Of a DNA stretch of 64,000 nucleotides, positions 1 to 64,000 are shown in pieces. Made by a program: the position numbers and the translations under genes. The DNA is taken from contig NC_010530.1 in the NCBI RefSeq assembly GCF_000069785.1, positions 800,001-864,000 of the forward strand, in the 5' to 3' direction. The DNA is from Cupriavidus taiwanensis LMG 19424. Its GTDB lineage: Bacteria; Pseudomonadota; Gammaproteobacteria; Burkholderiales; Burkholderiaceae. The notes below the pieces were generated by a model. It made no database searches and was not told where the DNA came from. It saw only the letters and a list, made by a program, of their open reading frames with translations. The stretch's first letter is position 1. Each line of letters begins with the position of its first letter.

Positions 1-621
1 CGGGCCGATCAGTGCCAGCCGGTCGCCGGGGCGGGCGGGGCGGTCCATGCCGGACACCACCTTGCGCAGCGCGGCCATGCGGTTGCCGTAGCTCTGCATG
101 GCCGCCTTGATCTTGCCGGTGGAGCCCGACGAGAAATGCAGCACGGCCAGGTCGTCGGCCGCCGGGGTGATGTCCGGCGGCGTGGTGCCGGCGTTGGCCA
201 GCAGCGCTTCGTATTCGACATAGCCGGCGGGCGCCGCGCCGATGGCGATAAAGGTCTCGATGCCGCCGAAGCCGGCCGTGGTGCGGTCATAGCCGGTATA
301 GCCCGGGCCGGCGATCAGTACGCGCGGGGTGCAGTTCTCGACCACGTCGCTGGCCTCGGCCGCGGTGAAGCGCGGGTTGAGCGCGGCCTTGACCAGCCCG
401 GCCTTGTACAGCGCGCATTCCAGTTCGACCAGCTCGGGCCGGTTGCGCGACTGCACCGCGACGCGGTCGCCGGTGCGCAGGCCCAGCGCCAGCAGGGCAT
501 TGGCCAGCCGCGTGGAGCGTTCGTCCAGCTGGCGGTAAGTCACCACCTGATCCTGGTAAAGGATGGCGGGCTGATCGCCCCAGTAACGCGCGGCGCGGCG
601 CAGGAAATACGCGAAACCCAT
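1..621 (-). CDS. AMP-binding acyl-CoA synthetase, N-terminal part
   Basis: Only the first 207 codons lie in the window; the rest is beyond the left edge. The start reads MGFAYFLRRAARYWGDQPA, typical of medium/long-chain acyl-CoA ligases of the ANL superfamily, which activate a carboxylate as acyl-AMP and then acyl-CoA. Around residues 165-185 the adenylate-forming P-loop is visible as HFSSGSTGKIKAAMQSYGNR, a variant of the usual SGTTG-xPKG loop with I-K-A in place of P-K-G. The start is preceded by a GGAGA ribosome site. It is transcribed away from the LysR gene at 755, which may control it. The substrate cannot be deduced from this part. Confidence 0.85.
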   Translation of the reverse strand, partial: MGFAYFLRRAARYWGDQPAILYQDQVVTYRQLDERSTRLANALLALGLRTGDRVAVQSRNRPELVELECALYKAGLVKAALNPRFTAAEASDVVENCTPRVLIAGPGYTGYDRTTAGFGGIETFIAIGAAPAGYVEYEALLANAGTTPPDITPAADDLAVLHFSSGSTGKIKAAMQSYGNRMAALRKVVSGMDRPARPGDRLALIGP

Positions 622-717
622 GCTGTCTCCGTGAAGGCTGGATGATGTTGCTGCACGCTCGGTGGTGTGCTCGTGCGCTGTAGTCTGTAAGATGGCAGGC
701 ATCACCACAATGACGTA

Positions 718-733
718 ATGGCTATAAAGCCAT
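718..733. promoter_or_regulatory. Inverted repeat ATGGCT-N4-AGCCAT, probable LysR box
   Basis: Perfect 6-bp arms around ATAA, 21 bp before the LysR start and in the divergent gap to the acyl-CoA synthetase. It fits the T-N11-A interrupted dyad bound by many LysR regulators. Autoregulation is inferred. Confidence 0.5.
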
Positions 734-754
734 AACCGTCGGGAATGAGGGGCA

Positions 755-1648
755 ATGGAGACGCGGGATATCGAATACATCCTCGCCGTGGCGGCGCACG
801 GCGGCATCGGCCGGGCTGCCGAGGCGCTGGGGATCAGCCAGCCGGCGCTGACCAAGGCGGTGCAGCGCGTGGAGATGCAAGCGGGGCTGCCGCTGTTCGA
901 GCGCACCGCCAACGGCATGGCCGCGACCTATGCCGGCGCCCGTTTCCTGGAGCGCGCGCGGCGCATCCAGCTGGAGTACCAGGACGGCATCAAGGAGATG
1001 CTGGGCATCCGCACCGGCGAGCAGGGCATCCTGCGCGTAGGCTATTCGCCGTCGATCCCGGGCCACGTGATCCTCGGCGCGTGCCAGCAGCTGGTGCGCG
1101 AGCGCCCGGTCGCGCGGCTGCGGCTGCGCCGCCGGCTGGCGCGCGACCTGCTGGACCTGCTGGCGGCGGGGGACCTGGACATGGCCGTGGCGCCCACGCC
1201 GTCCGGCGCGCTGGCGGCAACCTTCGCGATGCAGCCGCTGTTCGACGACCGGCTGGTGGTAGTGGCCGACCAGGGGCACGCCTTGCTGCGGCGGCGCAAG
1301 CTGCGGCTGGCCGATCTCGCCGACCAGGAATGGCTGCTGCCCGAACCGCATATCACGCTGCGCCAGCAGGTCGACGCGGCGTTCCGCCAGCGCGGCCTGC
1401 CGGAGCCGCAGCCGCGCATCGAGATCGACTTCGGCAGCAGCTCGCTGTTCGCGCTGATGCAAGGCACGCAGATGCTGAGCATTGCCAATGCCGGCGGCGA
1501 GGCCATGCAACGCGGCCTGCGCGTGCTGCCGCTGGGCGTGGAGGAGCTGGACCTGCGCCGGCGCATCGGCGTGGTCACGCGCGAAGGCGCCTACCTGTCG
1601 CCGCTGGCGCAGCGCCTGACGGTGCTGCTGCGAGAGCACAGCGGCTAG
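755..1648 (+). CDS. LysR-family transcriptional regulator
   Basis: A 297-residue protein of normal LysR length. The N-terminal winged helix is clear (residues about 4-62, with AAEALGISQPALTKAVQRVE as the recognition part), followed by a periplasmic-binding-like effector domain from about residue 90. It begins METRDIEYILAVAAHGGIGR. It is divergent from the acyl-CoA synthetase gene and an inverted repeat lies in the shared promoter, so it probably regulates that gene in response to a small, perhaps aromatic or carboxylic, ligand. No ligand can be assigned from sequence alone. It converges with the acyltransferase at 1706. Confidence 0.92.
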   Translation: METRDIEYILAVAAHGGIGRAAEALGISQPALTKAVQRVEMQAGLPLFERTANGMAATYAGARFLERARRIQLEYQDGIKEMLGIRTGEQGILRVGYSPSIPGHVILGACQQLVRERPVARLRLRRRLARDLLDLLAAGDLDMAVAPTPSGALAATFAMQPLFDDRLVVVADQGHALLRRRKLRLADLADQEWLLPEPHITLRQQVDAAFRQRGLPEPQPRIEIDFGSSSLFALMQGTQMLSIANAGGEAMQRGLRVLPLGVEELDLRRRIGVVTREGAYLSPLAQRLTVLLREHSG

Positions 1649-1705
1649 GGGGCGGCGGTACTGCGAAGACCGGCACGGCTGGCGCCGCCCCGCCGGCCGG
1701 CTGCG

Positions 1706-2584
1706 TCAGTACACCGGCGGCATGCCTTCCGGCCGGTTCTTGAAACGCCGGTGGATCCAGTAATACTGCTCCGGCATGGTGGCGATCTGGGTTTCGAGAA
1801 AGGCGTTCATGCGGCGCGAGTCCTCTTCGACGCAGCCGGACGGAAAGCCTTCCAGCGGGTCGAACACGCGCAGGCGGTAGCCGCGGTAGTCGGGCAGCAC
1901 TTCGGTGGTGAAGGGCACCACGCGCGCGCCGGTCATGCTGGCCAGGCGCGAGGCCGAGGTCAGCGTGCACGCCGGCACGCCGAAGAAGGGCACGAACACC
2001 GAATCGTTGATGCCGAAATCCATGTCCGCCGCCAGCATCACCGGGCATCCGGCGCGCAGCGTGCGCACCACCTGCTTGCCGCTGCCGTTGCGCGGAATCA
2101 TCTCGGCGCCGAAGCGCCCGCGCTGCGTGCGCGAGATCTGCTCCAGCAGCGGGCTGGACATGCGGGTGTACAGCGATGCCACGGGGTGGCGCATCGAATA
2201 GAACATGCAGCCGGCCTCGATGCCGACGAAATGAAAGCCCATGAAGATGGTCGGGTGCTCCGCGCACGAGGCCAGGTCGATGCGCGAATCGAGCTCGACC
2301 AGCTTGCTCAGCCGCTCGGCGTTGCCAAACCACTGCACGCCGCGCTCGAGGTAGCTGCGCAGGACATGGCCGAAGTGGTCGCGCGCCAGCTGCTCGCGCT
2401 TGCCGGGATCCATGTCGGGGAAGCACAGTGCCAGGTTGGTATGGACGATACGGCGGCGGCGGCTGGGAATGCGGTACAGCAGCCTGCCGATGGCATCGCC
2501 CAGCCTGGCGGTCACGCCGTACGGCAAGGCGGCGAAGAGCTTGAAGGCTGCGATGGTCAGCGCAGCCTGGAGCCGGTGCGTCAT
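1706..2584 (-). CDS. Lipid A biosynthesis acyltransferase (HtrB/LpxL family)
   Basis: 292 residues, the usual size for the LPLAT lipid A lauroyl/myristoyl transferases that add a secondary acyl chain to lipid A precursor at the inner membrane. The catalytic H-x4-E motif appears as HFVGIE at residues 118-123 (H118, E123). There is a hydrophobic N-terminal segment (LTIAAFKLFAALPYG) and the conserved end YWIHRRFKNRPEG. The start MTHRLQ is chosen because AGGA lies upstream and because reading further upstream gives only low-complexity sequence. It stands alone. Whether it is the laurate or the late acyltransferase is not decided by sequence. Confidence 0.88.
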   Translation of the reverse strand: MTHRLQAALTIAAFKLFAALPYGVTARLGDAIGRLLYRIPSRRRRIVHTNLALCFPDMDPGKREQLARDHFGHVLRSYLERGVQWFGNAERLSKLVELDSRIDLASCAEHPTIFMGFHFVGIEAGCMFYSMRHPVASLYTRMSSPLLEQISRTQRGRFGAEMIPRNGSGKQVVRTLRAGCPVMLAADMDFGINDSVFVPFFGVPACTLTSASRLASMTGARVVPFTTEVLPDYRGYRLRVFDPLEGFPSGCVEEDSRRMNAFLETQIATMPEQYYWIHRRFKNRPEGMPPVY

Positions 2585-3015
2585 GAAGTTCCTGGAGGGC
2601 GGCAGCGGCGGTCGGGCGGGCCCGGGGCAGGCGGCTGCGCGGCAATGATTCGGCGCCACGCGGGTGGCGAGCGGCAAGCGCGCGGCAAGGCGCGAAGAGC
2701 AAGGGCCGGCTCCCGGCACATGCCGGCGCCTGGTGCGCACGGTGTGCGCGTCGGGGTGACATAGCGGGCGGTACGCTGGGCGGGCGGAATCTTGCCGCGC
2801 TGTTTCGGCCGTCCGGGTGCACCATGCGTCGCTGCGCACCGCTGTGCTGAGGGCGCACTGTAGCACGATGCCAGGGGGCCAGGAACTGCCGTTACCACCG
2901 GTATCAAACCGGCAACGCAGGGCGGTTGGGCAATGCCACGGCCCGGGCCGCTGCGGGCGCCCGGCGGCCTGGCGGCGAACAGGGTTGGCGGAGGATGGCG
3001 CAGGCCGCGGCGGGG
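2585..3015. other. Intergenic stretch, nothing recognised
   Basis: 431 bp between the acyltransferase start and the 3' end of the next minus-strand gene. It must hold the acyltransferase promoter. The open frames crossing it are rich in Arg/Pro/Ala and look like antisense-type shadows; no repeat, RNA or clear promoter was seen. Confidence 0.5.
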
Positions 3016-3414
3016 TCAGCGTTGCCGCAGTTCGCCAAGGTAATAGTTGACCTCCGCCAGCAGCGCCGCGTGGAATTCGGCTGGCAGCACGTGGTCGTCG
3101 GTCAGCGACAGCAGCTGGTCGATGCGCTGGCGGAATTGCCGCTGCGCGCTCGCCCGCGCATCGGGCGGCAGCGCCACCGCCATGGCGCACAGCATTTCGC
3201 GCATCACCAGCAGCCGGGCGCCGTACTGGATCATGGCGTCGCCCTGGGTCTTGAGGTTCTGCGCAAGCTGTTCGGGCATGCCCTGGCGCGTTGCGCTGGC
3301 CTGGGGGCGGGGCGGTGTCGGCGGGGACTCGCCGCGCGGCTCGCCATGCGCCTTGCCGCTGGCCTCGGGCGTTGGAGAGCCCAGCATCCTGCCGAGCATG
3401 GGGATCTTGAACAT
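3016..3414 (-). CDS. Uncharacterised 132-residue protein next to flhC
   Basis: Begins MFKIPMLGRMLGSPTPEASG; this start follows GGAG by 8 nt, while an upstream in-frame ATG pair (MMDTPD) has no good ribosome site. Residues 15-45 are a Pro/Gly/Ala-rich disordered segment. Residues 50-132 are predicted mostly helical (MPEQLAQNLKTQGDAMIQYG; RQFRQRIDQLLSLTDDHVLP; EVNYYLGELRQR). No signal peptide or membrane segment is seen. It lies 115 bp downstream of the FlhC-like gene on the same strand and may be co-transcribed. I do not recognise the family. Confidence 0.7.
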   Translation of the reverse strand: MFKIPMLGRMLGSPTPEASGKAHGEPRGESPPTPPRPQASATRQGMPEQLAQNLKTQGDAMIQYGARLLVMREMLCAMAVALPPDARASAQRQFRQRIDQLLSLTDDHVLPAEFHAALLAEVNYYLGELRQR

Positions 3415-3529
3415 GGGCGAGGCTCCGGGAGCGCCGGCGGCGGGGTGGTCGGGTGTATCCATCATGGAAGCGAGCGGGGTGGCCGGACTGTGCGCCAGCA
3501 GACAATGGGACAGGGGGTACCGGCGGCCT

Positions 3530-4147
3530 TCATGCGCCGGCCAGCACGCGTTCGCCGGCTGGCCCCGGTTTGCGGCCCTTGCCCGCCCGCGCGGGCGGCA
3601 GGCACAGGCCGCAGGTGTAGCGCTGGCGTGCATCGTGGGCGTGCACCACGAACTCGCCATGACAACCCTGGCAGCGCGCCAGTTGCAGCATGCCGCGCTC
3701 ATAGAAGCGGACCAGCATCCAGGCCCGGGTAAAACTGAGCTGTGCGGCCTCGTTGGTGACACACAGGTGCTCGCGGTACATGCGGAATCCGGACAGGGTG
3801 GCACGGATGCCGCTCAGGTGGCCGGCACGGACCATGAAGCGGTACGCGGCGAGCAGCATCGAGGCATGGGCGTTGGGACGCCAGGTCAGGAACCAGTCGG
3901 TCGAGAACGGCAGCATGCCCTTGGGCGGCGATACCCCGCAAAGCTCCTTGTACAGGCGCACCAGCCGTACGCGCGGCAGCGACACTTCCGCCTCCAGCAC
4001 CTGGAGGCGCGCACCCAGGCCGATCATCTCGACCGCCAGCCGGGTTTGCTCCATGTCGTGCAGCACGCCGTTGCGGCCGGGCCCGGGCCGCGTGCCGGAC
4101 GCCCGCGCAACGGAGCCGCCCATCGCGGCGACAGGGTATGTGTCCAT
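3530..4147 (-). CDS. flhC: FlhC-family transcriptional activator, orphan
   Basis: 205 residues. The core is unmistakably FlhC: LGARLQVLEAE, RLVRLYKELCGVSPPKGMLP and FSTDWFLTW follow the family closely. FlhC normally forms FlhD4C2, which activates class II flagellar promoters. The zinc cluster is intact (CQGCHGEF and CGLC near residues 160-185, two C-x2-C pairs). An N-terminal extension of about 30 residues (Gly/Pro/Arg rich) and a basic C-terminal tail are extra. The start MDTYPV follows a strong GCAGGAGGAG site. No flhD is present on either side, nor any flagellar gene, so its targets are unknown. Confidence 0.9.
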   Translation of the reverse strand: MDTYPVAAMGGSVARASGTRPGPGRNGVLHDMEQTRLAVEMIGLGARLQVLEAEVSLPRVRLVRLYKELCGVSPPKGMLPFSTDWFLTWRPNAHASMLLAAYRFMVRAGHLSGIRATLSGFRMYREHLCVTNEAAQLSFTRAWMLVRFYERGMLQLARCQGCHGEFVVHAHDARQRYTCGLCLPPARAGKGRKPGPAGERVLAGA

Positions 4148-4478
4148 GGTCTCCTCCTGCCCGGAGCGTGTCGCGCCGCGGCGCTGTCCGCAGGCGTCAC
4201 GCGGGATCCGGCTTTTCGTAGTAGGGACGGATTCTTGGAGCGGAGTCCGCCTATAACCGTGATTTTTGTCAACAATCGTATTTCCACGATCGACGGACTT
4301 ACGTTGTTGGGGTGGTTTGTTGGCGCATTTTGTCGGAGCCGCGCCGGCGCTGCCACGGTGTCGGGGCTTCATCCCGCAGGACTGTAGGAGAAGCGCCCAC
4401 ACGCTATCGGACAGACGCCGATTTAACGGTTCTGCCCATGGGCTACGCTGCAATAACACCAACGACAGGGAGCAACCC
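4148..4478. other. Divergent regulatory gap upstream of flhC
   Basis: 331 bp between flhC (leftward) and a small rightward gene. It is more AT-rich than its surroundings around 4258-4320. It contains an inverted repeat ATCGT-N6-ACGAT at 4275-4290 and the motif TTGTCAACAA at 4266-4275. These look like promoter/operator DNA, but I could not place a convincing -10/-35 pair. Confidence 0.4.
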
Positions 4479-4682
4479 ATGGCTGCAAACTTCCTGATCA
4501 GGCAGACCGCGCAAGGCTGGGAGCTGACGGTCGAACGCGCGCGCAAGGGCCTGGTCCATTGCGACGACCGCGATGTCGCCGTCAACATCGGCATGGCCGC
4601 GGCCAGGCGATGCGGTGTCGTGCTGATCATGAATGAAGACGAGGACGATGCCCCGCACGGCCTCACTCCCCTGGCCGCCTGA
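4479..4682 (+). CDS. Small conserved-type protein, 67 residues
   Basis: Reads MAANFLIRQTAQGWELTVER and ends DAPHGLTPLAA. The pattern (GW near the start, a central AVNIGMAAARRCG helix, then a beta strand VVLIMN and an acidic EDEDD turn) is reminiscent of small DUF2188-like alpha/beta proteins, but the match is loose. The start has a GGGAG site 5-9 nt upstream. A Rho-independent terminator follows 25 bp after the stop, so it is a single-gene unit. No signal peptide. Function unknown. Confidence 0.7.
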   Translation: MAANFLIRQTAQGWELTVERARKGLVHCDDRDVAVNIGMAAARRCGVVLIMNEDEDDAPHGLTPLAA

Positions 4683-4707
4683 CGCGGCAATCCGGTTGCA
4701 AGACAAC

Positions 4708-4740
4708 GGCGGGTGCCCTTTGCTGATGGCGCCCGCCTTT
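4708..4740 (+). terminator. Rho-independent terminator
   Basis: GGCGGGTGCC and GGCGCCCGCC form a 10-bp stem (one G-T pair) followed by TTT, just after the 67-residue gene. Confidence 0.65.
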
Positions 4741-4858
4741 GCATTGGTGCGGGGTGCGCGCAGCCATCCATGCCTGCCAATGGTATGGAACTTGCGCCCC
4801 CGGTGACTGGCTGCGCGGCTTCCAGGTCGCGCCGGAAGTTCAACCCTTGGAGACAGCG

Positions 4859-5674
4859 ATGCATCCGTTCCGACATGAAGGTGGCGGCTCCTGGTGGCCT
4901 GACGACCGCAACGCCGGGGAAAACCGCGGCCGCGGCGACGACCCACGCGGCTATGGCGAAGGCCGCTATGGCCAGCGCGGCGGCCCCGCGCACGACTACG
5001 GCGAAGGCCGTTATGAAGGCCGCCAGCGGCACGACGGCGGCGTGCGCGAGCAGGGTTATTACGGCGGCCGCGCCAGCCCCGCGCAGCGAGTCTGGGAATC
5101 CTCCGCGCAGCGCCCGCCATGGGAAGAGGACGAAGCATGGCGGCGCGGCAGCGAGGTTCGCGACGAATGGGGCGACGGCGGGGGCGGCAGCCGCGGCCAG
5201 GCGCCGCGCGAGAGGCTCCGTGGCCGCGACCGCGTGGGGCCGAAGGGCTATCAGCGCAGCGACGAGCGCATCCGCGAAGACATCTGCGAACGGCTTGCGC
5301 ATGCGCACCATGTCGACGTGCGCGACGTGGAAGTCGAAGTGCAGGGCGGCGTGGTGCGGCTGACCGGCAACGTGCGCGACCGGCGCCAGAAGTACTGCAT
5401 CGAGGACATCGTCGACGATGTCTTCGGCGTGCAGGAGATCCACAACGCGGTGCGCCTGGGCGCGCCGGGCGCGTTCGGCGTGTCGGGCATCACCGAAGGG
5501 GCGCAGGGTGGCGCGCAAGACGGGCGCTCCGGGGAGGGGCACGTCAGCGGCATCAGCAGCTCGGGCAGCGCCACCGGCGCCTCCGCCAGCAGCTATGGCG
5601 GCGGCATGGAAACCGGCAGCGGTGGCCCCGGCCAGGGGCGCGACAGCACGGGCGGCACCACGCGCATGGGTTGA
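4859..5674 (+). CDS. BON-domain protein with Gly/Arg/Tyr-rich N-terminus
   Basis: 271 residues from MHPFRHEGGGSWWPDD; GGAG lies about 8 nt upstream. Residues 1-130 are low-complexity and repetitive, with the unit YGEGRY occurring twice and many Gly, Arg, Asp and Tyr. A BON domain (about residues 140-205) follows: ERIREDICERLAHAHHVDVR, VEVQGGVVRLTGNV, RRQKYCIEDIVDDVFGVQEI. BON domains bind phospholipids or peptidoglycan-like surfaces in OsmY-type envelope stress proteins. The C-terminal 60 residues are Gly/Ser/Thr-rich. No signal peptide is visible, which argues against a simple OsmY homologue. Cytosolic versus envelope location is unresolved. Confidence 0.85.
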   Translation: MHPFRHEGGGSWWPDDRNAGENRGRGDDPRGYGEGRYGQRGGPAHDYGEGRYEGRQRHDGGVREQGYYGGRASPAQRVWESSAQRPPWEEDEAWRRGSEVRDEWGDGGGGSRGQAPRERLRGRDRVGPKGYQRSDERIREDICERLAHAHHVDVRDVEVEVQGGVVRLTGNVRDRRQKYCIEDIVDDVFGVQEIHNAVRLGAPGAFGVSGITEGAQGGAQDGRSGEGHVSGISSSGSATGASASSYGGGMETGSGGPGQGRDSTGGTTRMG

Positions 5675-5690
5675 CAGCCCGGCGGTAACG

Positions 5691-6530
5691 CTATGGCGCC
5701 GGCGGGTCTTCCGTCTGCGCTGCTCGCGTGTTTGCCGGGGCCTCCTGCGGCTCGGCCATGCGGCGGTGCTGTTCGGCCAGCACGTCCGCCGGCGTCACCA
5801 TGGCGAGCGCGGCGAGCAGCTTGTTGTGCCAGCCGGGTACGACCTCGCCCTCGCCGCGCATCGTGGCATCCAGGCCGATCCGGGCCACCTCGGCGGGATC
5901 GGCCTTCTTCTGCTGGCCGAGCCCGGTATCGAGCAGGCCCGCGCGCTCGAAGAATTCCGTGTCGGTCGCACCCGGCATCAGGCAGGTGACCGACACGCCG
6001 CTGTGCTGCAGCTCATGGCGCAGCGCATAGGAGAACGAGTCCAGGAAAGCCTTGGATGCGTTGTAGACGGCATTGCAGGTGCCCGGGACAAAGCCTGAGA
6101 TCGATCCCGTGATCAGGATGCGTCCTTCGCCCTGCGCGCGCATGATCCGGCCGACCCGGTGCAGTAGGTGCAGGGTGCCGGTCACGTTGGTCTCGACCAC
6201 GCGCTGGATATCCGCGAAGTCCTGGTCCAGGAAAGCGTGGCCCAGCCCGCGGCCGGCGTTGGCGCACAGCACGTCGACGCGGCGCCCGCCCAGCGCGGCG
6301 CAAACCTGCCCGACGCCGTCGGGGGTGGACAGGTCCGCCAGCACCGCCGTCACCTCGGCGCCTTCGCCGCGCAGTTGCTGCGCGGCGATTTCGATTTGCG
6401 GCTCGTCCGCAGCAATCACCAGGTCATAGCCACGGCGCGCGCAGCAGCGCGCCAGCTCGTAGCCGATGCCGGAGGACGCTCCGGTCACGACGGCGAACGG
6501 TCCGGTACGTCGAGGCGCAGTGTCAGGCAC
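5691..6530 (-). CDS. Short-chain dehydrogenase/reductase (SDR)
   Basis: 279 residues with all classical SDR marks: the cofactor loop TGASSGIG near residue 16, the NAG motif (LCANAGRG) near 90, the catalytic Ser in ILITGSISGF near 140 and Y-x3-K (YNASK) near 155. Classical SDRs reduce or oxidise alcohols and ketones with NAD(P)H. No basic residue stands right after the glycine loop, so cofactor preference is unclear. The C-terminal 25 residues (Pro/Ala/Glu rich) are unstructured. It converges with the BON gene, with 16 bp between stops. The substrate is not deducible. Confidence 0.9.
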   Translation of the reverse strand: MPDTAPRRTGPFAVVTGASSGIGYELARCCARRGYDLVIAADEPQIEIAAQQLRGEGAEVTAVLADLSTPDGVGQVCAALGGRRVDVLCANAGRGLGHAFLDQDFADIQRVVETNVTGTLHLLHRVGRIMRAQGEGRILITGSISGFVPGTCNAVYNASKAFLDSFSYALRHELQHSGVSVTCLMPGATDTEFFERAGLLDTGLGQQKKADPAEVARIGLDATMRGEGEVVPGWHNKLLAALAMVTPADVLAEQHRRMAEPQEAPANTRAAQTEDPPAP

Positions 6531-6589
6531 CAGATCTCCTGTCAGTCATGGCCCGTTTTTACTGTGGCGTTGTAAGGATTAGCGACGCA

Positions 6590-6862
6590 TCAACCCACCC
6601 GCCGCCAGGTGCGCACCGCCATCCAGAGGCCCAGCAGCGCCACCAGCGTGACCACGACTGCCAGCGTCACCGCCGTGCCGGGGCCGAGCCCGCCGAACCA
6701 CGCATAGGCATCGGAACGGCGCCACAGTGCCCAGGCGAGCGTGGCGGTGGCCACAACCAGCGCGGTATGGGTCAGGGCATCGACCACGCGCATCAGCCCG
6801 CGCGCCGTGCCGCCTAGCGGATCGCGCCGGGCTTCTGAAGCAGTGATTTCGGGGTCGTCCAT
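6590..6862 (-). CDS. Small inner-membrane protein, two transmembrane helices
   Basis: 90 residues beginning MDDPEITASEARRDPLGG. Two hydrophobic helices are clear: about residues 32-47 (TALVVATATLAWALW) and about 62-82 (AVTLAVVVTLVALLGLWMAV), ending in a basic tail (RTWRRVG). The short charged N-terminus is probably cytoplasmic. It lies between the SDR and a flavodoxin-like gene on the same strand, 88 bp after the latter. I do not recognise the family. Confidence 0.7.
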   Translation of the reverse strand: MDDPEITASEARRDPLGGTARGLMRVVDALTHTALVVATATLAWALWRRSDAYAWFGGLGPGTAVTLAVVVTLVALLGLWMAVRTWRRVG

Positions 6863-6950
6863 CGCATGCGGCCGGAAAGTGGGATGCAGTGGACGTGCAA
6901 GTCCCGTTCCCGGTCGTCATGCACCGAGGCGGCCGGATCGCCGCGGGTGC

Positions 6951-7442
6951 TCAGAACACCCCCAGGCCCAGGCCCGCGGCCAGTCCCTCGCCGAGTTCGG
7001 CGCAGCGCGCCAGGTCTGCCGCTTCGATGTGCTTGGGAGCCAGGATGCGTTCCGGCGTCTGCGCGTGCGTGCAGACGATCAGCCCGGGTGCGACGGGGTT
7101 CAGGCGCCAGCCGGTGGCGATGCGCTCGAGCTGGCGCAGCGCGTTCTGGCCGTCGCTGCCGGCGCAGATCATGGCGGCATAGGGCCGGCCGTTGATGCGG
7201 TCCAGCGCTGCGTAATAGCAGCGGTCGAAGAAGTCCTTCATCATGCCCGCGATCGCGGCCAGGTTCTCCGGGGTGGCAAACAGGTAGCCGTCGGCGGCCA
7301 GCACATCGTCGGGGCCGGCCTCGGCGGCGGTCTTGAGCACGACCGTGACACCGGGCTGCCGGCGGGCTGCGTCGGCGGCGGCCGCGGCCATCTGGCGCGT
7401 GCCTCCGGTCATGGTGTGGTAGACGATGAGCAGCGTTTTCAT
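6951..7442 (-). CDS. Flavodoxin-like / NAD(P)H-dependent FMN reductase family protein
   Basis: 163 residues. The start MKTLLIVYHTMTGGTRQMA carries the flavodoxin phosphate-binding loop (T-x-T-G-G-T-R). GYLFATPENLAAIAGMMKDF is the typical FMN-contact segment of WrbA/flavodoxin-like proteins, and the rest follows a Rossmann-like alpha/beta pattern (AAMICAGSDGQNAL). It probably binds FMN and carries or transfers electrons from NAD(P)H. The partner is unknown. It sits by itself downstream of the Bug operon, separated by about 90 bp. Confidence 0.85.
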   Translation of the reverse strand: MKTLLIVYHTMTGGTRQMAAAAADAARRQPGVTVVLKTAAEAGPDDVLAADGYLFATPENLAAIAGMMKDFFDRCYYAALDRINGRPYAAMICAGSDGQNALRQLERIATGWRLNPVAPGLIVCTHAQTPERILAPKHIEAADLARCAELGEGLAAGLGLGVF

Positions 7443-7534
7443 GCGAGCGTTGGGCCATGTGCAACCGCCTGGCGCACATGGCCGACTGTATCACGGCGGT
7501 TAGGCTGCAGCGCGCACGGGCCACCCGGCGCGCC

Positions 7535-8557
7535 TCAGTCCAGCGTCACCCCCGTATCCGCTGTCAGCTTCAGCACCACCGGCAGGTAGGCCTTGTAGGC
7601 CGCCTCCGCCTGTGCCGGGGTGGTGCCCAGCGGCTCCGCGCCCATGTCCGCGATGCGCCGCTGCATGTCGGCGCTGGCGACCAGGCTGGCGGTTTCGCGG
7701 CCGAGGCGGTCGATGATGTCCTGCGGCGTCTTGGCGGGCGCCATCAGCGTGATTGGGCCGGTCAGCCGGAACGGCTCGTCGGCGTAGCCGGCCTCGGTGA
7801 AGGTCGGCACGTCCGGCAGTGCCTGCGCGCGCCGCGTGCCGGTCACCGCCAGCGGGCGCAGCTTGCCGGTGGCGAAATGCTGCTTGAGCGCGGTCACCGA
7901 GCCCACCGTCACGTTGACCTGGCCGGCCAGCAGGTCGGTCACCATCGGTCCTTCGCCCCGGTAGGGCACATGCAGCATGTCAATCTGGTACTGCCTGGCG
8001 AAATAGGTCTGGATCGTGTGCGGCTGCGTGCCCGCGCCCCATGAGCCCATGCGCAGCTTGCCGGGCGAGGCCTTGGCATAGGACAGCAGCTCGGCCACGG
8101 TCCTGGCCGGCACGCTGCTGTTGACCGCGAGCACGGTGCGCGCGGTGGCGATGTCGGAGACCGGGCGCAGGTCGGTGCGGGGATCGTAGGGCAGCTTCTT
8201 GTACAGCGCCAGGTTGGATGTGATCGGGCCGGGAATGGTCATCAGCAGGGTGTAGCCGTCCGGCGCGGCCTTGGCGACATAGTCGGTGCCGATGATGCCG
8301 CCGGCGCCGCCCTTGTTCTCGACCACCACCGTCTTGCCGAGCTGGCGCGACAGGCCGTCGCCGACAGCGCGCGCCAGCGTGTCGGTGAGGCCGCCCGGCG
8401 GATAGGCGACGATCAGGTGGATGGGCTTGGCCGGGTAGGCGCCCTGCGCCGGCGCCGCAACGGGCGCGACGGCCAGGGCCGCGGCGCCGAGCCACGGCAG
8501 CACGGCCAGTAGCAGCTTGCCGCGCTGCCGCGGAGAAAAACGCGCAACGGTCATCAT
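7535..8557 (-). CDS. Tripartite tricarboxylate transporter substrate-binding protein (Bug/TctC family)
   Basis: 340 residues. The N-terminus has a Sec signal peptide (LLLAVLPWLGAAALAVAPVA, cleavage near APAQG). The mature part begins YPAKPIHLIVAYPPGGLTD, the Bug signature, followed by VVENKGGAGG and GTDYVAKAAPDGYTLL. Bug proteins are periplasmic binders of carboxylated ligands for TctAB-type permeases and are hugely amplified in Burkholderiales. No TctAB is adjacent, so it either shares a remote permease or acts as a sensor. It is the last gene of the minus-strand cluster starting at 14423, with a 65-bp gap to the second Bug gene. Confidence 0.92.
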   Translation of the reverse strand: MMTVARFSPRQRGKLLLAVLPWLGAAALAVAPVAAPAQGAYPAKPIHLIVAYPPGGLTDTLARAVGDGLSRQLGKTVVVENKGGAGGIIGTDYVAKAAPDGYTLLMTIPGPITSNLALYKKLPYDPRTDLRPVSDIATARTVLAVNSSVPARTVAELLSYAKASPGKLRMGSWGAGTQPHTIQTYFARQYQIDMLHVPYRGEGPMVTDLLAGQVNVTVGSVTALKQHFATGKLRPLAVTGTRRAQALPDVPTFTEAGYADEPFRLTGPITLMAPAKTPQDIIDRLGRETASLVASADMQRRIADMGAEPLGTTPAQAEAAYKAYLPVVLKLTADTGVTLD

Positions 8558-8622
8558 GATGGCTTGGTCTCCTTTCTATGTAATGTCATGGCTGGACTGC
8601 CTCGGGCGCATGCGCGGGTACG

Positions 8623-9603
8623 CTAGTCCAGCTTGATGCCGCGGACCTGGATCAGCTTGCCCCACTTGCCGATCTCCTGGTCGATGAAGGCCGAGAAGGT
8701 GCTGCCGCGCTCGGGATGCGGCTCCAGACCCAGGCCTAGCAGCTTGTTGCGGGTTTCGGCATCGGCCAGCACCGCCGACGCTTCCCGGTTCAGCCGCTCG
8801 GTGACGGCGGGCGGCGTGCCGGCTGGCGCCACCAGCCCGAACCAGCCGTAGCCGACCATGCCCGGGTAGCCCTGCTCGGCGAAAGTGGGCGCATCGGGGT
8901 ACACCGGCGTGCGCTGTTCCGAGGCCACCGCCAGCACGCGCAGCTTGCCGGCCTTGATAAAGGGCAGCGCCGAAGTGATGGCGGTCAGCGTGGCATCGGC
9001 GCGGCCTGCCAGCAGTTCGGTGTAGGCGGTGGCGTCGCCGCGGTAGTGGACGCTCAGCAGCTTGAACTTGCCGACCTGCCCGAACAGTTCGGCGGTCAGG
9101 TGCGGGCCCGAACCCGCGCCCGGCGAGGCCACCGTCACGCCGTCGGGCTTTTCCCGGGCCATGCGCACGAAATCCGCCACGGTGCGCGCCGGCGAGTTCG
9201 CATTGACGATCAGGAAGATCGGCCCCAGGACGCGCGGCCCCACCGCGACGAAGTCCTTGTGCACGTCATAGCGCTGCGCAATGCCCGCGGCGGTGTTGAT
9301 GGCGAAGGGCGCGGCCGCCCACAGCAGCGTATAGCCGTCCGGCGTGGCATGCGCCACGTGCTCGGTGGCCAGGCGCGTGCCGGCGCCAGGCTTGTTCTCG
9401 ACCACCACTTGCTGGCCAAGCCGGGCGCCCAGCGCGTCGGCCAGGATGCGCGCCGAGATGTCGTTGGAACCGCCGGCGCCGTAGGGCGACACCAGCTTGA
9501 CCGGCCGCGACGGATACGCCTGCGCCTGAGCCTGGCCGACCAGGCAAAGCAGGGCCGCGCCGGCCGTCAGCACGGCTTTGGCGAAGACAATGGTTCGGTT
9601 CAT
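8623..9603 (-). CDS. Second Bug/TctC-family binding protein
   Basis: 326 residues with a Sec signal peptide (AVLTAGAALLCLVGQAQAQA) and the Bug start YPSRPVKLVSPYGAGGSNDI, then VVENKPGAGT. It ends GKLIQVRGIKLD, the common C-terminus of the family. Its ATG overlaps the stop of the upstream DUF1254-type gene (ATGA at 9600-9603), so the two are translationally coupled. It presumably captures the carboxylate that the operon metabolises; the ligand is unknown. Confidence 0.92.
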   Translation of the reverse strand: MNRTIVFAKAVLTAGAALLCLVGQAQAQAYPSRPVKLVSPYGAGGSNDISARILADALGARLGQQVVVENKPGAGTRLATEHVAHATPDGYTLLWAAAPFAINTAAGIAQRYDVHKDFVAVGPRVLGPIFLIVNANSPARTVADFVRMAREKPDGVTVASPGAGSGPHLTAELFGQVGKFKLLSVHYRGDATAYTELLAGRADATLTAITSALPFIKAGKLRVLAVASEQRTPVYPDAPTFAEQGYPGMVGYGWFGLVAPAGTPPAVTERLNREASAVLADAETRNKLLGLGLEPHPERGSTFSAFIDQEIGKWGKLIQVRGIKLD

Positions 9604-10916
9604 GACGGGTCCTTGATGCGGCGAATGGCGGGGTAGCGGAAGGTGCGGTCCAGGTGCGTGGCGCCGGGAACGTACAGGCGCAACGCCACATAGAACGGTT
9701 CCGGCGGCGCAGGCAGCCAGTTGCCGGTATCGGCGGCGTCCGCCGGTGCGCACGCCCCCAGCACGATGCGCAGGCTGCCATCGGGCGCCGTGCGGAGGCC
9801 CGGCGAACGGTCGCCCAGCGAATAGCGCTGCAGCGGGTTCTCCGCCAGCATGCAGTCCGATTTCCGGTACATGGTCAGCGACCAGAACGCGCCGACCTGT
9901 GGCAGCCCTTGCGCGGGGAACACCAGTTCGTACTGGTGCGTACCGTCCAGCGGCAGGCCATCGGCATCGCAATCGGCCATCAGGTACATGGCTTCCTCGA
10001 TGCCCAGCGCGCCGATGTAGTTGCGCGCCACCTCGGCACGCAGCGCGTAGTGCGCGCCGAAGGAGGTGCGGATTTCCACCGGCAGAAACCAGCCGCCGCC
10101 CAGCGCGGAAGCTTTGGGCGCGGCCAGTTCGGCATCGACATGCGCAAGCGCGGCCGCCAGCGCAGTGCGTTGCGTCGGCGTCAGCGGCGTCGCGCTGCCG
10201 ATGCCGGCGGCGGCGAAGCGGCGCACCAGGTCCGCTTCGGTGGCCGGCGGCGGGTTCTCGGCCAGCATGCGCCCGACGATGGCGGCGTAGCGGTCCGGGT
10301 CGCCCGGGCGCTCGCCGGCGTGCATGCCGGCGTCGATCACGCTCGCGGCGGCAGTGCCGTCGGGCCGGCGCAGGCGGATGCCGTCCTGCAAGGCATGCGC
10401 GCCCGGCAGGTCGGCGTCGCCGTCGGCCAGGATGCGGCCGATGATCCAGACCGCATCGGTGGGGCAGGCCAGCGGTGTCGCGCCCGCCGGCAGCTCGCCG
10501 CGCCAGGCCGGCCCGTGCAGCAGCCAGGTGCCGCCGTGCTTGCCGGTGGTGCGGGTGCCGATGTAGCCGAACGGGTTGGTATAGGCGTCGAGCAGCCCGA
10601 GCACGTAGTAGCGGCCGTGGCAGTCCGGCACGTCCAGCAGCAGCGGGCCGCGCGACAGGTCGAGCCAGGCGTTGGTGTAAAGCGTGTCGTTGTTCGGCGT
10701 GACGACCTGCCGGTGTTGCGGGCCGAGCAGCGCGCGCACATGCGTGACGGTGTTGATCCAGCGCAGGGTGGAGTCCGGGCCGTCGCCGGCGAAGGTGCCG
10801 ACGCTGTCGCGCCGCGGGCAGGTGGCGGCACGCATGCGCGCCATCTCGTACAGCGGCAGCGTGTAGCGCACGGCGTCGCGCGCGAGCGCGTCCAGGGAAG
10901 TGTCGTGGTTGGCCAT
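9600..10916 (-). CDS. DUF1254/DUF1214-type protein (first of two)
   Basis: 438 residues from MANHDTSLDALARDAV. The start is set by AAGGAG 6-10 nt upstream. Family marks are the N-terminal DUF1254 part (VTPNNDTLYTNAWLDLSRGP, residues about 70-90) and the C-terminal DUF1214 part (GAFWSLTMYRKSDCMLAEN, LQRYSLGDRSPGL). Proteins of this type are widespread and of uncertain biochemistry. No signal peptide is visible, although many relatives are exported. It overlaps the Bug gene at 9603 by 4 bp and follows its paralogue at 10927 by 10 bp, so all belong to one operon. Confidence 0.88.
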   Translation of the reverse strand: MANHDTSLDALARDAVRYTLPLYEMARMRAATCPRRDSVGTFAGDGPDSTLRWINTVTHVRALLGPQHRQVVTPNNDTLYTNAWLDLSRGPLLLDVPDCHGRYYVLGLLDAYTNPFGYIGTRTTGKHGGTWLLHGPAWRGELPAGATPLACPTDAVWIIGRILADGDADLPGAHALQDGIRLRRPDGTAAASVIDAGMHAGERPGDPDRYAAIVGRMLAENPPPATEADLVRRFAAAGIGSATPLTPTQRTALAAALAHVDAELAAPKASALGGGWFLPVEIRTSFGAHYALRAEVARNYIGALGIEEAMYLMADCDADGLPLDGTHQYELVFPAQGLPQVGAFWSLTMYRKSDCMLAENPLQRYSLGDRSPGLRTAPDGSLRIVLGACAPADAADTGNWLPAPPEPFYVALRLYVPGATHLDRTFRYPAIRRIKDPS

Positions 10917-10926
10917 GCCGGCTCCT

Positions 10927-12240
10927 TCAGGCAATGCGCCGCAGCGGCGGGATCACGTACGCTCCGGCCATGAAGCCGTCGGTGGGGTGGTACAGGCGCA
11001 GGATCAGGTAGAACGGCGCGTCCGGTGCCGGCAGCCAGTTCTCCTGCGCCTGCGCGGGACGCTGTTGCGAGATGGTCAGCGTGAGCCCGCCATCGGCGTC
11101 GTATTGCAGCCCCGGGCTGCGGTCGCCCAGCGCATAGCGGCCGATCGCGTTGTCGGTGAAGAAGCGGTCGGCGCCATACAGCGAGACCGACCAGAATGCC
11201 TGCGCCGGCGGCAGGTGTCCGGCCGGGAAGTGCAGCGCGTAGGTATGGCGGCCATGCAGCAGCTCGCCGTCGGCATCGTAGTCGGCGGCGGCATAGACCG
11301 CTTCGTCGGCGCGCAGCGCGCCCAGGCCCTTCATCGCGGTCACGGCGCGCTGCATCCAGTCGTCGCCATAGCGGCCCAACTGCAGGCTGTAGGTCCAGCT
11401 CTTGCGCGCATGGCTGCGGGTGTTGGCTTCGATCAGCGCCATGCCTTCGCGCCAGGCGCGCACCAGGCCCTGCTGCACCGCGGGCCGCAGCGCGGCCACG
11501 TCGACCGGCTCGCCGGCGCGCACGCCGCACTTGCGCAGCAGCGACAGCAGGCCCGCGGCGGAAGCCTCGGCCGGATATTCGCGCAGCGCGTTGAAGACGT
11601 TGGCGAAGAAGTCGAGCGCCGGTTCGCCGCCTTCGTGCCAGTCGCGCACGCAGTCGGGTTGCTTCGCGCTGCCGCCCGACAGGCGGAAGCCCTTTTCGAA
11701 GGCGCTGGCGGCTGGCAGGTCGTCGGTGCCGGTCACCAGCACGCGGCCCAGCAGCCAGACCAGCGACGTAGGGCAATGCACCACGTGCGCCCCGTCGGCA
11801 TGCTGGCCCGGGCCGGCCAGCACGATGTCGGCGCCCGCCGCCGGAACGTTGCGCGGGCCCAGGTTCTCGAAGTTGTTGGTCCAGGCGTCGAGCAGTTCCA
11901 CCACGTAATAGCGGCGCGCATCCGGGAGTGCCGGCACGTGCAGCGTGACAGGGCCGTCGGCCAGGTTGACCCAGGCACAGAAGTAGAGCAGGTCATTGGC
12001 CGGCGTGACGATGTCGCGGTCGCGGTGCGTCCACGGCTGCGTGCTGGCCGACAGCGTGTTCACCGGCGCGCGCCCATAGCCGGTGGCTTGCGTCACCGAA
12101 GTCTGCAGCCGGCACGTGCGCAGGCTTTCAAACAACGGATACGTGGCCAGCACCAGCGGCAGTGCCGCCGCGGCGGTCAGGGCTTCCTGCGGGGTGTCGA
12201 CGGGAGCGCCGGCAAGAAAGGGCGCAGCGGGTTGGTTCAT
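10927..12240 (-). CDS. DUF1254/DUF1214-type protein (second, paralogous)
   Basis: 437 residues from MNQPAAPFLAGAPVDTPQEA. The same architecture as its neighbour: VTPANDLLYFCAWVNLADGP in the first half, QAFWSVSLYGADRFFTDNAI and GRYALGDRSPGL in the second. The two proteins look like ancient tandem duplicates that have diverged substantially, which suggests they form a heteromer or act on successive intermediates. Its ATG overlaps the stop of the acyl-CoA synthetase upstream by 4 bp (12237-12240). The chemistry is unknown. Confidence 0.88.
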   Translation of the reverse strand: MNQPAAPFLAGAPVDTPQEALTAAAALPLVLATYPLFESLRTCRLQTSVTQATGYGRAPVNTLSASTQPWTHRDRDIVTPANDLLYFCAWVNLADGPVTLHVPALPDARRYYVVELLDAWTNNFENLGPRNVPAAGADIVLAGPGQHADGAHVVHCPTSLVWLLGRVLVTGTDDLPAASAFEKGFRLSGGSAKQPDCVRDWHEGGEPALDFFANVFNALREYPAEASAAGLLSLLRKCGVRAGEPVDVAALRPAVQQGLVRAWREGMALIEANTRSHARKSWTYSLQLGRYGDDWMQRAVTAMKGLGALRADEAVYAAADYDADGELLHGRHTYALHFPAGHLPPAQAFWSVSLYGADRFFTDNAIGRYALGDRSPGLQYDADGGLTLTISQQRPAQAQENWLPAPDAPFYLILRLYHPTDGFMAGAYVIPPLRRIA

Positions 12241-14423
12241 CGGGTGGTCTCCTGGGTTTGTGTTTCTGCGTGGCTGTCAGGGTCTGCCGCATGCAGGGTC
12301 ACCACGGCATCGGCGGCGACCACGCCGCGGGCGGTGACGATCAGCGGATTGATTTCGAGCGTGTCCAGACGCGGGCCCAGCGCGGCCGCGGCCTGCGAGA
12401 CCCGCACCAGCACCTCGGCGACGGCCTCGGCATCGATGGCGGGATGGCCACGGTGGCCCGACAGCAGGGCCTCGGCACGGCTTGCGCGCAGCATGGTGCG
12501 CGCACGGGCAGGGCTGAGCGGCGCCAGGCCGAACGCGGTCTGGCGGAAGATCTCCACCGCGGTGCCACCGATGCCGGCCAGCGCCACCAGGCCGAACACC
12601 GGGTCGCGCCGTACCCCCACCATCAGTTCGCCCCAGCCGCGCACCATGCCGGCGACCAGCGCGCCGTCAAAGCGCGCGGGCGTGCCGTGGCTGGCCGCGG
12701 CGGCCTGCACCTGGGCAAACGCGGCGCGTGCCGCGCGCGCGTCGGCTACGTTCAGCACCACGCCGCCGACGTCGCTCTTGTGCAGGATGTCTGGCGAGCA
12801 CAGCTTGATCGCGACCGGATAGCCGATGGTGTCGGCGATGCGCGCGGCCTCGTCGGCATCGCGCGCCAGGCCGTGCGGCGCGGTGGGAATGCCGCACGCA
12901 GCCAGCCATTGCATGGCTTCGAACTCGGACAAGGCGGTGGTGCCGGGCGGGACATCGGGAACGGGCAGGCTGCCCGCGGAGGCCGCTGCCGGGATGGGCG
13001 CCTGTGCCGCCGCGGCTTGCGCCGCGGCACGGGCCAGCACGGCCACGGCCTGCACCGCGTGCGCCGGTTCGCGGAACACCAGCGCGCCGCGCGCTTCCAG
13101 CCAGCGGCGCTTGTCGTCGCCGACCAGGCCGCTGAACAGCAGCGGCGCCGCGTTGCCGCTGCGGTGCAGGGCGTCGACGGTGTCCTGCAGCCCGGGCCAG
13201 ATCCGCGGCGCACCCACGCCGCCGGCGAGGAAAGCCACCACGCTGCCGTAGTCCGGGCTTTGCGCGGCGGCGGCAATGGCGTCCAGCAATACTTGCGGCT
13301 GCGCCACCACCTGGCCGGTGACGTCGATGGGGTTGGCGGTGCTGGCGAACGGAATCGCGCTGCGCAGCGCCGCGGCTGCGGCTTCGGGCATCGGGGGCAA
13401 CGGCAGGTCCAGCGCCTCGGCCTGGTCGGCCATCATGATGCCGACGCCCCCGGAGACCGTGACCAGCGCGACCGGGGTGACGGCATTGCCCGGCTCCTTC
13501 GCCGAAGGCTGCCACCGCGTCGGACGGCGCCCGCGCGACAGCACGTAGCCGAGCCGGAAAAAGTCATCGAGCGTATCGGCGCGGAACACGCCGTACTCAT
13601 CGAACACCGCCTGGTAGACCGCGTCCTCGCCCGCCAGGCTGGCGGTATGCGATTGCGCCGAACGCGCGCCGGCCTCGGTGGTGCCCACCTTGGTCACCAC
13701 GACGGGCTTGCCCGCGGCGCGCGCGGCCGCCAGCGCGCGTCGCAGGCGGGCGCCGTCACGGCAGCCTTCCAGGTAGGCGAGGATCACGCGCGTGGCATCG
13801 TCGCGGGCCAGCCATTCGATCACGTCCGCCACATGCAGGCCGGCCTCGTTGCCGGTGGTGACCCAGTGGCTCAGGCCCAGCGCGGCCTCGCGCGCCAGCG
13901 CGAAGGCATAGGCCCCGAAAGCGCCGCTCTGGCTGACCAGGCCGACATCGCCGACCGGCGGCAGTCCGCTGAGCGGAATCGGCGAGAAGGTGGCGAACAC
14001 GCGTTCGCGCAGGTTCATCGCGCCCAGGCAGTTCGGGCCCAGCAGCGTGATGCCATGGGCCTGCGCCAGCGCCGCCAGTTCGGCCTGCAGCGCGATGCCA
14101 TTGCCGCCGGTCTCGGCAAAGCCCGAGGTGAAGCACACCGCGGCACGCGTGCCGTTGCGCGCCAGCTGACGCATGGCATCGAGGCTGGCGCCAACCGGCA
14201 CCGCCACGATGGCAAGGTCGGCCGGCGCGTCCAGTGCGTCCAGCGAGGGCACCGCGGCCAGGCCCTGCACTTCGCTTGCGGTCGCGTGAACCGGGACGAT
14301 GCGTCCGGCGTATCCCAGCTCGCTCAGCAGCCGCACTGGCATGCCGCCCACCTTGTCCGGCTGCGTGGAAGCGCCGATCACGGCGATGGTGCGCGGTTGC
14401 AGCAGCGCGCTCAGGTCTGGCAT
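12237..14423 (-). CDS. NDP-forming acyl-CoA synthetase (acetate-CoA ligase family)
   Basis: 728 residues, the length of fused alpha-beta NDP-forming acyl-CoA synthetases. Domain order: CoA-binding Rossmann domain (residues 5-130, TIAVIGASTQPDKVGG), succinyl-CoA ligase-like domain with the phosphorylatable histidine in RSAQSHTASLAGEDA (around residue 265), and a C-terminal ATP-grasp domain (from about 500: LSEFEAMQWLAACGIPTAPH, AIKLCSPDILHKSDVGG). These enzymes interconvert acyl-CoA + ADP + Pi with acid + ATP + CoA. It heads the five-gene minus-strand operon and is divergent from a GntR regulator, so it probably activates the operon's carboxylate substrate. Confidence 0.9.
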   Translation of the reverse strand: MPDLSALLQPRTIAVIGASTQPDKVGGMPVRLLSELGYAGRIVPVHATASEVQGLAAVPSLDALDAPADLAIVAVPVGASLDAMRQLARNGTRAAVCFTSGFAETGGNGIALQAELAALAQAHGITLLGPNCLGAMNLRERVFATFSPIPLSGLPPVGDVGLVSQSGAFGAYAFALAREAALGLSHWVTTGNEAGLHVADVIEWLARDDATRVILAYLEGCRDGARLRRALAAARAAGKPVVVTKVGTTEAGARSAQSHTASLAGEDAVYQAVFDEYGVFRADTLDDFFRLGYVLSRGRRPTRWQPSAKEPGNAVTPVALVTVSGGVGIMMADQAEALDLPLPPMPEAAAAALRSAIPFASTANPIDVTGQVVAQPQVLLDAIAAAAQSPDYGSVVAFLAGGVGAPRIWPGLQDTVDALHRSGNAAPLLFSGLVGDDKRRWLEARGALVFREPAHAVQAVAVLARAAAQAAAAQAPIPAAASAGSLPVPDVPPGTTALSEFEAMQWLAACGIPTAPHGLARDADEAARIADTIGYPVAIKLCSPDILHKSDVGGVVLNVADARAARAAFAQVQAAAASHGTPARFDGALVAGMVRGWGELMVGVRRDPVFGLVALAGIGGTAVEIFRQTAFGLAPLSPARARTMLRASRAEALLSGHRGHPAIDAEAVAEVLVRVSQAAAALGPRLDTLEINPLIVTARGVVAADAVVTLHAADPDSHAETQTQETTR

Positions 14424-14479
14424 CGGTGGTCTCCGTATGCGTGCGCCATCGCGTCATCTCCCTCGAACGCTGGCGCGCG

Positions 14480-14547
14480 TGTTGTCATTGGACTGTGCCG
14501 CTCATGTTGTCATGACATGTTATGATGAGTCAATGTTGTTATGATAA
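14480..14547. promoter_or_regulatory. Array of four TGTTRT-type boxes with a perfect palindrome
   Basis: Four similar 11-mers on the plus strand: TGTTGTCATTG (14480), TGTTGTCATGA (14505), TGTTATGATGA (14518) and TGTTATGATAA (14537). The perfect palindrome TGTCATGACA lies at 14508-14517; its core GTCATGAC resembles GntR/HutC-type sites. The array fills the gap between the acyl-CoA synthetase operon and the GntR gene and probably binds that regulator. Confidence 0.6.
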
Positions 14548-14559
14548 GTAGATGCCCGC

Positions 14560-15309
14560 ATGGGCCCTCCCATGAATCCGCCGAATCTCGTGACAACCAG
14601 TTCACTGCCTCGCTTCAAGCAGATCGAAGGCGCGCTGCGCCAGCGCATCGTCAACAACGAATGGACCCCGGGCATCAAGCTGCCGTCGGAGTCCGAACTG
14701 ATGGCCGAGTTCGGTGTCAGCCGCATCACCGTGCGCCAGTCGCTGGCGTCGCTGCTGGCGGAGGGACTGATCGAAACGGTCCACGGCAAGGGCAGCTTTG
14801 TCAGCCGCCCCGCGGGCCAGGCAGACCTGGGGCCGCTGACCGGCTTCTATGACTACATGCGCGCCCGTGGCCACGAAGCGCACGGCAAGCTGCTGTCGAC
14901 GCGGCTGGTCACGGCGCCGGCCATTGCCGCGGATGCGCTGCGCGTGCCGCCCGGCAGCAAGCTGCTGAGCGTGACCACGCTCAAGTCAGTGGCCGGCACG
15001 CCGGTGGCGGTTGGTGTGACCATGGCGCCCGAAGCGTTGATGCGCGCCATCCTCGAGCACGACCTGGAAAACAACGACGCGCTGATGATCGTGGAGGCGC
15101 GCCTGGGCTACCGCCTCAAGTACCTGCACACGGAAAGCGCGGCGATCCCCGCCACCGCGGAAACCGCGCGCCGCTTGAAGGTCGGGCCGGGCGAGCCGTT
15201 GCTGCGCATCCGCTTCACGCCCCATGACATCGACGACCGGCCGCTGGCGTACTCGGAATTCATGTTCCGGGGCGACAAGTTCACCTACAAGGCCTGCGTG
15301 CGGCGTTAG
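14560..15309 (+). CDS. GntR-family regulator, HutC/UTRA subfamily
   Basis: 249 residues. Winged-helix domain at residues about 15-80: QIEGALRQRIVNNEWTPGIK, LPSESELMAEFGVSRITVRQ, LLAEGLIETVHGKGSFVSRP. A UTRA ligand domain follows (about 95-245: PPGSKLLSVTTLKSVAGTP, LAYSEFMFRGDKFTY). UTRA regulators are usually repressors released by a metabolite of the pathway they control. The gene is divergent from the synthetase-DUF1254-Bug operon and faces an array of repeated boxes, so it most likely represses that operon and itself. Starts at 14560 or 14572 are both possible; neither has a strong ribosome site. Confidence 0.9.
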   Translation: MGPPMNPPNLVTTSSLPRFKQIEGALRQRIVNNEWTPGIKLPSESELMAEFGVSRITVRQSLASLLAEGLIETVHGKGSFVSRPAGQADLGPLTGFYDYMRARGHEAHGKLLSTRLVTAPAIAADALRVPPGSKLLSVTTLKSVAGTPVAVGVTMAPEALMRAILEHDLENNDALMIVEARLGYRLKYLHTESAAIPATAETARRLKVGPGEPLLRIRFTPHDIDDRPLAYSEFMFRGDKFTYKACVRR

Positions 15310-15421
15310 GGCCGCTGCTGTGGCGGCAAGGGAACTTTCGCAGGCGCGCCGCGGCCTGAACTGCATCGGCGCCGGCGCCAGCGAGGTGCGGCCCGGCGCC
15401 GTCCAGTCGCAGGAGTCCAGG

Positions 15422-15775
15422 ATGCTTTCGCCGCTTTCCCCACGTTTGCTGTCCACCGTGCTGGCGGTGGCGTTGTCCGCGGCGGCCGCGCCGGCCGCGC
15501 TCGCGGCCCCGCAGGAAGCCCCCCGGGCGCCCGGCAAGGAAGGCGCGCCCGAGGCCGCCTGTAAGCACGCGGTCAAGGCGGCACTGCCCAATCCGGCCAG
15601 CTTCAAGTGGGTCGGCGCTACTGCCCGCCAGATCGACAAGGACCACTACAGCGTGGTCGCCGATGTCGAATACCTGGCCCAGGACGGCGCCGTCCGTGAA
15701 GCCATGGTCCAGTGCGATGTACGCCGCGAGCAGGGCAACCGCTTTGCCGTACCGAAGTTGCGGCTGCCGCAGTAA
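15422..15775 (+). CDS. Small exported protein of unknown function
   Basis: 117 residues from MLSPLSPRLLSTVLAVALSA, with CAGGAG 6 nt before the ATG. A Sec signal peptide ends near ALAAPQE. The mature part carries ACKHAVKAALPNPASFKWVG and ADVEYLAQDGAVREAMVQCD; the two cysteines could form a disulfide in the periplasm. The pattern (Cys-x3-V-x3-L-NP-x-SFK, then a beta-strand-rich tail) occurs in many short periplasmic proteins of Burkholderiales, but no function is known to me. Monocistronic. Confidence 0.75.
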   Translation: MLSPLSPRLLSTVLAVALSAAAAPAALAAPQEAPRAPGKEGAPEAACKHAVKAALPNPASFKWVGATARQIDKDHYSVVADVEYLAQDGAVREAMVQCDVRREQGNRFAVPKLRLPQ

Positions 15776-15817
15776 CCGACTTCCTGGCTCGCCCAAGCGT
15801 CTCCCTGCAAATTAATG

Positions 15818-15864
15818 TGGACACTGTCCATTTCGTTTGCTAGTCTATGTGGACGGCATCCACA
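15818..15864. promoter_or_regulatory. Promoter embedded in two inverted repeats
   Basis: TGGACA-C-TGTCCA (15818-15830) and TGTGGA-N5-TCCACA (15848-15864) have perfect arms, share TGTGGAC and have centres 32 bp apart (about three helix turns). A possible promoter, TGGACA (15818-15823), 17 bp, TAGTCT (15841-15846), lies across them, so a dimeric repressor could occlude the -35 and the start region. Confidence 0.55.
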
Positions 15865-15952
15865 AGTGCTTGCGGCAGGCGCCGCTTTCGGGGTGCTTTC
15901 CGGGTGCTTTCAGGCTGAACACCCGCGTGATATCCCTCACTGGAGACCAAAC

Positions 15953-16435
15953 ATGCAAATCGAAGCACAAAAGGAGCACCGCTGGCTGCAACGCCTGATT
16001 GGCAACTGGATCGGCGAGGGCGAGGCCGTCATGGGACCGGACCAGCCGGTGCAGACCTGGCAGATTCCCGAGCGGGTAAGCGGAATCGGCGACGTCTGGG
16101 TGCAGTGCGTGGCCCAGGGCGACATGCCCGGCTGCGGCCCGGCCGCCACGGTCATGACGCTGGGCTACGATCCGGCGCGCAAGCACTTTGTCGGCACCTT
16201 TATCGGCTCGATGATGACCCACCTGTGGGTCTACGAGGGCGACCTCGACGAGGGTGGCCAGCAACTGACGCTGCGCGCCCAAGGGCCGGATTGCTCGGGC
16301 AATGGCCGCATGGTGCAATACCGCGACGTGATCACGTTCCGCGACGACAACCACCGCGAACTGACTTCCTACATGCAGGCAGAGAACGGCGAGTGGACGC
16401 AGATTGTCAAGGCCACCTACCGCCGCCAGCCCTGA
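15953..16435 (+). CDS. DUF1579-family protein
   Basis: 160 residues from MQIEAQKEHRWLQRLIGNWI; GGAG lies 8 nt upstream. The features typical of DUF1579 are the Gly-Asn-Trp start, the central LGYDPARKHFVGTFIGSMMT and the late MVQYRDVITFRDDNHRELTS. The family adopts a lipocalin-like beta barrel and has no fixed biochemical role. No signal peptide. It is preceded by a double operator and converges with the phospholipase D gene with only 3 bp between stops. A regulated single-gene unit of unknown role. Confidence 0.82.
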   Translation: MQIEAQKEHRWLQRLIGNWIGEGEAVMGPDQPVQTWQIPERVSGIGDVWVQCVAQGDMPGCGPAATVMTLGYDPARKHFVGTFIGSMMTHLWVYEGDLDEGGQQLTLRAQGPDCSGNGRMVQYRDVITFRDDNHRELTSYMQAENGEWTQIVKATYRRQP

Positions 16436-16438
16436 GTT

Positions 16439-18712
16439 TCAGGAGCGCTCCCCCGCCATCCGTGCCAGCCGCGACAAGCGCGAGCCGGGGCCGGGCGGGT
16501 CGTCGTGGCGGCTGCGCCGCAGCCGCGCCGCATTGCGCCGGCGCCGGCGGCGCAGCAACAGCAGCAGCGATGCAGGCACCAGCAGCACCAGCGCCAGCAG
16601 CACAAAGGTGACCAGCCCCGGCTCTCGCGCCGCCGCGGCGACCCGGTCGACCAGCAAGGCGCTGACCACGATGCCTGGCAGCATCCCCAGCGCGGTGCCG
16701 ATCAGGCAATCGCGCAAGCTGATGCGCGAGGCGCCCACCAGCAGGTTGACCAGCGAAAACGGTGCGATCGGCACCAGCCGCAACACCACCATGGCGACGA
16801 TGCCGTGCTTGCCCAACTGGTGGCTGACGCGGTTGAGCCGCCTGCCGCCAAAGCGGCGCACGGCGTTGCGTCCCAGCAGCCGGCCGGCCAGGTAGCCCGC
16901 CCCGGTGCTCAGCACCGTGCCGCCTAGCGCCAGCACGGCGCCGTAGAGCGGGCCGAACACCACCACCGTGACCAGGATCAGCAGCGTCACGGGCAGCATC
17001 GTCACCGCACCGGCCAGGTAGACCCCCATCATGGCCAGCGGCGCCAGCGGCATCTGGTCCACCCGCTCGATGACGCCCAGCAGGGCCCGGAAGTCCGCCC
17101 ACTCGCGCAGCGGCGTATAGCGCCACGCAAAGGCCAGCCCCGCCATCAGCAGGGCCAGCACCACCATCAACCCCAGGCGCCCGAGCACGCGCGGGCGCGC
17201 CTCGTGGCTGACGAACTCGGCCAGTACCTGGTCGCTGTCGATGGGCTCGATCGGGTCCAGCAGGTTGGCGGCCGGTGACGCGGCATCGACGTCGTCGGGC
17301 AGCGGTGGCACATAATCTTCCAGCGAGCGCCCGTCGCTGCGCTGCAGGTTGCGGATTGCGCCGAGCACGCTGCGCGTGGCGGCGACCTCGGCCTGGAACA
17401 CTTCGGGCGATACATCCAGGTGTTCGCCCAGCAGGCGCGCCCGCATGGCGGCAATGGCGGCCTGGATGCGCGGCTCGCCGCCGGAGACCACCACGATGTT
17501 GCACTCGGTGTCGAGCCCCAGCGAGCGGTTGCTGAGGTTGGCGGAACCGATGGTGAGGAAATCGTCGTCGATCACCGTCACCTTGCTGTGGACGTTGACG
17601 CAGTTGGGCAGCAGGTTCGGAATCGTCGGGCAGTACAGGCGGAAGCGGTCGAACTTGTCGGCCGCGCGCAGCTGCCGGTAAAGGCGTGCGCGCAGCACGC
17701 CCATGCTGTGCGCCTCGAGCCAGCCGCTCTCGTTGCGGCGCGACACCAGCACGATATCCGGGCCGTCCTCGTGCCCCAGCCGCGCGGCCAGGGCCTTGGC
17801 GATCACGCCCGAGCTGAAGTACTGGTTTTCCATGTAGATGCTGTGCCTGGCGGAGGCGATGGCATCGCGCAGCAGCATGCGGATCTCGCTGACGCCGGGT
17901 TCGTCCTCGCACATGGGCATGGTGCGGGAGATGCCCACGCGCACGTCGGTCAGCTCGGGCACCAGGCTGGGCGGCCACGGGTCCGACGCGGTGGGCGCTA
18001 CCGGGCGCGGGTGGCTGCCGCTGGCGCGCAGCCAGCGCTCCGCGCACAGCTTGCCGAGCGCCGCGGCCGCGTTGCCGTCGAGCGCGCACTGCACGTCATG
18101 GAACGGCGGGTAGGGCCGGCCCTCGGCCATGCGCAGCGGCGCCCCCGGCGCGTGCCGGTTGTCGTCCCAGCGGCGCAGCGTCAGGTCCAGCCCGCCGACG
18201 AAGGCAACCTTGTTGTCGAGCACCACCACCTTCTGGTGGTGCGATGCGCCCGGCGGATGATTGCCGTCCAGCCGGAACGACAAATGCCGGTGCGCCTGCC
18301 AGTGCGCGCTGGCCGACGGCAGCCATTCCCGCTCCATCGCCATCACCATGGCGTAGTCCCAGCTCAGGATGTAGATGCGCAGGTTGGGTCGGCGGTCGGC
18401 CAGCGCGCAGAGGAAGTCGCGCAGACCGGGCGGCAGGCCATCCTGCGCCCCGGCAGGGACCAGTTCCATGCGGCTGTCGATGTCCCAGCCCAGGATGAAG
18501 ATGGTGTGCTCGGCCAGCGGCAAGGCCTCGCGCAGCGCGCGGAAATAGGCGTCGGCGTCGACCAGCATGGCAAAGCGCCGGCACGGTTCGACGCGCCAGC
18601 AATTGCGCCCGGGCTCAAGCGCGAAGCCGGGCGGCGAGGCGGGATCATGCGGTGGCGGCGACGCCGGGGGCGCGGGGAACGCCGTGGTGCCGGGCGGATT
18701 GTATTGCCTCAT
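16439..18712 (-). CDS. Phospholipase D-type cardiolipin synthase fused to a VTT membrane domain
   Basis: 757 residues with two PLD repeats and a membrane domain. The first HKD motif is HHQKVVVLDNKVAFVGGLD (H159, K161, D166), the second is HSKVTVIDDDFLTIGSANLS (H375, K377, D382), so both half-sites are intact. From about residue 510 there are several transmembrane helices and a VTT/DedA-like segment (GKHGIVAMVVLRLVPIAPFS, LVNLLVGASRISLRD). It probably transfers or hydrolyses phosphatidyl groups at the inner membrane. The C-terminus is strongly basic (LRRRRRRNAARLRRSR). Single gene with no clear operon partners. Confidence 0.9.
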   Translation of the reverse strand: MRQYNPPGTTAFPAPPASPPPHDPASPPGFALEPGRNCWRVEPCRRFAMLVDADAYFRALREALPLAEHTIFILGWDIDSRMELVPAGAQDGLPPGLRDFLCALADRRPNLRIYILSWDYAMVMAMEREWLPSASAHWQAHRHLSFRLDGNHPPGASHHQKVVVLDNKVAFVGGLDLTLRRWDDNRHAPGAPLRMAEGRPYPPFHDVQCALDGNAAAALGKLCAERWLRASGSHPRPVAPTASDPWPPSLVPELTDVRVGISRTMPMCEDEPGVSEIRMLLRDAIASARHSIYMENQYFSSGVIAKALAARLGHEDGPDIVLVSRRNESGWLEAHSMGVLRARLYRQLRAADKFDRFRLYCPTIPNLLPNCVNVHSKVTVIDDDFLTIGSANLSNRSLGLDTECNIVVVSGGEPRIQAAIAAMRARLLGEHLDVSPEVFQAEVAATRSVLGAIRNLQRSDGRSLEDYVPPLPDDVDAASPAANLLDPIEPIDSDQVLAEFVSHEARPRVLGRLGLMVVLALLMAGLAFAWRYTPLREWADFRALLGVIERVDQMPLAPLAMMGVYLAGAVTMLPVTLLILVTVVVFGPLYGAVLALGGTVLSTGAGYLAGRLLGRNAVRRFGGRRLNRVSHQLGKHGIVAMVVLRLVPIAPFSLVNLLVGASRISLRDCLIGTALGMLPGIVVSALLVDRVAAAAREPGLVTFVLLALVLLVPASLLLLLRRRRRRNAARLRRSRHDDPPGPGSRLSRLARMAGERS

Positions 18713-18883
18713 TGCGCACGCTCAGGGAAGCGAAAACCATAGCCTGATGCGTAGCGCAAGTTCCGTACCCTGCGCAAGGGCGCGCCGTTTCCGCACCAGG
18801 CGCGGCCTTTGCGTGTGCGCCTTACCGGCCTTTGTAAGAACGGCACGCGCGCAAGCCGGTGTGCCCGGCGGGCGCCTGGCGTG

Positions 18884-19222
18884 TCAGGGAGCGTGTCCGC
18901 GCCGCAGCGTGGCCGGGCGGGAGATGCCCCAGACATCCAGCAGCGGTTCGAAGTGCGGGGTGTTTTCGCGCGGGGCGGGCGTGACGCGCCGTGGCGGCGG
19001 CAGCGGCCGGCCAGTCAGCATCAGCGGGGTATCGGCCTCGGGCGGCAGTTCAGGCTCGCCTTCATAGGCCACGACGCCCATCTGGCGGGCGGATTTGAGC
19101 GCGCGGGTCAGTTCAGCGGGGCTCAGGCGGCTGGCGGTGGCAAGCCGGTGCCGGGGCATGGGCCCATTGGCACGCAGGCTGGAAATCAACGCCATCACGC
19201 ATTCCCGGGTGGTTCGATTCAT
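18884..19222 (-). CDS. Small winged-helix-like protein of unknown function
   Basis: 112 residues from MNRTTRECVMALISSLRANG. Residues 1-52 read as a helix-turn-helix (SLRANGPMPRHRLATASRLS, PAELTRALKSARQMGVVAYE), as in small winged-helix regulators where a helix pair precedes a beta hairpin. Residues 60-112 are Pro-rich and probably flexible. No signal peptide. It may bind DNA, but this is inference from helix spacing only. Confidence 0.65.
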   Translation of the reverse strand: MNRTTRECVMALISSLRANGPMPRHRLATASRLSPAELTRALKSARQMGVVAYEGEPELPPEADTPLMLTGRPLPPPRRVTPAPRENTPHFEPLLDVWGISRPATLRRGHAP

Positions 19223-19377
19223 GTCGCTGCGTCAGAAAAAGGGTGCGGCAGCGAACCCGCCGATCGGGTCCCTTGCCTGCGGATAACCATTCTTTAGCAG
19301 GGGTCATGGTCTTGCCAACCCGATATGACACTTGTTCACAATCCTCCCATGGAAGGCATTGTCTTCACGATAAGGCA

Positions 19378-19575
19378 TCAGTGCCGGGTTTTGGGGTCGC
19401 CGGTGGCAAACCGGGTTGGCGCGCCGTCATGCCCGCTCAGCATCGAGCCATGGCGGCGCCACTTGCGGGCGTGGCGATCCTGGATGTCTTCGGCAAGATC
19501 GTGCAGTTCCGCCACCCTGGCGTCGAGCGGGTCGGGATAGATGTCCAGCGGGCGGTATCGGAGAAGAAAGCGCAT
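19378..19575 (-). CDS. Small hypothetical protein, 65 residues
   Basis: Reads MRFLLRYRPLDIYPDPLDAR and then VAELHDLAEDIQDRHARKWR, a short strand followed by a charged amphipathic helix. The composition (Arg, Asp, His, Leu) differs from the Ala/Pro/Arg pattern of the overlapping spurious frames, which is why I think it is real. The ribosome site is weak (GAGA). Function unknown; it could still be a chance frame. Confidence 0.45.
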   Translation of the reverse strand: MRFLLRYRPLDIYPDPLDARVAELHDLAEDIQDRHARKWRRHGSMLSGHDGAPTRFATGDPKTRH

Positions 19576-19782
19576 GACGGGTCTCGGTTGTCCTGGTCGC
19601 AGGCCAGTGGCCTGACTCCAGTATTGGCGGTGGACCCGGTGTTTTCAGCAGAAGATGCGCAGCACTTTGATGGGACTCAATGCATCCGGCGCAATGAACT
19701 GTTGCGGCCCGCCGTATCGGCGGGCACGCAAGGCAATAGTGGTGGCCGGCACCTCGCCAAGACCGGCCATCGAGGGATGACG

Positions 19783-20052
19783 CTAGCGGCCGAGGCGGTT
19801 GCCGCGCGTGTCGCGGCAGTAGATCTTGCGTTCGCGCACCAGGCCGTCGCGGCCATGGATGCACAGCGAGACGCCGTCTTCGCGGGCACGCATCCAGCCG
19901 GCGGCAATCGCGGCTTCCTGCGTCGGGAAGTGCAGTGCCGCGTCGTCGGGGCCGCTTTCTAGGCCCTCTATCGTAAGCGCCCATTGCCCATCGCTGGCGC
20001 ATTCGCTGTCGCCGGTCGTGGCGGGAAGCACGTGGATGCTGCGTGACGTCAT
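19783..20052 (-). CDS. DUF2188-like small protein
   Basis: 89 residues from MTSRSIHVLPATTGDSECAS; GGAG lies 7 nt upstream. The DUF2188-type pattern is visible: QWALTIEGLES, then HFPTQEAAIAAGWMRARE, then LCIHGRDGLVRERKIY. Such proteins are short alpha/beta folds often found near stress or osmotic genes; no activity is known. No signal peptide. A longer upstream frame begins at 20082, but the ribosome site supports 20052. Confidence 0.72.
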   Translation of the reverse strand: MTSRSIHVLPATTGDSECASDGQWALTIEGLESGPDDAALHFPTQEAAIAAGWMRAREDGVSLCIHGRDGLVRERKIYCRDTRGNRLGR

Positions 20053-20368
20053 GGTGTTCTCCGTGATGGCTGGCAATGACACTTGGGTTTTAAGGGATCC
20101 CGCGCCGGCGGGCTATCGGACGCTGTCCTACAAGCATATTCGGGGCCAGACTGCACACCGCGCGCGGCACCGCCCTGGTGCGGCGCCTGCCGCCGCGCCA
20201 TGTCGCGCATTCTGCTGACATCGCGGTAGGACGAATGCCGACTTTTCGGGCCGCCGCGGATTGCTACGATCCAATTGCCGGTTGGGCAACAGGCTGCCCG
20301 GTCAAGCCATTCCGAGCTCTTCCATCCCGGCGGCGCATGCCGCATCCACACGAAGCAAGGAGATCATC
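20053..20368. other. Divergent intergenic stretch
   Basis: 316 bp between the DUF2188-like gene and the entericidin-like gene. It must hold both promoters. I see no repeat, RNA gene or convincing coding frame; AAGGAG at 20357-20362 is the ribosome site of the downstream gene. Confidence 0.45.
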
Positions 20369-20512
20369 ATGAGAAAGCTATACGCACTGTTTGCCCTCGC
20401 CGGCATGCTGCTGGTCACGGGTTGCAACACCATGGCTGGCGCCGGCAAGGACATCGAGCGCGGCGGCGAGAAGGTGCAGGGCGCTGCGGAAAGCACCAAG
20501 CAGAAAATGTAA
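20369..20512 (+). CDS. Entericidin-like small lipoprotein
   Basis: 47 residues: MRKLYALFALAGMLLVTGCN followed by TMAGAGKDIERGGEKVQGAA. The lipobox is LVTGC (Cys19). The post-Cys sequence with N-T-x-x-G-x-G-x-D-I-x-x-G-G is that of the entericidin A/B family, tiny membrane lipoproteins that in E. coli form an antidote/toxin pair. Here only one member is present. A clear AAGGAG site precedes it and a terminator follows at 20541, so it is a single-gene transcript. A role in envelope stress is likely but not shown. Confidence 0.88.
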   Translation: MRKLYALFALAGMLLVTGCNTMAGAGKDIERGGEKVQGAAESTKQKM

Positions 20513-20540
20513 GCCACTGGCGGCCGCCGGTGGCCAGTGG

Positions 20541-20570
20541 ACGGCCCGTGCCCCAGGCGCGGGCCGTTTT
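20541..20570 (+). terminator. Rho-independent terminator
   Basis: ACGGCCCG and CGGGCCGT arms around an 11-nt loop, followed by TTTT. It ends the entericidin-like transcript just before the convergent AraC gene. Confidence 0.75.
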
Positions 20571-20573
20571 CGT

Positions 20574-21560
20574 TCATGCGTGCGCCGCTTCGGTGCAGTT
20601 GCGGCGCCAGCTTGCAGGGGGCAGACCGAACTCGCGCTTGAAGGCCCGGCTGAAGGCGGCCTCGGAGTCATAGCCGACGGCGCCGGCGACCTCGCTGATA
20701 GTGCGGTTGCCGCTGCGCAGCTCCGCCGCGGCGGTGCGCAGGCGCCAGTGCGCGAGGTATTGCATCGGCGGCTGTCCGAGCAGGTCGGTGAAGCGCTGCG
20801 CCAGCGCGGAGCGCGACAGGCCGACGTTGCCGGCCAGTTCGTCGACGGTCCACGGATACGCCGGCCGGGCATGCATGCGCGACAGCGCACGTCCGACATA
20901 GCGGTCGCGCAGCGCCGCCAGCCAGCCGCTTTCATTCGCTGGCAGGGTGTCGATGCAGCGCCGCACCGCCTGCACGAAGAGCAGTTCCGACAGCTTGGCC
21001 AGCACGGTGGCGCTGCCGGCGCGCGGCTCCGCCGCTTCCGAGGTGGCGAAGGCGAGCGCCGACGCCAGCCACGCCGATTCCAGCCCCGTGCCCAGCGCCA
21101 CCTTGAACAGCCGCGGCAACGACGTCAGCAGCGGATTGCCCATGGTGTCGTCGAAGCCGAGGAAGCCGCAGACCATGCGCGTGTGTTCGCCGCCGCCGCC
21201 GTACGAGACCCGCATGACTTCGCCGGGACTGTTGCGCAGCAGGTCATACACCAGCGGCGCCGACGGCAAGGGCTGCAGATGGAGGTCGCTGCCGAGTACA
21301 TGCGGCTCGCCCTGCGGCACGACCAGCAGTTCTCCGGCCTCCACGCGCAGGCCGGGGCCGGTGTCCTCCACCAGGCGCGCCCAGCAGATGCCTTCCGTGA
21401 TCAGGTGGTACGAGACGACGCGGTCGGCGCGCGGCAAGAACGCGGCGCGCAGTTCAGCATCGGCTTCACTGATCAGGCACCACGGTGATTTGAATTCGCC
21501 GTTCAGGAACACGGCACCGCTCAGTTGCACGGCGCGCAAGAGGTCGGACAAGGCATCCAT
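20574..21560 (-). CDS. AraC-family transcriptional regulator
   Basis: 328 residues from MDALSDLLRAVQLSGAVFLN. A GTG two codons earlier is too close to the GGAGGA site, so the ATG at 21560 fits better. N-terminal cupin-type ligand domain (residues 5-185: HLITEGICWARL, ELLVVPQGEPHVLG). C-terminal AraC helix-turn-helix pair (residues about 225-325: WTVDELAGNVGLSRSALAQR, ISEVAGAVGYDSEAAFSRAF, KREFGLPPASWRR). It is divergent from the monooxygenase/flavin reductase pair and probably activates it in response to a hydrophobic or aromatic inducer. Confidence 0.92.
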   Translation of the reverse strand: MDALSDLLRAVQLSGAVFLNGEFKSPWCLISEADAELRAAFLPRADRVVSYHLITEGICWARLVEDTGPGLRVEAGELLVVPQGEPHVLGSDLHLQPLPSAPLVYDLLRNSPGEVMRVSYGGGGEHTRMVCGFLGFDDTMGNPLLTSLPRLFKVALGTGLESAWLASALAFATSEAAEPRAGSATVLAKLSELLFVQAVRRCIDTLPANESGWLAALRDRYVGRALSRMHARPAYPWTVDELAGNVGLSRSALAQRFTDLLGQPPMQYLAHWRLRTAAAELRSGNRTISEVAGAVGYDSEAAFSRAFKREFGLPPASWRRNCTEAAHA

Positions 21561-21707
21561 GGCCACATTCCTCCAGATCCGGGGTTTCGCGCAAGAAAGC
21601 CGGACGCCCGATCATACGGGCGAGGGGACCGGGCTCCGATACTAGCACCGTGCCCGCGGCGGTACAACGGCGCGGGACACGCACTATGACTGGACGGAGA
21701 CAACACC

Positions 21708-22886
21708 ATGGAAACCCTTTCCGCAGCGGATGCCAGCGCCGGCGCGCAGGCCGACTGGGTCGGCCTTGCCGCCACGCTGGGCCGCACCTTCGATGGCCGC
21801 GCGCCCGAGATCGACGCGAGCGAGCAGTTCGTCAGTGCCAACTATGACGACCTGCGCGCGCACCGCTTCTTTGCCGCGGCGGTGCCGCAGGAGCTGGGCG
21901 GCGCCGGGCTGTCGCACCAGGAGCTTGGCGCGGTGCTGCGCGAACTGGGCAAGTACTGCGGCTCGACCGCGCTGGCGTTTGCCATGCATACGCATCCGGT
22001 GGCCACTGCCGCGTGGCGCTGGCGCAATCAGCAAGCGCCGGTGGAGGGGCTGCTCAAGCGCGTCGGCGCCGAGCAGATGGTGCTGCTCGGCAGCGGTGGT
22101 TCGGACTGGCTGCAGGGCAGCGGCAAGGCCACGCGCGTGGACGGCGGCTATCGCGTGGACGCGCGCAAGATCTTCGCCAGCGGCGCGCCGGTGGCGGACC
22201 TGTTCATGACCTGCGCGGTCTATGACGATCCCGAGGCCGGCCCTACCGTGCTGCATTTCGCGTTGCCGATGAAGACGCCTGGCGTGCGCGTGCTGTCGAA
22301 CTGGCACACGCTGGGCATGCGCGGCACCGGGTCGCACGATGTCATGCTGGAAGGTGTGCTCGTGCCCGACACCGCCGTTGCCGCACGCCGTCCGCAAGGC
22401 GTCTGGCATCCGATGATGCATACGGTGGCGATGATCGCGTTGCCGCTGATCTATGCCGTCTACGTCGGCATCGCCGAGGCCGCGCGCGATATCGCGCTGC
22501 AGCTGGCGCGGCAGCGGCGCCTGAACGCGCATGCGGTCGAGGCCGCGGGGCGCTTGTGCAATGAAGCGGATGCCGCGCAGCTGGCGCTCGATGCGATGTT
22601 CGCGGCCGCTACAGGTCCGGCACCCGGCGCGGTAACGACCAACCGCATCATGAGTGCGCGCACGCTGGCGGCGCGCGCGGTGCTGGCGACGGTGGAAGCG
22701 GCGATGGACCTGGCCGGCGGCGCGGGCTTCTATCGCGATGCCGGGCTGGAGCGGCGCTTCCGCGACGCGCAGGGCGCGCGCTTTCATCCGCTGCAGGCCG
22801 GGGCCCAGCAGGAGTACGCCGGACGCATGGCACTGGGGCTGGATATCGATGCGCCGCCCGGCGAGGTGCGGACGGCCGCGCAATGA
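21708..22886 (+). CDS. Acyl-CoA dehydrogenase-fold flavin-dependent monooxygenase, oxygenase component
   Basis: 392 residues with the acyl-CoA dehydrogenase fold (DLRAHRFFAAAVPQELGGAG, GSTALAFAMHTHPVATAAWR, LGMRGTGSHDVMLEG). The C-terminal motif of true dehydrogenases (YEGSSEIQR type) is absent; here it reads LQAGAQQEYAGRMALG. This, and the overlapping flavin reductase gene, make it more likely a reduced-flavin-dependent oxygenase of the DszC/HpaB-like group than a dehydrogenase. The ATGA overlap (22883-22886) couples it to the reductase. The AraC gene is divergent. Substrate unknown; a sulfur compound or an aromatic are the usual ones in the family. Confidence 0.8.
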   Translation: METLSAADASAGAQADWVGLAATLGRTFDGRAPEIDASEQFVSANYDDLRAHRFFAAAVPQELGGAGLSHQELGAVLRELGKYCGSTALAFAMHTHPVATAAWRWRNQQAPVEGLLKRVGAEQMVLLGSGGSDWLQGSGKATRVDGGYRVDARKIFASGAPVADLFMTCAVYDDPEAGPTVLHFALPMKTPGVRVLSNWHTLGMRGTGSHDVMLEGVLVPDTAVAARRPQGVWHPMMHTVAMIALPLIYAVYVGIAEAARDIALQLARQRRLNAHAVEAAGRLCNEADAAQLALDAMFAAATGPAPGAVTTNRIMSARTLAARAVLATVEAAMDLAGGAGFYRDAGLERRFRDAQGARFHPLQAGAQQEYAGRMALGLDIDAPPGEVRTAAQ

Positions 22887-23467
22887 TGTCCGCCCTGGCC
22901 CAGCTCTCCTACGACACCGAGGCCTGCAATGACAGCGGCCAGGGGGACGATGCCGCCGCCATCGGCCGCGATGGCGCGGCGCGCCGCGCCTTGCGCGATG
23001 CGCTGGGGCAGTTTGCCACCGGCGTGACGGTGGTCACGGCCGCCGGCGCCGACGGTCGCGCGGTCGGCGTGACGATCAACGCGTTCGCTTCCGTGTCGCT
23101 TGCGCCGCCATTGCTGCTGTGGTGCCTGGCACGCAGCTCGGGCAGCCTGCCGGTGTTGCGCGCCGCCCCCTGCCACGCGATCAACGTGCTCGGCAGTGAC
23201 CAGCTCGAGGTGTGCCGGCGCTTCGCGGCGCGTGGCGATGATCGCTTCGCCGGCATCGCCCATCGTTCCGGCCCGTGCGGCACGGTGCTGATCGACGGCA
23301 CGCTGGCCTACTTTATCTGCCGGCACCGCTCGGTGCGCGCGGTGGGCGACCATGTGCTGTTTGTCGTCGAAGTCGTGGCCTATGGCGCGTCGCCGGGCAC
23401 GCCGCTGGTGTTCCATGGCGGCGCCTTTGCCGACGCGCGGTGCGGGCGCGAACCGCGCGCGGGCTAG
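22883..23467 (+). CDS. Flavin reductase (FMN/FAD-dependent), partner of the monooxygenase
   Basis: 194 residues. The flavin reductase domain starts near residue 38 (LRDALGQFATGVTVVTA, VGVTINAFASVSLAPPLLLW, HAINVLGSDQLEVCRRFAAR) and shows the split-barrel signature of HpaC/DszD-like reductases, which supply free FMNH2 or FADH2 to an oxygenase using NAD(P)H. The first 35 residues are a non-conserved extension. It is translationally coupled to the upstream gene. Its stop codon overlaps that of the convergent EamA gene by 4 bp. Confidence 0.9.
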   Translation: MMSALAQLSYDTEACNDSGQGDDAAAIGRDGAARRALRDALGQFATGVTVVTAAGADGRAVGVTINAFASVSLAPPLLLWCLARSSGSLPVLRAAPCHAINVLGSDQLEVCRRFAARGDDRFAGIAHRSGPCGTVLIDGTLAYFICRHRSVRAVGDHVLFVVEVVAYGASPGTPLVFHGGAFADARCGREPRAG

Positions 23468-24333
23468 GCGCGCTCGGCCCGCTTGCCCAGGATCACCAGC
23501 GCGATGCCGCCCAGCACCGCCGCCGCGCTCAGCGCCAGGCGCAAGGTCAGGGCTTCGCCGAGCAAGGCGATGCCCCCCACCGCGGCGATGACCGGCACGC
23601 TCAGCTGCACGGTGGCCGCGGTCGACGCGCGCAGGCGCGGCACCGCGGCGTACCAGATCACATAGCCCAGCCCCGAGGTGAGGGCGCCGGAAACCACCGC
23701 ATAGGCAAGCCCGGTGCCATCCAGCGAGCGCTGCGCCTGGATCGCGGCACCGAGCGCCAGCGCCATGGGCACGGCGCGCACGAAGTTGCCCGCCGTGGTC
23801 TCGACCGGGTCCGCGGCGCGCCTGCCATGCAGCGAATAGATGCCCCAGGCGATGCCCGCCGCGATCATCAGCAGCGATGAGGCCAGCGGCGGCGTCGCGA
23901 GGCTTGGCAGCATCAGCCAGACCAGGCCTGTCAGCGCCAGCGCCAGGCCGGCCCACTGCTGCAAGCGCAGCGGCTCGCCGGCATAGAGCCCGTAGCCCGT
24001 CATGGTGGCCTGCACCGCGGCAAACAGCAGCAACGCCCCGGTGCCGGCGCTCAGCCGCTCATACGCGAACGAAAATGCCGCGGCATAGCAGAACAGGGCC
24101 AGTGCCGATAGCCAGTTGCCGCCCAGCGTCCTGGCGCCGGCGCCCTTGCGCCCGGCCTGCCGCCGCGCCATCACGATCAGCCACAACACCGCCGCCGCGG
24201 CCGCGACGCGCGCCAGCGTAAACGTGCCGGCATCGATGGTGGTGCCTTTCAGCGCCAGCCGGCACAGCAGCGAATTGCCGGCAAATGCCAGCATGGCCAG
24301 CGCGGTCAGCAACGCGGTGCTTGCGTGCGGCAT
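23464..24333 (-). CDS. EamA/DMT-superfamily transporter
   Basis: 289 residues with about ten hydrophobic helices arranged as two EamA repeats (TALLTALAMLAFAGNSLLCR; LFCYAAAFSFAYERLSAGTG; SSLLMIAAGIAWGIYSLHGR; STAATVQLSVPVIAAVGGIA). DMT proteins usually export amino acids or metabolites. I choose MPHAST as the start because a longer frame adds only an Arg-rich, non-membrane segment. It follows the GlxR-like gene by about 30 bp on the same strand and may be co-transcribed with it. Confidence 0.88.
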   Translation of the reverse strand: MPHASTALLTALAMLAFAGNSLLCRLALKGTTIDAGTFTLARVAAAAAVLWLIVMARRQAGRKGAGARTLGGNWLSALALFCYAAAFSFAYERLSAGTGALLLFAAVQATMTGYGLYAGEPLRLQQWAGLALALTGLVWLMLPSLATPPLASSLLMIAAGIAWGIYSLHGRRAADPVETTAGNFVRAVPMALALGAAIQAQRSLDGTGLAYAVVSGALTSGLGYVIWYAAVPRLRASTAATVQLSVPVIAAVGGIALLGEALTLRLALSAAAVLGGIALVILGKRAERA

Positions 24334-24365
24334 GCCGTCCAGCCCGTGCGCTAGCCATCCGGCAA

Positions 24366-25274
24366 TCAGCCGGCGGAAGGCGTGTCGCCGATGGCAAACG
24401 AGGACAAATGCTCGATCGCCCTGACCAGCCCGGAATGGTCCCAGGCCGCGCCACCCAGCCCGTTGCAGACGTTGAACAGCTGCTGGCACGACGCGGTATT
24501 GGGCAGGCCCACGCCAAGCTCGCGCGCGGTCGACAGCGCCAGCTCCAGGTCCTTCTGGTGCAGCGCGATGCGGAAGCCCGGGTCGAAGGTGCGCCGGATC
24601 ATGCGCTCTCCATGCACCTCGAGAATGCGCGAACTGGCAAAGCCGCCCATCAGCGCCTCGCGCACGCGGGCGGGGTCGGCGCCCGCGCGGGCCGCCAGCA
24701 CCAGCGCCTCGCTGACCGCCTCGATGGTCAGCGCCACGATCACCTGGTTGGCCACCTTCGCCACTTGCCCGTCGCCGGCCGCGCCCACGCGCGTGATGTT
24801 CTTGCCCATCAGCTGCAGGATGGGCAGCACGCGGTCGAACACTTCCTGCTTCCCGCCCGCCATGATCGACAGCGTGCCCGCCCTGGCCCCGACTTCACCG
24901 CCCGACACCGGCGCGTCGATGTAGTCGGCGCCAATGGCCTCGATGCAGCGCGCGAACTCGCGCGTGGCGATTGGCGAGATCGAGCTCATGTCGATCACCG
25001 TGACGCCGCCCGCGGTATCGGCCAGGCCGTCGGCGACGCCGCGCTCGCCGAACAGCACCTTTTCCACGTCGGGCGTGTCGGGCAGCATCAGGATGATGGT
25101 CTCCGACTGCTTCGCCACGTCCTCGGCGCTGGCACAAGCCTTCACGCCGGCATCCTGGAGGTCTTGCGGCACGCCGCTGCGGCTGTGGGCGAACACGGCA
25201 TGCCCGCCGTCCAGCAGGTGCCGCACCATGGGCTTGCCCATCACGCCAAGTCCGATAAAGCCGATCTTGCTCAT
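24366..25274 (-). CDS. 2-hydroxy-3-oxopropionate reductase / 3-hydroxyisobutyrate dehydrogenase family
   Basis: 302 residues, beta-hydroxyacid dehydrogenase family. NAD(P) loop GFIGLGVMGKPMVRHLLDGG at residues 5-24. Substrate segment DAPVSGGEVGARAGTLSIMA (about 118-137), and the catalytic lysine region GDGQVAKVANQVIVAL with K near 170. Overall resemblance is to tartronate semialdehyde reductase (GlxR/GarR), which makes glycerate in glyoxylate and galactarate breakdown. The window also encodes GarD and glyoxylate-forming enzymes, so this activity would fit, but the 3-hydroxyisobutyrate role cannot be excluded. The ribosome site is weak. Confidence 0.88.
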   Translation of the reverse strand: MSKIGFIGLGVMGKPMVRHLLDGGHAVFAHSRSGVPQDLQDAGVKACASAEDVAKQSETIILMLPDTPDVEKVLFGERGVADGLADTAGGVTVIDMSSISPIATREFARCIEAIGADYIDAPVSGGEVGARAGTLSIMAGGKQEVFDRVLPILQLMGKNITRVGAAGDGQVAKVANQVIVALTIEAVSEALVLAARAGADPARVREALMGGFASSRILEVHGERMIRRTFDPGFRIALHQKDLELALSTARELGVGLPNTASCQQLFNVCNGLGGAAWDHSGLVRAIEHLSSFAIGDTPSAG

Positions 25275-25347
25275 GTCAGTGTCCGGTAGGGATTCAGCAT
25301 GGATCCCGGGGTGCCTGGCGCACCGCTGGGCGCATATCTGATGATAG

Positions 25348-26451
25348 TCAGCCGCGCGCCAGCGCAGACAGCGGACCGGGCGCGGGATGCGCGCTGGCCC
25401 GCGCGTCGGCCACGCGCGCCGCGGCGTCGTCCAGTTGCGCCAGCGTGCCGGCATCGATCGCGATCTGCTGTGCGCGCGCTGCGCGGCAGGCGCGCTCGGG
25501 TTCGCCGGGCAAGTGGATGCCGTGCTGGCCGGGCTGCAGCCGCGCGCTTTTCATCCAGTCGGCGAAGGCCGCGACTTCATGCCCGAACGAGGTGCTGGTG
25601 CCCAGCCGCGCCGGATCGAACACGATCGCCAGCATGTTGTTCCAGACCGCATGCTCGTGCCGCAGCGTTTCCGGACGGATGGTATGGCCGCCCGTGACCG
25701 CGGCCCCTAGCAGCTCGCACATCACCGCCAGCACATGGCCCTTGTGCTCGCCGAAGGGCCGCAAGGCCCCCTGCGGCGTGCCGGCGGGCGGGTACATCAC
25801 GGCCGCATCGGTGGTGGGCCCGCCCTGCGCATCGAGCAGGCTGCCGGCGGCCACCGGTACGCCCTTGTTGTGGGCCACGCGCACCTTGCCCAGCGCGATG
25901 GCGCTGGTGGCAAAGTCCAGCACCAGCGGCGCCTCGCCGTCCATCGGCACGCCGATGGTGAACGGGTTGGTGCCGTAGCGCGCGTCGTAGCCACCGTGGG
26001 GCGCAACGATCGGCTTGGACAGCACGTTGACGAAGTGGATCGAGATCATGCCCGCGGCCGTGGCCTGCTCGGCCCAGTGGCCGACCCGCCCGAGGTGGTG
26101 CGACTGTCGCAGCCCCATCACGCAGACACCGTGCTCGCGCGCGCGGGCAATGGCCATCTCCATGGCTTGCGCCGTCACCGCCTGCCCCATGCCGCGGTTG
26201 CCGTCCAGGCTGAGCAGGCTGCCGGCGTCCTGCAGCACGCTGACCCGCTGGTTCAGCTGCAGCTCGTTCGCCTGCCACGCCAGCACATAGCGCGGGATCA
26301 TGCCAACGCCGTGGGAGTCATGTCCGCTCAGGTTGGCGCCGACCAGGTGGTCGGCCGTCAGTTGCGCTTCCTGTGCGGTGCTGCCGGCGGCAAGCCAGAG
26401 ATCGGTCACCCACTGGTGCAGCGCGCGGGTGGGAATGCGGGATTCGCTCAT
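25348..26451 (-). CDS. Ldh-family (malate/L-lactate type) NAD(P)-dependent oxidoreductase
   Basis: 367 residues of the LDH2/MDG2 family, unrelated to classical lactate dehydrogenase. Signature NLSGHDSHGVGMIPRYVLAW near residue 44 holds the catalytic His; also MGLRQSHHLGRVGHWAEQAT, GTNPFTIGVP and GEHKGHVLAVMCELLGAAVT. Members act on ureidoglycolate, sulfolactate, malate or imino acids. Start MSESRIPT is used because the preceding codons overlap a terminator. The gene lies between the GlxR-like reductase and an SOS-boxed small gene; co-transcription with the former is plausible (73 bp apart). Confidence 0.9.
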   Translation of the reverse strand: MSESRIPTRALHQWVTDLWLAAGSTAQEAQLTADHLVGANLSGHDSHGVGMIPRYVLAWQANELQLNQRVSVLQDAGSLLSLDGNRGMGQAVTAQAMEMAIARAREHGVCVMGLRQSHHLGRVGHWAEQATAAGMISIHFVNVLSKPIVAPHGGYDARYGTNPFTIGVPMDGEAPLVLDFATSAIALGKVRVAHNKGVPVAAGSLLDAQGGPTTDAAVMYPPAGTPQGALRPFGEHKGHVLAVMCELLGAAVTGGHTIRPETLRHEHAVWNNMLAIVFDPARLGTSTSFGHEVAAFADWMKSARLQPGQHGIHLPGEPERACRAARAQQIAIDAGTLAQLDDAAARVADARASAHPAPGPLSALARG

Positions 26452-26486
26452 GTCGGCCTTGTAGGAATGGATACGCTGCGGAGCAA

Positions 26487-26520
26487 AAAGCCCCGTGCCG
26501 TGTGACGGCAACGGGGCTTT
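26487..26520 (-). terminator. Rho-independent terminator after the SOS-boxed gene
   Basis: Strong hairpin AAAGCCCCGTGCCG / CGGCAACGGGGCTTT with a short loop. On the minus strand it ends in TTTTT. It separates the 94-residue gene from the Ldh-family gene. Confidence 0.8.
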
Positions 26521-26576
26521 CATGATACGTCCGGCGCCCGCGCTCTGGCCACGCGCGGCCGGTGATCGGCCACTGT

Positions 26577-26861
26577 CTACTGCCGCGGCGCTTCGTGGGA
26601 CGGGGCCTTTGCCAGGATTTCGCGGATGCGGGCCAGGTAGGTGTCGCCGACCGCGCGGTGCATGCGCGCCGTCTCGGCGGCGAACTGGCGCCGGCTGGGC
26701 GGGCGGATGCCCAGGCTGCGGCAGATCGTGGACAGATAGGGCTTGCGCGGACCAGCCAGGCGCTGCGCCACGCTCTGCAGCGCGGCGTCGCCAATGCGGC
26801 CGCGCAGCCAGGCAAGTACCTGGCGGTCATAGTCGTTTTGCACGCGGATCAGGTGTTCCAT
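26577..26861 (-). CDS. Uncharacterised 94-residue protein under a LexA box
   Basis: Begins MEHLIRVQNDYDRQVLAWLR; the ATG at 26861 follows GGAG by 7 nt, while an upstream in-frame ATG at 26885 has none. Mostly helical and basic: GRIGDAALQSVAQRLAGPRK, PYLSTICRSLGIRPPSRRQF, AVGDTYLARIREILAKAPS. No membrane segment, signal peptide or known motif. Its promoter region holds a near-consensus SOS box (26891-26910) and a terminator follows, so it is an independent damage-inducible unit. It could be a small checkpoint or repair accessory protein; no homologue is recognised. Confidence 0.8.
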   Translation of the reverse strand: MEHLIRVQNDYDRQVLAWLRGRIGDAALQSVAQRLAGPRKPYLSTICRSLGIRPPSRRQFAAETARMHRAVGDTYLARIREILAKAPSHEAPRQ

Positions 26862-26890
26862 GCCGGGACTCCACTGTTCATCCATACAGG

Positions 26891-26910
26891 TACTGTAAAT
26901 ATATACAGTA
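26891..26910. promoter_or_regulatory. LexA-binding SOS box
   Basis: TACTGTAAATATATACAGTA matches CTGT-N8-ACAG exactly and differs at one position from the ideal E. coli box (TACTGTATATATATACAGTA). It lies 30 bp upstream of the start of the 94-residue gene and is the only such box I found in the window. Confidence 0.88.
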
Positions 26911-26964
26911 TTCGGCTGGAGGCAAGAAAAATCCGGCCCGACAGGGTACGACGCCCGGCTGCCG

Positions 26965-27720
26965 TTATGTGTGGGTCGCGTTCAGAGGATGCCTGGTGCC
27001 AGTGCCGTCGCCCGATACCAGCGGCAGCACCGCATCGCGCTTCTCCAGCAGGTGGCGCTTCAGCACTGCCGCGAGCCGCTTGCCGTCGCGGGATTCCAGG
27101 GCCCGGATCATCTCTTCATGGTCTTCGACTGCCTCGTCCCATTTGCCGCTTTGCTGGTTGGAGCGAAAGCGCAGGGCCTGCAGGCGGCGGTTGATCGACT
27201 GGTAGGTATGGCGCAGCGCCCCGTTGCGTGCGGCTTCGTTGATGCGGTCGTGGATCTCCTGGTTGCGGCTGTAGTAGCCCGGCAAGTCGTTTTGGGCGCG
27301 ACAGGCCAGCATCGCATAGTGCAGCGCCTTGATCTGCGCAAGTTCCGCCGCGGTGATGCGCTCGCAGGCCAGTTCGCCGGAAAACGCCTCCAGCCCGCTC
27401 ATCAGCTCGAAGCTCTCCCTGACTTCGGCCTCGCTCATGCGCGAGATGCTCGCGCCGCGGTTGGGCAACAGGTCGATCAGGCCCTCTGCCGCCAGTACCT
27501 TGAGCGCCTCGCGCAGCGGCGTGCGCGAGATGCCGAGGGTCTCGCACAGCTCGCGTTCATTGAGCTTGGTGCCCGGCGCGAATATGCCTTCGACGATGAA
27601 CTGGCGCAGGTGCTCGACCACGGTGTCATGCAGGCGCGGGCGTTCCAGGCGCGGCAGCGATGGCGGTGGAACGTGCTGGGCAACGCCTGCCGCCTGATCA
27701 TCGCTATCTGATTTTTGCAT
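26965..27720 (-). CDS. GntR-family regulator, FCD subfamily
   Basis: 251 residues. DNA-binding domain at residues about 30-95 (HDTVVEHLRQFIVEGIFAPG, LNERELCETLGISRTPLREA, AAEGLIDLLPNRGASISRM). An all-helical FCD ligand domain follows (105-230), with the metal-binding residues suggested by NQEIHDRINEAARN and DHEEMIRALESRD. FCD regulators respond to small organic acids. It is divergent from the aminotransferase/oxidoreductase/Tct operon, and a TTGCATTCAA box lies at both its own start codon and the operon promoter, so it is the probable local regulator. Confidence 0.92.
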   Translation of the reverse strand: MQKSDSDDQAAGVAQHVPPPSLPRLERPRLHDTVVEHLRQFIVEGIFAPGTKLNERELCETLGISRTPLREALKVLAAEGLIDLLPNRGASISRMSEAEVRESFELMSGLEAFSGELACERITAAELAQIKALHYAMLACRAQNDLPGYYSRNQEIHDRINEAARNGALRHTYQSINRRLQALRFRSNQQSGKWDEAVEDHEEMIRALESRDGKRLAAVLKRHLLEKRDAVLPLVSGDGTGTRHPLNATHT

Positions 27721-27815
27721 TCAATATCCTTATCTACTTGGCGCGGATTCTACTGCATCTTGCTTCGTGCCTCCAAAACTCGGGTTAACCATCACAAATT
27801 TCCATAAATCTCGCC

Positions 27816-27857
27816 TTGGACCCCACCGATCGCTCTGCTATAGTCGATTGCATTCAA
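27816..27857 (+). promoter_or_regulatory. Sigma70-type promoter with downstream operator
   Basis: -35 TTGGAC (27816-27821), 17-bp spacer, -10 TATAGT (27839-27844). The box TTGCATTCAA (27848-27857, TTG-N4-CAA dyad) sits at the likely start site. A second copy, TTGCATTCAA at 27716-27725, overlaps the GntR start codon. This fits repression of the operon and autoregulation. Confidence 0.62.
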
Positions 27858-27889
27858 AATTCATAAAACAACAAGGAGGCGCGATTTCC

Positions 27890-29110
27890 ATGGTTCACCT
27901 CGATTTCCATCCCTCTGGCCGCCACTTCCTGCAGATCCCGGGCCCGAGCCCGGTGCCGGACCGCATCCTGCGCGCGATGAGCTATCCGACCATTGACCAC
28001 CGTGGCCCGGAGTTCGGCGCACTCGGCCGCAAGGTGCTGGCGGGCATCAAGGAAATCTTCAAGACCCGGCACCCGGTGATCATCTATCCGGCGTCGGGCA
28101 CCGGTGCCTGGGAAGCGGCGCTGACCAACACGCTCAGTCCGGGCGACCACGTGCTGATGTTCGAGACCGGGCATTTCGCAACCTTGTGGAAGAAGATGGC
28201 CGAGGCCCTGGGCCTGCGGCCGGAGTTCCTGGGCCTGCCCGGCATCGAGGGCTGGCGCCGCGGCGTGCAGGCCGACATGATCGAGGCGCGCCTGCGCGAG
28301 GACAGCGGCCATGCGATACGCGCGGTCTGCGTGGTGCACAACGAGACCTCGACGGGCGTGACCTCGGATATCGCCGCGGTGCGCCGGGCCATCGATGCCG
28401 CCGGGCACCCGGCGCTGCTGCTGGTGGACACGATCTCCGGGCTGGGTTCGGCCGACTACCGCCATGACGAGTGGGGCGTCGACGTGACCGTGTCCGGCTC
28501 GCAGAAGGGCCTGATGCTGCCGCCGGGCATCAGCTTCAACGCGCTGTCGCCCAAGGCAATCGCCGCCAGCCAGCACGCCCGGCTGCCGCGCGCGTTCTGG
28601 GGCTGGGCCGAGATCATCGAATCGAACAAGAACGGCTACTGGCCGTACACGCCCAACACCAACCTGCTGTACGGCCTGTCCGAGGCGCTCGACATGATCC
28701 TGGGCGAGGGCCTGGAGCAGGTCTTCGCCCGCCACCAGCGGCTGGCGGAGGCGACGCGCCAGGCCGTCCGCGCGTGGGGCCTGGAGATCCAGTGCGCGGA
28801 CCCCGCGGTGTACAGCCCGGTGCTGACCGGCGTGATGATGCCCGACGGCGTCGACGCGGATGCGGTGCGCAAGCTGATCTATGAGCGTTTCGACATGTCG
28901 CTGGGGCAGGCGCTGGGCAAGATGCGCGGCCGCATGTTCCGCATCGGCCATCTCGGCGATTGCAATGACCTGACCCTGATGGCCACGCTCGCCGGTTGCG
29001 AGATGGGGCTGAAACTGGCGGGCGTGCCGCTCGCCGGCAGCGGCGTGACCGCGGCGATGGCCTCGCTCGCTGCGCACGCCGACAAGCCGGTGCTCAAGGC
29101 CGCCGCCTGA
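27890..29110 (+). CDS. Class V aminotransferase, serine-glyoxylate type
   Basis: 406 residues from MVHLDFHPSGRHFLQIPGPS; AAGGAGG lies about 10 nt upstream. PLP-binding Lys206 is in TVSGSQKGLMLPPG. Family marks: MSYPTIDHRGPEFGALG, YPASGTGAWEAALTNTLSPG, FRIGHLGDCNDL. Enzymes of this group use glyoxylate as amino acceptor (serine-glyoxylate or aspartate-glyoxylate transaminase, BhcA-like) and make glycine. First gene of the operon. A DSD1-like aldolase downstream suggests linkage to glyoxylate/glycine or beta-hydroxyaspartate chemistry; the exact amino donor is unresolved. Confidence 0.9.
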   Translation: MVHLDFHPSGRHFLQIPGPSPVPDRILRAMSYPTIDHRGPEFGALGRKVLAGIKEIFKTRHPVIIYPASGTGAWEAALTNTLSPGDHVLMFETGHFATLWKKMAEALGLRPEFLGLPGIEGWRRGVQADMIEARLREDSGHAIRAVCVVHNETSTGVTSDIAAVRRAIDAAGHPALLLVDTISGLGSADYRHDEWGVDVTVSGSQKGLMLPPGISFNALSPKAIAASQHARLPRAFWGWAEIIESNKNGYWPYTPNTNLLYGLSEALDMILGEGLEQVFARHQRLAEATRQAVRAWGLEIQCADPAVYSPVLTGVMMPDGVDADAVRKLIYERFDMSLGQALGKMRGRMFRIGHLGDCNDLTLMATLAGCEMGLKLAGVPLAGSGVTAAMASLAAHADKPVLKAAA

Positions 29111-29246
29111 GCGAAGCGGATCGGGCCGCGCAGGTCAGGCAGGCGCGCCTCGGTCCGCCGCCTGGCTTTCCTGCCGGAGCATCACCACGACATGCGCCCA
29201 CCGCAGGCGGCCGCATGCATCGCCGTGGGCGCGCAGCCCTTGTTTC

Positions 29247-32200
29247 TTGCATGCCATGAACATGACTTCGTCCTCCCTGCTGGTCAAGCCGATCCACCTG
29301 GTGCCCGCGCAGCAGCGGCCCACCTCGCCGCTCTCGGCGCTGCTGCGCAAGGAATTGCGCGGCGACGTGCTGTTCGACCGCGCCGCGCGCGGCCGCTATG
29401 CCACCGACGCCTCGATCTACCAGATCATGCCCGTCGGCGTGGTGGTGCCGCGCGACCAGGCCGACCTGGTGCGCGCGCTAGACATCGCCCGCGACCAGCG
29501 CGTGCCGGTGCTGGCCCGCGGCGCCGGCACCAGCCAGTGCGGGCAGACCGTGGGCGAGGCGCTGGTCATCGATACCAGCAAGTGGCTCAACAACGTGGTC
29601 GCCTTCGATGCCGGCGCGCGCACGGTGACGGTGGAGCCCGGCATCGTGCTGGACCACCTGAACGCCTGGCTCAGGCCGCACGGGCTGTGGTTCCCGGTGG
29701 ACGTTTCCACGGGGGCGCAATGCACCATCGGCGGCATGGCCGGCAACAACTCTTGCGGCTCGCGCTCGATCGCCTACGGCAACATGGTGCATAACGTGCT
29801 GGCGATCGACGCGGTGCTGGCGGATGGCAGCGATTGCCACTTCGGTTCGCTGGCGCAGCCGGTCGCGGCCGGGCGGGCCGAGGGTATTCTGCACGGGCTG
29901 CGGCGCATCGCCACGCGCGAGCGCGGCGAGATCGCCGAGCGCATGCCCAAGGTGCTGCGCCGCGTGGCCGGCTACAACATCGACCTGTTCGACTGCCAGA
30001 ACCCGCGCGCCTATACCGACGACGGCCACGCCAACCTGGCGCATATCCTGGTCGGTTCCGAAGGCACGCTGGCCTGCAGCCGCCAGCTCACGCTGAAGCT
30101 GGCGCCGCTGCCGGCGCACAAGGTGCTGGGCGTGGTCAACTTCCCTACGTTCTACCAGGCGATGGACCTGACCCAGCATATCGTCACGCTGCAACCGGTG
30201 GCGGTGGAACTGGTCGACCGCACCATGATCGACCTGTCGATGGAAAACCCCGCCTTCCGTCCGGTGGTCGAGCGCGCGCTGGCCGGCGATCCGCAGGCCA
30301 TCCTGCTGGTGGAATTCGCCGGCGACGACCGGCAGGCCCTGCTTGCGCAGCTGGACCGGCTTGCCGAACTGATGGCCGACCTGGGCCTGCCGGGGTCGGT
30401 GGTGAAGATGCCGGAAGAGAAGGCGCAGAAGGCCCTGTGGGACGTGCGCAAGGCGGGCCTGAACATCATGATGAGCATGAAGGGCGACGGCAAGCCGGTC
30501 TCGTTCATCGAAGACTGCGCGGTGCCGCTCGAGCACCTGGCCGAATACACCCGCCGGCTCACCGAGGTCTTCCACAAGCACGAGACCGAGGGCACCTGGT
30601 ACGCCCACGCCAGCGTCGGCACGCTGCACGTGCGGCCGATCCTGGACATGCGCCGCGATGGCGCGCTGCGCATGCGCGAGATCGCGGAAGAGGCGGCCGA
30701 GCTGGTGCGCGAGTACAAGGGCGCGTATTCCGGCGAGCACGGCGACGGCCTGTGCCGCGGCGAATGGGTGGCCTGGCAATACGGTCCGCGCATCAACGCC
30801 GCGTTCAGCGAGATCAAGGCGCTGTTCGATCCCGACAACCGCTTCAACCCCGACAAGATCGTGCGCCCGCCACGCATGGATGCGCGCGAGAATTTCCGCT
30901 TCGCGCCCGGCTACGCCGCGTTGCCGCTGACCCCTGCGCTGGACTGGTCGGCATGGAACGTGCGGCGCGACCCGATGACCGGCGCCGAGACCGCGCCGGG
31001 CACGGGCAACGATAGCGCCACGCATGGCCTCGCGTCGGCGGTGGAGATGTGCAACAACAACGGCCACTGCCGCAAGTTCGACGCCGGCACCATGTGCCCC
31101 AGCTATCGCGTGACCAAGGACGAGCAGCACGTGACGCGCGGCCGCGCCAACACGCTGCGGCTGGCGGTGACCGGGCAGCTCGGCACGGACGGGCTGGCCA
31201 GTGCCGAAGTCAAGGAGGCACTGGACCTTTGCGTCTCATGCAAGGGCTGCAAGCGCGACTGCCCGACCGGCGTCGACATGGCGAAGTTCAAGATCGAGGC
31301 GCGGCACGCATGGACTCGCCGGCACGGCATCAGCCTGCGCGAGCGCATGGTCGCATTCCTGCCGCGCTATGCGCCGGCGCCGAGCCGCGTGCCGGGGCTG
31401 CTGGCGCTGGCCGACAGGCTGCCCGGGGTGTCCGGCTGGATCAAGCGCGCGCTGGGGTTTGCCCCGCAGCGGTCGCTGCCGCGCTTCACCGCGCCGTTTC
31501 TGGCGGGCCGCCGCAGCACCGCCACCGCTGCCGGCAGCAAGGCCGATGGCCGCGAAGTGCTGCTCTTCGTCGATACCTTCAGCAACTACATGGAGCCCGA
31601 CAATGCGCGCGCCGCGCAGGCCGTGCTGGAAGCCGCGGGCTATACGGTGCACTTCAACACACGCGCAGGCGAACGTCCGCTGTGCTGCGGCCGGACTTTC
31701 CTGGCCGCGGGCCTGGTCGACCAGGCGAAGGCCGAGGCGCGGCGCCTGCTCGATACGCTGCGCCCGTTCGTCGAGCGCGGCGTGCCGGTGGTCGGCCTGG
31801 AGCCGTCGTGCCTGCTGTCGCTGCGCGACGAATTCCTGGGCTATGGCTATGGCGACGAGGCGCGCCAGCTCGCCAGCCTGTCGTTCCTGTTCGAGGAATT
31901 CCTGGTGCGCGAGCGCCAGGCGGGCCGGCTGGCGTTGCCGCTGCGGCCGCTGCAGGTCTCCGAGGCCATCGTCCACGGGCACTGCCACCAGAAGGCGTTC
32001 GATGCCTTCACACCCGTGCAGACCGTGCTCGGGTGGATTCCGGGCCTGAAGGTGGCGCCGGTGGAATCTTCATGCTGCGGCATGGCCGGCAGCTTCGGCT
32101 ACGAGGCCGAGCATTTCGAAGCATCGCAGGCGATGGCCGAGCTGTCGCTGCTGCCGGCGGTGCGGCGGCGCGCCGGCGATGCCATCGTGGTCGCGGACGG

Positions 32201-32300
32201 CACCAGCTGCCGCCACCAGATCCGCGACGGCGCGCAGGCCGAGCCGATGCATGTGGCAAGAGTGCTGGCGATGGCGCTGGAGGGCGGCAACCATGACTGA
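29247..32300 (+). CDS. FAD/Fe-S/CCG-domain D-2-hydroxyacid oxidoreductase (YdiJ-like)
   Basis: 1017 residues, the size of YdiJ. N-terminal FAD domain (VPVLARGAGTSQCGQTVGEA, FPVDVSTGAQCTIGGMAGNN), then a flavin-oxidase C-domain (GTWYAHASVGTLHVRPILDM, YSGEHGDGLCRGEW). Two ferredoxin-type clusters lie near residues 600-680 (CNNNGHCRKFDAGTMCPSYR and CVSCKGCKRDCP), and CCG motifs follow (RPLCCGRTFLAAG, SSCCGMAGSFGYEAEHFEAS). It most likely oxidises a D-2-hydroxyacid (D-lactate, glycolate or 2-hydroxyglutarate) and passes electrons to the quinone pool. The start is ambiguous (29247, 29256 or 29262). Confidence 0.9.
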   Translation: MHAMNMTSSSLLVKPIHLVPAQQRPTSPLSALLRKELRGDVLFDRAARGRYATDASIYQIMPVGVVVPRDQADLVRALDIARDQRVPVLARGAGTSQCGQTVGEALVIDTSKWLNNVVAFDAGARTVTVEPGIVLDHLNAWLRPHGLWFPVDVSTGAQCTIGGMAGNNSCGSRSIAYGNMVHNVLAIDAVLADGSDCHFGSLAQPVAAGRAEGILHGLRRIATRERGEIAERMPKVLRRVAGYNIDLFDCQNPRAYTDDGHANLAHILVGSEGTLACSRQLTLKLAPLPAHKVLGVVNFPTFYQAMDLTQHIVTLQPVAVELVDRTMIDLSMENPAFRPVVERALAGDPQAILLVEFAGDDRQALLAQLDRLAELMADLGLPGSVVKMPEEKAQKALWDVRKAGLNIMMSMKGDGKPVSFIEDCAVPLEHLAEYTRRLTEVFHKHETEGTWYAHASVGTLHVRPILDMRRDGALRMREIAEEAAELVREYKGAYSGEHGDGLCRGEWVAWQYGPRINAAFSEIKALFDPDNRFNPDKIVRPPRMDARENFRFAPGYAALPLTPALDWSAWNVRRDPMTGAETAPGTGNDSATHGLASAVEMCNNNGHCRKFDAGTMCPSYRVTKDEQHVTRGRANTLRLAVTGQLGTDGLASAEVKEALDLCVSCKGCKRDCPTGVDMAKFKIEARHAWTRRHGISLRERMVAFLPRYAPAPSRVPGLLALADRLPGVSGWIKRALGFAPQRSLPRFTAPFLAGRRSTATAAGSKADGREVLLFVDTFSNYMEPDNARAAQAVLEAAGYTVHFNTRAGERPLCCGRTFLAAGLVDQAKAEARRLLDTLRPFVERGVPVVGLEPSCLLSLRDEFLGYGYGDEARQLASLSFLFEEFLVRERQAGRLALPLRPLQVSEAIVHGHCHQKAFDAFTPVQTVLGWIPGLKVAPVESSCCGMAGSFGYEAEHFEASQAMAELSLLPAVRRRAGDAIVVADGTSCRHQIRDGAQAEPMHVARVLAMALEGGNHD

Positions 32301-33459
32301 ACCGATGCGCACGCCCTTGCCGGACCGTGCCAGCCTGCATCCGCCGGCAGCGGCAAACGTGGGCGACCGCGTCGAAGACGTGGGCACGCCGGCCCTACTG
32401 GTCGACCTCGATGCCTTCGACCATAACGTGGCCGGGATGCAGGCGCTGGCCGATGCCGCCGCCGTGGCGCTGCGCCCGCATGCCAAGGCGCACAAGTCCG
32501 TCGCGATCGCACAGCGGCAGATTGCCGCCGGCGCCGTGGGTGTCTGCTGCCAGAAGCTCAGCGAGGCCTATCCGTTTGCCGCCGCCGGCATTGCCAGCAT
32601 CCACATCAGCAACGAGTTCGTCGGTGCCGACAAGCTGGCGATGGCGGTGGAACTGGCCCGGCATGTGGACCTGAGCGTGTGCGTGGACGACGTGCGCCAG
32701 GTAGCCGCGATCGCCGCCGCCGCGGCGGCCGGCGGGGTGCGCATCACCGTGCTGGCGGAAGCCGATATCGGGCAGGGGCGCTGCGGCGTCGACAGCCCCG
32801 AAGCGTTGAGCCGGCTCGCCGATGCCATCGGCGAGGCGCCGTCGCTGCGCTTCGGCGGGCTGCAGGCGTATCACGGCGGCGCCCAGCACCTGGCGCACTG
32901 GACCCAGCGCCGCGACGCGGCCCGGCGCGCCGCCGAACAGGCGGACGCCTATGTGCGGCACCTGCGTGCCCGCGGCATCGCCTGCCGCGTGGTGACCGGC
33001 GGCGGCAGCGGCACCGCGGAGTTCGATTGCGAGAGCGGCGTCTATACCGAGATCCAGCCCGGCAGCTACGTGTTCCTGGACGGCCACTACGGCGCCAGCG
33101 AGTGGACGGGGCGCTTCCGGCCCCGGCATGGCCTGTTCCTTTCGACCACGGTGATGAGCACCGCGCGCGCCGGCGTGGCGGTGTGCGATGCGGGCCTGAA
33201 GTCGCTCGCGGTGGATTCCGGGCTGCCGCGCCTGTGGTCCGGCCCGGGCAGCGAGTGGCTGCGCTATGTCGCGGCCAACGACGAGCACGGCGTGCTGCAG
33301 GTGCTGGACGAAGACTCGCGCGCATTGCTGGGCAGCAAGCTATGGCTGGTGCCCGGCCACTGTGATCCCACCGCAAACCTGCACGCGCAATACGTGTGCT
33401 GCCGCGACGGGCATGTGACCGAGCTGTGGGACATCGCGGCGCGTGGACTGAGCCGCTGA
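32293..33459 (+). CDS. DSD1-like PLP enzyme (D-threonine / 3-hydroxyaspartate aldolase or D-serine dehydratase family)
   Basis: 388 residues, fold-type III PLP enzyme. The alanine racemase-like barrel starts at about residue 30 (DVGTPALLVDLDAFDHNVAG). PLP lysine is in LRPHAKAHKSVAIA (near residue 60). RITVLAEADIGQGRCGV and VVTGGGSGTAEFDCESGV are barrel and phosphate-loop parts. The C-terminal domain ends in VPGHCDPTANLHAQYVCCRD, whose His and Cys are the divalent-metal ligands of this family. It overlaps the oxidoreductase gene by 8 bp. Substrates known in the family are D-threonine, D-serine and 3-hydroxyaspartate; glyoxylate-forming activity would suit the operon. Confidence 0.88.
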   Translation: MTEPMRTPLPDRASLHPPAAANVGDRVEDVGTPALLVDLDAFDHNVAGMQALADAAAVALRPHAKAHKSVAIAQRQIAAGAVGVCCQKLSEAYPFAAAGIASIHISNEFVGADKLAMAVELARHVDLSVCVDDVRQVAAIAAAAAAGGVRITVLAEADIGQGRCGVDSPEALSRLADAIGEAPSLRFGGLQAYHGGAQHLAHWTQRRDAARRAAEQADAYVRHLRARGIACRVVTGGGSGTAEFDCESGVYTEIQPGSYVFLDGHYGASEWTGRFRPRHGLFLSTTVMSTARAGVAVCDAGLKSLAVDSGLPRLWSGPGSEWLRYVAANDEHGVLQVLDEDSRALLGSKLWLVPGHCDPTANLHAQYVCCRDGHVTELWDIAARGLSR

Positions 33460-33541
33460 TGCCGCGCGGCAGCGCAGGAAAACGAAGAGAGAAAAGCCGC
33501 AACAAGCGGCACCGGGTAGTCAAAGCCAAAGGAGACCAACG

Positions 33542-34537
33542 ATGCAACGCAACACAGTCAGGAAGACCCTGGCGGCCGTGGTGGGTGCCACGGCCTGCCT
33601 GAGCGCATGGGCATGGGAGCCGGCCAAGCCGGTCGAGATCGTGGTACCGTTCGGCGCCGGTGGCGCCTCGGACCAGATGGCGCGGTCGATCCAGGGGATC
33701 ATCGCCAGGCACAAGCTGATGAGCCAGCCCGTGATCGTGCTGAACAAGGCGGGCGCCAGCGGTGCTGAAGGGCTGATGGATACCAAGGCCTCGCAGGGCA
33801 ATCCGCACAAGCTGCTGGTGGCCTCGTCGGCGCTGTACACGGTGCCGATGGTCAGCCACCTGCCGTTTAGCTGGCGCGACCTGACGCCGGTGGCGATGAT
33901 CGCGCAGGACGAGTTCGTGCTGTGGACCAATGCCGCGGCCCCGTACAAGACCGTGGCGCAGTTCATCGATGCCTCCAAAGCGAGCGCGGGCAAGATCAAG
34001 GTCGGCGGCACCAGCTCCAAGCGCGAAGACCAGATCATCAGCGCGCTGGTGCAGAAGAAGACCGGCACCCGCTTTATCTACGTGCCGTACAAGGGCGGTG
34101 GCGAGGCCGCGACGCAGCTGTCGGGCCAGCATATCGACGCCAACGTGAACAACCCGTCCGAATCGATCGGCCAGTGGCGCGCCGGCGAGCATCGCGCGCT
34201 GTGCGTGTTCGCGCCGGAACGCATGGCCTACAACGCCAAGGTCACGCAGACCCAGAGCTGGCATGACGTGCCGACCTGCAAGGAGCAGGGCCTCGACGTG
34301 CAATACCAGATGCTGCGCGTATTCATGATGCCGGGCGGCGTGACGCCGGAGCAGCAGAAGTACTACGTGGACCTGATGCAGAAGATCGTGGCCACCCCCG
34401 AGTGGAAGGAATACCTGGAGAAGAACGCGCTGAAGAACGAGTTCCTGACCGGCAAGGCCCTGACCGATTTCCTGGCGCGCGACGAAGCCGCGCACCGCGA
34501 CATCATCAAGGAGGCGGGCTTCGTCGCCGCGCGCTGA
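33542..34537 (+). CDS. tctC: Tripartite tricarboxylate transporter binding protein TctC
   Basis: 331 residues with a signal peptide (KTLAAVVGATACLSAWAW) and a Bug core (EPAKPVEIVVPFGAGGASDQ, VVLNKAGASGAEGLMD in the variant form VIVLNKAGASG). It is the periplasmic receptor of the TctCBA system encoded with tctB and tctA downstream. AAGGAG precedes the ATG. A 22-bp perfect hairpin follows the gene and may raise its expression relative to the permease. The ligand, probably a di- or tricarboxylate or a hydroxy/amino dicarboxylate, is inferred from operon context only. Confidence 0.92.
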   Translation: MQRNTVRKTLAAVVGATACLSAWAWEPAKPVEIVVPFGAGGASDQMARSIQGIIARHKLMSQPVIVLNKAGASGAEGLMDTKASQGNPHKLLVASSALYTVPMVSHLPFSWRDLTPVAMIAQDEFVLWTNAAAPYKTVAQFIDASKASAGKIKVGGTSSKREDQIISALVQKKTGTRFIYVPYKGGGEAATQLSGQHIDANVNNPSESIGQWRAGEHRALCVFAPERMAYNAKVTQTQSWHDVPTCKEQGLDVQYQMLRVFMMPGGVTPEQQKYYVDLMQKIVATPEWKEYLEKNALKNEFLTGKALTDFLARDEAAHRDIIKEAGFVAAR

Positions 34538-34559
34538 CGCTGGCAACGGATCACCAACG

Positions 34560-34581
34560 GGCTGCGCCGCGCGGCGCAGCC
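34560..34581 (+). other. Intercistronic hairpin after tctC
   Basis: Perfect 11-bp inverted repeat GGCTGCGCCGC / GCGGCGCAGCC without a T-tract. A typical place for mRNA stabilisation or partial attenuation between a binding-protein gene and its permease genes. Confidence 0.6.
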
Positions 34582-34609
34582 GATGGCCTGAAGCAAGGCG
34601 GGGGACAAC

Positions 34610-35116
34610 ATGGATTCACAACAGGAAGCGGCGCATGCGGGCGCCGGCATCTCGGTCAAGGCGGTTGAATTGACAGTGGCGCTGTGCCTGCTGGCCGGCG
34701 CGCTGGTGGTGATCTGGGGCAACTACGCGATCGGCGCCGGCTGGGCGCCGGACGGGCCGGAAGCGGGCTATTTCCCGATGCGGGTCGGGATCATCATCCT
34801 GGTCTGCAGCGTACTGGTGGGTGTGCAGGCGCTGCGCGGGGACCGCACCGCCGTGTTTGCGACGTGGCAGCAACTGCGGCAGGTGGGCGTGATCCTGGTG
34901 CCGCTGACCGTGTATGTCGGGCTGATCGGGCTGCTCGGCATCTACGTGGCATCGGCGGCCTTCATCGCCGGCTTCATGGTGTGGGTGGGCAAGGCGGCGT
35001 GGTGGAAGGCGGCGCTCATCGGCGTCGGCATCAATGCCTTGCTGTTCTGGATCTTCGAGATCCAGTTCCGCGTATCGCTGCCCAAGGGCCCGCTGGAAGC
35101 GGCGCTGGGCTACTAG
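34610..35116 (+). CDS. tctB: Tripartite tricarboxylate transporter small membrane subunit TctB
   Basis: 168 residues with four hydrophobic helices (VELTVALCLLAGALVVIWGN; VGIIILVCSVLVGVQALRG; VGVILVPLTVYVGLIGLLGI; ALIGVGINALLFWIFEIQFR). The order and the ending FRVSLPKGPLEAALGY are typical of TctB. It forms the membrane complex with TctA, driven by proton or sodium gradient. The gap to tctA is only 12 bp. A GGGGGA site lies upstream of the ATG. Confidence 0.92.
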   Translation: MDSQQEAAHAGAGISVKAVELTVALCLLAGALVVIWGNYAIGAGWAPDGPEAGYFPMRVGIIILVCSVLVGVQALRGDRTAVFATWQQLRQVGVILVPLTVYVGLIGLLGIYVASAAFIAGFMVWVGKAAWWKAALIGVGINALLFWIFEIQFRVSLPKGPLEAALGY

Positions 35117-35128
35117 GGAGGGCGGATC

Positions 35129-36625
35129 ATGGATGAACTCAATGCATTGATGGGCGGCTTCGCCGTGGCGCTGTCGTGGCAGAACGTCGGGCTGATGTTC
35201 GTCGGCATCCTGCTTGGCATCGTGGTGGGGGTGCTGCCCGGCCTGGGCGGCCCCAACGGCGTGGCGATCCTGCTGCCGCTGACGTTCTCGATGGACCCCG
35301 TGTCCGCCATCATCATGCTGTCCTGCATCTACTGGGGCGCATTGTTCGGTGGGGCGATCACCTCGATCCTGTTCAATATTCCGGGCGAAGCCTGGTCGGT
35401 GGCCACCACCTTCGACGGCTACCCGATGGCGCAGCGCGGCGAGGCCGGCAAGGCCCTGACCTCGGCCTTCACCGGCTCGTGCCTGGGCGCGCTGGCCGGC
35501 GTGCTGCTGATCACCTTCCTGGCGCCGCTGGTGGCAAAGTTCGCGCTGCGCTTCGGCCCGCCCGAGTTCTTCGCGGTGTACCTGCTGACCTTCTGCAGCT
35601 TCGTCGGCATGGGCAAGGAATCCAAGCCCAAGATCCTGATCGCGATGTGCCTGGGCTTCGTGCTGGCCGCGGTCGGCATGGATACGGTGTCGGGCACGCT
35701 GCGCATGACCTTCGGCTCGACCGAGCTGCTGCGCGGCTTCGACTTCCTGGTGGCGGTGATCGGCCTGTTCGGCATCAGCGAGATCCTGATGACCATGGAA
35801 GAGGGCGTGGCCTTCCGCGGCAAGCAGGCCCGCATCGACCTGAAGGTGGTGCTGAAGACCTGGGCCGAACTGCCGCGCTACTGGCTGACGGTGCTGCGCT
35901 CTTCGGTGATCGGGTGCTGGCTCGGCATCACGCCGGGCGGCGCCACCGCGGCGTCGTTCATGGGGTATGGCGTGGCCAAGCGCATGGCCAGGGATCCCGA
36001 TTCATTCGGGCAGGGCAATGTCGAAGGCGTGGTCGCGCCGGAGACTGCGGCGCACGCGGCCGGCACCAGCGCGCTCTTGCCGATGCTGGCGCTAGGGATT
36101 CCCGGCTCCGCCACCGCGGCGGTCTTGCTGGGCGGCCTGATGATCTGGGGCCTGCAGCCCGGGCCGCTGCTGTTCGCCGAGCAGGGACCGTTCGTATGGG
36201 GGCTGATCGCCAGCATGTACCTGGGCAATATCGTCGGCCTGATCGTGGTGCTGTCGACCGTGCCGCTGTTCGCGGCGATTCTGCGCATTCCGTTCTCGAT
36301 CATCGCGCCGCTGATCCTGGTGATCTGCGCCATCGGCGCTTACACCGTCAACGGCGCGTTGTTCGACGTCTGGCTGATGCTGGGCTTCGGCGTGGTGGGT
36401 TATGTGTTGAAGAAGCTGGATTACCCGTTGGCGCCCATGGTGCTGGCGCTGGTGCTGGGGGACAGGGCCGAGGACGCGTTCCGGCAGACGATGCTGGTGT
36501 CGTCCGGGGCGTTGGATGTGTTCTGGTCGAACGGGCTGGTGGGGACGATCATGGGGCTGGCGGTGTTCGTGCTGGTGTGGCCGGTGGTTAGTGATTGGAG
36601 GATGCGGGGGAAGCGGGTTGCGTGA
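35129..36625 (+). CDS. tctA: Tripartite tricarboxylate transporter large permease TctA
   Basis: 498 residues, normal TctA length, about 12 membrane helices. Signature segments: GILLGIVVGVLPGLGGPNGV, MLSCIYWGALFGGAITSILF, NIPGEAWSVATTFDGYP, GITPGGATAASFMGYGVA and ALGIPGSATAAVLLGGLMIW. It is the transport channel of the TctCBA system and the last gene of the operon that starts with the aminotransferase. Codon choice becomes less regular at the very end, just before the accessory region begins. Confidence 0.93.
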   Translation: MDELNALMGGFAVALSWQNVGLMFVGILLGIVVGVLPGLGGPNGVAILLPLTFSMDPVSAIIMLSCIYWGALFGGAITSILFNIPGEAWSVATTFDGYPMAQRGEAGKALTSAFTGSCLGALAGVLLITFLAPLVAKFALRFGPPEFFAVYLLTFCSFVGMGKESKPKILIAMCLGFVLAAVGMDTVSGTLRMTFGSTELLRGFDFLVAVIGLFGISEILMTMEEGVAFRGKQARIDLKVVLKTWAELPRYWLTVLRSSVIGCWLGITPGGATAASFMGYGVAKRMARDPDSFGQGNVEGVVAPETAAHAAGTSALLPMLALGIPGSATAAVLLGGLMIWGLQPGPLLFAEQGPFVWGLIASMYLGNIVGLIVVLSTVPLFAAILRIPFSIIAPLILVICAIGAYTVNGALFDVWLMLGFGVVGYVLKKLDYPLAPMVLALVLGDRAEDAFRQTMLVSSGALDVFWSNGLVGTIMGLAVFVLVWPVVSDWRMRGKRVA

Positions 36626-36655
36626 GGAGTAGGTGGTCGTGCATGGCCTTGTTTT

Positions 36656-36714
36656 CTCCCCTCTCCCGCCTGCGGGAGAGGGGCGGGGGAGAGGGCAGGA
36701 GTATCAACGAAGTC
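36656..36714 (+). repeat. 59-bp dispersed REP-type repeat, copy A
   Basis: Contains CTCTCCCGC / GCGGGAGAG hairpin arms followed by GGGGCGGGGGAGAGGGCAGG. The reverse complement of 38822-38880 matches it at 56 of 59 positions. It marks the left border of the accessory stretch. Confidence 0.8.
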
Positions 36715-36829
36715 ACGACCGCCAATCTGCCACTTCACCAGCCAAGGCATGTCTTGAGGAATTGTTTCGGAGATCGACTATTTGCGAACGGGCGTAGCGA
36801 CGGCACGATGCTGCGTCCGCTCAGGAATG

Positions 36830-37087
36830 GGAACTGTCTTATCGAGTTCCTGACTCTAATGCGGGAGACTGACACGGTCATCGCACACAACGGTGGCCGG
36901 GCGTGGAAGCCCGAACTGCAAGCACCACAGGTCGGCGTCTTCGACGCCGCCTGTCTCCGCATACGCGCTTGTCATCCATGGCGGGCCGACACGAGGCAGC
37001 CGCAAGGCTGGCCGGCTTGGTGTTTGCATCGGTCTTCCACCCTCGTCGTCAGGCCCGCCGCCCTCCGCTAGCGTCGCGCGGCGGACC
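36830..37087 (+). other. Candidate structured RNA leader upstream of a small gene
   Basis: At least five good hairpins in 258 bp: GGAACT/AGTTCC (36830-36850); CGGGC/GCCCG (36898-36913); a 12-bp stem ACAGG-T-CGGCGTC / GACGCCG-CCTGT with loop TTC (36927-36954); CAGCC-GCAA-GGCTG with a GNRA tetraloop (36997-37010); CCGCCGC/GCGGCGG closed by GG/CC (37052-37087). The density and the GNRA loop suggest a folded RNA rather than coding sequence. It ends 25 bp before the ATG of the 62-residue gene. Confidence 0.45.
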
Positions 37088-37111
37088 TTCAGGTAACGAT
37101 TGGAGGGTCCT

Positions 37112-37300
37112 ATGTCGGAAATCGATCTATCAACGGCGCGGTACAGTCTTTTGGCAGTGGCAGCGGGAATAGACGGCGTGCTTGCACTGCTAGACCAGCA
37201 GAGTGAATGGTGGGAGGGGGCTTTTGGGGCGTTTTGCTTATTGGGGTTGGTGAAGGCGCAGTTGGAACGGGTGTTGGAAGAAGAGTTGCCGGTTTCGTGA
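37112..37300 (+). CDS. Small helical protein, possibly DUF1484
   Basis: 62 residues: MSEIDLSTARYSLLAVAAGI then DGVLALLDQQSEWWEGAFGA and FCLLGLVKAQLERVLEEELP. A strong TTGGAGGG site precedes the ATG. The protein is a helical hairpin with an amphipathic character; I associate it tentatively with DUF1484, a small Ralstonia/Cupriavidus family of unknown role. It sits between a candidate structured leader and an IS256 element. The codon pattern at its 3' end is less GC-biased than that of the surrounding genes. Confidence 0.72.
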   Translation: MSEIDLSTARYSLLAVAAGIDGVLALLDQQSEWWEGAFGAFCLLGLVKAQLERVLEEELPVS

Positions 37301-37333
37301 GGCTGGCGGTTTTCACTTGTTGGCATTGGCATG

Positions 37334-37341
37334 GAGGCGTG
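37334..37341. repeat. Target-site duplication, left copy
   Basis: GAGGCGTG, identical to 38727-38734, directly abutting the left end of the IS element. Confidence 0.9.
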
Positions 37342-38726
37342 GGATCTGTCAGAAATTTTGTGTTTAGGGCATAACATGTCGCCAAGGAGCATGTATGCCA
37401 CGCAAAACCAAGACCAGTCTAGCCGCCGACCGTGAGCTGCCGACCATCCCCGAGGACCTGATCGCCCATTTCGTCAAGGGGCCGATGACCGCTGAGGCCG
37501 TGCAGGACGCCTCAATGGCATTCAAGAAGGCCCTGATCGAGCGGGCGCTGGGCGCTGAGCTCGGCCATCATCTGGGCTACCCGCCTGGCGCTGAGCGCCC
37601 AGCCGGCACAGCCAATCAGCGCAATGGCAAGAGCGCCAAGACCGTCTTGACCGAGGACGGGCCGCTGCGGGTAGACATCCCGCGCGATCGAGACGGCAGC
37701 TTCGATCCGATCCTGATTCCCAAGCACGAGCGGCGCTTCACCGGGTTCGACGACAAGATCATCGCCATGTACGCCCGCGGCATGACCGTGCGCGAGATCC
37801 AGGCGTTTCTGGCCGAACAGTACGGCACCGAGGTCTCGCCCGAGTTCATCAGTTCGGTCACCGATGCGGTCATGGACGAGGTCACCACTTGGCAGGCCCG
37901 CCCGCTGGAGGTGATGTACCCGGTGGTGTTCTTCGATGCGCTGCGCGTCAAGATGCGTGAGGATGGGGTGGTACGCAACAAGGCCGTCTACCTGGCGCTG
38001 GGCGTGTTACCGGACGGCACCCGCGACATCCTGGGCCTGTGGATCGAGAACACCGAAGGCGCCAAGTTCTGGATGAAGGTGTTCAATGACCTGAAGACCC
38101 GCGGCACGCAGGACATTCTGATCGCGGTAACAGATGGCCTCAAGGGCATGGAGCAAGCCCTGAACGCGGTGTTCCCGCACACGACGCTGCAGACCTGCAT
38201 CGTGCATCTGATCCGGAACAGCCTGGAGTACGTCAGCTGGAAGGAGCGCCGGGAGGTAGCCGCGGCGCTTAAGCCCGTGTACACGGCGCCCACCGTGGAG
38301 GCAGCGCTGGCCGAGCTGGCGGCCTTCGAGCAAGGAAAATGGGGGCAGCAGTACAAGCCGATCGCCGCGTCCTGGCATCGCGCCTGGGATCAAGTGATCC
38401 CATTCTTTACGTTCCCGCCGGCGATCCGCAAGATCATCTACACAACAAATGCGATCGAGAGTATCAATGCGCAGCTGCGCAAGATCATCAAGACGCGGGG
38501 ACACTTCCCCAGTGATGAGGCAGCAACTAAGCTGCTGTGGCTGGCCCTGCGCAACATCACCGGTAAGTGGGGCAGCTCCACGCACGATTGGAAGGCTGCC
38601 ATGAACCAGTTTGCGATCCTCTATGAGGAACGCTTCGCCCATCCGCATCGCTGAGATAATGCTGGCTCACCGTCGAATTAGCGGTGAGCCTTTACCTGCC
38701 CTGCACACAAAAAAACTGACAGGCCC
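37342..38726 (+). mobile_element. IS256-family insertion sequence, complete (1385 bp)
   Basis: Terminal inverted repeats of 29 bp (left GGATCTGTCAG..., right complement GGGCCTGTCAG...) match at 22 of 29 positions. An identical 8-bp GAGGCGTG duplication flanks both ends, as expected for IS256 elements. A single transposase gene fills the interior. The perfect duplication suggests a recent insertion. Confidence 0.93.
37395..38654 (+). CDS. IS256-family transposase (DDE type)
   Basis: 419 residues from MPRKTKTSLAADRELPTIPE. Family marks: GAELGHHLGYPPGAERPAGT, FDDKIIAMYARGMTVREIQA, EVMYPVVFFDALRVKMREDG (first catalytic Asp), DILIAVTDGLKGMEQALNAV (second Asp), CIVHLIRNSLEYVSWKERRE and YTTNAIESINAQLRKIIKTR (Glu in the conserved NAIES motif). 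The frame is intact, so the element may be active. It catalyses copy-and-paste transposition through a circular intermediate in this family. Confidence 0.95.
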   Translation: MPRKTKTSLAADRELPTIPEDLIAHFVKGPMTAEAVQDASMAFKKALIERALGAELGHHLGYPPGAERPAGTANQRNGKSAKTVLTEDGPLRVDIPRDRDGSFDPILIPKHERRFTGFDDKIIAMYARGMTVREIQAFLAEQYGTEVSPEFISSVTDAVMDEVTTWQARPLEVMYPVVFFDALRVKMREDGVVRNKAVYLALGVLPDGTRDILGLWIENTEGAKFWMKVFNDLKTRGTQDILIAVTDGLKGMEQALNAVFPHTTLQTCIVHLIRNSLEYVSWKERREVAAALKPVYTAPTVEAALAELAAFEQGKWGQQYKPIAASWHRAWDQVIPFFTFPPAIRKIIYTTNAIESINAQLRKIIKTRGHFPSDEAATKLLWLALRNITGKWGSSTHDWKAAMNQFAILYEERFAHPHR

Positions 38727-38734
38727 GAGGCGTG
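38727..38734. repeat. Target-site duplication, right copy
   Basis: GAGGCGTG, identical to 37334-37341, directly abutting the right end of the IS element. Confidence 0.9.
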
Positions 38735-38754
38735 CGGTGCTTGGAATTCAAAAC

Positions 38755-38783
38755 GCCTTGCACACAAAAATACGGACATGCCC
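38755..38783 (-). repeat. Solo IS256-type terminal repeat
   Basis: Its complement reads GGGCATGTCCG...GTGTGCAAGGC and matches the right end of the neighbouring IS at 25 of 29 positions, better than that IS's own two ends match each other. No transposase is attached. Probably a relic of another related insertion. Confidence 0.7.
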
Positions 38784-38821
38784 ACAGCAAACGTTGAAAG
38801 GCCTGCCCGATTTGGACGCCC

Positions 38822-38880
38822 GACTTCGTGGATGCTCCTGCCCTCTCCCCCGCCCCTCTCCCGCAAGCGGGAGAGGGGAG
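38822..38880 (-). repeat. 59-bp dispersed REP-type repeat, copy B
   Basis: Inverted copy of 36656-36714 (three mismatches). The pair brackets the structured leader, the 62-residue gene and the IS. Confidence 0.8.
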
Positions 38881-39294
38881 CAAACAAGCGGTACCCAGAG
38901 GCCGTTGGGCTCGCCCGCGACAACGCGTGCGAGCGCAGCGACGCACTCCGTGCCAGTGCGCAAGACCTGAGATAGGGAGCGCGCGCAGCGCAGCCGAAGG
39001 CGTCCCACCGACGACGCAGTTAGAAGGCTGCCACCGACCTAAAGTCGGGTTCGTCCATCCGACCTCGAACGCCAGGCACATCCAGGTAGCGTCAGCAGGG
39101 TGGAACCACCACCAGCACGACCGCAAGTCACCACCGCTGGAACCACCAACGCCGCCTTAGCCAGCCGCTTAGGCGACGCGCTCTTTGCCTCCTTTCTGTC
39201 GCTCGGACAGAAAGGAGGTCGCCGGCTACGCCGGCGAAACAGCAGCGCCCGCCAAGCACGACCACCGACCGCAGTGCCAACGAATCCCAAACAC
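38881..39294. other. Non-coding accessory stretch
   Basis: 414 bp between the second repeat and the cyclase gene. Open frames here are rich in Arg, Trp, Cys and Gly and do not look like protein. It contains the motif CCACCRCCAG-like runs near 39095-39150 and a perfect hairpin at 39188-39218. It looks like repetitive intergenic DNA rather than a gene. Confidence 0.5.
39188..39218. repeat. Perfect 13-bp inverted repeat
   Basis: CCTCCTTTCTGTC and GACAGAAAGGAGG around GCTCG. On either strand it would form a very stable hairpin. Probably a dispersed repeat unit; it could also act as a terminator for the cyclase gene transcribed toward it. Confidence 0.6.
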
Positions 39295-40350
39295 TCACAC
39301 CGTAGCAACCGGCGTAACCGGCGACCCCACCGCCCCGGGCAACCTCAACGGCGGCGCCGTCAACTGAAACCGCGTCCGCCCATTCCCTCGCAGCCAATCC
39401 GCCAGCTCCCGCAAATACCACAGCTCGCCCAGCGGCAACCCCAGCTTGAACAAGCAATGGTGATGCAGCGGCAGCAAAGGATGGTGCGATTCACCGTCGG
39501 GAGCCGGGCGCGCCGGATAGCGCTCCACCGCGTAGTTATCGGCGATCAGCGCCGCAATACCCGCATCGGTGATCCAATTCAGCAACTTGTCATCACGCCC
39601 GTCGAGCGCACAGCAGCTGTGATGCAGCACGCTCTCATCGGGCTCACGCTGCATCGACAGCACCACTTCGGCAAAGCCGGTGCGCAGCAGCAGCATGTCG
39701 CCGCGTTCGACTTCCGCCTTGCCGGCTTCCATCGCGCGCATCAGGTCGTCGTAGCCGACGTTGCGGAAGTCCATGCCGAAGACATGCGCCAGGTCCACCA
39801 GCACGCCGCGTCCCTGCATGCCCTTGACCGCGAAGTTCTCGATGCCGAGCGCGTGTGCCGCGCTGTGGTCGTGGCCGCAGGGGTGCGCCGCGAAGTTGTC
39901 GTCCTCGGCATAGTCGACCGGGCCGACGATATGCTCGTTGGCGCGGTAGCCGTTGTAGTAGACCCGCTCGGCGCGGCCATCGCCGTCGGCGTCGAAGAGC
40001 GCGCCCACATGCGCCAGCGCATCCCATTGCGTGCTGTACTGCAGGCTCATCAGCACCTGGTCGTCGCTGATGACATCGGTCGCGGCAGGGTCCATCTTCG
40101 CCAGCGGGAAGTTGGTGTAAGGCGAGTCGTCGCGGAAGGTTGGCCGCAGCACCGGCGGATGGCGGCGCGGATTGAGCTTGTTGCCGCCGGGGTAGTCCAG
40201 CGGCAGCGACAGGCAAAAGCTCAGGCCGGCCTGCACCTCGCGCGCGCCCTTGATGACCTGTTCGGGCCCGATCAGGTTGATGCGGCCGAGCTGGTCGTCG
40301 GGGCCGAAGTCTCCCCAGTTGGAACCTTGCGGACGTTGCTTCCAGCGCAT
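39295..40350 (-). CDS. Cyclase-family metal-dependent hydrolase (kynurenine formamidase-like)
   Basis: 351 residues of the cyclase family (PF04199 type). The start MRWKQRPQGSNWGDFGPDDQ and LGRINLIGPEQVIKGAREVQ are typical of the long bacterial subgroup. Metal ligands are suggested by STQWDALAHVGALFDADGDG (Asp, His) and NFAAHPCGHDHSAAHALGIE; also GRGVLVDLAHVFGMDFRNVG and a late HHHCLFKLGLPLGELWYLRE. Such enzymes hydrolyse amides or lactones of small acids. It is divergent from garD across a gap with two identical-type operators, so both may belong to one regulon. Confidence 0.88.
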   Translation of the reverse strand: MRWKQRPQGSNWGDFGPDDQLGRINLIGPEQVIKGAREVQAGLSFCLSLPLDYPGGNKLNPRRHPPVLRPTFRDDSPYTNFPLAKMDPAATDVISDDQVLMSLQYSTQWDALAHVGALFDADGDGRAERVYYNGYRANEHIVGPVDYAEDDNFAAHPCGHDHSAAHALGIENFAVKGMQGRGVLVDLAHVFGMDFRNVGYDDLMRAMEAGKAEVERGDMLLLRTGFAEVVLSMQREPDESVLHHSCCALDGRDDKLLNWITDAGIAALIADNYAVERYPARPAPDGESHHPLLPLHHHCLFKLGLPLGELWYLRELADWLRGNGRTRFQLTAPPLRLPGAVGSPVTPVATV

Positions 40351-40571
40351 GAGTCATGCCTCCTGTCGTGTGGGCGGCCGCGGCGAGCGGCCAGCGATGG
40401 GAATGGAATTGGGAGCGGGGCGATGCTGTGCACACGCCGGGCGCGTCGATTCGCCGGTCTCCTCTGCATGAAACCGGTTGCACCCTTATAGGCCATCTCC
40501 GACGCAACGGTCATTTTGCAGTGCAGCACAGGCGCGCGGGACTGAAGCCTGATCGCATTCTATTTTCATAT

Positions 40572-40584
40572 GTTGTCGTACAAC
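40572..40584. promoter_or_regulatory. Operator GTTGT-N3-ACAAC, copy 1
   Basis: GTTGTCGTACAAC, perfect 5-bp arms, fits the TNGT-N3-ACNA pattern of FCD-type GntR regulators. It lies in the divergent cyclase/garD gap. Confidence 0.6.
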
Positions 40585-40672
40585 ACATGCAATTTATGCA
40601 GCATGAGCCATGCGGACGAGTCGGAGATATCGGGATAACCCTCGGTAAGCCCAGCGCGAAAGCAGATAGAAT

Positions 40673-40685
40673 GTTGTCAGACAAC
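40673..40685. promoter_or_regulatory. Operator GTTGT-N3-ACAAC, copy 2
   Basis: GTTGTCAGACAAC, same arms as copy 1, centres 101 bp apart. It directly follows the -10-like TAGAAT (40667-40672) of garD. Between the copies and flanking them, the 374-bp gap (40351-40724) is otherwise featureless. Confidence 0.62.
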
Positions 40686-40724
40686 GTAACACATGCTCCG
40701 GCATATTCGGAGCTGGGAGAAGAC

Positions 40725-42290
40725 ATGGCAGCAGCCACCACCGCGGCCCCGCAGGCGTCGCGTCCCCTCTACATCGCGATGCACGCCGCCGACAACGTCG
40801 CCATCGTCGCCAATGACGGCGGCCTGCCGGCAGGTACCGCGTTCCCGTGTGGCCTGGTGCTGAAGGAAGCCATCCCGCAAGGCCACAAGGTGGCGCTGGC
40901 CGACCTGCGCGAAGGCGACGCGGTGATCCGATACAACGTGGTGATCGGCTACGCGCTCAGAGACCTGCCGCGCGGCAGCTGGATCAATGAGCGCGTGATC
41001 CGCATGCCGGAGGCGCCAGGGCTGGAAAATTTGCCGGTCAGCACGCGCGTGGCGCCGCTGCCGCCGCTGGAAGGCTATACCTTCGAGGGCTATCGCAATG
41101 CCGACGGGTCGGTCGGCACGCGCAACATCCTGGGCATTACCACCACCGTGCAGTGCGTCGAGGGCGTGGTCGAGTTCGCGGTGCGCCGCATCAAGGAAGA
41201 ACTGCTGCCGAAATACCCTAACGTCGACGATGTGGTGGGCCTGGAGCATACCTATGGCTGCGGCGTGGCGATCGACGCGCCGGACGCCGGCATTCCGATC
41301 CGCACCATCCGCAATATCGCGCTGAACCCAAACTTCGGCGGCGAGGTGATGATCGTCAGCCTGGGCTGCGAGAAGCTGCAGCCGGCGCGCCTGATCGGCG
41401 CCGGCACCATCCCGATCCAGAAGGCGGGCGAACCCGATGTGGTGTGCCTGCAGGACGAGCAGCACGTGGGCTTCGCCGCGATGATCGATTCGATCATGGT
41501 CACCGCGGAAAAGCACCTCGCGCGCCTGAATGCGCGCCGGCGCGAGACCTGCCCCGCGTCAGACCTCGTGGTAGGGGTCCAGTGCGGCGGCAGCGATGCG
41601 TTCTCCGGCGTCACCGCCAACCCGGCGGTGGGCTTTGCCACCGACCTGCTGGTGCGTGCCGGCGCCACGGTGATGTTCTCCGAAGTGACCGAAGTCCGCG
41701 ACGGCATCGACCAGCTCACCGCACGCGCCGCCACGCCAGAGGTGGCCGAGGCGCTGGTGCGCCAGATGGCCTGGTATGACCGCTACCTGGAGCAGGGCCA
41801 GGTTGACCGCAGCGCCAACACCACGCCGGGCAACAAGAAGGGCGGCCTGTCGAATATCGTCGAAAAGGCGATGGGCTCGATCGTCAAGTCCGGCACCGGC
41901 CCGATCCACGGCGTCAGCGGCCCGGGCGAAAAAGTCACGCAGAAAGGCCTGATCTACGCCGCCACGCCTGCCGGCGACTTTGTCTGCGGCACGCTGCAGC
42001 TCGCCGCCGGCATGAACCTGCACGTGTTCACCACCGGGCGCGGCACGCCATACGGGCTGGCGGAGGTACCGGTGGTCAAGGTCTCCACCCGCAATGACCT
42101 GGCGCGGCGCTGGCACGACCTGATGGACGTCAACGCCGGCCGCATCGCCACCGGCGAGGCCACCATCGAGGAAGTGGGCTGGGAGCTGTTCCACACGCTG
42201 CTGGCCGTGGCCAGCGGGAAGAAGTCATGGGCCGAGCATTGGAAAATCCGCAATGCGCTGGTGTTGTTCAATCCGGCGCCGGTGACTTGA
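40725..42290 (+). CDS. garD: Galactarate dehydratase
   Basis: 521 residues and close to E. coli GarD along its length. N-terminal SAF domain ([20 protein letters not shown]). Core segments: [94 protein letters not shown] and [20 protein letters not shown]. It dehydrates meso-galactarate to 5-keto-4-deoxyglucarate, an Fe-dependent step. GGGAG precedes the ATG. The expected partner enzymes (aldolase, GarR/GlxR) are not adjacent, but a GlxR-like gene lies at 24366. A related altronate-type sugar-acid substrate cannot be ruled out. Confidence 0.9.
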
Positions 42291-42308
42291 GGGTGGAGTG
42301 ATGGCAGG

Positions 42309-42533
42309 CTACGGGTTGCCCCGCAACGGCTTCAGCAAATACGCCAGCCCGTTGTGATCCAGTTCATGCATCAGCGCTAGAAGCGCGCCGATCTGCCCCG
42401 GCGGAAAGCCTTCGCGCGCGAACCAGTTCAGGTAGTTGCCCGGCAGGTCGGCGATCAGCGTGCCCTTGTGCTTGCCAAAGGGCATGGTGACGGTGACAAG
42501 CCGTTTCAGGGCGTCGGCGTCGAAATCGGTCAT
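42309..42533 (-). CDS. DUF3820-family small protein
   Basis: 74 residues from MTDFDADALKRLVTVTMPFG. The family signature MPFGKHKGTLIADLPGNYLN and WFAREGFPPGQIGALLALMH is clear. DUF3820 proteins are short and of unknown biochemical role. No signal peptide. It stands alone, converging with garD (18 bp between stops). A longer upstream frame exists, but its added residues look like shadow sequence. Confidence 0.85.
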   Translation of the reverse strand: MTDFDADALKRLVTVTMPFGKHKGTLIADLPGNYLNWFAREGFPPGQIGALLALMHELDHNGLAYLLKPLRGNP

Positions 42534-42591
42534 GGGAGCAAGCAATGCGGAAAGCGCCACGCTACCACAGTGGCGCTGGCGATAACGGAAC

Positions 42592-43527
42592 TCAGATAGC
42601 GCGTGGGCGCGCGCGGGCGGATGCGGCGGTTGCCTCTGCCACGGCGGCGCGCACGCATTCGGCCAGCAATTCCGACGCACGGGAGCGCGTGGCGCGCGCC
42701 GCGCGGGCGATCACCAGCGGCTGGCGCACGGTCTCTTCCCGTATCGGTTTTTCCACCACGGCGGCGATCTGGGATGACGCGGGTGCCTGCGTGATCAGCA
42801 GCGCCACGCCCAGGCCGTTGGCCACCATGCCGCGCGCCAGCTCCAGCGAGGTGGCGCGGTAGCGCACTTCGGGCTGCAGCCCGTATTGCCAGAACGGCGC
42901 CATCAGGAATTCGCGGCTGTGCGGCAGGTCGATCAGGATCAGCGGCTCCTGGGCCAGGTCGTGCAGAGAGAGGCTGCCGCGGCGCCGGGCCAGCCGCGAG
43001 CCGGCTGGCACCAGGCCGTAGGGCCGCAGCTCCGCCAGCCGTTCGCGCTCGAGGTCTTCGGGCATGCCGACGTCGTAGCTCAGCGCCAGCTCGATCTGCC
43101 CGCCATGCAGCCAGTCTTCCAGCTGGGCCAGGTCGCCCTCGACAAATCGCACCGCCAGGTTCGGATAACGCTCGCGCGCCATGCGCAGCACCACCGGCAG
43201 GTAAACCGGCGCCAGCGTGCGGAACACCCCGATCTGCACTTCGCCGGCCGCGCCGTCGCCGCTCTTGTCGACTTCGAACGCCGTGGCCGCGCCAAGGATG
43301 TGGCGCGCTTCGGCCAGCTTGCGCGCGCCAAAGCGGGTCAGGGTCATGCGCGCGCCGGCGTCGCGCGCGAACAGGGCTTCGTCGAACAGCGTCTCCAGTT
43401 CGCGGATGGCCACGGAGATGGACGGCTGCGAGACGTTCAGCAGCCTGGCCGCCGCCGTGGTGCTGCCGGTTTCCGCGGTCGCGGCGAAGTAGCGCAACCG
43501 CCGCAGCGAGATGCGGGAAACAGGCAT
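42592..43527 (-). CDS. LysR-family transcriptional regulator
   Basis: 311 residues. Winged helix at residues about 4-64 (ISLRRLRYFAATAETGSTTA, AARLLNVSQPSISVAIRELE), ligand domain from about 95 (VQIGVFRTLAPVYLPVVLRM; EVRYRATSLELARGMVANGL, GVALLITQAPASSQ). It is divergent from the CoA-transferase/acyl-CoA dehydrogenase pair and probably regulates it. No clear palindrome of the T-N11-A type stands out in the 116-bp gap. The C-terminal 20 residues are Ala/Arg rich and probably disordered. Confidence 0.92.
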   Translation of the reverse strand: MPVSRISLRRLRYFAATAETGSTTAAARLLNVSQPSISVAIRELETLFDEALFARDAGARMTLTRFGARKLAEARHILGAATAFEVDKSGDGAAGEVQIGVFRTLAPVYLPVVLRMARERYPNLAVRFVEGDLAQLEDWLHGGQIELALSYDVGMPEDLERERLAELRPYGLVPAGSRLARRRGSLSLHDLAQEPLILIDLPHSREFLMAPFWQYGLQPEVRYRATSLELARGMVANGLGVALLITQAPASSQIAAVVEKPIREETVRQPLVIARAARATRSRASELLAECVRAAVAEATAASARARPRAI

Positions 43528-43643
43528 CAGGAAATCCTATAGGCGCTAGTCGAATTCCATATTTTACTTGATAGGCTGCGGTGCGCAGAATCGAGCCACT
43601 GAAACGCAAGCCCATGCGCTTGCAAGCCATCGAGGAGCAAGCC

Positions 43644-44822
43644 TTGGACCCTTCCAGCCATTCCAACCTGCCGCTGGCCGGCATCCGCGTGATCGACTTT
43701 TCGCGGGTGCTCGCCGGCCCCTATTGCACGGCGCTGCTGGGCGACCTCGGCGCCGAGGTGATCAAGATCGAGCCGCCGGGCGGCGACGACTACCGCGCCG
43801 TCGGGCCCTTCGTGGACGGCAGGAGCGGGTTGTTCTCGGCGATGAACCGCAACAAGCAGAGCATCGTCATCGACCTGAAGACCGTAGCGGGGCTGGAACT
43901 GGCCCGCACGCTGTGCACGCGTGCCGACGTGGTGGTGGAGAACTTCCGCCCTGGCGTGGCGGACAAGCTGGGCATCGGCTACGAGGCGCTGCGGGCGCTG
44001 AATCCATCGCTGGTCTACGCCAGCGTGTCGGGCTTCGGCCAGACCGGGCCGGAGTCGCACCGGCCGGCCTACGACATCATCCTGCAGGCGATGTGCGGGC
44101 TGATGGACGCCACCGGCGCGCCGGACGGTGCGCCGACCATGCTTGGCGAGGCGGTGTCGGATGCGGTCAGCGGGCTCTTTGCCTCGTGGGGGGTGCTGGC
44201 GGCGCTGCTGGCGCGCGAGAAGAACGGGCGCGGCACGCATGTCGATGTGTCGATGTTCGACGCCACGCTGAGCCTGAGCGCGACGCTGGTCGCGCGCTAC
44301 GCCGCCACCGGGCGGGCGCCGCAACGGGTGGGCAACCGGCATCCCTCTTCCGCGCCGTTTGGCGTGTACCGCGCCGCGGATGGGTTCTACGTGGTGGCGG
44401 TGCTCAACAACAAGCTGTTCCACACGCTGGCCGAGACCATCGGCTGCCCGGAGATGGCGCACGACCCGCGCTTTGCCGATGACGAGTCGCGTTGCCGCTT
44501 CGAGCCCGCACTGCGCGCCGGCCTGGAAGCGTGGTCGTCCGGTCGCACCGTCGCCGAGGTGAACCGCCTGCTGGGTGCGGCGGGTATTCCAGTCGCGCCG
44601 ATCCGCAATGTCAGGCAGGCGCTGGAGAGCGCGCATGCGGTTCATCGGGGCCTGCTGACCGAAGTGGCCGGGCCGGATGGCAGCACCATGCGGCTGCCGT
44701 CGCAGCCGGTGAAGTTCTCGGGGTATGGCCCCAACCGCGTCACCCCCGCACCCGAGCTGGGACAGCACACCGAGGCCATCCTGGCCGCGCAGGAAAACAG
44801 CAAGGAGACACAGCATGCTTAA
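43644..44822 (+). CDS. CaiB/BaiF-family CoA-transferase
   Basis: 392 residues if translation begins at the TTG at 43644, which follows GAGGAG by 6 nt and gives MDPSSHSNLPLAGIRVIDFS. An in-frame ATG at 43614 and a GTG at 43581 lack a ribosome site. Family III CoA-transferase marks: RVLAGPYCTALLGDLGAEVI, IEPPGGDDYRAVGPF, NRNKQSIVIDLKTVAGLELA, and VVENFRPGVADKLGIGYEAL, close to the catalytic Asp region. It moves CoA between acyl groups, probably to activate a carboxylic acid for the acyl-CoA dehydrogenase encoded by the overlapping downstream gene. Confidence 0.9.
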   Translation: MDPSSHSNLPLAGIRVIDFSRVLAGPYCTALLGDLGAEVIKIEPPGGDDYRAVGPFVDGRSGLFSAMNRNKQSIVIDLKTVAGLELARTLCTRADVVVENFRPGVADKLGIGYEALRALNPSLVYASVSGFGQTGPESHRPAYDIILQAMCGLMDATGAPDGAPTMLGEAVSDAVSGLFASWGVLAALLAREKNGRGTHVDVSMFDATLSLSATLVARYAATGRAPQRVGNRHPSSAPFGVYRAADGFYVVAVLNNKLFHTLAETIGCPEMAHDPRFADDESRCRFEPALRAGLEAWSSGRTVAEVNRLLGAAGIPVAPIRNVRQALESAHAVHRGLLTEVAGPDGSTMRLPSQPVKFSGYGPNRVTPAPELGQHTEAILAAQENSKETQHA

Positions 44823-45954
44823 ACGACTGGGCGTCGAGCCGGCCGACCTGGAAATCGCCGATGCCATCGGCCGCTTTGCGCAAAGCGAACTGGCGCCGAA
44901 GGCGGCAGAAGTGGACCGAGCGGAGCTGTCCACCACGCGCTATGTGCCGCAACTGGCCGAATTGGGCCTGATGGGGATGAACTTGCCGGAACGCTGGGGC
45001 GGCACGGAGACGTCGCCGGTGGCGTTGATCCTGTCGCTGGCGGAAGTTGCCAAGGCCTGCGCTTCGACATCGTCGATGCTCGGCGCGCACTACCTGGCCA
45101 CCGATTCCATCCTGATCGGCGGGGACGACAGCCAGCGCGCACGCTACCTGCCCGACGCGGCGGCCGGGACGCGGCTGGGCGCGTTTGCGCTCACCGAGCC
45201 GCGCGCCGGGTCCAACCCGGCCGACATGGCCACGCGCGCCACGCCGGAAGGCGATGGCTACCGGCTGCGTGGGGTCAAGCACTTTATCTCCAATGCCGAG
45301 GCGGCGGACTTTATCGTGGTCTATGCCAAGACCGACCCGGCGGCGGGCACGCGCGGCATCAGCGCCTTCGTGGTGGAGCGCCACAGCGACGGCGTGCAGG
45401 TGGCGCCGGCGGAGAAGCTGATGGGCATCCACGGTGCCCCGGCGCATGAGGTGGCGCTGGACTGCTTCGTGCCTGCCGCCAACCGCCTGGGGCCCGAAGG
45501 CACGGGTTTCCGCACCGCGATGAAAGTGCTGGACAACAGCCGGCTCGACGTCGCCGCCACCAGCCTGGGCATTGCCGAGGCGGCGCTGGCCTGCGCGGTG
45601 GACTGGGCCCGGCAGCGCCAGGTTGGCGGCGAGCCGCTGGCGCGCAAGCAGGGCCTGCAATGGATGTTCGCGGACATGCGCACGCGGCTGGAGGCGGCCT
45701 GGCTGCTGACGCTGCAGGCCGCGGCGCGGCGCCGCGACGGCGAGCCCTTTACCGAGCAGGCGTCGATGGCCAAGCTCTATGCGTCGGAGATGGTGGGGTT
45801 CGTCACCGATGCCGCGCTGCAGATTCACGGCGGCTACGGCTTCACGCGTGAAATGCCGCTGGAGCGGCTGGTGCGCGACGCGCGCATCCTGCGCATCTAC
45901 GAAGGCTCGTCGGAAATCCAGCGGACGGTGATCGCGCGCGCGGTGCTGGGATAG
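44815..45954 (+). CDS. Acyl-CoA dehydrogenase
   Basis: 379 residues from MLKRLGVEPADLEIADAIGR; AAGGAG lies 8 nt upstream. Standard marks: GAFALTEPRAGSNPADMATR, GVKHFISNAEAADFIVVYA, MGIHGAPAHEVALDCF and ILRIYEGSSEIQRTVIARAV with the catalytic Glu region. It oxidises an acyl-CoA to the 2-enoyl-CoA with FAD, passing electrons to ETF. Its ATG lies inside the stop region of the CoA-transferase (8-bp overlap), so the two work together in one acid-degradation route. Confidence 0.92.
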   Translation: MLKRLGVEPADLEIADAIGRFAQSELAPKAAEVDRAELSTTRYVPQLAELGLMGMNLPERWGGTETSPVALILSLAEVAKACASTSSMLGAHYLATDSILIGGDDSQRARYLPDAAAGTRLGAFALTEPRAGSNPADMATRATPEGDGYRLRGVKHFISNAEAADFIVVYAKTDPAAGTRGISAFVVERHSDGVQVAPAEKLMGIHGAPAHEVALDCFVPAANRLGPEGTGFRTAMKVLDNSRLDVAATSLGIAEAALACAVDWARQRQVGGEPLARKQGLQWMFADMRTRLEAAWLLTLQAAARRRDGEPFTEQASMAKLYASEMVGFVTDAALQIHGGYGFTREMPLERLVRDARILRIYEGSSEIQRTVIARAVLG

Positions 45955-45978
45955 GCGCCGCCGGAAGGCCGGCGGCGC
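45955..45978. terminator. Strong hairpin between convergent genes
   Basis: GCGCCGCCGG and CCGGCGGCGC form a perfect 10-bp stem with loop AAGG, immediately after the TAG of the acyl-CoA dehydrogenase and before the ProQ-like gene end. No T-tract, but the position suits a bidirectional terminator. Confidence 0.6.
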
Positions 45979-45981
45979 GGG

Positions 45982-46671
45982 TCAGTGCGTTTCGGGGGTG
46001 TCAGGCGTAGCCGGTGCCGGTGCCTCGGCAGGCGCCGCGACTGCTTCCGCCGCGGCCGGAGCGGCGGGCGCCGCCGTTGCAGCAGGCGCGGCAGCCTTGG
46101 CCTTCTGGCGTGCGGCGCCGGCGCGGCGCGCCTTCAGTTGCTGGGCGCGCTTGGCATCCGCCAGCGTGACCACGCCGGCCTCGTTGCCGTCCAGATCCAG
46201 CCGCTTGGCGCCTTCCACCATACACGACCAGTAACGGGCGCCGCTGCACCAGGTGCGGATCGCCTCGCGCAGTTCCGCCTCGTTCAGGCCAAGCTTTCCA
46301 GCATGCTGGGTCAGGTCTTCGAAGGTACCGATCTTCAGCGGCACTTTCGGGGCCGGGTTCTTGGGGAAGGCCTTGGGGAAATGCTTCTGCAGCCGGGCAA
46401 TGGAATGCACTACCGGATCGACCTGTTTGCCCGGTGCGGCGGCCGGCGCCGCACGGCGGCCCCTGGCGTCCGCGGGTACGTCGGTACCCGCCCCGGCACG
46501 CTCGCCGTCGCGCGGACGGTTCGGTGCGCCCTTCGAGGCGCCCTTGGACGCGCCGGTGGTGGCGCCGCTGGCCGCGCCCTTGCGCGGGCCCTTGCGCTGG
46601 CCCTTCTGTGATTCGGCGGCCGCCTTCTTGGCGAGTTGGTCCCTGAGTGCTGCCAGTTGTTCGAAGCCCAT
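45982..46671 (-). CDS. ProQ/FinO-domain RNA chaperone
   Basis: 229 residues. N-terminus MGFEQLAALRDQLAKKAAAE, then a Lys/Gly/Ser/Thr-rich linker (residues about 20-85, KGAS/TGAS repeats). The ProQ/FinO domain occupies about 85-180: HSIARLQKHFPKAFPKNPAP, VPLKIGTFEDLTQHAGKLGL, AELREAIRTWCSGARYWSCM. The C-terminal 45 residues are Ala/Pro/Glu rich. FinO/ProQ domains bind structured RNA terminators and protect or pair small RNAs. The start was chosen at MGFEQ; the longer frame has no family support. Confidence 0.9.
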   Translation of the reverse strand: MGFEQLAALRDQLAKKAAAESQKGQRKGPRKGAASGATTGASKGASKGAPNRPRDGERAGAGTDVPADARGRRAAPAAAPGKQVDPVVHSIARLQKHFPKAFPKNPAPKVPLKIGTFEDLTQHAGKLGLNEAELREAIRTWCSGARYWSCMVEGAKRLDLDGNEAGVVTLADAKRAQQLKARRAGAARQKAKAAAPAATAAPAAPAAAEAVAAPAEAPAPATPDTPETH

Positions 46672-46838
46672 GATGTCTGCCGTTGTGTGAACCGGGATTG
46701 TATCAAGGCCGGGCAGCCAGGCGCCGGCCCTCACGGGGCGCTCCCCCCCGCGATGGCCGGCCAGCGCGGAACAGGGCAGGGGAGGGCGACGCTAGCGCCG
46801 GTGGACCGTCCGGTCGCGGCCGATGCCTTGCATGGCGG

Positions 46839-47066
46839 TCATGCCGGCAGGTTTGCGCGGGCGCCGTATCGGGAAACCCGGCAACTGGCAGCATGCGGAC
46901 CCATGTAAACGAGGGCCGCGGCCGGGAATCGCGCAGTATGGGCCTCCATGCTGGCGAAAGAGTCAAAGCCGGTCACGCCGCCTTTGGATCCGTCGTCAAA
47001 GACCGGCGTCGCATACCATCTGCCGCACAACGGCCCCTGCAGGATGAACTTGACGATATTGGGCAC
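46839..47066 (-). CDS. Small hypothetical protein with a GTG start
   Basis: 75 residues reading MPNIVKFILQGPLCGRWYAT and VFDDGSKGGVTGFDSFASME; the GTG at 47066 follows CAGGAG by 5 nt. A regular beta-strand/turn pattern and a low Arg content separate it from the overlapping shadows. No signal peptide or known motif. Function unknown. Confidence 0.6.
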   Translation of the reverse strand: MPNIVKFILQGPLCGRWYATPVFDDGSKGGVTGFDSFASMEAHTARFPAAALVYMGPHAASCRVSRYGARANLPA

Positions 47067-47121
47067 ATCCGCTCCTGGTTTAGAGGCACCATGCCTGCCT
47101 TGTAGGCTCCACTTTCCGGAA

Positions 47122-47230
47122 GTTCAGTTAACCACCGTCGTTCCCGCGAAGGCGGAACCCAGTGACTTTAAAAGACGCTGGATTCCCGCCTGCGCGGGAA
47201 TGACGGTAGTGTTTGATGCCTTAACTGAAC
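47122..47230. repeat. 109-bp miniature inverted-repeat element
   Basis: Outer ends GTTCAGTTAA / TTAACTGAAC are perfect inverted repeats. Inner arms ACCGTCGTTCCCGCG (47134-47148) and CGCGGGAATGACGGT (47193-47207) match at 14 of 15. No coding capacity. It has the form of a MITE or large REP element. It lies between the two small minus-strand genes. Confidence 0.75.
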
Positions 47231-47240
47231 GGTATTGGGG

Positions 47241-47510
47241 CTACCGGCTGGTCATTGGGGTCGGCCGGGCCGCCTTGCGCTGGGCGCCGCGGATGTCGGT
47301 GTAGCCCTGCTCCCGCATATCGATCCAGACCTTGCCCCAGGCAATGCCTTCCGCCATGGCGCGTTCCAGGGTCCGGTGGCAGCCGAGCGGCCCTGACTGA
47401 ATCACGGTCTCGCCATCGCGCTCGACGGATACGGATGCCTCGAACAAGGCATCGGCCAGCGGGCGGGCATTGCCGCGCACGACATAGCCAAAATAGTGCT
47501 GTGTGGCCAT
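47241..47510 (-). CDS. Small conserved-type protein, 89 residues
   Basis: MATQHYFGYVVRGNARPLAD, then LFEASVSVERDGETVIQSGP and ERAMAEGIAWGKVWIDMREQ. GGAGAG lies about 7 nt upstream of the ATG. The strand-helix order (beta strand, strand, long helix AMAEGIAWGKVWID) is that of a small alpha/beta domain similar in outline to DUF2188-like proteins. The last 20 residues are basic. Function unknown. Confidence 0.75.
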   Translation of the reverse strand: MATQHYFGYVVRGNARPLADALFEASVSVERDGETVIQSGPLGCHRTLERAMAEGIAWGKVWIDMREQGYTDIRGAQRKAARPTPMTSR

Positions 47511-47821
47511 CGCTGCTCTCCTTGTCTACCCGTCCTTGTTCGGCCTCACGCCGGGGGCATCCTGTTGCATCGAGGCCAGGCGGGTCGCCTGCATCGTCTT
47601 CCCTGCAATGCTAGCGAACCCGAATCCCCGACGGGGAATGGGCGGGCTGTACGGAATCATGGCTTTCGTACTCGAAAAATGGCCTTGACTCCTTGCCCAT
47701 AGCCGCCGGCACAGCGTTGGCTTGATGTACATTGCCTGCATTGGCTGCGCGCGTGCGTCAGGCACGTCCGTGGCAATGCGGTGATCGGACCTCCTCGCCA
47801 CAGCCCTGTACCGGCCCTGTC
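47511..47821. other. Divergent gap upstream of the resolvase-like gene
   Basis: 311 bp without a gene. It contains a perfect short dyad TCCCCG-A-CGGGGA near 47624-47636. No clear promoter pair was found; the frames present are shadow-like. Confidence 0.4.
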
Positions 47822-48433
47822 ATGCCATCGACATTCATCTATTCGAATCGCGCCCGCAATCCCGAGGCAATGGAGGCCGAACTGCACATTGCCGATCGCG
47901 CGGGATATACCGTGGACCTGCACCGGGCCTTCTGGGAGCACGAGCCGCCCTCGGTGCTGGTTGCTGACCGGCCCAGGCTGCAGGCGATGATGCGGCAGGT
48001 CCGCCGGGGCGACGTGGTGGTGGTGATGGCATTGCGCTGCCTCGGGTCCACCGTGGCCGAGACGCTGGAAACCATCGGCAAAGTGCGGCGGCTGGGCGCA
48101 GCGTTGCATTGCCTGCAGCTTGGCCCTGACGACCTGGCAAGCGCCACGCCGCCCGAAGCGGTGAAAGTCCTGCGTGCCGCGGCATCGCTGGACGGCGCCA
48201 CGCGCAGCGCACGCATCCGCGAGAGCCTGGCAGCGGCCAAGGCGGTCGGGCACCCCGTCGGCCGCCCGCCGAAACACACGCCGGAACAGCGCGATGCCAT
48301 CCTTCGCGCCCTGAACGCCGGGGAATCGGTCAGCGCCGCCGCCAGGCGATTCGACACCACGCGCCAGACGGTAATGCGGATTCGCGCCAGCGCCGGCGCC
48401 ACTCCGCCGACAGCCGAAGCCGCCAAGGCCTGA
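47822..48433 (+). CDS. Resolvase-fold protein with degenerate catalytic residues
   Basis: 203 residues. The N-terminal serine-recombinase fold is recognisable (RAGYTVDLHRAFWEHE, ADRPRLQAMMRQVRRGDVVV, VMALRCLGSTVAETLETIGK). The C-terminal Hin-type helix-turn-helix is clear (GRPPKHTPEQRDAILRALNA, VSAAARRFDTTRQTVMRIRA). The active site is lost: YSNRAR replaces YARVST, so the catalytic Ser is Ala11, and LRCLGST replaces LDRLGRS, so the DR and R residues are R, C and S. It should bind DNA but not recombine it; a regulatory role is likely. Confidence 0.8.
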   Translation: MPSTFIYSNRARNPEAMEAELHIADRAGYTVDLHRAFWEHEPPSVLVADRPRLQAMMRQVRRGDVVVVMALRCLGSTVAETLETIGKVRRLGAALHCLQLGPDDLASATPPEAVKVLRAAASLDGATRSARIRESLAAAKAVGHPVGRPPKHTPEQRDAILRALNAGESVSAAARRFDTTRQTVMRIRASAGATPPTAEAAKA

Positions 48434-48547
48434 ACCGGCGCAGCGGCGCGCGCCACCCTCCGCAAGCCGCCCTCGGTACGGCCGGTATTGCGCTTGGAAC
48501 GAGACTTGCGTGAAGCGAGATATTCACTCGCGGATGGCGGAGGTCTT

Positions 48548-49516
48548 ATGATGCGCGACACCGTTGTGGTCGGTACCTCCTCCGGGGGCGTCGACGCCTT
48601 GCGCGAACTCGCGGCCGGTCTGCCGGCCGGCTTCGACGCCGCCATCCTGGTGGTGCTGCACATCGGCGCGAATCCCAGCATGCTGCCGCAGATGCTGGCC
48701 CGGGCCGGGCCCTTGCCGGCGCACCACGCGCGCAATGGCGAAGCGGTACTACCGGGGGTCATCTATGTCGCGCCGCCCGACCATCATCTGATGATCGACG
48801 GCGAACGCACCGTGCTGCGGCGGGGCCCGAAGGAGAACTTCGCACGTCCCGCCATCGACCCGTTGTTCCGCAGCGCCGCGGTGACCCGGCGCAGCCGTGT
48901 AGTGGGAGCAATCCTGACCGGTCAGCTCGACGATGGCACCGCGGGCTTGCAGGCGGTGCACCAGTGCGGCGGGATCACCATCGTCCAGGACCCCGACAGT
49001 GCCTATGCGCCGGACATGCCGCGCAATGCGCTGAGCGCCGTTTCTCCCGATTTCGTACTGCCGCTGGCTGCCATTGCCCCGCAGCTCGCTCAGCTGGCGG
49101 GAACAACGGCCCATCCGGCGCCCGAGCCGCCACCGTCGCTGCTGCTGGAATATGCCATGTCGGTGGGCCCGACCTCGGTCGAGGCGGTGAAGCAGATTGC
49201 GCTGCCTTCGGCGCTCACCTGCCCGGAGTGTGGCGGCACGCTGTGGGAGATGCGCGGCGTGGTGCCGCCCCGCTTCCGCTGCCACACTGGCCACACTTTC
49301 GGGCTTTCCACGCTGCGCGATGCGTGCAAGAACGCGCTGGAGCACACGCTTTACGATGCCTTGCGTGCCCTGCACGAGCAGAATGAACTTTATACACGTA
49401 TTGCGGCGTATTATATGCAAACGGGGGACGTTGACGTTGCCCGTCAGTACACCGACGCAGCTGGCCGCGCAGCAGCGTCCGCGAAGCGCATAGAAGGCTG
49501 GCTTCGCGAGAGCTAG
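48548..49516 (+). CDS. CheB-type methylesterase with C-terminal zinc ribbon
   Basis: 322 residues starting MMRDTVVVGTSSGGVDALRE; GGAGG favours the second ATG at 48551. Catalytic triad candidates are Ser in GTSSGG, His in VVLHIG and Asp in TGQLDDGTAG. No receiver domain is fused in front, so it is not standard chemotaxis CheB. After about residue 220 there is a CPECGG...CHTGHTF zinc-ribbon-like segment and a helical tail (RDACKNALEHTLYDALRALH). It is 40 bp upstream of the CheB-CheR kinase gene and probably cooperates with it. Confidence 0.88.
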   Translation: MMRDTVVVGTSSGGVDALRELAAGLPAGFDAAILVVLHIGANPSMLPQMLARAGPLPAHHARNGEAVLPGVIYVAPPDHHLMIDGERTVLRRGPKENFARPAIDPLFRSAAVTRRSRVVGAILTGQLDDGTAGLQAVHQCGGITIVQDPDSAYAPDMPRNALSAVSPDFVLPLAAIAPQLAQLAGTTAHPAPEPPPSLLLEYAMSVGPTSVEAVKQIALPSALTCPECGGTLWEMRGVVPPRFRCHTGHTFGLSTLRDACKNALEHTLYDALRALHEQNELYTRIAAYYMQTGDVDVARQYTDAAGRAAASAKRIEGWLRES

Positions 49517-49556
49517 CGCGCTGTCTGGCCGGCGCATTCCATTTCATCCTGCAGCA

Positions 49557-52500
49557 ATGGCCAGTAAACACGAACGTTCCTTGCCGAGCCAGCTCGCCTT
49601 CCCCGTGGTGGGGATTGGCGCTTCGGCTGGAGGCATCGAAGCCCTGATCCAGATCTTTGAAGGCTTGCCAAGCACGACCGGCGCAGCCTTCGTGCTGGTG
49701 TTGCACCTGGCCCCCGACCATGCCAGCCACCTTGCCGAAGTCCTGCAGTCGCGAACCGGCATGCGGGTCCAGCAGGTCAGTGCTCCGATGCCGATCGAGG
49801 CGAACCAGGTCTATATCATCGCGCCGAACCACAACCTCACCATGGTGGACGGCTATCTGCGCGTGACCCCGCAGGAACCAGGCCCAAAACGCAGCACGGC
49901 AAACATCGACCTGTTCTTCCGCTCGCTGGCGGAGGCACACCGGGAGCGTGCCGTGTCGGTGGTGCTGTCCGGCGCCGGTTCAGACGGCTCGGTCGGGCTG
50001 ACCCGCGTGAAGGAGCTGGGCGGCATCGCGATCGCGCAGGAGCCCGAGGACGCCGAGTATTCGAGCATGCCGCGTTCGGCGATCAGCACCGGCGTGGTCG
50101 ACTTTATCGTGCGCGCCAGCGACATTCCGCAGCGCCTGCTGGACCTGTGGAATGCCAGCAGCCACATCCGGCTGCCTGAGGCGCTCGACGAAGACGGTGG
50201 TACCCCGGCCGAAGCCGCGCCGCAGTCCGAAAGCAACGAGCGGGCGCTGCGCGAGATCATGGTCATCCTGCGCACGCGTACCTCGCACGATTTCCGGCAT
50301 TACAAGCGCGCCACGGTACTGCGCCGTATCGAGCGCCGGCTGCAGGTCAACGGACTGACCGACCTGCAGCAATATCGCGACTACCTGCACCTGCATCCCG
50401 AGGAAACGCCCGCGCTGCTGCAGGACATGCTGATCAGCGTGACCAACTTCTTCCGCGACAAGGAAGCGTTCGACGCGCTGCGTGCGCAGGTGCTGCCGCA
50501 GCTGTTCGAGAACCGCACCGAGGGCGAAGTGATTCGCGCCTGGACCCCTGGCTGCGCAACCGGCGAAGAAGCGTATTCGCTCGCCATGCTGCTGCATGAG
50601 GCATCGGCGCAGACCGCGGAGCAGGTGCGCTTCCAGGTCTTCGCCACGGATATCGACGAGCGCGCCGTGGCCATCGCCCGCAACGGCCTGTACCCGGAGC
50701 CGATCGTGGCTGACGTCGACCCGGCCCGGATCCGCCAGTTCTTTACGAAGGAAGCTGCGCACCTGCGGGTGCGCAAGGAATTGCGTGAGCGTGTACTGTT
50801 CGCGCTGCACAACGTGCTGAGCGATCCGCCGTTCTCGCGCCTGGACCTGATCTGCTGCCGCAACCTGCTGATCTACGTCGACCGAGACGCCCAGGCTGAT
50901 ATCCTGCGCACCTTCCATTTCGCCTTGCGGCCCGGCGGCTATCTGTTCCTCGGCAACTCCGAAGCGGCCGACAGCGTCAGCAATCTCTTTTCCGTGGTGG
51001 ACAAGAAGGCGCGCATCTACCGTGCCAACGTCGCGGTGCGCTCCGACACCCCCATGCCGATGGCCATCGCCGGCATGGCCGCGGCGCGCAATCCGGTCTC
51101 GGTGCTGCCTGCGCCAGGCAAGCGCAAGTTTTCCTTTGGCGACCTGCACCAGCGGCTGATCGAGCAGCATGCGCCGCCGAGCGTGCTGGTCAGCCGGGAA
51201 TCCGAGATCGTGCATCTGTCGGATCGCGCCGGACGGTTCCTGCAGTACGTTGGCGGCGAACCGTCGCACAACATCATTGCGGTGGTGCGGCCCGAACTGC
51301 GGCTGGAGCTGCGCACCGCCATCTACCAGGCCCTGCAGACCAACCACAGTGTCGAAGCCCGGCGCGTGCTGCTCGAGCGGGACGGCAAGCACTTCTTCGT
51401 CAACATGACGGCGCGCCCGGTGCACGACGTCGAAGCCAATGGCGATTTCGTGCTGGTGCTCTTCGACGAAGTGGAAGACAGCATGAGCGCCGCGCCGACC
51501 GGCCAGCCAGGAGAAGAGCGCGATCCGATGATTGCGCAGCTGGAGCGGGAGCTGCAACGTACCAAGGAACAGCTGCAGGCCACGATCGAACAGTCCGAGA
51601 CGTCGACGGAAGAGCTGAAGGCCTCCAACGAAGAGTTGCAGGCGATCAACGAAGAGCTGCGCTCGGCCACCGAGGAACTGGAAACCAGCAAGGAAGAGCT
51701 GCAATCGATCAACGAGGAGCTCACCACCGTCAATGCCGAACTGAAGTCGAAGGTCGAGGAAACCGGCAAGATCAACGATGACCTGCAGAACCTGATTACC
51801 GCCAACGATATCGGCACCGTGTTCGTCGATCGCAGCATGTGCATCAAGCGGTATACCCCACGCGCGATCGATGTGTTCAGCATCATTCCGTCCGACATTG
51901 GCCGCTCGTTGCTCGACATCACGCACCGGCTCGAATACGACAAGCTCGCCGACGACGCCGCCGAGGCCTTCGACTCGCTGCGCCTGATCGAACGCGAGGT
52001 GCGCAGCAACGATGGCCGCTGGTACCTGGCGCGCTTCCTGCCTTATCGCACCACCGAAGACCGCATCGATGGCGCGGTGCTGTCCTTTATCGACATCACC
52101 TCGCGGCGCGCCGCCGAGGAGCGCCTGCGCGAAGGCGAGAAGCGCATGAACATCGTCGCCGAGAGCACGCGCGACTACGCCATCATCACCTTCGACGACC
52201 AGGGCCGCGTCACCAGCTGGAACACCGGCGCCGAGCGCATCTTTGGTGTCGGCGAAGCCGATATGCTGGGCCAGCCGGCGGAGACGCTGTACACGCCGGA
52301 AGACCGCGCCGCGGGCGTGCCGAAGGAGGAACTGGCGCAAGCGCGCATGTATGGCCGCATCGAGGAAGACCGCTGGCACGTGCGCAGGGACGGCAGCCGC
52401 TTCCGTAGCACCGGCGTGCTGTCCCGCCTGGACAAGGGCGGCGTCAGCGGCTTCGCCAAGATCCTGCGCGACCTGGACGAGCTGGCGCTGACGCGCATCG

Positions 52501-53678
52501 CCACCCGCCCCGCGTCAGGCAGCGAGGTGGCCGGCACCCGGGGCCCGGGCAACGAATCGCTGGAAGGGCGTGCCGAACGGCTGCGCGATGAATTCCTCGC
52601 TGTGGTGTCGCATGAGCTGAAACATCCGCTCAACCTGATCAGCGCCAGCGCGGAACTGATCAGCCGCGCGCCCGACGCGCGCGCCAGCGACGTGATCCAG
52701 CGCGCCGCGGCGACCATCCGGCGCACGGTGATGGGCCAGGCGCATATCATCGACGACCTGCTCGACATGTCGCGGCTGCGTACCGGCAAGCTGTCCATCG
52801 CCCATGCGCCGCTGGACTGGGCGGAGGTGGTCGACCGCGTCTGCAGCGCGATCGAGGAAGAGGTCGCACGCAAGCAGATCGTGCTGGAGCGCTCGCTGCC
52901 GGATGGTCCGGTGATGATCGACGCGGACCTCACGCGCATCGAGCAGATCGTGTGGAACCTGGTGAGCAACGCCATCAAGTACACCAGTGCCGGAGGGCTC
53001 ATCAACGTGTCGCTGACGCGCACCGATGGCACGGCGGTGCTGGCGGTGCGAGACACCGGCGCCGGCATCGACGCGCAGAGCTTGCCGCATATCTTCGACA
53101 TGTTCCGCCAGGGCGCCGCGCCGACCGCGCGCAAGGGCGGGCTGGGCATCGGCCTGTCGCTGGTGCGGGAACTGGTCACCATCCAGGGCGGGACCGTACG
53201 GGCCGAGTCGGAAGGGCAGGGCAAGGGGGCGTTGTTCACGGTGTCCTTCCCGGTTTGCGCCAATGTCCTGCTGAATGCCGACGCCACGCAGACGTCGGCA
53301 CGGCCGCTGCAGGACACGACCATCCTGCTGGTCGACGACGATTCGGGCACGGTGGAGACCTTCAAGCTGCTGCTTGAAATGGAGGGCGCACGCGTCAGCG
53401 TGGCCACCAGTGCGCAAGACGCCCTGCGCCAGCTTGAGACGATGCGGCCGGACCTGCTGTTGTCCGACATCGGCATGCCGGACATGGACGGCCTGGAGTT
53501 TATCAAGGCCATTCGAAACAACGAGCGGCTGAGCACGCTGACCGCGTTCGCGCTGAGCGGGTACGGCCGGCCCGACGATATCCGGCGGTCGATGCATGCG
53601 GGCTTCGACGCCCATCTGACCAAGCCGGTATCGCTCGATGCGCTGATCAACGCCATCGATGAACTGCGCGCCAGCTAG
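49557..53678 (+). CDS. CheB-CheR-PAS-histidine kinase-receiver multidomain protein
   Basis: 1373 residues. CheB esterase (15-195: GIGASAGGIEALIQIFEGLP; LSGAGSDGSVG), CheR methyltransferase (225-490: LISVTNFFRDKEAFDALRAQ; RAWTPGCATGEEAYSLAMLL; FATDIDERAVAIARNGLYP). Then a long coiled coil (about 650-740: EELKASNEELQAINEELRSA), two PAS domains (750-1000), HisKA with His1019 (VVSHELKHPLNLISA), HATPase (NLVSNAIKYTSAGG, GLGIGLSLVREL), and a receiver with Asp1304 (LLSDIGMPDMDG). It is a soluble hybrid kinase of stress or chemosensory-like signalling. No chemoreceptor or CheA/W gene is nearby. Confidence 0.93.
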   Translation: MASKHERSLPSQLAFPVVGIGASAGGIEALIQIFEGLPSTTGAAFVLVLHLAPDHASHLAEVLQSRTGMRVQQVSAPMPIEANQVYIIAPNHNLTMVDGYLRVTPQEPGPKRSTANIDLFFRSLAEAHRERAVSVVLSGAGSDGSVGLTRVKELGGIAIAQEPEDAEYSSMPRSAISTGVVDFIVRASDIPQRLLDLWNASSHIRLPEALDEDGGTPAEAAPQSESNERALREIMVILRTRTSHDFRHYKRATVLRRIERRLQVNGLTDLQQYRDYLHLHPEETPALLQDMLISVTNFFRDKEAFDALRAQVLPQLFENRTEGEVIRAWTPGCATGEEAYSLAMLLHEASAQTAEQVRFQVFATDIDERAVAIARNGLYPEPIVADVDPARIRQFFTKEAAHLRVRKELRERVLFALHNVLSDPPFSRLDLICCRNLLIYVDRDAQADILRTFHFALRPGGYLFLGNSEAADSVSNLFSVVDKKARIYRANVAVRSDTPMPMAIAGMAAARNPVSVLPAPGKRKFSFGDLHQRLIEQHAPPSVLVSRESEIVHLSDRAGRFLQYVGGEPSHNIIAVVRPELRLELRTAIYQALQTNHSVEARRVLLERDGKHFFVNMTARPVHDVEANGDFVLVLFDEVEDSMSAAPTGQPGEERDPMIAQLERELQRTKEQLQATIEQSETSTEELKASNEELQAINEELRSATEELETSKEELQSINEELTTVNAELKSKVEETGKINDDLQNLITANDIGTVFVDRSMCIKRYTPRAIDVFSIIPSDIGRSLLDITHRLEYDKLADDAAEAFDSLRLIEREVRSNDGRWYLARFLPYRTTEDRIDGAVLSFIDITSRRAAEERLREGEKRMNIVAESTRDYAIITFDDQGRVTSWNTGAERIFGVGEADMLGQPAETLYTPEDRAAGVPKEELAQARMYGRIEEDRWHVRRDGSRFRSTGVLSRLDKGGVSGFAKILRDLDELALTRIATRPASGSEVAGTRGPGNESLEGRAERLRDEFLAVVSHELKHPLNLISASAELISRAPDARASDVIQRAAATIRRTVMGQAHIIDDLLDMSRLRTGKLSIAHAPLDWAEVVDRVCSAIEEEVARKQIVLERSLPDGPVMIDADLTRIEQIVWNLVSNAIKYTSAGGLINVSLTRTDGTAVLAVRDTGAGIDAQSLPHIFDMFRQGAAPTARKGGLGIGLSLVRELVTIQGGTVRAESEGQGKGALFTVSFPVCANVLLNADATQTSARPLQDTTILLVDDDSGTVETFKLLLEMEGARVSVATSAQDALRQLETMRPDLLLSDIGMPDMDGLEFIKAIRNNERLSTLTAFALSGYGRPDDIRRSMHAGFDAHLTKPVSLDALINAIDELRAS

Positions 53679-53698
53679 CGCGCTGCCTGACGCAGGAA

Positions 53699-53718
53699 GC
53701 GCCCCGATGCCGGGGCGC
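53699..53718. terminator. Hairpin between convergent genes
   Basis: GCGCCCCG and CGGGGCGC, 8-bp stem with ATGC loop, between the end of the kinase gene and the end of the ABC permease gene. No T-tract. Confidence 0.5.
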
Positions 53719-53764
53719 AGCACACGAGGGAGGGCATGGCCAGGCATGGGCCATGCCGCCCGGC

Positions 53765-54640
53765 TCACATCCTGCCCTTCCAGGGGACCAGCCACCGGGC
53801 GAGCTTGCGCATCAGCAGGTCGAACACATAGGCGATCAGGCCGATCAGCACGATGCCCATGATCACCACGTCGGTACGCAGGAAGTTGGAGGCGTTGAGC
53901 ACCATCTGTCCCAGCCCCGCCGTGGCCGCCACCATCTCGGCGGCGACCAGCGTGGTCCAGCCGAAGCCGATGGCAATGCGCATGCCGGTCAGGATATCGG
54001 GCAGCGCCGCGGGGATCACCACGTGGCGCACCACCTGCCACGGGGTCGCGCCCATCGAGTACGCCGCGTTGATCTGCTCGATGGTGACCGAGCGCACGCC
54101 CGCCTGCGCCGACATCGCCAGCGGCGCAAAACAGGCCAGGAAGATCAGCAGCACCTTCGAAGTCTCGTCGATGCCGAACCAGATTACGATCAGCGGCAGG
54201 TAAGCCAGCGGCGGCAGCGGGCGGTAGAACTCGATCGGCGGATCGAAGATGCCGCGGGCGATGCGCGACACGCCCATCATCACGCCGATCGGCACCGCGG
54301 TGGCGACCGCCAGCGCGAAAGCCCCGAACACGCGCAGCATGCTCGCCGCGAAATGCTCGGTCAGCGGCTGGCCGCCCTGCAGGTTGCCCTGCCAGGCGTC
54401 GATGAACGCAGTGAAGATGGACTCGGGCGTGGGCAGGAACAGCGGCGGCAGCCAGCGCAGGTGGCTGGCCAGCCACCATAGCGCCAGCAGCAGCACCACG
54501 GTGATGGTGGAAATGCGCGAGCTGGACCCTTCTCCAGGCAGGCGGTAGCCCGACACGGTCTTCATGGGGCGGCTTGGCGCGGCCGCGGAGGCCGCAGGGG
54601 CATGCGGCGGCGGCTCGATGCGTTGGACGGTAGCGGGCAT
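53765..54640 (-). CDS. ABC transporter permease, sulfonate/taurine type (SsuC/TauC-like)
   Basis: 291 residues from MPATVQRIEPPPHAPAASAA; GAGGAG lies about 6 nt upstream. Six membrane helices and the EAA loop NAAYSMGATPWQVVRHVVIP mark the BPD-type permease. The order TITVVLLLALWWLASHLRWL, FGAFALAVATAVPIGVMMGV, LAYLPLIVIWFGIDETSKVL is that of SsuC/TauC. The N-terminal 45 residues are Pro/Ala-rich. Its start is 11 bp after the ATPase gene stop. Substrate inferred from the binding proteins. Confidence 0.9.
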   Translation of the reverse strand: MPATVQRIEPPPHAPAASAAAPSRPMKTVSGYRLPGEGSSSRISTITVVLLLALWWLASHLRWLPPLFLPTPESIFTAFIDAWQGNLQGGQPLTEHFAASMLRVFGAFALAVATAVPIGVMMGVSRIARGIFDPPIEFYRPLPPLAYLPLIVIWFGIDETSKVLLIFLACFAPLAMSAQAGVRSVTIEQINAAYSMGATPWQVVRHVVIPAALPDILTGMRIAIGFGWTTLVAAEMVAATAGLGQMVLNASNFLRTDVVIMGIVLIGLIAYVFDLLMRKLARWLVPWKGRM

Positions 54641-54650
54641 CTGGGTCTCC

Positions 54651-55427
54651 TCAGGCGGTGGCATGGATCAGGTCGACGATCTCTTCGCGGTAGCGGATGA
54701 ACTCCGGGTCGGACTTGACCGCGCGTGCGTCGCCGCATTCGATGAAGCGGCGCGCGAACGGCAGTTCATAGGTGTGCGCAATGCGTCCGGGCGAGGGCGT
54801 CATCACGATCAGCCGCGTGGCCAGGAACAGCGCCTCTTCCACGCTGTGCGTGATGAAGAAGACGATCTTCTGCTCGCGCGCCCACAGCTTCAGGATCAGC
54901 GCCTGGATCGACTCGCGCGTGAGCGCGTCGAGCGCGCCCAGCGGCTCGTCCATCAGCATCACCGCCGGATCGCAGGCAAGCGCGCGCGCGATCCCCACGC
55001 GCTGCTGCATGCCGCCCGACAACTGGTAGACCGGCTTGGCGGCAACGCTTTCCAGCCCGACCGCGGCCAGCTTTTCATGGGCGATGCGCAGCCGCTCGGC
55101 GCGTGCCACGCCGCGCAGGCGCAGGCCCAGCGCGACGTTGTCCTCGACACTGAGCCATGGCATCAGCGCATGCTTCTGGAACACCACGCCGCGTTCGGCG
55201 CCGGGGCCGTGCACGGGCTTGCCGCTCAGCCGGATCTCGCCTTCCGACGGCTCCATGAAGCCCGCGATGCAAGACAGCAAGGTGGTCTTGCCGCAGCCCG
55301 AGGCACCCAGCGCGACCACGAAATCGCCGCGCTCCATGGTGAGGTTGACCTGCGACAGGGCCAGCGTCTTCGCGCCGCCGGCCGTGCCATAGTTGACACT
55401 GACATTATCGATTTCGAGTTGGTACAT
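54651..55427 (-). CDS. ABC transporter ATP-binding protein, sulfonate/taurine type (SsuB/TauB-like)
   Basis: 258 residues from [20 protein letters not shown]. Walker [11 protein letters not shown]-loop [11 protein letters not shown], signature [17 protein letters not shown], Walker [21 protein letters not shown] and the H-loop [20 protein letters not shown] are all present. This is the NitT/TauT class. GGAAG precedes the start. It lies between the binding-protein gene and the permease in a single minus-strand operon. Confidence 0.93.
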
Positions 55428-55510
55428 GGTGGGCTTCCGCAACAGGATCTCCGGGACCGCCGCACAAAAAGGGGCGCGCGGCGGCCAGCTTCAGCGACAG
55501 GCGTGCGTGC

Positions 55511-56518
55511 TCAGCGCAGCGCCCGCTTTGCCCATTCCGCGTTGACGCCCGGGCCGTAGTCCGGCAGCACGGTCTGGATGGTGCCCTGCTCCTTGAGGAA
55601 CTGCGCCGCCGACTGCAGCGCGCGCGCCGCGCCGCCGCCAAGCCAGCGCTCGGAGACCTGTTCCTGCAGCGTGGGGAAGCTGTACAGCGCCATGCTGGCG
55701 GGCACGGTTTCGGGCTTGGCGCCGGAGACCTTGGCCACGGCCTTCACCATGGGCGAGTCCGCGGTCCACGATGCCTTGTTCTTGCGGTAGTTTTCATCCG
55801 CCGCGGCCAGTACGCGCACCAGCTTGACCATGAACTCGGGGTTCTCGCGCGCAAACTTCTTGTTGGCGATCATGCCGTCGAAGGTAGCCTTGCCGGTGTC
55901 GGCGGCGATCTGTCCCGAGGTGGTCAGCACCGTGCCCGACTGCTTGAGCTTGGCCAGCACCGGATCCCAGATGAAGGTGGCGTCGATATCGCCGCGCTCC
56001 CAGGCGGCGGCCACCTCGGGCGGGCGCATATTGACGATGCGCACGTCCTTCGGGTTGATCTTGGCGCGCTCGAGTGCGACCAGCGTGTGGTAGTGCGTGG
56101 TCGATACGAACGGCACGCCGATGCGCTTGCCCTTCAGGTCGGCAACGCTGGCGATCTTGCTGCCGTTGCGCGCGACCATGGCCTCGGCCGCGTTGATGTC
56201 GTCCAGGATCCAGAACAGTTCGACATCCAGTCCTTGCGACAGCGCCGACGCGATCGGCGAGGTGCCGGCTTCGCCGATGGCGATCTGGCCCGAAGCCATG
56301 GCGCGGATCACGTCGCCGCCGCCGCCGAACTGCCGGAACGAGACCGTATAGCCGGTCTGCTTTTCCAGCTCCTTCATGTCCTGTGCATAGCGCCAGGGCA
56401 CGACCATGTCCTGGTAAGCAATCACTACATTCTTGCTCTGGGCCTGCACGGCCGGTGCGGCCGGTGCCAGCGCCGCCGCCAGGGCGAAATACATCGCGAT
56501 CTGCCTGATCCACCGCAT
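55511..56518 (-). CDS. Taurine/sulfonate ABC transporter substrate-binding protein (TauA-like)
   Basis: 335 residues with a Sec signal peptide (AMYFALAAALAPAAPAVQAQ). SRPBP features: VVIAYQDMVVPWRYAQDMKE, YTVSFRQFGGGGDVIRAMAS, IAIGEAGTSPIASALSQGLD, RIGVPFVSTTHYHTLVALER. TauA-like proteins bind taurine and related sulfonates in the periplasm. The ATG follows CGAGGAG. A perfect palindrome GGTCCTATAGGACC lies about 65 bp upstream. First of the transporter's permease-linked genes. Confidence 0.9.
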   Translation of the reverse strand: MRWIRQIAMYFALAAALAPAAPAVQAQSKNVVIAYQDMVVPWRYAQDMKELEKQTGYTVSFRQFGGGGDVIRAMASGQIAIGEAGTSPIASALSQGLDVELFWILDDINAAEAMVARNGSKIASVADLKGKRIGVPFVSTTHYHTLVALERAKINPKDVRIVNMRPPEVAAAWERGDIDATFIWDPVLAKLKQSGTVLTTSGQIAADTGKATFDGMIANKKFARENPEFMVKLVRVLAAADENYRKNKASWTADSPMVKAVAKVSGAKPETVPASMALYSFPTLQEQVSERWLGGGAARALQSAAQFLKEQGTIQTVLPDYGPGVNAEWAKRALR

Positions 56519-56581
56519 GGTTGTGCTCCTCGGATGAGAAATGGGTTTGGGGGTGACGGCTTTATAGGTGAGCCCGATTCC

Positions 56582-56595
56582 GGTCCTATAGGACC
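56582..56595. promoter_or_regulatory. Perfect palindrome GGTCCTATAGGACC
   Basis: 14-bp perfect dyad 64 bp upstream of the TauA-like start. Probable operator, or an element around the promoter of the transporter genes. The rest of the 249-bp gap is featureless. Confidence 0.5.
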
Positions 56596-56767
56596 AGTTG
56601 CCGCCATTCGGTGGGGCCAGAACCGGCCGCGCACGCACAGGCCGCGCCGGGCCGCGGGGAGCGGTGGCGCGGGGCTGTGTCAATCATGGAATTCCTGTGC
56701 CGGCCGCGGCCGGCGCCGGGGTCTGGCCAGCGCCGCTTGCGGGGTCGACGCGCCGGGGCCGGGGCGC

Positions 56768-57748
56768 TCAGGCGCTCAGGGAGAACCCGGAGTCGAAGGT
56801 CTGCCGCACATCGAGCCGTTGCCTGATCAGGCCGGATTTGAGGTAGAAATCCGCCGTGCGCTGCTGCTCGGCGATCAGTTCCGCGTCGATGCCGCGCCAC
56901 TGCGTGCGACGCCGCTCGAACTGCAGCCGTGCCGCCTGCGGCGAGATGCCGATGATGCGGGCCAGCGTTGCCGAGAACTCGGGCACATGCTGGTAGGACC
57001 ACTGCTGCGCGCGCACCACGCGGTGCAGGAAGTCTTGCAGCAGCGGGCGCTTGGCCGCCAGCGCCGCGTCGGTCGCGGCCAGATAGCTAAGCCCGGACCA
57101 CAGCCCGCGGCCGCTGACCAGCACGCGCGCGTGCTGGCTGGTTTCCGCCATCGCGGTATAGGGTTCCCACGTGGCCCAGGCATCGATCGAGCCGCTGCTC
57201 AGCGCCAGCTTGGCATCCGCGGGTGGCAGGAAACGCAGGTTGGCGTCCTCCGGCTTCAGCCCAGCGGATTCCAGCGCCTTGAGCGCGATCAGGTGCCCGA
57301 TCGAGCCGCGGTTAGTGCCGATGCTCTTGCCTTTCAGGTCCGCCGCTTGCCGCAGCGGCGAGTCGGGCCGCACCAGCACCGCCGTGCCATAGGGGTCCGA
57401 GCGGTTCGCGCCGATCAGCCGGATGCGCGTGCCGGCGGCCAGCGCGAAGATGGCCGGCGCATCTCCGATCGGGCCGCTGTCGACCGCGCCCGCGTTCAGC
57501 GCCTCGGCCAACGGAGCCGCGGCGGGAAACTCGGTCCATTGGATGTCGTAGGCCAGTCCCTCGAGCGCGTTGGCGGATTCGAGCAGGGCGCGCAGGCCGC
57601 CCTTCTGGTCACCGGCCTTCAGCACCGGGCGTCCCTGGGCGTGCGCATGGCCGGCGGCGAACGTGGTGAAGGTGAGGAGGGGGCCGGAGGCAAGCGCGGC
57701 CGTGGTGGCGGCGCCGCGGCGCAGGAACTGGCGTCGGGAAGCGGTCAT
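56768..57748 (-). CDS. Second sulfonate-type binding protein (SsuA-like), Tat exported
   Basis: 326 residues. The N-terminus MTASRRQFLRRGAATTAALA is a twin-arginine signal (SRRQFLRRG). Then VLKAGDQKGGLRALLESANA, FPAAAPLAEALNAGAVDSGP, IGDAPAIFALAAGTRIRLIG and SIGTNRGSIGHLIALKALES mark an aliphatic-sulfonate or nitrate-type binding protein. It precedes the TauA-like gene by 249 bp on the same strand. Two binding proteins for a single permease/ATPase set suggest a widened substrate range. Confidence 0.9.
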   Translation of the reverse strand: MTASRRQFLRRGAATTAALASGPLLTFTTFAAGHAHAQGRPVLKAGDQKGGLRALLESANALEGLAYDIQWTEFPAAAPLAEALNAGAVDSGPIGDAPAIFALAAGTRIRLIGANRSDPYGTAVLVRPDSPLRQAADLKGKSIGTNRGSIGHLIALKALESAGLKPEDANLRFLPPADAKLALSSGSIDAWATWEPYTAMAETSQHARVLVSGRGLWSGLSYLAATDAALAAKRPLLQDFLHRVVRAQQWSYQHVPEFSATLARIIGISPQAARLQFERRRTQWRGIDAELIAEQQRTADFYLKSGLIRQRLDVRQTFDSGFSLSA

Positions 57749-57888
57749 GGTGTTCGGGGAGTTCGGCGAATTCAATATCGGAACCCCCAAACCTACGCGG
57801 ACCGCGCCCGCGCACCAACGAATAAATCCGCGCTTCGTTATGAGGGCATGCGGAGGGCATGCGGAGGCAAGGGCCGCCGCCGCTGGGC

Positions 57889-59298
57889 TCAATCGAGTCC
57901 GGTGGACTCCGCCGGATCCCGTTGCGAACGGATGTCCTCCGGACTGAGCAGGATATAGCCCAGCGACTTGAGCAGGTGCACGGCTTCCAGTTCGGCGTCG
58001 AGATACACCGGGCGCTCCGGGCCGCGCGGGCGCTGCGCGGCCGGCGGCCATGGGGCGTTGCCGGGCCCGGCCAATGACGCCAGCGGCGCGGTATCCTGCA
58101 GCCAGCGCGCGGTCAGGATGCGGCAGTGCTCGAGGTTGGGCTTCCACGACACGTCGACGGCGGCATTGAACCTGCCGGTGCAGAGATGCAGCCGCTTCAG
58201 GGCTTGCAGCCAGCCGGCGAAGGCCTCGGGCTCGGCGGGCTCGTAGCCTCGCAGCAGGGTTGCAAGGCAGTCCTGCGCCGTGCCGCCGCCGAGCGCCGGA
58301 TCGTCGTCGAGCACGGCGATCTCGAGCGCCACGTGCTTGCGGCCATCGTGGTCATAGATGGTGCATTCGGCATCGACCACGCCTTCGCGCAGCAGCTCGC
58401 ACAGCAGCGCCCAGGCCCTCGGATTCTTGTCGAGCCGGCTTTCCAGCGTGGGGTCGATGCGGCCGAGCAGTTCCGGCATGGTGCGCACCTCGCCGGACTG
58501 GACCGCCGCCGCGAAGGCCATCGCGTTGGCGGAAGGCCTGTCCCCATGTGCAATCCGCTGTAATGAAGCTTCCTTGAGCTCGCCGATTTCCGCGGCGGTG
58601 TCCACCGCGTGCATCCACGCATAGTCTTCCAGGCTGGCGCACAGCTTGCGCGCGGCGCGCGCCATCTGGCCAGCCAGCGACTGGACAAAACCGGTGCAAA
58701 GCGCGCAGCGGCATTCGAGCCGGCCGGCGTGCAGGAAGCCGGCATATAGGCGCTCCTGGTGCCCGCAATGCGGGCATTCGAGGGAAAAGCCGCCCTGGCG
58801 CACGGGCCGCTGCGAAGCCAGCAAGCCATCGACCTGATACTTCGCCCGGCCGCCGCAGCAGGGGCACAGCCATTGCAGCTTGTGCGCGCCGTCGCGCGGC
58901 GCCACGGCACGCTCGAACTGGCGCGCGATGGCGCTGCGTGGAATGCCCTGGGCGCGTCCGACCACATCGGCGCAATAGCTCCAGTAGCAGTACGAGTGGG
59001 CCAGGGCCGCCTGGTCGGCGGACAGCTGGCGCAATGCCGGCAACACGCACGGGCTGCGGCGAATCTCCGGCGCCAGGGCATCGATCAGTTCCGGCCCGCC
59101 CGGCATAGCGGCCTCGAGGGCGGTGCGGCTTTGCGCGACGAAATCGGGCACGTAGACCCGGCGGATGAAGTCTTCGTTCTCGAGCCAGAACAGGTGACCC
59201 GGAAGCGCTTCCAGTGCCTCGATGCCGTCCCTGACTTCGGTCATGCCGGCGCAGGCGAGGAACGTGAACGGCTTACTAAACAGGAATTGGTCTGTCAT
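57889..59298 (-). CDS. Uncharacterised cysteine-rich protein, 469 residues
   Basis: I do not recognise this family. Start MTDQFLFSKPFTFLACAGMT; an alternative is MTEVRDG at 59244. Residues about 145-210 hold three zinc-ribbon-like pairs, CPCCGG, CPHCGHQE and CRCALC, in a Gly/Leu/His context (LQWLCPCCGGRAKYQVDGLL, GFSLECPHCGHQERLYAGFL). The N-terminal and C-terminal parts are predicted helical with few hydrophobic runs and no signal peptide. It probably binds zinc and perhaps nucleic acid. Long proteins of this kind next to transport genes often lack assigned roles. Confidence 0.75.
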   Translation of the reverse strand: MTDQFLFSKPFTFLACAGMTEVRDGIEALEALPGHLFWLENEDFIRRVYVPDFVAQSRTALEAAMPGGPELIDALAPEIRRSPCVLPALRQLSADQAALAHSYCYWSYCADVVGRAQGIPRSAIARQFERAVAPRDGAHKLQWLCPCCGGRAKYQVDGLLASQRPVRQGGFSLECPHCGHQERLYAGFLHAGRLECRCALCTGFVQSLAGQMARAARKLCASLEDYAWMHAVDTAAEIGELKEASLQRIAHGDRPSANAMAFAAAVQSGEVRTMPELLGRIDPTLESRLDKNPRAWALLCELLREGVVDAECTIYDHDGRKHVALEIAVLDDDPALGGGTAQDCLATLLRGYEPAEPEAFAGWLQALKRLHLCTGRFNAAVDVSWKPNLEHCRILTARWLQDTAPLASLAGPGNAPWPPAAQRPRGPERPVYLDAELEAVHLLKSLGYILLSPEDIRSQRDPAESTGLD

Positions 59299-59639
59299 GT
59301 TGTCGTCAACGGCGCATCCCGCCCACGAGCCCCCACATGCTCGCGTGCGATCGATTCACCCCGTGACTCAGGCCAAGGCAATGCGCGGGAGGCGCCGGCC
59401 GTGCGGCGCGCTCCCCCGCTTGGGGGACTTGCCCCTTCTTGTTGTTCAGTTCGTGCAAATGCCGCGCGGATTTTTTGCCGCCGCATTGGCAAGCATAGGC
59501 GACACGGCGGCTTCGATCCAAAGGAATCGAGAAACGTTGCGCAATGGCCAGCCCGGCGCATCCACGGCGGGCAGTGATGCTCTCGGCGCCCCAAAGGCTC
59601 TGGCGAGACGGCCCGGTAGTCCGCGGCGCCGGCACGCCG
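59299..59639. other. Intergenic stretch, nothing recognised
   Basis: 341 bp upstream of the cysteine-rich gene and downstream of the next exported protein. Short inverted GC-rich arms (CGCGGCGCCGG...) occur near 59620-59635. No clear promoter, RNA or coding frame was found. Confidence 0.4.
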
Positions 59640-60206
59640 CTACAGCGGCGCAGGCTGGGGCGGGGCCGCGGTGGCCGCCGCCGCGGGCTTCTTGCCGCCG
59701 CCGCTGTAGGCGAAGTACCTGGCCTTGGCACCCCTGGCCCAGTAAGCCACGGTGAAGTGCTTGCTGTCGCGCCCGTAGAGCAGTTCCAGGCTGCCATTGG
59801 CGGCGTTCCATTCGGCGTAGCCGTTCTCGGCCGCGCCCTCGGTCTTGCGCACGGCGGCGTAGCGCTCGTCGAGCTTCCTGCGCACCTCTTCCATGGCGGG
59901 GCGCTCGAACGTCATGGTGATCAACGCCACCGCATCCTGCGCATCGCAGTTCAGCACCACGCGCGACAGGCCAGGCAGATGGAAGCGTTCCAGGTGCTTC
60001 AGTTCCACCGTATCGCCGCCGGCCCATTCGGAGGTGCCGGTTTTTGCATGGTTCTGCGGCGGCGACAGGCGCGAGCACCGGGCCTTGCCCAGCTCCAGGC
60101 CCAGCGGCGCTGCGGTGTTGCCGGCGGCCTCGGGCTGGGCGGGAGAGGCTGCGTGGGTGGAGACGGACGCCAGCAGTGCGGCACAGGCCAGGATGAACGG
60201 CTTCAT
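59640..60206 (-). CDS. Exported hypothetical protein, 188 residues
   Basis: From MKPFILACAALLASVSTHAA; signal peptide cleaved near THAASPA. The mature part begins PQPEAAGNTAAPLGLELGKA-like and has single Cys residues in ARCSRLSP and VVLNCDAQDA, which may pair. MTFERPAMEEVRRKLDERYA and LELLYGRDSKHFTVAYWARG are the regular core. The last 15 residues are Ala/Pro-rich. No known family recognised. It is likely periplasmic. It is divergent from the CoA-transferase operon with a palindromic promoter between them. Confidence 0.78.
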   Translation of the reverse strand: MKPFILACAALLASVSTHAASPAQPEAAGNTAAPLGLELGKARCSRLSPPQNHAKTGTSEWAGGDTVELKHLERFHLPGLSRVVLNCDAQDAVALITMTFERPAMEEVRRKLDERYAAVRKTEGAAENGYAEWNAANGSLELLYGRDSKHFTVAYWARGAKARYFAYSGGGKKPAAAATAAPPQPAPL

Positions 60207-60307
60207 GTTAAGGCGGGAAAGGACTTTCAAGGTCTTGGTAAGAGTTGTCAGGGGGAATTCTAAGGCCTTCCAGTCGCCTGCCGTTCACCGAGGCGCTGAC
60301 CGGGGCC

Positions 60308-60354
60308 TTGCATCTCCGAGCCGACTGCCATATAGTTCTATACATAGAACTATA
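60308..60354 (+). promoter_or_regulatory. Sigma70-type promoter overlapped by a 24-bp perfect palindrome
   Basis: -35 TTGCAT (60308-60313), 17-bp spacer, -10 TATAGT (60331-60336). The palindrome has 11-bp arms TATAGTTCTAT and ATAGAACTATA with a 2-bp AC spacer (60331-60354), starting exactly at the -10. Repressor binding would block RNA polymerase; TetR-type dimers use sites of this form. The downstream genes begin at 60374. The regulator is not in the window. Confidence 0.7.
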
Positions 60355-60373
60355 GAAACAAATAGGAGCAAGG

Positions 60374-61618
60374 ATGGAGACAAGTACCGGGGCGCTGGCT
60401 GGCGTCAGGGTCGTGGACATCACGGCGGTATTCATGGGGCCCTCCGCCACGCAGATGCTTGGCGACCTGGGGGCGGACGTGATCAAGGTGGAGCCGCCCG
60501 CGGGCGACAGCACCCGCGGCATCGGGCCCTGTGGCGAGGACAAGATGGGGCCGCTGTTTCTGGGGCTGAACCGGAACAAGCGCAGCATCGTGCTGGACCT
60601 GAAATCGCCGCAGGGGCGCGCAGCGCTGCTGCGGCTGGTCGAGGATGCTGACGTGCTGGCTTACAACGTGCGACCGCAGGCCATGCAGCGCCTGGGCCTG
60701 GACTACGAGACGCTGGCGCAGATCAATCCGCGGCTGCTCTATGTCGGCATGTTCGGTTTTTCGCAGCGCGGCCGCTATGCCGCCCACGCGGCGTTCGATG
60801 ACCTGATCCAGGCCGCGACCGGCCTGCCGCAGGCAGTCGCCCTCGGAACCGGCGACATGCCCCGCTATCTCCCGCTGACCATCGCGGATCGCTCCGTGGG
60901 GCTCTATGCCTTCGGCGTGATCTGCGCCGCCCTCTATGCGCGCGAGCGTACCGGGCGCGGGCAGCGCGTCGACGTGCCGATGTTCGAAACGATGGTGCCC
61001 TACGTGATGGGCGACCATCTCTATGGCGAAACCTTCGTGCCGGCCAGGGGCGGATTCGGCTATCCGCGGCTGCTGTCACCCGAGCGCCGGCCTTACCGGA
61101 CGCTGGACGGCCATGTCTGCTGCCTGATCTACCACGACCACCACTGGCGTGCCTTCCTGAAGGTCATCGGCAAGCCCGGGCTGTACGACAGCGACCCCCG
61201 CTTCGCCGACATCACCACCCGCACGGCCCACATTACCGAGCTCTATGGCATGGTCAGCGACGAACTGGCCAAACGATCCACGCAGGAATGGCAGGAACTG
61301 CTGAAGGAGGCGGATATCCCGGTATTTCCCATGCATACCTTCGCATCGCTGCTCGATGATCCGCACTTGCAGGACATTGGCTTCTTCCATGAGGACGATC
61401 ATCCGGCGGTGGGCCGCATCCGCGCCATGGCCGTGCCCAGCGAATGGCACGGCACGCCGCCGGCGCAGCGCCGCCATGCGCCGTCCCTCGGCGAGCATAG
61501 CCGCGAGGTGCTGCGCGAAGCCGGCTACAGCGAAGCCGAGATCGACGGCCTGATGGCGTGCGGCGCCTCACGGCAAGCGCCGCCGGTATCGACGCCATCC
61601 GGAGCGAACCATGCATGA
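60374..61618 (+). CDS. CaiB/BaiF-family CoA-transferase
   Basis: 414 residues. Start METSTGALAGVRVVDITAVF; RBS AGGAG about 8 nt upstream. Family III marks: FMGPSATQMLGDLGADVIKV, GLNRNKRSIVLDLKSPQGRA, VLAYNVRPQAMQRLGLDYET, FDDLIQAATGLPQA. The catalytic Asp lies in this first-half region. It should transfer CoA to a carboxylic acid that is then hydrated by the enoyl-CoA hydratase downstream. Its stop overlaps the next ATG by 8 bp. It is a paralogue of the gene at 43644. Confidence 0.92.
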   Translation: METSTGALAGVRVVDITAVFMGPSATQMLGDLGADVIKVEPPAGDSTRGIGPCGEDKMGPLFLGLNRNKRSIVLDLKSPQGRAALLRLVEDADVLAYNVRPQAMQRLGLDYETLAQINPRLLYVGMFGFSQRGRYAAHAAFDDLIQAATGLPQAVALGTGDMPRYLPLTIADRSVGLYAFGVICAALYARERTGRGQRVDVPMFETMVPYVMGDHLYGETFVPARGGFGYPRLLSPERRPYRTLDGHVCCLIYHDHHWRAFLKVIGKPGLYDSDPRFADITTRTAHITELYGMVSDELAKRSTQEWQELLKEADIPVFPMHTFASLLDDPHLQDIGFFHEDDHPAVGRIRAMAVPSEWHGTPPAQRRHAPSLGEHSREVLREAGYSEAEIDGLMACGASRQAPPVSTPSGANHA

Positions 61619-62378
61619 AGAACTCCTGAGCGAAGTCCGCGGGGAAGTACTCTGGCTGACGATCAACCGGCCCGAGCGCCGCAACGCCATCAATCCCGCG
61701 GTACTGGACGGGCTGCACGCGGGAATCGAGCGTGCCAATGATGACGACGGCATCCGCGCCGTGGTCATCACCGGCGCGGGCGAGCAGGCCTTTTGCGCGG
61801 GCGCCGACCTGCAGAGTGGCAAGTCCTTTGCGTTCGACTACGCGCAGCCGGGCCAGCGGCTTGCCGACCTGCTGCGCCGCGCGCGGCGCTCCAATGTGCC
61901 CCTGGTCGCGCGTGTCAATGGGGCGTGCATGGCTGGCGGCATGGGTCTGATGGCCATGTGCGACATGGCGGTCGCCAGCGATCGGGCCGTGTTCGGCCTG
62001 CCTGAAGTCAAGGTGGGCGTGTTCCCGGCGCAGGTGCTGAGCGTGCTGCAACACCTGGTGCCGAGGCGCGTGCTCAATGAGCTCTGCCTGTGTGGCGAGC
62101 CGCTGTCCGCGCAGGAAGCGCTGGCGGCCGGACTGGTCAACCATGTCAGCGCGGACCTCGACGGCAAGCTCGACTGGCTGCTGGGCCGGCTGCTGGACAA
62201 GTCGCCCGCGGCGATCCGGCGCGGCCTATATACGCTCAAGCACATCGACGCCATGCCGTTCGAGCAGTCGATGGCATTCACCGAGAGCCAGATCGGGCTG
62301 TTCGCCATGACCGAGGACGCGCGCGAGGGCCAGCTCGCCTTCCGCGAAAAGCGCAAGCCCAACTGGACTGGCAAGTAG
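61611..62378 (+). CDS. Enoyl-CoA hydratase/isomerase family protein
   Basis: 255 residues with the crotonase fold. Oxyanion-hole motifs: AFCAGADLQSGK near residue 60 and GACMAGGMGLMAMCDMAVAS near 105. The usual catalytic Glu region is LPEVKVGVFPAQVLSVL near 130. Members hydrate enoyl-CoA or act on related branched substrates. The ATG is inside the end of the CoA-transferase gene; the gap to the AtuA-like gene is 16 bp with AAGGAG. Together the three genes form a short acyl-degradation operon. Confidence 0.92.
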   Translation: MHEELLSEVRGEVLWLTINRPERRNAINPAVLDGLHAGIERANDDDGIRAVVITGAGEQAFCAGADLQSGKSFAFDYAQPGQRLADLLRRARRSNVPLVARVNGACMAGGMGLMAMCDMAVASDRAVFGLPEVKVGVFPAQVLSVLQHLVPRRVLNELCLCGEPLSAQEALAAGLVNHVSADLDGKLDWLLGRLLDKSPAAIRRGLYTLKHIDAMPFEQSMAFTESQIGLFAMTEDAREGQLAFREKRKPNWTGK

Positions 62379-62394
62379 GCAAGGAGAATGAACC

Positions 62395-64000
62395 ATGCAT
62401 GACAAGACCGTGCGCATCGGCGGCGCTTCCGGCTTCTGGGGCGACAGCAGCGTGGGCGCGCCGCAACTGGTGCGCCATGGCGAGATCGACTACCTGGTGT
62501 TCGACTACCTGGCCGAGCTGACCATGTCGGTGCTGGCCGCGGCGCGGCTGCGCAAGCCGGAGCTTGGCTATGCCACCGACTTCGTCACGGTGACGATGAA
62601 GAGCCTGCTGCGCGAGATCGTCGCGCGCAAGATCCGGGTCGTCAGCAACGCCGGCGGCATCAATCCGCAAGGCTGCGCGCAGGCGCTGGCGGCAATAGCC
62701 GCCGAGCAGGGCATCGACGTGCGCATCGCCGTGGTGGAGGGCGACGATGTCATGCCGATGGTGCCAGCGCTGCGCCAGGCCGGCATTGCGGACCTGCAGA
62801 AGGGGCTGCCGCTGCCGGACAAGCTGGTCAGCGCCAATGCCTATCTCGGCGCGCTGCCGGTCCGGCAGGCGCTGGACCAGGGCGCGCAGATCGTCATTAC
62901 CGGGCGCTGCGTGGACAGCGCCGTCACCCTGGGCGTGCTGATGCACGAGTTTGGCTGGCAGGCGGACGATTACGACCGCCTCGCGCAGGGCAGCCTGGCC
63001 GGCCATATCATCGAATGCGGCTGCCAGGCGACCGGCGGCTTGCATACCGACTGGGAGCAGGTGCCCGACTGGCCCGACATCGGCTATCCGGTGATCGAGT
63101 GCCGCGCGGACGGCAGCTTCCTGGTGGGCAAGCCGCCGGCCACCGGGGGTCTGGTCAGTACCGCCACGGTGGGCGAGCAGGTACTGTATGAGATCGGCGA
63201 TCCCGCGGCATACCTGCTGCCGGATGTGACCTGCGATTTCACGCAGGTCGCGCTGCGCCAGGCCGGCCCGGACCTGGTCGAAGTGCGCGGCGCGCGGGGG
63301 CGGGCGCCGGGGCACTGCTACAAGGTCAGCGCCACCTATCTGGACGGGTTCCGGTGCAATGCCCAGTTGACCATCGTCGGTTTCGATGCCGTGGCCAAGG
63401 CCGAGCGGACGGCCGAGGCGATTCTTGCCCGCACGCGCAGGCTGTTCGCGGAAAACGGCTGGGGCGACTACACCCGCACCCGGGTCGAAGTGCTGGGCGC
63501 AGAATCCTGCTTCGGGCCGCGCGCGGCCACCCGCCATACCCGCGAGGCCATCATGCGGCTGGCGGTCACGCATGCCGAGAAGGCGGCGCTGGAGCTGTTC
63601 GCGCGCGAGATCGCGGCAGCCGGGACCAGCTGGGCGCCGGGCACCACGGGGTCGGGCGGGGGACGGGCCAGTCCGTCGCCGTCGATCCGGCAATACGCAT
63701 TCCTGCTGGACAAGGCTGCGTTGGCGCCCACGGTGGTGATGGATGGCGTGCGGACCGCCGTCCCCGTTCCCGCCGGGCGCAAGGCGGAAGAGGACGCCGC
63801 GCCTGCTGCGGCGCGCGAGCCCGTCGCCTGTGCCGAGCCGGCCCGCGGCGACTGCATCGAGGTGCCGCTGATCCGGCTGGCCTACGGGCGCAGCGGCGAC
63901 AAGGGCGATATCTCCAATATCGGCCTGATGGCACGCCGGCCGGAGTACCTGCCCGTGCTGCGCGCCGAAGTCACCGCCGGCAAGGTGGCCGACTGGCTGA
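62395..64000 (+). CDS. AtuA-like (DUF1446) protein, truncated by the window edge
   Basis: 535 codons are present and the frame stays open at 64000, so the 3' end is missing. Start MHDKTVRIGGASGFWGDSSV; GAPQLVRHGEIDYLVFDYLA, RIRVVSNAGGINPQGCAQAL and IVITGRCVDSAVTLGVLMHE are typical of the AtuA/DUF1446 family seen in citronellol and other acyclic terpenoid degradation. A Ser/Gly-rich linker (TTGSGGGRASPSPS) follows about residue 420, before a second domain beginning VPLIRLAYGRSGDKGDISNI. Its role in the operon suggests terpenoid-acid or methyl-branched acyl breakdown, but this is unproven. Confidence 0.85.
   Translation, partial: MHDKTVRIGGASGFWGDSSVGAPQLVRHGEIDYLVFDYLAELTMSVLAAARLRKPELGYATDFVTVTMKSLLREIVARKIRVVSNAGGINPQGCAQALAAIAAEQGIDVRIAVVEGDDVMPMVPALRQAGIADLQKGLPLPDKLVSANAYLGALPVRQALDQGAQIVITGRCVDSAVTLGVLMHEFGWQADDYDRLAQGSLAGHIIECGCQATGGLHTDWEQVPDWPDIGYPVIECRADGSFLVGKPPATGGLVSTATVGEQVLYEIGDPAAYLLPDVTCDFTQVALRQAGPDLVEVRGARGRAPGHCYKVSATYLDGFRCNAQLTIVGFDAVAKAERTAEAILARTRRLFAENGWGDYTRTRVEVLGAESCFGPRAATRHTREAIMRLAVTHAEKAALELFAREIAAAGTSWAPGTTGSGGGRASPSPSIRQYAFLLDKAALAPTVVMDGVRTAVPVPAGRKAEEDAAPAAAREPVACAEPARGDCIEVPLIRLAYGRSGDKGDISNIGLMARRPEYLPVLRAEVTAGKVADWL

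Follow-up and report, generated by a model that had tools for sequence, protein, structure and literature searches.

A small gene of Cupriavidus taiwanensis behind a conserved double LexA box, with clamp-like tags in part of its family

Background

In E. coli the SOS response has been mapped in detail, but some clade-specific SOS genes have no function assigned. The closest described counterpart of the gene considered here comes from a 2012 study of the LexA regulon in multi-chromosome bacteria, which put forward two hypothetical beta-proteobacterial genes as possibly LexA regulated (PMC3323433). One of them, hypA, is described in the sections of that study that deal with it as having no homologues outside the multi-chromosome beta-proteobacteria, the species set including C. 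taiwanensis, R. eutropha, R. metallidurans, R. pickettii and Burkholderia (PMC3323433). In the same group of bacteria, expression of the imuA2B2C2 operon of pRalta, which is preceded by the same kind of box as the gene described below, depended on LexA, according to the relevant part of its published account (PMC4151985).

A gene of 94 residues in a 64,000-nucleotide stretch of the C. taiwanensis genome (the window) is probably hypA: like hypA as sketched in the sections dealing with it, it encodes a hypothetical protein, is predicted to be LexA controlled and belongs to a species set that includes C. taiwanensis (PMC3323433). It also has tandem boxes, relatives with clamp-like tags and relatives on plasmids, features that do not appear in those sections.

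The gene and its double operator

The window is part of a 2,502,411-bp contig in a genome of three contigs. The gene is flanked by a putative GntR-type regulator gene (26965-27720) on one side and a putative dehydrogenase gene (start near 26449) on the other, and has the following features:

26485..26518, minus strand: intrinsic terminator, a GC-rich hairpin followed by a U run (folding; -27.2 kcal/mol, z -5.13)
26577..26861, minus strand: protein-coding gene, 94 residues plus stop, 94 codons at 26580-26861, MEHLIRVQNDYDRQ...EAPRQ (reading frame, alignment, dN/dS and structure prediction)
26869..26872, minus strand: Shine-Dalgarno-like GGAG, 7 bp before the ATG (sequence)
26874..26889, no strand assigned: LexA box 2, minus-strand sequence CTGTATGGATGAACAG, just before the Shine-Dalgarno-like sequence and 19 bp downstream of box 1 (exact CTGT-N8-ACAG)
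26893..26908, no strand assigned: LexA (SOS) box 1, minus-strand core CTGTATATATTTACAG, extended form at 26891-26910 (identical in the window and 23/23 named relatives)
26898..26903, minus strand: predicted -10 element TATATT, within LexA box 1 and 16 bp from the -35 element (promoter scan)
26920..26925, minus strand: predicted -35 element TTGCCT, with a CTTG core invariant in 24/24 sequences (promoter scan and alignment)

The original prediction placed a box with a CTGT-N8-ACAG core, one mismatch from the ideal LexA site, 30 bp from the gene, and both statements are borne out: TACTGTAAATATATACAGTA at 26891-26910 has one mismatch to the ideal 20-mer TACTGTATATATATACAGTA, and the ATG is at 26861. 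This is the sole match with up to three mismatches in the window, and none was found in 100 shuffles. The prediction took the operator to be single, overlooking a second exact box at 26874-26889, so the operator is in fact double; boxes 1 and 2 are the only exact CTGT-N8-ACAG cores in the window. Both are situated between the -35 element and the start codon, box 1 overlapping the predicted -10 element, so that, as expected of a member of the LexA regulon, the operator lies over the predicted promoter. A promoter scan of 561 bases found one further promoter-like pair besides TTGCCT-16-TATATT, against a shuffle mean of 0.1.

The 94-residue frame that had been proposed is upheld by its aligned start, which is ATG in 22 of the 23 named relatives (GTG in L008), and by dN/dS values of 0.105-0.213 in the 10 of 23 relatives compared, which indicate purifying selection on the frame. 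L024 has a short in-frame duplication at that position of the start. An alternative start giving 102 residues was rejected, being out of register in relatives and located inside box 2, the distance of which to the gene differs between species. The predicted terminator after the gene corresponds to the hairpin at 26485-26518 with its U run; a strict pattern scan of the gene region listed no terminator, perhaps because this hairpin contains a bulge. A fixed-neighbour operon was also considered and rejected, as none of the genes flanking 23 representative loci (about 2 kb on each side) occupies the same position in different genera.

Conservation of the operator

A profile of 23 sequences found relatives of the gene in 132 of 299 Burkholderiaceae genomes, representing 9 of 25 genera; within the same genus, 39 of 40 genomes have it. 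All 141 places in these 132 genomes were examined for boxes between -160 and +15 of the start, fragments being counted along with intact copies. An exact box is present at 123/141 places and in 121/132 genomes, a conserved box in most homologues being what the original prediction named as support, and two exact boxes are present at 64/141 places. When up to one mismatch is allowed, 129/141 places have at least one box and 110/141 have at least two; L183 and L184 are scored here as misses despite one-mismatch boxes, seen by eye, just outside the stretch searched. The spacing of the 64 exact pairs is 19 bp in 47, 18 bp in 11 and 20 bp in 6. Control windows of equal size, shifted by 400-1600 bp, contain a box in 2 of 595 cases and in none around the 23 named relatives, and the difference from 123/141 places supports the interpretation of the locus as an SOS unit.

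Both boxes are present in 23/23 of the named GTDB relatives. When the 24 sequences are aligned on box 1, they agree in every one of its 16 columns, while the upstream DNA averages 52% identity; the full invariance of box 1 may be due to its being read by both LexA and RNA polymerase.

An exact box is missing from 11 genomes, of which 8 carry a one-mismatch box (G083, G187, G034, G093, G068 and G106, and also G273 and G126, where it is slightly further upstream) and 3 have none (G219, G260 and G177, the genes of the latter two being fragments). Counted by place, 10/141 have no box with up to one mismatch near the gene; these include second copies, a plasmid-like copy and fragments, as well as the sole copy found in G219. 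Second copies in G213, G290 and G254 (L113, L199 and L203) have no SOS box, and the other copy in each genome has one. A relative from a genome titled Ralstonia sp. 25mfcol4.1 (L014) groups within Cupriavidus by this gene, possibly a naming issue. The labels Ralstonia-like and Burkholderia-like, as used below, are tentative assignments from similarity.

The LexA regulon of the same genome

The genome encodes a LexA that presumably reads this motif: the gene behind tandem boxes at C1:1922280 matches LexA_DNA_bind and Peptidase_S24. Among the exact cores of the genome, the only close pairs are those at this lexA gene and at the 94-residue gene. The two promoters are thus alike in having two adjacent boxes, with a spacing of 20 bp at lexA and 19 bp at the 94-residue gene, whereas the 94-residue product is unrelated to LexA.

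Exact cores number 35 genome-wide and a reversed control pattern occurs 24 times, which means that an isolated core is often due to chance. This count is what could be said for a chance box or a non-functional reading frame at the present locus, an explanation that is contradicted by the conservation of the box, the shifted-window control and the dN/dS values, and that has a vanishingly small likelihood. The gene is almost certainly under LexA control, a conclusion that rests on conservation.

Several other genes of C. taiwanensis are found near exact boxes. Three of them match UvrD helicase, DEAD_2 helicase and UvrA (L040, L051 and L052, respectively); their boxes are AT-rich, and the DEAD_2 helicase gene is presumably DinG/YoaA-like. 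A gene with a BRO N-terminal domain (L046, 936-1844), which we take to be phage-antirepressor-like, starts beside an exact box. Three small genes right behind AT-rich boxes (G000:C1:1305515-1305772, C1:1505736-1505981 and C3:1038191-1038481) have no Pfam match or are weakly zinc-ribbon-like, and are present in 4, 5 and 3 of 60 family genomes, respectively. Box-bearing imuA genes occur on the 557-kb and 2.5-Mb contigs, the former agreeing with the location given for pRalta in the relevant part of its published account (PMC4151985).

The presence of imuA genes beside SOS boxes is one of the observations that would fit a modulator of RecA, LexA or the ImuA-ImuB-DnaE2 mutasome, acting in polymerase switching or curbing the duration of the SOS response. 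A precedent for such modulation exists in E. coli, in small SOS proteins such as DinI, and the clamp-like tags described below would suit a polymerase-switch factor. However, ImuA-like matches in 291/299 family genomes (221 over the curated cut-off) are too widespread for co-occurrence to be informative, and no gene-neighbourhood link was found in 23 loci; a modulator of this kind is improbable.

A basic, helical protein without database matches

With 17 K/R and 8 D/E among its 94 residues and a pI of 11.3, the protein is basic. Its predicted model (mean pLDDT 83.4, pTM 0.61) has helices at 10-23, 25-35, 43-50 and 57-85 and a low-confidence end, so that the predicted fold has three short helices and then a long one at the C-terminus. 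The structure prediction and the order and class searches were based on a 44-row alignment, a hand-picked subset of the loci; a separate alignment excluded L021, in which the C-terminal frame looks shifted.

No model in Pfam, NCBIfam, PHROG or PADLOC matches the 94-residue protein, and even at E 1 any one Pfam model matches at most 2 of 44 relatives; weak Pfam matches in one or two of these 44, such as DUF3967 (0.0079) and HolB_lid (0.01), were set aside. Foldseek gave no match at E <= 0.001 in PDB (4 listed) or BFVD (21 listed), the listed ones being at chance level, as were VpsR (E 0.34) and BGFP-C (E 0.68) in a sequence profile search of PDB. A defence or phage gene was rejected for lack of a PADLOC or PHROG match. 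One peptide pattern found 42 stretches in viral contigs, none of them a relative by tblastn, and a single phage match (E 0.03), within ribonucleotide reductase, was taken as chance.

A damage-induced inhibitor of cell division that replaces SulA, blocking septation until repair is done, might be envisaged, since no SulA (PF03846) is found in this genome at E <= 0.1 and the tandem boxes would imply the tight repression expected of a growth inhibitor. This remains rather improbable: neither Pfam nor NCBIfam matches the protein to SulA or to a division protein, the absence of SulA concerns the one genome checked, and the clamp-like tags of relatives point to replication instead.

Distribution and plasmid relatives

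In the class sample 1/369 genomes matched, which is the C. taiwanensis genome itself, and in the order sample 11/399 matched, 5 of them in the family and 6 outside it (L132, a clear relative, and five weak matches). Four of the five weak matches, each from a different genome of a single genus, are to the C-terminal HTH of one response regulator; at about 20 bits (E 2e-4 for one genome) they are not significant over 399 genomes, and were noted without being relied on.

Distant relatives exist on plasmids of Neisseria and Deefgea, where they are called cryptic plasmid protein A. By tblastn these match the window protein at E 4e-3 to 5e-3, and with L094 as the query the values are 1e-13 for Deefgea and about 2e-8 for Neisseria. 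The resemblance is in size and in a core of DRR..AWL, then A...RKPY.. and K.L; we know of no function for cryptic plasmid protein A. The Deefgea relative directly follows a replication initiation gene. The two cryptic plasmid protein A copies checked differ from the C. taiwanensis gene in that the 250 bp upstream of them contain no box, even when one mismatch is allowed. Relatives are also found on Paraburkholderia and Burkholderia plasmids, and both of the copies checked (L139 and L140) have exact boxes. For cryptic plasmid protein A of the Neisseria and Deefgea plasmids (H1 and H37), the SOS gene appears to be a chromosomal relative.

These plasmid relatives, including the Deefgea copy after a replication initiation gene, offer some support for a different explanation, namely a LexA-controlled HTH-type DNA-binding protein derived from, or shared with, plasmid replication and maintenance genes, which would act as a regulator near origins or promoters and for which the tags would be incidental. 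The protein is basic, predicted helices 25-35 and 43-50 are spaced as in a loose helix-turn-helix, and the family profile weakly matches the response-regulator C-terminal HTH in the four genomes mentioned above. On the other hand, this match is not significant at the scale of the sample, no HTH family in Pfam and no fold at E <= 0.001 is matched, and the clamp-like tags would be left unexplained; an HTH-type regulator is accordingly judged unlikely.

The distribution also bears on the identity of the gene with hypA. Relatives in 132/299 family genomes, 1/369 class genomes and, in the order sample, 6 genomes outside the family (one clear, five weak), together with distant plasmid relatives in Neisseria, may be set beside the narrow range given for hypA. 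In the first 60 family genomes (G000-G059) the 94-residue gene is present in 18, and the other three small box-bearing genes in 4, 3 and 5, the first count coming from a profile and the others from less sensitive single-protein queries; on these counts the other three fit hypA less well, and the 94-residue gene is the best candidate for hypA, as characterised in the relevant sections of the 2012 study, among the four box-bearing genes compared (PMC3323433). The original prediction that the gene is not a known SOS member is thus correct insofar as no paper listed in searches of the open literature was recognised as assigning a function to it, but it probably is the gene that the same sections predicted to be LexA regulated in 2012 (PMC3323433).

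Clamp-like tags

Proteins that bind the beta clamp do so through a published motif, QL[S/D]LF, in which positions 1, 4 and 5 are stated, in the part of the source concerned, to be the most important (PMC3919608). Similar motifs, comparable to this one and to the hexameric forms in Hda, end part of the present gene family. Among 44 distinct Cupriavidus tails, drawn from 136 rows without identical proteins, 20 contain QxxLF or QxxLxF, as QGSLF, QASLF, QTSLF, QGSLPF, QPALPF and similar variants, whereas shuffled tails have a mean of 0.2 and a maximum of 3. In 14 of the 20 the motif is at the very C-terminus, on tails of 10-41 residues; the tagged tails as a whole range from 10 to 50 residues and are otherwise dissimilar between sub-clades, closer relatives sharing more. 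These clamp-like tags in part of the family are new in this analysis.

The window protein and its necator-like clade have no QxxLF or QxxLxF tag. The Ralstonia-like relatives and all but two of the Burkholderia-like ones are likewise without one, and such a C-terminal motif was found only in Cupriavidus, one looser match elsewhere (L202) being within the core. Because the tag is missing from the window protein and most relatives, the family can do without it. In the gene tree, as few as 2 changes account for the C-terminal tag, which is absent from the window's clade; this implies few events rather than 20 independent ones. This tree has 129 rows and leaves out L021, L058, L199, L209-L212, rows of fewer than 74 residues and rows identical to another in the whole protein or in its first 84 residues.

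The two Burkholderia-like exceptions have the motif at the opposite end. L183 starts with MHQGSLFK and L184 with MQQGSLFK, these being the only 2 of 141 places where the 40 codons preceding the core hold the motif. L184 has GCG in place of the ancestral start codon, so its N-terminal extension is very probably used. The two lie close together in the tree, with most of their new upstream DNA in common, and the extension therefore probably arose in one event. Their SOS boxes (in G273 and G126) are mismatched and further upstream, an insertion apparently having separated the operator from the gene. Chance can hardly account for a common core that bears this motif at its C-terminus in some lineages and at its N-terminus in others, and the pattern suggests that the family may work at the sliding clamp or replication fork; in the window protein, which has no motif, any action at the fork would have to be by way of the core.

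Proposed role and significance

There is about an even chance that the gene encodes a stand-alone, tightly repressed, basic, helical SOS protein that acts at replication forks; the fork role itself is putative and somewhat short of an even prospect. In healthy cells, LexA dimers on the two adjacent boxes would cover the -10 element and the predicted transcription start, and the gene would therefore be tightly shut. Upon damage, RecA filaments would trigger cleavage of LexA, allowing synthesis of a short mRNA that ends at the hairpin and is translated into a basic, helical protein of about 94 residues, which may slow or reorganise replication at damaged forks or on DNA. In many Cupriavidus, and by a separate route in two Burkholderia-like species, a QxxLF-type tag would tether the protein to the sliding clamp DnaN; in tagless lineages, including that of the window, the core would act without it.

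A broader proposal, more doubtful than the fork role, is that the gene represents an unrecognised family of small SOS-induced proteins that board the clamp or fork after damage, with a tag gained or lost at either end: a replication checkpoint or polymerase-switch factor of Burkholderiaceae, kin of "cryptic" plasmid proteins, and perhaps standing in place of SulA (checked in this genome only).

The SOS operator of this gene is strictly kept across several genera of Burkholderiaceae, in a double-box layout shared with lexA of the same genome. The clamp-like tags offer a first concrete hypothesis of function, DnaN binding, for a gene probably flagged in 2012. If this hypothesis is true, the SOS response of a large bacterial family would gain an arm directed at replication.
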